This document shows positions 1 to 20,396 of a stretch of DNA of 20,396 nucleotides, in pieces. This DNA is from a virus. Numbering within the stretch: position 1 is the stretch's first letter; every line of letters starts with the position of its first letter. Position numbers and translations under genes: made by a program. The stretch lies in IMG/VR virus record IMGVR_UViG_3300042197_000701, positions 1-20,396 of that record. The stretch is one strand, 5' to 3'. The notes below the pieces were generated by a model. The model made no database searches. It was given only the letters and a program-made list of their open reading frames with translations, and was not told the DNA's origin.

Positions 1-2
1 CA

Positions 3-206
3 TATTTAAGTCAGCAATTTCCCTCTGGCTTGTTATATGCGTGCCTTGTTGAGGCTTACGGTTTTTTAAAGGGTCCAGCTGATATGATTCAGTTCTATGA
101 ACAAAAGTATCAGTCAGCGTTACAAGGATTCTCTATTGAACAAATGGGAAGAAGAAGACGAGATGAATATCAAGAAGGTTCACCTCAGATTCAAAAACAA
201 GGATAA
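3..206 (+). CDS. Head-tail adaptor-like protein, C-terminal fragment
   Basis: The open frame enters from the left edge and stops with TAA at 204-206, so only about 67 C-terminal residues are visible. The fragment has a helical stretch (LLYACLVEAYGFLKG) followed by MIQFYEQKYQSALQG and a basic run GRRRRDEYQEG. In phages with SU10-type adaptor/connector proteins, the C-terminus is typically a helix carrying an LLYGxLxEAYxYxKG-like motif, then a YEQKFxxAL helix and a basic tail, and this fragment looks the same. Such proteins form the ring between portal and tail. The position just upstream of virion and tail genes agrees. The N-terminus lies outside the window, so the family call rests on the C-terminal pattern alone. 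Confidence 0.5.
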   Translation, partial: YLSQQFPSGLLYACLVEAYGFLKGPADMIQFYEQKYQSALQGFSIEQMGRRRRDEYQEGSPQIQKQG

Positions 207-223
207 TATAATTAGGAGTTAAT

Positions 224-661
224 ATGGCTATAACACAAGCAGTTGCAAATTCGTTTAAAGGACAACTTCTACAAGGTCAGCATAATTTTACGTTGACAAC
301 AGGAAATGTTTTTAAACTTGCTCTTTATACTTCTGCAGCAACTCTAGATTCTTCAACAACTGTTTACACTTCAACAAATGAAGTTGCGAATACTGGTCAG
401 TATGTAACAGGTGGCGGAGTTTTAACAAATGTATCACCAGTTGTTTCAAGTGGTGTAGCATTTATAGATTTTGCAGATATATCTTTTACAGGCGTTACTT
501 TAACTGCAAGAGGTGCTTTGATTTACAATACATCAAACACTAACGCAGCAGTATGTGTATTAGATTTTGGAGCTGACAAAACAGCAACATCTGGAACTTT
601 CACAATTCAGTTTCCAGCAGACACAACATCAGCGGCTATTCTAAGAATCGGCAACGCGTAA
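224..661 (+). CDS. Small virion structural protein, beta-rich, 145 aa
   Basis: This Thr/Ser/Val/Gly-rich protein has no signal peptide, no membrane segment and no catalytic motif. A MAITQAVANSFKGQLLQG start leads into beta-type sequence (FKLALYTSAATLDSSTTVY near residues 30-48), and the C-terminal half has a repeated hydrophobic/polar alternation (ALIYNTSN, VCVLDFGADKTATSGTFTIQF). I recognise this pattern from structural genes of marine phages but know no tested function. An AGGAG Shine-Dalgarno at 214-218 supports the start at 224. The adaptor gene ends 17 bases upstream and the repeat protein begins 15 bases downstream, so it is probably transcribed with the head-tail and tail genes. It could be a small tail or head-decoration protein. 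Confidence 0.55.
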   Translation: MAITQAVANSFKGQLLQGQHNFTLTTGNVFKLALYTSAATLDSSTTVYTSTNEVANTGQYVTGGGVLTNVSPVVSSGVAFIDFADISFTGVTLTARGALIYNTSNTNAAVCVLDFGADKTATSGTFTIQFPADTTSAAILRIGNA

Positions 662-676
662 TAGGAGTAACCTATT

Positions 677-1690
677 ATGGCAAACGATGCTTGGGGACAG
701 CTTGGATGGAACGCAGGAAATTTTGGTCAACAAAATAATTTCACTGTACAAGTTACAAGTGTTGTAGATTCTCCTATTGCATGGAATGTAGGAAATTTTG
801 GATCTAATACCTGGGGTGGTCAATTTGATAATGTTGGAATTACACTAGGTGATGAAACAACGGCCGGGGAAATTAATGAAGGCTGGGGTAGATTAACTTG
901 GGGTGAAAATGCTTGGGGTGGGACAGGTGATGTTATTCTTCAAGGTTTACAATTAAATATTTCACAAGGTGACGTAGATGCATCTCCAGATGCAATGGTC
1001 ACTGGATTACAATTAAATACATCTTTAAATAGTGTTCAAGCTTTTGGATTAGCAATAGTAAACGTTACTGGTCAGCAGTTAAATATTTTACAAGGAAATG
1101 TTGATGCATCTCCTGATGCTGAAATAACAGGTCAACAAATAAATTTATCTTTAAATAGTGTAACAATTTCTGCTGAAATTAATTCAGGATGGGGAAGACG
1201 TGGTTGGGGTGATTTTGATTGGGGAGGAGAAGGACTTTCAATTACTGTTCCTATAACAGGACAACAATTAAATTTAACATTAAATAGTGTTACTCCATTA
1301 GCGAATGCAAATGTAGATTTAACAGGTCAACAGTTAAATGTTGCAGAAGGAGAAGTAGATCCAAGTCCAGATGCTACAGTAACTGGTATTGGAATGACTG
1401 TTTCTTTAGCTGTTGGAACAGTTGTTATTGGAACTGCTAATGTAAGTGTTACAGGAGAACAATTAAATATAAGTCAAGGAACCGCAGAAGGAATACCAAA
1501 TACACTTGCAAGTGTTACCGGAATAGGGTTAAATATAGGGGTAGGTACAGTATTTGCTGGTGGAACTTCTATAATTATTCCTACAGGAAATGGCTTGACT
1601 GTATCTTTAAATAGTATTAATAATCAAATTTGGACAGTTATTAATACCGGAACTGCTGCAACTTGGACAGAGATTGACACAGCCGCATAA
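677..1690 (+). CDS. Repeat-rich virion/tail appendage protein, 337 aa
   Basis: The N-terminus (residues 1-85) is rich in Trp, Gly and Asn. Residues about 90-315 hold ten degenerate copies of a ~20-23 residue unit beginning TGxQLN. Two flavours partly alternate: one continues ISQGDVDASPDA, the other SLNSV. A block GWGRLTWGENAWGG (69-82) recurs as GWGRRGWGDFDWGG (171-184) in the middle of the repeats. The C-terminus ends with IWTVINTGTAATWTEI. There is no catalytic motif or membrane segment. Repeats of this kind suggest an elongated beta-structured fibre or surface protein, and similar TGxxLxxS repeats occur in marine phage structural proteins. AGGAG at 663-667 supports the start. Exact virion location is unknown. 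Confidence 0.6.
   Translation: MANDAWGQLGWNAGNFGQQNNFTVQVTSVVDSPIAWNVGNFGSNTWGGQFDNVGITLGDETTAGEINEGWGRLTWGENAWGGTGDVILQGLQLNISQGDVDASPDAMVTGLQLNTSLNSVQAFGLAIVNVTGQQLNILQGNVDASPDAEITGQQINLSLNSVTISAEINSGWGRRGWGDFDWGGEGLSITVPITGQQLNLTLNSVTPLANANVDLTGQQLNVAEGEVDPSPDATVTGIGMTVSLAVGTVVIGTANVSVTGEQLNISQGTAEGIPNTLASVTGIGLNIGVGTVFAGGTSIIIPTGNGLTVSLNSINNQIWTVINTGTAATWTEIDTAA
944..1630 (+). repeat. Ten degenerate ~63-66 nt coding repeats
   Basis: The units begin near codons 90, 110, 132, 152, 195, 217, 237, 260, 282 and 304 of the 337-aa protein. Spacing is 20-23 codons, except for a 43-codon step where a GWG-type block is inserted. At DNA level the copies share segments such as caacaattaaat and tctttaaatagtgtt, but diverge at third positions, which indicates ageing or selection rather than a very recent tandem expansion. 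Confidence 0.7.
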
Positions 1691-1724
1691 ATTAAATAAA
1701 ACTATAAAATAAGGATTTAAAATT

Positions 1725-2819
1725 ATGGTATCAAGTTATTCTACAGACCTTAAACTAGAAATAATGGTTACAGGCGAAAACGCCGGTACATGGGGTGATA
1801 TTACAAATACAAACTTAACTATTCTTCAACAAGCAATTGCAGGTTACGGCACAGTAGCTCTTAACGCTACAACAGGTGCAACTCTTACATTTACAAATGG
1901 TGCATTATCAGATGGTAAAAATGCAGTATTAGAACTTACAGGAACTATTACAGGAAACGTAGATGTCACTATTCCTTCAGATGCAACAGGACCAGATGAA
2001 AAAGTTTACGTAATTAAAAATAATACAACAGGTGCTTTTACTGTAACAGTAAAAGTTTCAGGTCAAACAGGAGTTACTTTCTCTGCAACAGATAAAGGAA
2101 CAAAACTTTTATATTTAAATGGAACTGATGTTGTAGATTCTAACATTGGAAAATTATCAAATGACGCTGCTCCAACATTATCTGCAAACTTAGATACTAA
2201 TGCAAAAAATATTATTATTGATTCTACATATGGAATTATAGATGAAAATGCTAATGAACAAATTAAATTCACAACAACTGCATCAGCTACAAATGAAATT
2301 ACAATAGCTAACGCTGCAGCTGGAAATAGTCCTGTGATTTCTGCAACAGGTGGAGATACAAATGTTGGTTTAACTTTAACTCCAAAAGGTGATCTTGGAA
2401 GAATTACATTAAATGGTGAATCAAAAGTATTTGGTATTTTTGAAGGTGCAACAATTTCTACAACTTTCATAACATCATTTACATATGATACACTTACACA
2501 AGCTGTTTATTTTCAAAACGTTAACTTAGGTGCAAACTTTACAGTTAACTTAAGAGGAAATGCTTCAACTGCATTAAACGCGGCTTTAAATACCGGTGAA
2601 TCTGCAACAGTTGCATTAATCACAAAACAAGGCAACACAACATATTACAACACATCTGTTTTAGTTGATGGAACATCAACAAACGTTACAGTAGTTTGGC
2701 AAGGTGGATCTGCTCCAACAGCTGGAAATGCTTCATCTAACGATGTCTACACTTACACAGCTCTTAAGACAGCAGCATCAACATACACAGTATTAGCAGC
2801 GCAAACACAATTTAAATAA
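1725..2819 (+). CDS. Tail-fibre-like virion protein, 364 aa
   Basis: The protein is dominated by Thr, Ala, Asn and Val in beta-strand-like alternation, with no catalytic motif. The first ~140 residues form a recognisable module of marine phage fibre proteins: a YSTDLKLEIMVTGENAGTWG motif (residues 5-24), NTNLTILQQAIAGY, then a beta region ending with KGTKLLYLNGTDVVDSN. The middle (about 150-235) reads as repeated NxTNEITIANAA-like strands, and the C-terminal domain (about 240-364) ends in TYTVLAAQTQFK. AAGG at 1711-1714 lies about 10 bases before the start. It lies between the repeat protein and the glycine-rich adhesin, which suits a distal tail fibre or its attachment module. Receptor and trimer state cannot be seen. 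Confidence 0.6.
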   Translation: MVSSYSTDLKLEIMVTGENAGTWGDITNTNLTILQQAIAGYGTVALNATTGATLTFTNGALSDGKNAVLELTGTITGNVDVTIPSDATGPDEKVYVIKNNTTGAFTVTVKVSGQTGVTFSATDKGTKLLYLNGTDVVDSNIGKLSNDAAPTLSANLDTNAKNIIIDSTYGIIDENANEQIKFTTTASATNEITIANAAAGNSPVISATGGDTNVGLTLTPKGDLGRITLNGESKVFGIFEGATISTTFITSFTYDTLTQAVYFQNVNLGANFTVNLRGNASTALNAALNTGESATVALITKQGNTTYYNTSVLVDGTSTNVTVVWQGGSAPTAGNASSNDVYTYTALKTAASTYTVLAAQTQFK

Positions 2820-2831
2820 GGAGTAGAAAGA

Positions 2832-3746
2832 ATGCCTTTAAACTCGACACGCGGAGCTGGATCAGCAAAAGGATTTGGATTTACTGCTGGAGGTAACCCT
2901 TACATTGTAGCAACTGGTGGAACAATCACTGAAAGTGGAGATTATAAAATTCATACATTTACAGGACCAGGAACTTTTACAGTAACAGCAGCTCCTTCTC
3001 CATCATTAGCAAAAGTAGATTATTTAGTAGTAGCAGGTGGCGGTGGTGGTGCTAATTTTTATGGAGGTGCTGGTGGAGCTGGAGGATTTAGAGAATCAGT
3101 TCCAAGTCCAGCAGCATGGACGGCTAGCCCCTTAGCAAATCCTGGTGGAGCATTATCGGTTTCAGTTCAAGGTTACCCAATCACAGTTGGTGGAGGAGGT
3201 GGACCAGGTGCACCAACTGCACCAGGTGTACAAGGAAGTCCTTCAATTTTTTCAACTATAACATCAACTGGTGGAGGAGGTGGAGGCGGAGGGGGTGGTT
3301 CTTTCCCTGGTTTACCAGGAGGCTCTGGTGGTGGAGCTGGAGGTAATAGTGCTTCTTCAGGTGGAACAGGAAATAGTCCACCAGTAAGTCCTTCTCAAGG
3401 AAATCCAGGAGGCAGTAACCCCTCAAATTCTTATGTAGGAGGAGGAGGGGCTACGGCAGCAGGTGGTGGTGGAGCTGGACCTAATACAGGAGGTGCAGGT
3501 GCTGGAACAGAAATTAACCCAAGTCCTTCAGTTGGAACACCAGGACCAAGTGGTCCATTAAGATATTTTGCAGGAGGTGGAGGAGGTGTTCTTGCTAATG
3601 GTGGAGTAGGAGGTGGTGGTAATTGGGAACCAGAGCCACAAAAAAATGGACTGGCTAATACAGGAGGTGGGTCTGGTGCTGATGGAACGGTGTCGTTCGG
3701 ATCTGGCGGTTCAGGAATAGTTGTAATAAGATACAAATATAAATAA
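2832..3746 (+). CDS. Glycine-rich adhesin (poly-Gly/Pro domain), 304 aa
   Basis: The N-terminus includes a beta module with GGTITESGDYKIHTFTGPG (about residues 34-52) and VDYLVVAGGGGG. It is followed by ~200 residues of low-complexity Gly with interspersed Pro, Ser, Ala and Asn, including runs of up to seven Gly, and it closes with GSGIVVIRYKYK. This architecture is that of the phage glycine-rich domain family, in which poly-Gly II helices pack beside loops that contact the receptor, as in T-even distal adhesins. A likely role is host recognition at a fibre tip. AAGGAG at 2818-2823 supports the start. The repetitive GGA/GGT codons make the region prone to recombination and assembly error. The immediately downstream oxygenases could act on its prolines, but that is inference. 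Confidence 0.7.
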   Translation: MPLNSTRGAGSAKGFGFTAGGNPYIVATGGTITESGDYKIHTFTGPGTFTVTAAPSPSLAKVDYLVVAGGGGGANFYGGAGGAGGFRESVPSPAAWTASPLANPGGALSVSVQGYPITVGGGGGPGAPTAPGVQGSPSIFSTITSTGGGGGGGGGGSFPGLPGGSGGGAGGNSASSGGTGNSPPVSPSQGNPGGSNPSNSYVGGGGATAAGGGGAGPNTGGAGAGTEINPSPSVGTPGPSGPLRYFAGGGGGVLANGGVGGGGNWEPEPQKNGLANTGGGSGADGTVSFGSGGSGIVVIRYKYK

Positions 3747-3751
3747 AAATT

Positions 3752-4204
3752 ATGGCACATTTTGCAAAATTAGGAGAAAACGAAAAAGTTATAGCAGTAT
3801 TAACACTGAACAACAGTGATATGCTGAATGCTTCTGGAGTTGAAGACGAAACAGTTGGTCAACAATATCTAGAAAGACATAATAACTGGCCAGCTCATTT
3901 GTGGATTCAAACATCTTACAATACATTTGGTAATCAACACAATAAAGGTAAAACACCATTTAGAGGAAACTATGCAGGAATTGGATATACCTGGGATGCA
4001 AACGATCAAATCTTTTGGCCAAAAAAACCTTATGATTCATGGGTAAAACATATTCCAACAGCATCTTGGAAATCACCAATTGGTGATGCTCCAGCATTAA
4101 CTGAAGAACAAATTGCTCAAAATAAAGCTAATACTCATAGATGGTGTTATAATTGGAATGAAGCAAATCAATCTTGGAAATTAGTTAATAACATAGTTTC
4201 GTAG
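3752..4204 (+). CDS. Conserved small marine-phage protein, 150 aa, probably structural
   Basis: I recognise the pattern MAHFAKLxxNxKVxxVLxLNN ... LWIQTSYNT ... GKTPFRGNYAGIGYTWD ... FWPKKPYDSWV from many T4-like cyanophage and other marine phage genomes. There it sits among tail-fibre and oxygenase genes and has no established function. No catalytic triad or membrane segment is visible. Trp and Tyr are abundant, and the C-terminal part (W-C-Y-N-W-N-E) looks like a short beta appendage. The start is five bases after the stop of the adhesin gene and lacks a clear Shine-Dalgarno, which suggests translational coupling. It may be an adhesin-associated protein or chaperone. It is the last gene before an AT-rich palindrome and the enzyme island. 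Confidence 0.55.
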   Translation: MAHFAKLGENEKVIAVLTLNNSDMLNASGVEDETVGQQYLERHNNWPAHLWIQTSYNTFGNQHNKGKTPFRGNYAGIGYTWDANDQIFWPKKPYDSWVKHIPTASWKSPIGDAPALTEEQIAQNKANTHRWCYNWNEANQSWKLVNNIVS

Positions 4205-4216
4205 TTACTCTTTACA

Positions 4217-4236
4217 ATAATATAAAATTATATTAT
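4217..4236 (+). other. Perfect AT-only palindrome, possible hairpin
   Basis: Nine bases (ataatataa) are followed by AA and their exact reverse complement (ttatattat), 13 bases after the stop codon of the 150-aa gene. A run ending in TTTT follows at 4242-4245. With only A-U pairs the hairpin would be weak. It could be a weak terminator or processing site between tail genes and the enzyme island, or chance in AT-rich sequence. Confidence 0.3.
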
Positions 4237-4249
4237 CTATATTTTAGAT

Positions 4250-4759
4250 ATGGAGAAGAAAGTTTTATCAGAAATAGATATGTATTTTGGGCAAATAAAA
4301 ATGCCTGAAAATTTTGAAATTGATAGGGAAAAATTAGCTGTAGATATTTTATTATTTACAAATTACAATAATGAATTTCCTTTTTCTAAATCATGGGATA
4401 TGTTACAAACATATTTAAGAGAACATATAAGATTAGACTATGGTTTCACATTAGTTCATAAAAAAACAATAGGAAATATTTATAAACCAAGAGAACATTC
4501 ACCTTCTTATCTACAAGTAGATCCAGTAGATTTAAAACATTCTCCAGATTATGTTATGTTATATGGAGTAAATGTAGGAAAAGATTCTTGTAAAGTATTT
4601 ATAGAGTATGATGATAATAGAAGAAAGGGAAGAAGTTGGGAAATACTTTTAAATGACAATGATTTTGTAATGTTCCCTTCTGCACAAAGATATCATATAA
4701 CTTCTAATACATCAGAACAATTAAATTTTATACTAACTACAACTTATGAATTTATCTAA
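4250..4759 (+). CDS. Jelly-roll (2OG-oxygenase-like) protein, 169 aa, degenerate active site
   Basis: The C-terminal half reads like the double-stranded beta-helix of phage 2OG-Fe(II) oxygenases: HSPDYVMLYGVNV (97-109), then NDNDFVMFPSAQRYHITSN (135-153) and a final strand LNFILTTTYEF. In the related family the last motif is FPSwLxHxVxxNxSxxxRxSxSFN. Here H149 could match the distal iron ligand and H97/D100 the first motif, but the spacing is not a clean HxD and the usual 2OG-binding Arg is replaced (SEQLNF at 155-160). It may therefore be a catalytically altered or inactive member, or an unrelated cupin-like protein. The N-terminal ~90 residues are charged and helical. No Shine-Dalgarno precedes the ATG at 4250. 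It overlaps the next oxygenase gene by 14 bases, a sign of joint expression. Confidence 0.45.
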   Translation: MEKKVLSEIDMYFGQIKMPENFEIDREKLAVDILLFTNYNNEFPFSKSWDMLQTYLREHIRLDYGFTLVHKKTIGNIYKPREHSPSYLQVDPVDLKHSPDYVMLYGVNVGKDSCKVFIEYDDNRRKGRSWEILLNDNDFVMFPSAQRYHITSNTSEQLNFILTTTYEFI

Positions 4760-5399
4760 TTATTACTGGTATTTTAAATCAGCAATACCCCCAAAGATTT
4801 GTGATGATATTATTAAATATGGTTTAAGTCATCAAGAAAATTTAGCTATGATTGGTGGATTAGGTGTAGATAGAAATTTACAAGAAAAGCCATTAAAAGA
4901 AGAAGAAATTATAAATTTAAAAAAGAAAAGAAATTCTAATATAGTTTGGTTAAATGATAATTGGATTTATAAAGAAATACATCCATATGTACATAAAGCT
5001 AATAAATTAGCAGGTTGGAATTATGCTTGGGATTTTTCTGAATCATGTCAATTTACTAAATATAAGTTAAATCAATATTATGATTGGCATTGTGATTCTT
5101 ATGAAAAGCCTTATGATAAACCTGGAGAACCAAATATTCATGGTAAAATTAGAAAACTATCTGTAACTTGTCAATTAACTGATGGTTCAGAATATACTGG
5201 TGGTGAGTTACAATTTGATTGCAGAAATTATGATCCACCTGTGCGTGATGAAAATAAGCATGTATTAACAGTAAAGGAAATACTTCCTAAAGGCTCTATC
5301 GTTGTGTTTCCTTCTTTTGTGTGGCATAGAGTACAACCAGTTACCAAAGGAACAAGGTATTCTTTAGTTATATGGAACTTAGGATATCCTTTTAAATAA
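4746..5399 (+). CDS. 2OG-Fe(II) dioxygenase, prolyl 4-hydroxylase type, 217 aa
   Basis: All the residues expected of a non-heme iron, 2-oxoglutarate dioxygenase are present. The iron ligands are H115 and D117 in YYDWHCDSY and H194 in FPSFVWHRVQPV, and the 2OG-anchoring R204 lies ten residues later in GTRYSLVIW. TGGELQFD (151-158) and PKGSIVVFPSF (181-191) are the standard core strands. The family hydroxylates peptide prolyl or other residues, or small substrates, using O2 and 2OG. Such genes are common in marine T4-like phages, where substrates are mostly unknown. It starts inside the upstream jelly-roll gene and is followed by a second oxygenase. The Gly/Pro-rich adhesin two genes upstream is an attractive but unproven substrate. 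No signal peptide, so it would act in the host cytoplasm. Confidence 0.85.
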   Translation: MNLSNYYWYFKSAIPPKICDDIIKYGLSHQENLAMIGGLGVDRNLQEKPLKEEEIINLKKKRNSNIVWLNDNWIYKEIHPYVHKANKLAGWNYAWDFSESCQFTKYKLNQYYDWHCDSYEKPYDKPGEPNIHGKIRKLSVTCQLTDGSEYTGGELQFDCRNYDPPVRDENKHVLTVKEILPKGSIVVFPSFVWHRVQPVTKGTRYSLVIWNLGYPFK

Positions 5400-5400
5400 T

Positions 5401-5460
5401 ATGTTTATTTATTTTAATATTCAAACTGTTTTAAAAGAAATGGCAAAGGTAGATTCTTAA
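5401..5460 (+). CDS. Possible 19-codon micro-ORF filling an oxygenase junction
   Basis: ATG at 5401 opens a 19-codon frame (MFIYFNIQTVLKEMAKVDS) whose TAA at 5458-5460 shares its last A with the ATG of the next oxygenase (5460-5462). The TAATG overlap is the same coupling used elsewhere in this window, and the micro-ORF exactly fills the only 60-base gap between the two oxygenase genes. There is no good Shine-Dalgarno before 5401. It may be a translated leader that delivers ribosomes to the downstream start, a decayed remnant, or chance. Confidence 0.2.
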   Translation: MFIYFNIQTVLKEMAKVDS

Positions 5461-6125
5461 TGTCTAGAAAATACAATTTTAAAAAAGACAGATTCACTGT
5501 TATTGAAAAAGCAATAGATCCAAAGATTGCAAATTTTGTTTACAACTACTTTTTAATGAAAAGACAAGTTGCAAAAACAATGTTTGATGCAAGATACATT
5601 TCTCCATTTACAACTGAGTTTGGTGTATGGAATGATGATCAAGTTCCTAATACTTATTCTCATTATGCAGACATAGCTATGGAAACTTTATTATTAGCTG
5701 TTCAGCCTATTATGGAAAAACAAACTGGGTTAAAATTAATTCCAACATATTCGTATGCAAGGATTTATAAAAAAGGAGATATATTACATCGTCACAAAGA
5801 TAGATTTTCTTGTGAGATTTCTACTACGTTAAATCTAGGTGGAGATAAATGGCCAATTTATATTGAACCAAATCCTAAAATGGGGGGAATTGTAGAGGGT
5901 AAAGGTTATATATCTGATAATACTAAAGGAATTAAAGTAGATTTAAAACCTGGTGATATGTTAGTTTATAGAGGAAATTTATTAGAGCATTGGAGAGAAG
6001 AATTTGATGGAGAAGATTGTGCACAAGTATTTTTACATTATAATAATGCTGCAACTAAAGGTGCAAAAGATAATATCTTTGATAAAAGAAAACATTTAGG
6101 ACTTTCCTCTTGGTTTAAACGATAA
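5460..6125 (+). CDS. 2OG-Fe(II) oxygenase, phage type, 221 aa
   Basis: The core motif YARIYKKGDILHRHKDR (residues 99-115) contains H112 and D114 as the first two iron ligands. The region after it, STTLNLGGDKWPIYIEPNP, and the later DLKPGDMLVYRGNLLEHWREEF (161-182) carry the standard beta strands, with H177 the likely distal ligand. This arrangement is familiar from marine phage oxygenases with an LHRHxDR...LEHWRE signature. It is clearly a different subfamily from the preceding gene, so the two are probably not a recent duplication. The 2OG-binding residue after H177 is not obvious. AAGG at 5446-5449 lies ten bases before the ATG. The stop is directly followed by the ATG of the sulfotransferase gene. 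Substrate unknown. Confidence 0.8.
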   Translation: MSRKYNFKKDRFTVIEKAIDPKIANFVYNYFLMKRQVAKTMFDARYISPFTTEFGVWNDDQVPNTYSHYADIAMETLLLAVQPIMEKQTGLKLIPTYSYARIYKKGDILHRHKDRFSCEISTTLNLGGDKWPIYIEPNPKMGGIVEGKGYISDNTKGIKVDLKPGDMLVYRGNLLEHWREEFDGEDCAQVFLHYNNAATKGAKDNIFDKRKHLGLSSWFKR

Positions 6126-6863
6126 ATGAAACATATTTATTTTTTAACAAGCATGCCAAGGGCCGGTAATACTTTACTTGGTTCTATTTTAAATCAAAAT
6201 AAAAACATAAGTGTAACTTCAAATTCAATACTACCAGAAATAATATTTAAACTACATGAGTTAAAAAATTGTGAAATTTTTTGTAATTTTCCAGATGTTG
6301 CATCATTAAACAATGTTATTAAAAATGTATTTAATAACTATTATAAAGATTGGAAACATGATTATATTATAGATAGAAGTCCATGGGGAACTCCATTTAA
6401 TTTATCATATTTAAAATCAATAATAAAAAAACCAAAATTTGTTATACTTTATAGACCTGTATTAGAATGTCTTGCATCTTTTATTAAAATTGAAAAACCA
6501 ATTAATATTGAAAAAAGATGTGTAGATTTAATGGATATGAATGGAGCGATTGGAAAAAGTTTATGGAGTATAAACAATCTTATTAAAGAAAAAGAAGATT
6601 ATATTATAATACATTATAAAAATTTCATAAAAAATCCAAATAAAGAAATTAAAAAAATATTTAATTATTTAAAAATTCCTTTTAAAGATTTTAATTTAAA
6701 TAATTTAAAACAATTTTTATCTAATGGTGTTGGCTACGATGATAGTGTTATTAGTGGTCCTTTACACACCATAAGAACAGATAAGATACAATTAAACAAA
6801 TATAATATAGAAGATTACTTACCCAAGAACATTATTAAACAATACTCAAATTTAGATATATGA
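6126..6863 (+). CDS. PAPS-dependent sulfotransferase family protein, 245 aa
   Basis: The 5'-phosphosulfate-binding loop is SMPRAGNTLL (9-18). The 3'-phosphate-binding segment is FVILYRPVLECLASFIK (105-121), with R110 and S118 at the canonical eight-residue spacing. YIIIHYKNFIKNPNKEIKKIFNYL (159-182, shown here by its ends YIIIHYKNF and IFNYL) is the usual family segment after the catalytic core. The enzyme would move a sulfuryl group from PAPS to a hydroxyl or amine of a glycan, protein or small acceptor. It begins on the base after the upstream stop and ends in an ATGA overlap with an APS-kinase-like gene, so donor synthesis and transfer may be linked. The DNA is extremely AT-rich: 6601-6720 has 9 G/C in 120 bases, well below its neighbours, a hint of separate origin. 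Confidence 0.8.
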   Translation: MKHIYFLTSMPRAGNTLLGSILNQNKNISVTSNSILPEIIFKLHELKNCEIFCNFPDVASLNNVIKNVFNNYYKDWKHDYIIDRSPWGTPFNLSYLKSIIKKPKFVILYRPVLECLASFIKIEKPINIEKRCVDLMDMNGAIGKSLWSINNLIKEKEDYIIIHYKNFIKNPNKEIKKIFNYLKIPFKDFNLNNLKQFLSNGVGYDDSVISGPLHTIRTDKIQLNKYNIEDYLPKNIIKQYSNLDI

Positions 6864-7249
6864 GAATATTAATATTTGGATTACCAGGATCTGGTAAAAC
6901 TACATTTGCTAAAAAATTAGTTGAAGAAAAAAAGATACCTCACTTTAATGCTGATGATATTAGAAAGCTATTTGAAGATTGGGATTTTACAGATACTGGA
7001 AGAAGAAGACAGGCAAACAGAATGATGACGATGTGTGATCTTGCAGTTAATCATGTAGTTGTAGATTTTGTTTGTCCCTTTGAATCTTATAGATCTTTCT
7101 ATGATATGAAAATTTGGATGAATACTATTGATAAAGGAAGGTTTGAAGATACTAATAAAGTATTTGAAAAACCTAAAAAAGTAGATTTTGAAATAACTGA
7201 TTTTAACTACGATAACATAATAAAGGAGATACATGATAGACTACTCTAA
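6860..7249 (+). CDS. APS-kinase-like P-loop kinase, 129 aa
   Basis: Walker A is GLPGSGKTT (7-15). It is followed by FNADDIRKLFEDWDF (29-43) and GRRRQANRMMTMCDLAV (47-63), which parallel the DGDNxR...LGF and dR.eNixR.xxxA segments of adenylylsulfate kinase. CPFESYR (72-78) parallels SPFRADR. The end, VFEKPKKVDFEIT (101-113), matches the YExPxxPEixxxT close of the family. The piece between (WMNTIDKGRFEDTN, 87-99) replaces the usual lid and APS-binding stretch, and total length is well under the ~200 residues of CysC. So ATP-dependent phosphorylation is likely, but APS as substrate is uncertain. Phage proteins of this shape are often annotated adenylylsulfate kinase. It overlaps the sulfotransferase gene by four bases and the nucleotidyltransferase gene by 17. 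Confidence 0.65.
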   Translation: MRILIFGLPGSGKTTFAKKLVEEKKIPHFNADDIRKLFEDWDFTDTGRRRQANRMMTMCDLAVNHVVVDFVCPFESYRSFYDMKIWMNTIDKGRFEDTNKVFEKPKKVDFEITDFNYDNIIKEIHDRLL

Positions 7250-7586
7250 ACCAACAGCACAGATGTTAGGAAGATGGCAACCATTCCATGATGGTCATTT
7301 AGCTTTATTTAAAGAGATATTAAAAAAGACTGGCCAAGTCGTTATTATGGTTAGATCTATGCCACAAACAGAAAATAATCCTTTCCAATTTGATGATATT
7401 AAAAATCGTATTGAAAAAAAACTCAAAGATTACGTAGGAAAATTTGAAGTTATTAAAGTTCCAAATATTACTAACATATGTTATGGTAGGGATGTTGGAT
7501 ATAAGATAGAAGAGATTGTATTACCAAAAGAAATACAAGAAATATCCGCTACTAAAATTAGACAGAGTTTAAAAGAAAACCTTTAA
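7233..7586 (+). CDS. HxGH-motif nucleotidyltransferase, 117 aa
   Basis: The first motif, MLGRWQPFHDGHLALFK (11-27), is the T/HxGH nucleotide-binding loop (H19, H22) in the GRFQPFHxGH form of NMN-adenylyltransferase-like enzymes. ISATKIRQSL (104-113) is the second signature (ISxTxIR) that closes the active site in cytidylyl- and adenylyltransferases. At 117 aa it is TagD-sized, the minimal Rossmann domain. It would join a nucleotide to a phosphorylated acceptor and release pyrophosphate. NICYGRDVGYKIEEI (81-95) is the segment I associate with marine phage versions, usually labelled cytidylyltransferase. A strong AAGGAG at 7223-7228 sits inside the upstream kinase gene. It is too small and too different to be called ATP sulfurylase, although that enzyme shares the superfamily. 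Confidence 0.7.
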   Translation: MIDYSKPTAQMLGRWQPFHDGHLALFKEILKKTGQVVIMVRSMPQTENNPFQFDDIKNRIEKKLKDYVGKFEVIKVPNITNICYGRDVGYKIEEIVLPKEIQEISATKIRQSLKENL

Positions 7587-7608
7587 ATATAGCGTTTAGG
7601 CTATATTT
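7585..7608 (+). terminator. 9-bp hairpin at the end of the enzyme island
   Basis: aaatatagc (7585-7593), a six-base loop gtttag and gctatattt (7600-7608) form a perfect inverted repeat overlapping the stop codon of the nucleotidyltransferase gene. No uridine run longer than three follows, so it is at best a weak intrinsic terminator. An RNA-processing or 3'-end-protecting hairpin is equally possible. It marks the boundary between the enzyme island and the next virion block. Confidence 0.45.
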
Positions 7609-7611
7609 GTG

Positions 7612-7617
7612 TATAAT
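7612..7617 (+). promoter_or_regulatory. Candidate -10 element (TATAAT) before the 727-aa virion gene
   Basis: A perfect TATAAT lies right after the 9-bp hairpin and nine bases before the ATG at 7626. No TTGACA-like -35 sits 16-18 bases upstream, since that interval is the hairpin. If used, transcription would begin within a few bases of the start codon and give a nearly leaderless mRNA. The same TATAATAA octamer occurs before the gene at 12349. Confidence 0.3.
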
Positions 7618-7625
7618 AACAAGTT

Positions 7626-9809
7626 ATGCCTTTACAGAAAATACAATTTAAGCCAGGATTTAATAAACAACAAACTGCAACCGGAGCCGAAGGGCAATGG
7701 ATTGACGGTGATAATATAAGATTTAGGTATGGCGAACCACAAAAGATAGGGGGATTCCAGCAACTCGTTGCTAGCACCTTAGCAGGTCCAGCGCGTGACC
7801 AGCATACTTGGACAGCATTAGATGGTAAAAAATATGCAGCAATCGGTACTTCAAAATTATTAGTTATTTATTACGAAGGTTCTTTTTATGATATTACACC
7901 ACTTGGAACAGCTTTAACATCTTGCACCTATACATCTACAACAGGTTCTTCTACAGTTACAATTAATAAAGCAGCTCATGGATTAGAGGTTGGTGATTAT
8001 ATTATATTTACAAGTGTTACAACTCCAGGAGCACCTACTACAAGTTATACATCAGCAGATTTTACAACTAATACTTTTGAAGTTAAAACAGTTCCAACAT
8101 CTTCAACTTTTACAGTTACCATGCCATCTAATGAGTCAGGCACAGGTGTTACTGCAGGTGGAACTTTAACTACAACTCCATATATTTTTATAGGACCAAC
8201 ATTTCAAACTCCAGCATTTGGTTATGGTACAGGATATTGGGGCGGAACAATTCCAACTTCAGTTACAACTTTATTAAATGGAGCAATTGATAATGTTGTT
8301 ACAACAATTACTGTAGATGATACTTCAGCGTTTCCAACATCGGGTCGAATAGATATTGATACAGAATTAATTACTTATTCAGGTAAAACTGCAACTACTT
8401 TTACAGGTTGTGTTAGAGGTGCAAACGGATCTACCGCTGCATCACACTCTGATAATGCAGTAGTAACTAATGCAACAGATTGGGTTGATTGGGGAGAAGA
8501 ATCAAATACTGCAGGTGTAACCCTTGCACCCGGATCCTGGTCAATTGATAATTATGGACAGATTTTAGTTGCTACAGTTAAAAATGGTGGAACTTATACT
8601 TGGAACCCTTCTACTCCTGGAGCTACATCTGGTCCAATAAGAGCAACAATCGTATCAAATGCTCCAACAGCTTCAATTTGTTCTGTTGTATCAGATCGAG
8701 ATAGACATTTATTCTTAATGGGAACAGAAACTACAATTGGTGATCCATCAACTCAAGATCCAATGTTTATAAGATTCTCAAATCAAGAAGATATTAATAC
8801 TTGGAATCCAACAGTAACTAATACTGCAGGAACTTTTAGACTAGATACGGGAAACGAGATTATAGGAGCAATACAAGGTAAAGATTACATCTTTGTTTTA
8901 ACAGATCAGGCAGCATATACTATTCAATTTGTTGGCCCTCCATTTACATTCTCTGTTAGACAAGTTGGAACAAATTGTGGTTGTATTGGTCAACATGCAA
9001 TGGTGTTTGCACAAGGAGCAGTCTTCTGGATTGGATTTGGTGGTGGATTCTTTGCATTTGATGGAACGGTAAAACAATTACCATCACTTGTTGAAGACTT
9101 TGTATTTACAGATGTTGGAGATAATTTAGGAATTAACTATGATGCAAGTCAAATTACTTTTGCTTATCACAATTCATTATTTAATGAGGTTGGTTGGTTT
9201 TATGCAAAAGCAGGATCAAATCAATTAGATAGAAACGTTGTTTATAATTTTGTTGAAAATACTTGGGCCGTTGGATCTTTAACTAGAACAACTTATACCG
9301 ATGCAACAACTTTTGATTTACCTTATGCTACACAATATAATGCAACAGCCACACCAACTTTTCCAACTATTAATGGTGTAAGTAATTTAGCAGGTTCAAC
9401 TAAATACTGGGAACAAGAAACGGGAGTTAATGAAGTAGATGCAAATGGCAATGCAACAGCTATTGCTGCATATATTAAATCAGGAGATTACGATATATCA
9501 GAACAAGGTTTAGGTGGAGATGGTCAATTAATAATGCGTGTTAAACGATTTATTCCAGACTTCAAGAGCTTAGAAGGAAATGCAAAAATAACTTTATTCT
9601 TTAGAGATTATCCTGCAAACAGTGAATCTACACCTTCTACAACACCACCTTTAATTACAGGACCATTTACAATTACATCTTCAACTGATAAAGTGGATAC
9701 CAGAGTTAGAGGAAGACAAGTGAGTTTAAAAATTGAAAATGATGCATTGAATGAAACTTGGAGATACGGAACTCTAAGATTAGATATTGAAGCAGGAGGA
9801 AGAAGATAA
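7626..9809 (+). CDS. Large tail/virion protein (P22 gp10-like role possible), 727 aa
   Basis: The N-terminal motif MPLQKIQFKPGFNKQQT ... WIDGDNIRFRYGEPQKIGGF (1-45) opens a family of large marine-phage virion proteins. Residues about 100-180 contain an AHGLEVGDYIIF module. Residues about 213-281 contain a small immunoglobulin/beta insert with FPTSGRIDIDTELITYSG and FTGCVRGANGSTAASHS, seen repeatedly in phage tail proteins. The remainder (WSIDNYGQILVATV, RFSNQEDINTWNPT, GCIGQHAMVFAQGAVFWIG) resembles beta-propeller-like tail hub or nozzle proteins of the P22 gp10/phage-stabilisation type. That analogy is from pattern and genome position, not a demonstrated match. No enzymatic motif is visible. 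A Shine-Dalgarno is absent. The stop overlaps the next ATG by one base, after a GGAGG. Confidence 0.6.
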   Translation: MPLQKIQFKPGFNKQQTATGAEGQWIDGDNIRFRYGEPQKIGGFQQLVASTLAGPARDQHTWTALDGKKYAAIGTSKLLVIYYEGSFYDITPLGTALTSCTYTSTTGSSTVTINKAAHGLEVGDYIIFTSVTTPGAPTTSYTSADFTTNTFEVKTVPTSSTFTVTMPSNESGTGVTAGGTLTTTPYIFIGPTFQTPAFGYGTGYWGGTIPTSVTTLLNGAIDNVVTTITVDDTSAFPTSGRIDIDTELITYSGKTATTFTGCVRGANGSTAASHSDNAVVTNATDWVDWGEESNTAGVTLAPGSWSIDNYGQILVATVKNGGTYTWNPSTPGATSGPIRATIVSNAPTASICSVVSDRDRHLFLMGTETTIGDPSTQDPMFIRFSNQEDINTWNPTVTNTAGTFRLDTGNEIIGAIQGKDYIFVLTDQAAYTIQFVGPPFTFSVRQVGTNCGCIGQHAMVFAQGAVFWIGFGGGFFAFDGTVKQLPSLVEDFVFTDVGDNLGINYDASQITFAYHNSLFNEVGWFYAKAGSNQLDRNVVYNFVENTWAVGSLTRTTYTDATTFDLPYATQYNATATPTFPTINGVSNLAGSTKYWEQETGVNEVDANGNATAIAAYIKSGDYDISEQGLGGDGQLIMRVKRFIPDFKSLEGNAKITLFFRDYPANSESTPSTTPPLITGPFTITSSTDKVDTRVRGRQVSLKIENDALNETWRYGTLRLDIEAGGRR

Positions 9810-9994
9810 TGGCAAAAATTACAGCATATATACCAGAACCAACACAAGAGTATGATGTTACTAATCAAAGACAAATTTTAGAGGCAGTTAACACAATTAA
9901 AGATCAATTAAATTTTTCTTTTCAAAAAGATTTAAAAGATGAGTTAGAGGCATTTAGTTGGTTTATATTTAGTGGACCTGGAGATGGTTCGTAA
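9809..9994 (+). CDS. Small virion-block protein, 61 aa
   Basis: The protein starts MAKITAYIPEPTQEYDVTNQRQ, has a central amphipathic helix (QILEAVNTIKDQLNFSFQKD, about 22-41) and ends WFIFSGPGDGS. It has no membrane segment or catalytic motif. AGGAGGAAG near 9793-9801, inside the end of the 727-aa gene, supports the start, and the TAATG overlap couples it to that gene. The coupling and the conserved-looking helix suggest a small tail-assembly or accessory structural protein. Function unknown. Confidence 0.55.
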   Translation: MAKITAYIPEPTQEYDVTNQRQILEAVNTIKDQLNFSFQKDLKDELEAFSWFIFSGPGDGS

Positions 9995-10336
9995 ATGGCA
10001 ATCTTTTATAAAAATCAAGGTTATAATTTAACCACAACTAATTTGACTACGGTGTTAAATATTAACACATCAAGTGTTGCAATTATAAAAGAAATATCTG
10101 TAGTTAATGATGATAACAATGCTCATGAAGCAAGTTATTATTTTCATGATGCATCTACATCAACTTCTTATAAATTCTTTCATACTAACGTTCCTGCAGA
10201 TTCTCATGAGAATGCAGTTCATAACGCTTTAGTATTAGAAGAAGGAGATTATCTACAATTTCAAACAGTTGCAGCAGATGTTATTTCAGGTCAGATTTCA
10301 TATGCATTATTAACAAGAACAGGAGAAAATGGATAA
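9995..10336 (+). CDS. Small beta-sandwich-like virion protein, 113 aa
   Basis: Alternating beta strands (VAIIKEISVVNDDNN, ASYYFHDAST, FFHTNVPADS, VLEEGDYLQFQTVAADVISG, QISYALLTR) make a pattern familiar from small marine-phage tail or capsid-decoration proteins. In these, 'interface response' segments such as IVKSIxVxNxD and LEAGDxLxxxA are typical. No active site, signal or membrane segment is seen. The ATG directly follows the preceding stop, with GGAG at 9980-9983, and the 3' end overlaps the next gene by eight bases. Function unknown. A role as tail-tip or fibre-associated jelly roll is an inference. Confidence 0.55.
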   Translation: MAIFYKNQGYNLTTTNLTTVLNINTSSVAIIKEISVVNDDNNAHEASYYFHDASTSTSYKFFHTNVPADSHENAVHNALVLEEGDYLQFQTVAADVISGQISYALLTRTGENG

Positions 10337-10517
10337 TATAACAAAGATAGAATGCCAGACAGAAGAAATAATTAAAAGTAAAAAAACTGGAAAGACATAT
10401 AAAACAATAGAAGACTTCTTAAAAGAAAATACTATGGAAGATCTTCAAAAAGATTTATCAGTTAAAATTACAAACAAAGGATTAGAACTACTACAGAAAG
10501 TAATGAATCAAAAATGA
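10329..10517 (+). CDS. Small conserved phage protein, 62 aa, unknown function
   Basis: The sequence is short and acidic/basic: IECQTEEIIKSKKTGKTYKT (8-27), then EDFLKEN and LQKDLSVKITNKGLELLQKV. The KSKKTGKxYKxxEE segment followed by EDxxKDxxVxI is a pattern I associate with small proteins next to cyanophage tail and glycosyltransferase genes. No metal ligands beyond a single Cys are visible, so it is not a complete zinc ribbon. AGGAG at 10321-10325 supports the start, and the stop overlaps the glycosyltransferase ATG (ATGA). Function unknown. Confidence 0.55.
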   Translation: MDNITKIECQTEEIIKSKKTGKTYKTIEDFLKENTMEDLQKDLSVKITNKGLELLQKVMNQK

Positions 10518-11449
10518 ATCCAAGAGGTGGTACAGAATTACAGGTAGAATTACTACATAAATATGCAGATAAAGATTTATTAGACAAGGTTCAAATAACT
10601 ACATCTGTCCCGGAAAAAATACCATTACATCCAACTAAACCAAATATACTTTGGCAACAAAATTCATATGACCAGGCAAATCTTGCGCCTTGGTTTCAAA
10701 ATAAAGATAATCATAAAAAGTATGATTGGTATGTATTTAACTCACATTGGTGTTATGAAAAGTTTAGAATGATGTTTAATATACCAACAGATAGATGTTT
10801 AGTTATTAAGAATGCAATAGATAAATTAGAGTCTAGAAAATTAGAGCATACTAAAGGAGATCCTGTTAAATTAATATATACTTCAACGCCGTGGCGAGGT
10901 TTAAATGTATTACTTGCTGCAATGCAACTTATTAAAAATACATCTGTTCATTTAGATGTTTATTCTTCAACTCAAGTTTATGGAGATCAATTTAAATCAG
11001 CTAACGATAAACAATTTGAAGGTTTATATGAACAAGCAAAAGCATTACATAATGTAAGTTATATTGGTTATAAACCTAATGAATTTATAAAAGATAATTT
11101 AAAAAATTATCATATGTTCGTTTATCCAAATATATGGGAAGAAACATCTTGTATTGCTGCAATAGAAGCTATGGCTGCAGGACTTTATTGTATTACAACT
11201 GATTATGGTGCTTTATTTGAAACAGGTTCAGAATACATTACTTATATACCTTACGAAAAAGATTTCATAAAACTAGCACATACATTTGCATCTGTAATAG
11301 ATGTAGCTGCAGATAGACTAGGGGATGATGGAGTAAAAGATCATTTAAAATCACAAATAGAATTTACAAATAGATTTTATTCTTGGGATTTAAGAAAAAA
11401 TATTTGGAATAGATTTTTACAAGGAGCAGTTGATGCAAGACGCAAGTAA
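10514..11449 (+). CDS. GT4-type glycosyltransferase, 311 aa
   Basis: The C-terminal Rossmann half carries the GT4 signature: KLIYTSTPWRGLNVLLAA (119-136), VSYIGYKPNEFI (181-192), then PNIWEETSCIAAIEAMAAG (205-223), in which E210 and E218 form the EX7E motif that binds the nucleotide-sugar. The N-terminal domain is short but keeps RGGTELQ (4-10), NILWQQNSYD and WYVFNSHWCYEKF. Retaining sugar transfer from a nucleotide-sugar donor in the cytoplasm is the expected activity. At 311 aa it is shorter than typical bacterial GT4 enzymes (about 370). It is joined by an ATGA overlap to the 62-aa gene and overlaps the second glycosyltransferase. Acceptor unknown: virion protein, host envelope or modified nucleotide are all possible. 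Confidence 0.8.
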   Translation: MNPRGGTELQVELLHKYADKDLLDKVQITTSVPEKIPLHPTKPNILWQQNSYDQANLAPWFQNKDNHKKYDWYVFNSHWCYEKFRMMFNIPTDRCLVIKNAIDKLESRKLEHTKGDPVKLIYTSTPWRGLNVLLAAMQLIKNTSVHLDVYSSTQVYGDQFKSANDKQFEGLYEQAKALHNVSYIGYKPNEFIKDNLKNYHMFVYPNIWEETSCIAAIEAMAAGLYCITTDYGALFETGSEYITYIPYEKDFIKLAHTFASVIDVAADRLGDDGVKDHLKSQIEFTNRFYSWDLRKNIWNRFLQGAVDARRK

Positions 11450-12299
11450 ACCAATATGGTTTAATAAACCAAATGATGTAAAGGTAGTTACAAAACAACC
11501 TGACATTAGAATCTATGTAGCAACTCCAGTGCATAGTGAATGTTCAATTCATTACACACAAGCTCTATTAAAATTTCAACAGTGTTGTATGATGAATGGA
11601 ATATTAGTTTCTTTTTCACTTCTTAAATCATCATTAGTTACACAAGGAAGAAATTTATGTGTAGCTAACTTTTTAGGTGATCCTGGTAATTATACACACA
11701 TGTTATTTATAGATTCTGATATTGATTTTAAATTTGATACAATAATAAAAATGTTAAAATTTGATAAAGAAGTAATAGCAACTCCTTATCCTATGAAACA
11801 TATACATTGGGAACAAATTTGGGAAAGATTACAAGCTGGTAAAATTAAAGATAAAGATGAATTAATGAGAGCTGGATTTATCTATCCAATAAAAATGGAT
11901 GGTATGGTAGATAACGTTAAAAAAGAAATAAGTGTTGTAGATGGTTTAATAGAAGTCTCGCACGCGCCCACGGGATGTATGTTAATTAAAAGACAAGTAT
12001 TTGATAAAATGATTAAAGCATATCCAGATGATTTTATTGATCAAGCTACAATTGTTAATGGAGAAGCTAAAACTAATCCTTATATGTACAATTTCTTTGA
12101 TACAGTTCATGATCCAAAAACTAGAAAATATTATGGTGAAGACTTTGGATTCTGTAAAAAATGGACTGCAATTGGTGGAAAATGTTATTGTTATATAGAT
12201 GATTTTATAACTCACGTCGGCGAATACCAATATAATGGTAGATTAAAAGACAATTTAGAATTTGTTAAAACCGTTGACGATTCACAGAAAAACAAGTAA
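11433..12299 (+). CDS. GT-A-fold glycosyltransferase with DxD motif, 288 aa
   Basis: DIRIYVATPVHS (24-35) is the donor-binding strand. THMLFIDSDIDF (88-99) holds the metal-binding DSD (94-96) after the usual hydrophobic strand. HAPTGCMLIKRQVFD and YYGEDFGFCKKW supply the later acceptor-side and base motifs of this phage/bacterial family. I start it at ATG 11433, six bases after AAGGAG (11421-11426). A TTG three bases earlier (11430) would leave only three bases of spacing. It overlaps the upstream GT4 gene by 17 bases, so the two are probably made together and may act in sequence. The donor and acceptor cannot be read from sequence. It ends the second gene block, before an intergenic promoter-like region. 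Confidence 0.75.
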   Translation: MQDASKPIWFNKPNDVKVVTKQPDIRIYVATPVHSECSIHYTQALLKFQQCCMMNGILVSFSLLKSSLVTQGRNLCVANFLGDPGNYTHMLFIDSDIDFKFDTIIKMLKFDKEVIATPYPMKHIHWEQIWERLQAGKIKDKDELMRAGFIYPIKMDGMVDNVKKEISVVDGLIEVSHAPTGCMLIKRQVFDKMIKAYPDDFIDQATIVNGEAKTNPYMYNFFDTVHDPKTRKYYGEDFGFCKKWTAIGGKCYCYIDDFITHVGEYQYNGRLKDNLEFVKTVDDSQKNK

Positions 12300-12306
12300 A
12301 GTATAC

Positions 12307-12335
12307 GTTTTCAGGACTCTGCGCCTGCTTATAAT
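12307..12335 (+). promoter_or_regulatory. Candidate promoter before the ejection-protein block
   Basis: TATAAT at 12330-12335 lies 13 bases before the ATG at 12349. The hexamer 17 bases upstream (gttttc, 12307-12312) is a poor -35. Between them is an unusually G+C-rich patch with a short stem: CAGG (12312-12315) pairs with CCTG (12324-12327). The 49-base gap is one of the few true intergenic spaces in the window, and the TATAATAA octamer is shared with the site at 7612. A start near 12342 would leave a leader of only about seven bases. Confidence 0.4.
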
Positions 12336-12348
12336 AAACTAATTAATT

Positions 12349-13827
12349 ATGACAATAGCGCGAGCTCAAATGTATAGACAATTATATCAATTAGGTGGCA
12401 CTCCAACAGGTATAGCAACTATGCCTATGGATTTTGGTCAATCTTTACAAGTTAATAATCAAGCACCTTTAATGTCAGAAGCACCTAATTATTCTTCAGC
12501 ACAAAATATTACAATGAATCCATTATTAAACTATGGTCAAACACCTTTAACAATGGCAGGTGGTGGAATGTCTAGATTAGGTTATCAAGAAGGTGGAATG
12601 AGTATGGATCAAATGATGCCACAAGATCAAGCTATGATGCAACCACAAATGCAAGATCAAGCTATGATGCAATCACAAATAATGGAACCTCCTTTACAAG
12701 GAATAGAGTCTCCACGAGTAGATATTAAAGATCCAAAACAAGCTTTAGAACTTATTATTCAAATGTTAATTGCTCAAGGAATACCTCCTGAAGAAGCAAA
12801 AGAAATTGCAATACAAATGGTTCAGGCAGTTGCTGAAGGTGGAATGGGTGAAATGGAAGATCAAAGAATTGAAGCAAGATTTGGTGGAATGATGCGAAAT
12901 GGTAGAGAGCAATATGGTATTGGAAGTTTTTTTAAAAGCGCAGGTAAAGCAATTTCTGGCGCAGTAAAGGGAGTTACTAATGCAGTTAAATCTGTTGTTA
13001 AAAGTGATTTAGGAAAAGCAGCATTAGCTGCAGCTGCAATATATGCATCAGGTGGTGGTTCATTTTTTGGATACACTCCTTTCCCTGGAGCAACTCCAGG
13101 ATTTGCTGCATCTAATCTACCATTTGGAGAAACTTTATTTGGTGGAAGAGATCTTATGGATGCTGGATTAACAAAAGGAATATTTGGAGTAGGTGGACAA
13201 TTTGCTCCTTTTTCAGGAACTTTAGCATCAAGTTTATTACCAAGCACTGACACCTTAAAAACTTTTGGATTAGGTGCTTTAACTGGAAAACTTTTAGGAG
13301 GAGGAGGTGAACCAAAACGAGAAGATTTTCCTGATGATGCATCTTATCAAGAAGCAGTTAATAGATATAAAACACAGTTTCAAACTGCTATAAATAATCC
13401 TAACCCTCAATTTGCAGCTGGATTATATCCAAATAATCCTTTCTATCCTCAAAGAGCAGCTAATGGTGGAAGAATAGGTTATCAAGAAGGTGGTATTGGA
13501 GATTTAATTAAACAAGTTACTCAACAAGAATTTTTCGGAACTCCTATGATGGCGAATGGTGGAAGAATGGGATATGCATTTGGTGCAGAAGTTCCAACAA
13601 GACAAAATCAAGCAGGGGTTCAAGAATTAGATTATAGACAAAGTGGTGGATTTGTTCCTCCAATTGGTATAAAAGAAAAAGCAGACGATATTCCTGCAAT
13701 GTTATCTAATAATGAATTTGTATTTACTGCCGATGCTGTGCGAAATGCAGGTGGTGGTAATGTTAATAAAGGAGCTGAAAGAATGTATTCTTTAATGAAA
13801 AATCTTGAAGCTGGAGGAAGAGTTTAA
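12349..13827 (+). CDS. Internal/ejection-type virion protein with GGRxGYQEGG motifs, 492 aa
   Basis: The N-terminal 110 residues are Met/Gln-rich. Residues 124-165 form a helical domain with IPPEEAKEIAIQMVQ. Residues 190-235 hold a basic amphipathic helix (SFFKSAGKAISGAVKG) leading into LGKAALAAAAIYAS, typical of membrane-seeking segments. A decapeptide-like motif occurs at 72-83 (GGMSRLGYQEGG), 371-382 (ANGGRIGYQEGG) and 402-413 (ANGGRMGYAFGA). The C-terminus has KADDIPAMLSNNEFVFTADAV (444-464, given by its core DDIPAMLSNNEFVF), a motif shared with phage tape-measure and internal proteins. This family is common in marine podovirus-like phages beside other internal virion proteins. A role in the DNA-ejection apparatus is inferred. 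No enzymatic residues seen. It is coupled by TAATG to the next gene. Confidence 0.6.
   Translation: MTIARAQMYRQLYQLGGTPTGIATMPMDFGQSLQVNNQAPLMSEAPNYSSAQNITMNPLLNYGQTPLTMAGGGMSRLGYQEGGMSMDQMMPQDQAMMQPQMQDQAMMQSQIMEPPLQGIESPRVDIKDPKQALELIIQMLIAQGIPPEEAKEIAIQMVQAVAEGGMGEMEDQRIEARFGGMMRNGREQYGIGSFFKSAGKAISGAVKGVTNAVKSVVKSDLGKAALAAAAIYASGGGSFFGYTPFPGATPGFAASNLPFGETLFGGRDLMDAGLTKGIFGVGGQFAPFSGTLASSLLPSTDTLKTFGLGALTGKLLGGGGEPKREDFPDDASYQEAVNRYKTQFQTAINNPNPQFAAGLYPNNPFYPQRAANGGRIGYQEGGIGDLIKQVTQQEFFGTPMMANGGRMGYAFGAEVPTRQNQAGVQELDYRQSGGFVPPIGIKEKADDIPAMLSNNEFVFTADAVRNAGGGNVNKGAERMYSLMKNLEAGGRV
12621..12680 (+). repeat. Two tandem 30-nt coding repeats
   Basis: 12621-12650 and 12651-12680 differ at only two positions (first base; c/t in the aaccacaaat segment) and encode successive QDQAMMQPQM-like units in the Met/Gln-rich N-terminus of the 492-aa protein. 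The near identity suggests a recent slippage or duplication event. Confidence 0.75.
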
Positions 13828-14657
13828 TGGCTGAATTACAACAAACACAAGTATTACCAGCGCCGTTTATACAAGCAGCGGCTGAAACATATTTACCACA
13901 ACTTGCAGAAGCAGTTGGTGGTATTAAAGGTTTAGATGTATCTAAACTTTATGGACAACAATTTGTTGCAGGTCCATCTGCAGGGCAATTACAAGCTGAA
14001 CAATTAGCAACAGGACTTGGTGGGTATCAACCTTATTTACAAGCAGCACAAGCAGCAACAGGACCACAAGCTTATCAAGCTTATATGTCTCCGTATCAAC
14101 AAGATATTATTAATACAACTTTAAGACAATACGATATTCAATCACAAAAAGGATTACCAAGTTTAGCGGCAACGGCTATTCAATCTGGTGCATACGGTGG
14201 AGGAAGAGAAGGAGTTCAAAGAGCAGAATATCAAACACAATCAGATTTAAATAGGGCACTACTTGAAGCACAATTAAGACAACAAGGATTTGCTCAAGCT
14301 CAAAATTTAGCAGCTAATCAATACACTCAACAGCTAGGATTAGCGGGGCAAACTCAAGGATTGTTAGGAACACAAATTGCTGGTTTATCAACTTTAGGTG
14401 CACAACAACAAGCTCAAAGACAAGCAGAGTTACAAGCTCAACAACAACTTGCTTATCAACAAGCTTATCAACCTTTACAAGCTGCTCAAACTTATGGAGC
14501 AGGTATACAACCTCTAATTTCTGGATATCCTGGAAGAACAGAACAAACAATGTTGCCTTCTCCAAGTGCATTACAAACTGGATTAGGTGCTGCTGCAACT
14601 TTAGCTGGAATATACAAAGCATTTAATCCTGGACAAAATATAATTAAAATAAGTTAA
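13827..14657 (+). CDS. Gln/Ala-rich internal virion protein, 276 aa
   Basis: The N-terminal 90 residues are mixed helical (FIQAAAETYLPQLAEAVGG). Residues 90-130 contain YQQDIINTTLRQYDIQSQKG and AIQSGAYGGGREG, a motif pair seen in many marine-phage internal proteins. Residues about 145-220 are a long Gln/Ala/Leu coiled-coil-like helix (GLLGTQIAGLSTLGAQQQAQ), and the end has a hydrophobic stretch LQTGLGAAATLAGIY. Size, composition and position between two other internal-type proteins suggest the role of T7 gp14/gp15-like ejection proteins, although no direct similarity can be claimed by eye. GGAGG at about 13813 and a TAATG overlap support the start. No catalytic motif. Confidence 0.55.
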   Translation: MAELQQTQVLPAPFIQAAAETYLPQLAEAVGGIKGLDVSKLYGQQFVAGPSAGQLQAEQLATGLGGYQPYLQAAQAATGPQAYQAYMSPYQQDIINTTLRQYDIQSQKGLPSLAATAIQSGAYGGGREGVQRAEYQTQSDLNRALLEAQLRQQGFAQAQNLAANQYTQQLGLAGQTQGLLGTQIAGLSTLGAQQQAQRQAELQAQQQLAYQQAYQPLQAAQTYGAGIQPLISGYPGRTEQTMLPSPSALQTGLGAAATLAGIYKAFNPGQNIIKIS

Positions 14658-14659
14658 AT

Positions 14660-15544
14660 ATGTCTAGAATACTTAAAAGACCTATGTTTAGAAAAGGAGG
14701 ACCTACTGATGAAGGTGTTATGTCTATGGTGGTTCCTAAAAGAGCAGGATATCAAAGTGATGGTTCTGCTACAACTATGGATAATTATACAATAGATCCA
14801 AGTGATCCATTATATAAAGATGCTATGAAAAGAGCAGCTATGTTGTTAGCGTTTGCAGGTCCGGGAAGAAGTCAAAACGATAGATTATCCGAATTATTAA
14901 TCAAAGGTGGTTTAAGAACAATGGCACAAAGACCAAAAGGAAATCTTCTTTCTACAATAGCAACAGCTGTTGAACAACCTGTAGGTGAATATTTAAAGAC
15001 TGGAGAAACAGAAGATGCATTTAGAAGACAAATTAAATTAACAGGTTTAACTGGAGCTATATCTTCAGCGGAAGCTAAAGAACTTCAAAAAATGAAAATT
15101 GACGCTGCATTAGCAGATGAAGCAAGAAAAGAAAGAATGTTAAATAAAGAGTTAGCTGCTAAAACTGATCCAACTTCATTTCCAATATATGATGTTTTAG
15201 AAAATTTTAGAAAACAAGGTTTTAAACCTCGTAAAATTACATTAACAGTTGGGACGGGTGAAAAAATAAAACCAGCTCCTTCAGCTATATTAAGTATTCC
15301 AGAAGGAGAAATATTCTATGATCCAAATAATAATTTATATAAAAGAGTTCCTAAAGAAATATCTAGTGTAGGTTATGTAAGAATTGATTCATCAGGAAAA
15401 GAAATTAAAGTAGAAGCTCCAGCTAAAAAACCTGGATTTTTTGAAAGGTCTAAAGAAAGTGGTGCATCATATGATCCTAGATCATGGAATAAACAAAGAT
15501 TTTACGAGGAATTAGGGAAGAAAAATACACTTTCAAACATGTAA
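14660..15544 (+). CDS. Internal virion protein with RPMFRKGG start, 294 aa
   Basis: The N-terminus ILKRPMFRKGGPTDEGVMS (4-22) and RAGYQSDG (28-35) form a signature I recognise from virion proteins of marine podovirus-like phages. RAGYQSDG resembles the RxGYQEGG units of the 492-aa protein two genes upstream. Residues about 55-115 are helical (AMKRAAMLLAFAGPGRSQNDR, given here as AAMLLAFAGPG; RLSELLIKGGLRTMAQRP). Residues 125-165 are a charged helix, and the rest is mixed. No catalytic motif or signal peptide. It starts two bases after the preceding stop and lies nine bases before the 1304-aa gene. Function as an internal or ejection component is inferred from context. Confidence 0.55.
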   Translation: MSRILKRPMFRKGGPTDEGVMSMVVPKRAGYQSDGSATTMDNYTIDPSDPLYKDAMKRAAMLLAFAGPGRSQNDRLSELLIKGGLRTMAQRPKGNLLSTIATAVEQPVGEYLKTGETEDAFRRQIKLTGLTGAISSAEAKELQKMKIDAALADEARKERMLNKELAAKTDPTSFPIYDVLENFRKQGFKPRKITLTVGTGEKIKPAPSAILSIPEGEIFYDPNNNLYKRVPKEISSVGYVRIDSSGKEIKVEAPAKKPGFFERSKESGASYDPRSWNKQRFYEELGKKNTLSNM

Positions 15545-15553
15545 TAAAATATC

Positions 15554-18500
15554 ATGGCTGAATATATTGATCCCTTTGAACAAATAGAAAGTAACCAAAA
15601 AGTAGGTTTATTAACTTCTGGTGTTGCAGGTATTGCATCTGGACTTATTAAAATTCCAAAAGGTGTATTTTCATTAGGAGCAGAACTTTTAGATCTTGGA
15701 TTTGATACAAGCACTGCATCTTCTGTAGAACAATTCTTTGATGGTATCAATCCATTTGAAGAGGTAGCAAACGAAAGATTATCTGGAAGATTAACTGAAG
15801 CATTAGTATCTATTGGTGTTCCGGCAACAGCTGGAGCTAAAGTTGCAACTAGAATTGCAGAAACAGCTTTAAAAGCAAAAAGAGCTGGAGTCTATGCAAA
15901 CTTAACTAGTCCAAATTTAATTAAAGCTGCAGATGAAGCAAAGAATTTAAATAAATTATCTACTGTACAAAGATATGCAGCAATCTCTGCAGGGGGTGCT
16001 GTTGGCGAAGCATTCGTAGCGGACATCGAGAAGCTAGGGACTATTGGAGAAGCATTTGGAGTAGGTCCAACTCAACTTGGAGATATTGATGAGGAAACAG
16101 GTGGAAGAGAAGACGCTATAACAAAATTAATGAATAGATTTAAATTTAGTTCAGAATCATTATTACTTACTCCTGCTGTTTATGGAATAGGAGAAGGAGC
16201 AAAAAAATTATTAACTCAAGGAGATGCATTAGCTTATAGTAGTTCTGCATTAGATAGATTATTTTTTAGAATAGGAAGTGTATTTACACCTCAAGGACAA
16301 AGACCAAGAGAACAGTTTCTTGCAAGAGAAACTGAAAATGCCATGATAAGAGCAGATCAACATTTAGCAATGGAACAAGTTGCAAGAATAGATAAAGAAG
16401 TAAATAAATTATTTCCAGAAACTAATAAATTTTTTAATGCTGCTAGTGATACAGAAAAGAAAACTTTTTTAAAAACTTTAGATGAAGCTTTATTTTCAGG
16501 AAAAGTAGATGAAAAAATAGATAAAAATATTTTAGATAATATTGTAGATACAATGAGAAAACGTGGATCTAGTCCAGAAAATGTAGATACTGTTTTAACG
16601 GGAATAGAAAAAATAAGAAATCAATATGGTGAATTAATTAATATTGCATCCAAAGGATCAGGAGAATTGCCAACAGAATTAACATTACAATTAAAAGGTT
16701 TAATGGGTGATAGATTAAAAACTATGATTGGAACTACTTATGAAATTTTTGACAATAAAATTGCTAATGTATTTAACAAGTTTACTCCAGCAAAAGATGC
16801 TGTAGACAAAGTAAAAAATATATTTATTAGATATGCTGCAAGAAACGGGAAAGAATTATCTGATTTACAAGCTCAATCTATAGTTGATGATATTTTAGAA
16901 CAAGCAAAAAATTCATTTCCAACAATAGACAGGATGCCTTCTTTTAAATTTGGTAATTTAACAGTTGGATCTGAAAAAGGAGATTACATTAAAAAAACTT
17001 TTGCAAGAACTATAGAACAAAAAATGGCAGGTGGATTAAAAGAATTACAAGTAATTGGAAGAGGAAGTAAAGCATTTAGAGAATTATTTGGAGAAGTAAA
17101 TGATGTTAGACGTTCTATATTTGAAGGTGTTTCAAAATTGTCTACAGTTGCAAGAAGAAATGAAATGTATGAAGAAATGTTAGTAAATGATCAAATGATA
17201 AAATCTAGTATAACCAACAATACCCCGGTTGGAAAAAGAGGATTTTTTCATAATTCACTTTTTGAAGCAAAAGAAGCATTTGGTCCAAATGCTAAAGTTG
17301 TTAAAATAGATGATTATGTAAAAAATGATTTTAAAGGAAGTCCAATTGTAAATGCATTACAAGGTAAATGGACCACAGAAGCTATAGCTGAAGGATTTAC
17401 AAACACTTCTCGTATACAAGATTTTATGAGAGGAGAAATGAAAGGTGATTTAGGAAAAACAGCATCTTGGTTATATAGAAATTTAATGTTGTTACCAAAA
17501 GCAATATCTCAATATGATAAAACAATTTTATCTGTACCTACTCAAATAAAAAATCTTTTAGCTAACTTTATGTTTTCATTATCTAATGGAACAATATTTG
17601 AAAGCCCACAAATAATTGCACAAGCTGCAAAAAGAGCAGGTATGTCTACTCAATTTACTATTGGAACACCTTTATCTAATGAACAATATAGAAAATACAT
17701 AAGATTAGGTATAGCTGAAACAGGGGCTGCAAAAGGAGATTTAGATGCATTATTAAGAGATACTAGATTGTCAGCGAATGGAAATTTAGGCACAGATAGT
17801 ATTTTAACACCTTTTGTTAAGTCATTAGGTAAAACGGGGGAACTAGCTAAAAAAGGACTTAAAGTAGCAGAAACAGCTTACATAACATCAGATAACTTAG
17901 TAAAAATATTTAATTTTGAAGTTGAAGTAGCAAGAAGAGGAGCTGCTTATGCTAAAGCAGGAATTAAAAAAACAACAGAAGAGTTAGAAAAAGAGGCCGC
18001 AGAAATAGTTAAAAACACAGTTCAAAACTATTCAAGGGTAGGTCAGTTTGTAAGATTATCAAGAGGACTACCCGTGGGTAACTTCATGTCATTTCCATCT
18101 GAAGTATTTAGAACAAGCGGTGGTATTGTTGAACAGATATTAAAAGATTTAAAAGATCCAATTACAGGATCTATTAATCCAATAACAAGTACAAATATTA
18201 TGAAAGGTATTGCCATGAAAAGATTAATTGGGTCAACAACTGCTCTTGGAACTCTTCCTTATGGACTTGTAGAAGGAGCTCAAGCTATATTTGGAGTTTC
18301 TGATGAAGAAGCAAAAGCTGCTTCTGATTTTGTTGCTCCTTGGGCTAAAGACTCAATGAAAATATTTATGAGAAATTCTGAAACAGAAGAATTATATTTT
18401 GTAGATTACAGCAAGATGAATGTGTACGATACATTATCACGACCATTTGCTACGTTATTAAGAAATATACAAGAAGGTGTCGATCAAGAAAAACCTTTAA

Positions 18501-19468
18501 TGAATGGATTTGTTAGAGGTGTTGCTGAAGCAGCAGGTAGTATATCTAGTCCATTTGTTGAACCTTCAATTTGGACAGAAGCATTTATGGATATTTTTTC
18601 AAGAGGAGGTCGTACACCTGAAGGTAAAATATTATATACAGATGAAACTCCAACAGGGGAAAAACTTCAAAGAATTACTATGCATCTTGCCGAAGCTTTA
18701 GCTCCAAGTTACAGACCTTTTACAAGAACTTACCAAGCTATAACTGAAACTCCTGGAAAAGGTGGAGAACAATATGAAGTACCATATGAACTTGCAGGAA
18801 TATTTGGAATGAGAGCAGAAAAAATTGATCCATTAAAAACAATGGCTTTTTATATTTCTGATTTTCAAGAAGGTGAAAGAAATTCAAGAAGAGAATTTAC
18901 CGGTGGACCAGAAGGATTATTAACAGGGGAAATAAAAACTCCTAAAGATTTAATTGAAAGATATTATGTTGCAAACAAAGCGTTGTTTGGAGTTCAACAA
19001 AAAATGTCAACTCATTTAAAAAATGCTGAAGTGTTAGGTGTTGCAAGAAATAACCTTGCAAGTTTATTTAAAACTAGAGGATTATCGCCTGAAACTGTAA
19101 CTAATTTATATCGTGATAAATTTGATCCATTTTTTCCATCGCAAGGAATTATAGATAGATTTGCAGAAATATCTAGAACTACAGGACAGCCTAATCCTTT
19201 TATAGAAGCACAAGGAATATTAAGATCTATGGAACAAGATTTTAATAGACAAAATTTAGATGCTCCATTTACGCCAAGATTACAAAATTATATACCTTCT
19301 CTTTCAGAAGATGTTCAACCTTTAAATACACCTATGCCTAATGTTTCAATTTTAACTCCACCTGTTCAACAATTTGCTAGTTTACAAAATGGATTGACAC
19401 CCACAGAAAACGCTTTATTAAGCGAAAGCGAAAAACAAATGAGACTAAGACAAAGAGGATTAGCATAA
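15554..19468 (+). CDS. Giant internal/ejection virion protein, 1304 aa
   Basis: This is the largest gene of the window. The N-terminus has glycine-rich hydrophobic helices (GLLTSGVAGIASGLIKIP, about 18-35). The middle (250-640) is charged helical sequence. Residues about 655-690 hold TQIKNLLANFMFSLSNG. Residues about 770-850 run from KVAETAYITSDNLVKIFNFE to SRGLPVGNFMSFPSEVFRT, a pattern like the F-P-F-x-NF-xxFPxE segment of large polyvalent-protein/internal virion domains. The C-terminal ~300 residues contain EALAPSYRPFTRTYQA and end Gln-rich. I see no lysozyme or transglycosylase active-site motif. By size and position it fits the largest ejectosome protein (T7 gp16-like role), but homology is not shown. 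It overlaps the holin-like gene by one base. Confidence 0.6.
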   Translation: MAEYIDPFEQIESNQKVGLLTSGVAGIASGLIKIPKGVFSLGAELLDLGFDTSTASSVEQFFDGINPFEEVANERLSGRLTEALVSIGVPATAGAKVATRIAETALKAKRAGVYANLTSPNLIKAADEAKNLNKLSTVQRYAAISAGGAVGEAFVADIEKLGTIGEAFGVGPTQLGDIDEETGGREDAITKLMNRFKFSSESLLLTPAVYGIGEGAKKLLTQGDALAYSSSALDRLFFRIGSVFTPQGQRPREQFLARETENAMIRADQHLAMEQVARIDKEVNKLFPETNKFFNAASDTEKKTFLKTLDEALFSGKVDEKIDKNILDNIVDTMRKRGSSPENVDTVLTGIEKIRNQYGELINIASKGSGELPTELTLQLKGLMGDRLKTMIGTTYEIFDNKIANVFNKFTPAKDAVDKVKNIFIRYAARNGKELSDLQAQSIVDDILEQAKNSFPTIDRMPSFKFGNLTVGSEKGDYIKKTFARTIEQKMAGGLKELQVIGRGSKAFRELFGEVNDVRRSIFEGVSKLSTVARRNEMYEEMLVNDQMIKSSITNNTPVGKRGFFHNSLFEAKEAFGPNAKVVKIDDYVKNDFKGSPIVNALQGKWTTEAIAEGFTNTSRIQDFMRGEMKGDLGKTASWLYRNLMLLPKAISQYDKTILSVPTQIKNLLANFMFSLSNGTIFESPQIIAQAAKRAGMSTQFTIGTPLSNEQYRKYIRLGIAETGAAKGDLDALLRDTRLSANGNLGTDSILTPFVKSLGKTGELAKKGLKVAETAYITSDNLVKIFNFEVEVARRGAAYAKAGIKKTTEELEKEAAEIVKNTVQNYSRVGQFVRLSRGLPVGNFMSFPSEVFRTSGGIVEQILKDLKDPITGSINPITSTNIMKGIAMKRLIGSTTALGTLPYGLVEGAQAIFGVSDEEAKAASDFVAPWAKDSMKIFMRNSETEELYFVDYSKMNVYDTLSRPFATLLRNIQEGVDQEKPLMNGFVRGVAEAAGSISSPFVEPSIWTEAFMDIFSRGGRTPEGKILYTDETPTGEKLQRITMHLAEALAPSYRPFTRTYQAITETPGKGGEQYEVPYELAGIFGMRAEKIDPLKTMAFYISDFQEGERNSRREFTGGPEGLLTGEIKTPKDLIERYYVANKALFGVQQKMSTHLKNAEVLGVARNNLASLFKTRGLSPETVTNLYRDKFDPFFPSQGIIDRFAEISRTTGQPNPFIEAQGILRSMEQDFNRQNLDAPFTPRLQNYIPSLSEDVQPLNTPMPNVSILTPPVQQFASLQNGLTPTENALLSESEKQMRLRQRGLA

Positions 19469-19689
19469 TGGCAAACGGAAAAGAACCAAAGACAACAGGT
19501 GAGCATATTGTAGCTCTTTATGGCCATATAACTGGCGTAAAGAGAGATTTAAGAGAACTTCGAGAAGAGTCTTCACAAATGCATTCTAAATTTGAAAATA
19601 AATTTGATAAATTGACTTGGTGGATCATTGGAGGACTTGGATCAACCATAGCACTTCTACTCACACTAGCTTTTAATTTAATTAAATAA
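19468..19689 (+). CDS. XhlA/holin-like small membrane protein, 73 aa
   Basis: Residues 11-48 form a charged amphipathic/coiled-coil helix (HIVALYGHITGVKRDLRELR), followed by a single membrane segment of about residues 50-71 (TWWIIGGLGSTIALLLTLAF) and a short LIK end. An N-terminal coiled coil plus one C-terminal membrane helix in 70-90 residues is the layout of the XhlA (haemolysin) family and some phage holins or holin partners. A role in membrane permeabilisation at lysis is therefore likely. An alternative is a small membrane-anchored ejection component. AGAGGA at about 19454 and a TAATG overlap with the giant gene support the start. No endolysin gene is adjacent in the window. Confidence 0.6.
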   Translation: MANGKEPKTTGEHIVALYGHITGVKRDLRELREESSQMHSKFENKFDKLTWWIIGGLGSTIALLLTLAFNLIK

Positions 19690-19718
19690 ACTATTGATTA
19701 TAGTTTTAAAAAACTATA
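19688..19718 (+). promoter_or_regulatory. Two mutually exclusive hairpins upstream of speD
   Basis: aaactat (19688-19694) can pair with atagttt (19700-19706), giving 7 bp with a 5-base loop. The overlapping tatagttt (19699-19706) can instead pair with aaactata (19711-19718), giving 8 bp with a 4-base loop. The central arm is shared, so only one hairpin can form at a time. The first arm overlaps the holin-like stop codon, and the second hairpin ends ten bases before the speD ATG. A terminator or attenuator function is possible, but neither has a clear uridine run. Confidence 0.4.
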
Positions 19719-19728
19719 TTACGCGATT

Positions 19729-20301
19729 ATGAATAAAGTTTTAGTACACAAACATCTTATCATAAGAGCAGAAGCAAAAAATCCTCCAATGGATGTTGCT
19801 GTTCTTCGCAAATGGTTTCAAAAATTTATAAATGAAATCGGTATGAAAGTTATGATGGGTCCTTATATTAAATATTCTCATATGGTTGGTAATCGTGGAA
19901 TTACCGGAGCTGCAATCATAGAAACATCTCATATTGTAATGCATGTATGGGATGAGCCTGACCCCGCGTTGCTTCAGTTTGATGTTTACTCCTGCGGCGA
20001 ATTTGATCCTGAAACAATATGTAACAAAATTAAAAAAGATTTTAATACTACAAAAATAGAATACAAGTTTTTAGATAGAGAACATGACTTACAAGAAATA
20101 CATACATTAACATACACAGATCCGATAGTTAAAAATTATGAAAACAGAGAAATAGAGAAAAAAAATAATGCATTATTAAAAAGTAGAAAAGAAGTTGAAA
20201 TTAATGGTAGTGGTACACATGGATATAGAATCAAAGAAGGTATTCACAAAGGCACAGTTGTTGGCCATATTACAAGAGAAAAATCAGTACTTGAAAATTA
20301 A
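19729..20301 (+). CDS. speD: SpeD-family pyruvoyl-dependent decarboxylase, 190 aa
   Basis: SHIVMHVWDEPDPALLQFDV (67-86) followed by YSCGEFD matches the SHxxxHTWPE...DvFtCG core of bacterial S-adenosylmethionine decarboxylase. S67 is the expected self-cleavage serine that becomes the pyruvoyl group; H72 and C89 match the processing and proton-donor residues. Known members make decarboxylated AdoMet for spermidine synthesis, and some phage homologues decarboxylate ornithine or arginine instead. Oddities: the residue before the serine is Thr (ETSH) instead of the usual Glu or Lys, two residues are inserted between H72 and C89, and about 65 charged residues (126-190, with GTHGYRIKEG) extend the C-terminus beyond the usual ~120-130. 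No Shine-Dalgarno is seen. Confidence 0.75.
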   Translation: MNKVLVHKHLIIRAEAKNPPMDVAVLRKWFQKFINEIGMKVMMGPYIKYSHMVGNRGITGAAIIETSHIVMHVWDEPDPALLQFDVYSCGEFDPETICNKIKKDFNTTKIEYKFLDREHDLQEIHTLTYTDPIVKNYENREIEKKNNALLKSRKEVEINGSGTHGYRIKEGIHKGTVVGHITREKSVLEN

Positions 20302-20321
20302 TAAATAATCTTTATATATCT

Positions 20322-20381
20322 CCCAGACTGCATCATGTGGATGGGTCAATTAACTTGCTTAACAAAGGAGATAATTATGAC
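20322..20381 (+). promoter_or_regulatory. ROSE-like RNA thermometer leader
   Basis: Hairpin 1: CCCA (20322-20325) pairs with TGGG (20342-20345), topped by CTGCA/TGTGG (20328-20332 with 20336-20340). Hairpin 2 buries the ribosome site: GTC (20345-20347) pairs with GAC (20379-20381), AATTA (20348-20352) with TAATT (20372-20376), C20354 with G20370, and TTGCT (20355-20359) with AGGA (20366-20369), leaving loop TAACAA. In that last helix U-A, U-G, G·G, an unpaired C and U-A reproduce the UYGCU/AGGA arrangement of ROSE thermometers. SD AAGGAG (20365-20370) and the ATG are both inside the hairpin. The pairing is seen; thermal function is inferred. Confidence 0.6.
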
Positions 20382-20396
20382 AAACCTAGAAGTTTT
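20377..20396 (+). CDS. Start of a gene cut by the window edge
   Basis: ATG at 20377 follows AAGGAG (20365-20370) with six bases of spacing, the strongest ribosome site in the window. Only MTNLEV and two further bases are visible, so no family can be assigned from the protein. The ROSE-like leader suggests a small heat-shock protein (Hsp20), the classic gene behind ROSE elements and a common marine-phage accessory gene. That is a prediction to test, not an annotation. Confidence 0.55.

Follow-up and report, generated by a model that had tools for sequence, protein, structure and literature searches.

A predicted short ROSE-like RNA thermometer in the hsp20 leader of a pelagiphage-like virus

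Described ROSE-like elements and the phage leader

Small heat-shock proteins of phages have been known since 2013, and temperature-sensitive mRNA structure in a phage is familiar from the lambda cIII switch of lysogeny control, which differs from the phage hsp20 leader described here in structure class and gene and is not a ROSE element. The ibpA leader of Pseudomonas is a two-hairpin ROSE-like element in which the U(U/C)GCU motif, the G opposite the Shine-Dalgarno (SD) sequence and the G-C clamps were established experimentally with mutants and probing (PMC3669281). Heat melts hairpin II of this element while hairpin I remains closed, deletion of the G combined with a U-to-C change locks the switch off, and the Pseudomonas leaders bind ribosomes temperature-dependently in vitro (PMC3669281). 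In the crystal structure of the ROSE-like stem of Providencia stuartii oppF, a bulged G is flanked by U·G and C-G (PMC11342760).

The window analysed here is a whole viral record of 20,396 bases, and the leader lies at its 3' end between speD and the next ATG. The features of this region are as follows.

19729-20301, + strand: speD (PF02675, E 1.1e-16), the neighbour 5' of the leader, outside the switch
20290-20296, + strand: -35 element CTTGAAA, overlapping the 3' end of speD (TTGAAA in 98-100% of 53 distinct related segments)
20313-20318, + strand: -10 element TATATA, 16 nt past TTGAAA (TATATA/TATAAT type in 53/53 related phage segments)
20326-20347, + strand: hairpin I, GACU-(bulged G)-CAUC / GAUG-GGUC with loop AUGUG (pairing in 100% of cells, 44 distinct leaders)
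20348-20376, + strand: hairpin II, AAUUA/UAAUU outer helix and CUU(G)CU anti-SD against AAGGAG (98.8% of cells paired; minimum free energy fold at 4-37 °C)
20355-20359, + strand: UUGCU anti-SD, the ROSE U(U/C)GCU motif, with G20357 as the extra base facing the SD (no variation in 45 aligned leaders)
20365-20370, + strand: SD AAGGAG, 6 nt before the ATG (AGGAG invariant in 45 aligned leaders)
20377-20396, + strand: start of hsp20 (MTNLEV...), ending at the contig edge (19 contigs with the same 30-mer)

The gap from the speD end (20301) to the ATG (20377-20379) is 75 bases long. An earlier note on this DNA had proposed that it folds into two hairpins, and folding from the inferred transcription start confirmed this, with a minimum free energy (MFE) structure of exactly two hairpins from 4 to 37 °C. 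The ATG opens a frame that runs out of the window after MTNLEV, and the gene was identified by extending rightwards via relatives. The exact 30-base leader core TTAACTTGCTTAACAAAGGAGATAATTATG is also present in 19 other viral contigs, and in the complete copies among them the leader reads into a protein of 140-147 amino acids that begins with MTNLEVFNNL in most cases and is an Hsp20/alpha-crystallin protein (PF00011, E 4.7e-11). The gene that the leader immediately precedes is thus a small heat-shock gene, and the guess of an Hsp20-like chaperone was correct.

The details of the fold differ in part from those proposed in the earlier note. AAGGAG pairs with TTGCT in hairpin II as suggested; the start codon, said to be sequestered along with it, adjoins hairpin II but is unpaired (probability of being unpaired 0.98 at 4 °C). 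The UUGCU/AGGA helix is present in another register, the best being U-A, U·G, bulged G, C-G and U-A, with the G·G and unpaired C of the original description as an alternative. Of the two helices said to extend it, the 5-bp AATTA/TAATT helix is kept in related leaders, with a compensatory swap in 9 of them. The minor 3-bp GTC/GAC helix was discarded, since it lacks conservation (pairing in 56% of cells, a level not above that of shuffles) and competes with hairpin I. In silico, the hairpin closest to the start codon thus holds the SD, by way of a U(U/C)GCU motif that pairs with it imperfectly and has an extra G opposite, and the leader, whose two hairpins fall within the two to four of ROSE-like elements, includes a stable 5' hairpin.

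The phage leader and Pseudomonas ibpA share an arrangement of only two hairpins, the pairing of the SD with U(U/C)GCU, the G opposite the SD, the G-C clamps in hairpin II, a leader of ~60 nt, an unpaired AUG and a small heat-shock gene downstream. The phage element, known here from sequence and models, differs in being phage-borne, in the A/U-only outer helix beside the AUG and in a sigma-70-like promoter instead of a sigma-32 promoter. The UUGCU of Providencia stuartii oppF, with its bulged G, U·G wobble and C-G, has the register proposed for the phage leader, whereas it belongs to a bacterial ABC transporter gene.

The earlier note had called the element ROSE-type, and the Rfam covariance search did not bear out membership in a ROSE family: the window leader scored 11.7 bits against a threshold of 43 with ROSE_3 (RF02523) and 11.0 against 65 with ROSE_2 (RF01832), and gave no match to RF00435 at E<=10. 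ROSE_2 and ROSE_3, like the window leader, consist of a 5' hairpin and an SD hairpin, and the alignment spans the whole model. Some related phage leaders reach 22-34 bits with ROSE_3, below threshold, the leader of Melnitz-3 scoring 34.1. Because the Rfam scores are far below threshold, we label the element "ROSE-like, short type" by its features and not as a member of an Rfam family.

The temperature response was estimated with an energy model, whose nearest-neighbour energies are rough for bulged-G and G·G contexts; the modelled probability of an open SD rises from 0.0001 at 20 °C to 0.011 at 37 °C and 0.0285 at 42 °C. In the model of hairpin II alone, the A/U outer helix lowers SD opening by ~2,700-fold at 5 °C, and the modelled response between 5 and 45 °C is ~2e5-fold with this helix versus ~260-fold without it.

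Conservation among phages and SAR11 hosts

A search with the window-type Hsp20 gave 80 viral loci, the leaders of which were aligned; 44 distinct sequences were used for pairing counts and 45 for invariance. Across the 44 distinct leaders, 99.3% of cells in both hairpins are paired, and two-sided changes occur in 74 cells, whereas shuffles give 18.0 and sliding the partners gives 0 to 9. Compensatory changes are found at 6 of the 8 pairs of hairpin I with zero broken cells in the 44 leaders, such as GAC..GUC to GGU..ACC and, beside the bulged G, C-G to U-A. In hairpin II the outermost pair changes from A-U to U-A in 9 sequences, and 7 of the 11 pairs never vary. Since the UUGCU/AGGAG core is among the parts that never vary, covariation cannot test the SD/anti-SD core and supports hairpin I and the outer pair. 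The earlier note had named loss of the TTGCT/AGGA pairing in related phage leaders and a downstream gene unrelated to stress as observations that would speak against its proposal. Neither was seen: TTGCT/AGGA is present in all 44 leaders and the gene is Hsp20. Preservation of every outer helix, which it had also looked for, holds for AATTA/TAATT and fails for GTC/GAC.

Single-sequence folding of the 95-nt piece 20302-20396, which includes promoter DNA, gave an energy no better than shuffles (z = -0.25). The alternative MFE structure of this piece (AUAUCUCC:GGAGAU) was rejected because AUAUCUCC belongs to the promoter region and differs from one relative to another. RNAfold fails to return the conserved fold for several relatives and hosts.

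Of 183 distinct viral hsp20 leaders collected by protein-similarity searches, 181 have the architecture, a bulged-G 5' hairpin followed by UYGCU/AGGA; the descriptor was written after viewing the leaders of these groups, so that its sensitivity is not independent, while its specificity is. The three sets gave 55/55, 72/74 and 54/54 distinct leaders, and some IMG/VR contigs in the second may be bacterial. The alignment of 14 phage Hsp20s was too diverse as a query, and tighter alignments were used for the searches. Applied to 3,029 further starts in this viral DNA, the descriptor matched 13, all of which were hsp20 genes that had not been excluded, leaving 0 of ~3,016.

Among named or single-cell phage records, 12 of 16 hsp20 leaders have the bulged-G 5' hairpin and UYGCU...AGGA: HTVC008M, Mosig, HTVC115P, HTVC103P, Melnitz-3, AG-345-P14, P-RSM4, P-TIM68, S-SKS1, S-RSM4, S-T4 and C48C1. 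The leader of Agrobacterium phage Atu_ph07 carries a variant (UGGAG), and the motif is absent from the hsp20 leaders of two Vibrio phages and S-TIM5. The S-TIM5 leader (L111), which is without UYGCU, has CCACGCUUUUUCAAGGUGG, another possible SD-hiding hairpin before hsp20 and possibly a different type of thermometer. In Synechococcus phage S-T4 (L109, ~601-676), an upstream in-frame ATG follows the ROSE-like leader, and the annotated hsp20 start (676) is probably ~24 codons too late.

The SAR11 hosts have leaders of the same kind, with the architecture in 76 of 79 host hsp20 leaders. Like the phage leader, the SAR11 (Pelagibacterales) hsp20 leader has a bulged-G 5' hairpin, a CUUGCU...AAGGAG hairpin and CTTGAAA at the same spacing; it differs in a -10 that is mostly CCnATAT and in having no regular AAUUA/UAAUU outer helix, and it is itself predicted only. 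A covariance model, R1, was built solely from phage leaders of the window's family; no model was built from the MAFFT alignment of host leaders, in which the linker is misaligned. The R1 matches listed at E<=1, at host and phage loci, are on the coding strand and upstream of hsp20. Over 247 Pelagibacterales genomes, the best 20 matches of R1 all end ~8 nt before the tblastn match of the host Hsp20, as compared by eye.

Promoter and genomic surroundings

The TTGAAA-N16-TATATA promoter is conserved upstream of hairpin I with fixed spacing in 53/53 distinct related segments, a count of the segments in which the -35 was found, 7 leaders that were too short or had no -35 being left out. Transcription would start at approximately 20324-20326, at the base of hairpin I, giving a leader of ~52 nt. 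The SAR11 host hsp20 has an identical CTTGAAA -35 at the same spacing, but its -10 is mostly CCnATAT where the phage has TATATA. We take the host -10 to resemble that of a heat-shock-sigma (RpoH) promoter. The CTTGAAA...CCnATnT feature of the RpoH (sigma-32) regulon is not found in the phages, where the -35 is kept and the -10 is of the TATA type in 53/53 segments. In the host loci (L279-L358, ~1440-1500), the ROSE-like leader lies behind the CTTGAAA/CCnATAT promoter. The simplest reading is that the phage cassette came from a host-like hsp20 locus and that its -10 turned housekeeping-type while the RNA sensor was kept. Phage transcription seems to have been freed from the heat-shock sigma factor, with the translational thermometer retained.

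Among leaders of the cyanophage type, 31 of 61 carry TATAAATA instead, which we take to be the T4-like late promoter consensus. At three loci (L031, L052 and L070) and their relatives, the leader region from -95 to -65 holds a strong G/C hairpin, CCTCCCCCTTGAAAAAGGGGGAGG, with the -35 TTGAAA in its loop and a short run of T after it. In this one sub-group, CCTCCCCCTTGAAAAAGGGGGAGG is possibly an upstream terminator that overlaps the hsp20 promoter.

A SAR11 host is likely for the virus because its large structural protein (7626-9809) matches those of pelagiphages HTVC027P and HTVC023P, with ~58-60% identity. The idea that speD and the leader form one functional unit was dropped; the speD tail is upstream in only 19 of the 63 related leaders with enough upstream DNA. 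Elsewhere in the window, the stretch 6126-7586 encodes in succession a sulfotransferase (PF13469), a small kinase of the P-loop type that matches APS kinase weakly, and a small nucleotidyltransferase resembling CTP_transf, a possible cassette of phage sulfation or nucleotide-activation genes. A group 1 glycosyltransferase gene (PF00534) occupies 10514-11449 in this pelagiphage-like genome and is adjoined by a long uncharacterised ORF (11430-12299), which has no Pfam match.

Proposed switch, competing explanations and meaning

We propose, with a probability of roughly 0.8, that the phage makes its Hsp20 chaperone under the translational control of a short ROSE-like RNA thermometer of two hairpins. 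In this model, a sigma-70-like promoter overlapping the speD end would start the ~52-nt leader at the base of hairpin I, a predicted stable bulged-G stem. The SD would be hidden in hairpin II by the imperfect UUGCU anti-SD, with its extra G, U·G wobble and C-G clamps, and the all-A/U outer helix of hairpin II would adjoin the start codon. Ribosome binding would be blocked at low temperature, and warming would melt hairpin II so that Hsp20 is made, as judged from the characterised ROSE-like elements. The cassette would be homologous to the SAR11 host hsp20 leader, with the heat-shock-sigma -10 CCnATAT replaced by TATATA. Counting against a thermometer, sharp heat shocks are rarely met by marine phages.

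The retention of the leader in phages of thermally stable oceans would be accounted for if it were mainly a site of Hsp20 self-repression, at which free Hsp20 would bind its own leader and block translation until proteins aggregating during infection titrate it away and it is made on demand, with temperature secondary; we hold this view to be possible but tentative. An Arg corresponding to Arg93 of E. coli IbpA occurs in the Hsp20 of the window type and in 13 of the 14 phage Hsp20s that were aligned. Alpha-crystallin domains widely conserve this residue, which makes finding it weak evidence for self-repression. The precedent is that E. coli IbpA represses its own translation via the ibpA 5'UTR, for which Arg93 is essential (PMC10474464). 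On the other hand, in vitro ribosome binding by the equivalent Pseudomonas leaders depends on temperature (PMC3669281). Self-repression and a thermometer are not mutually exclusive, and self-repression is the main rival or an addition.

An mRNA can gain protection from a stem at its very 5' end, and hairpin I of Pseudomonas ibpA did not melt on heating (PMC3669281), which would fit a hairpin I that is a mere 5' stabiliser and a hairpin II that is an ordinary SD hairpin setting low, temperature-independent translation. This is unlikely in view of the UYGCU motif, which in each of the 44 leaders places an extra G across from the SD, the restriction of the motif to hsp20 (0 of ~3,016 other starts) and the experimental demonstration that equivalent leaders are thermometers (PMC3669281). 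Still less probable is an evolutionary relic, in which hsp20 was taken from the host together with a leader that was kept as a good ribosome binding site and not for regulation. Host hsp20 leaders do share the architecture, and the phage and host Hsp20s are ~40-45% identical over the matched part. However, a good SD does not need the UYGCU anti-SD, and within the phage family compensatory changes keep hairpin I and a coordinated A-U to U-A swap keeps the outer helix. The promoter also differs between phage and host, and therefore leader and promoter evolved separately. Chance occurrence of TTGCT close to AGGAG in an A/T-rich leader, with which the z of -0.25 for the raw 95-nt piece by RNAfold and the 11.7 bits in Rfam would agree, is refuted by the compensatory changes, the covariance-model matches on host hsp20 leaders and the 0 of ~3,016 other starts.

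As for the proposed thermometer, searches of the open-access literature, a scope outside which most subscription journals and all preprints fall, found nothing that describes a ROSE element or RNA thermometer for a phage hsp20, and two open papers on cyanophage small heat-shock proteins do not discuss an RNA thermometer. Two papers considered as earlier reports were set aside: the passages found in the Burkholderia phage AMP1 paper (PMC8917201) and in the Pelagibacter structured-RNA paper (PMC2704228) do not describe the element, and the latter paper makes no mention of heat-shock or hsp genes. The class of mechanism is known; what appears new is its carrier, its wide occurrence among marine phages and the exchange of the promoter.

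Because the same leader type precedes nearly all of the related phage hsp20 genes examined and the host hsp20, many marine phages appear to carry a predicted temperature-gated chaperone switch. A more speculative extension, which we put forward with some doubt, is that ROSE-like leaders are near-universal on hsp20 of marine SAR11, methylophile and cyanobacterial phages and act as dual sensors of temperature and of Hsp20 titration by aggregates. Such leaders would provide viral chaperone on demand in infection, and phage promoters, sigma-70-like or T4-like late (TATAAATA), would replace host heat-shock sigma control. If the element works as proposed, it would exemplify a regulatory cassette that exchanged its promoter and kept its RNA sensor. 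Many marine phages would then use translation to match the amount of chaperone they make to the temperature of the seawater, and the leader would offer a simple testable handle on the effect of warming on infection of the most abundant ocean bacteria.
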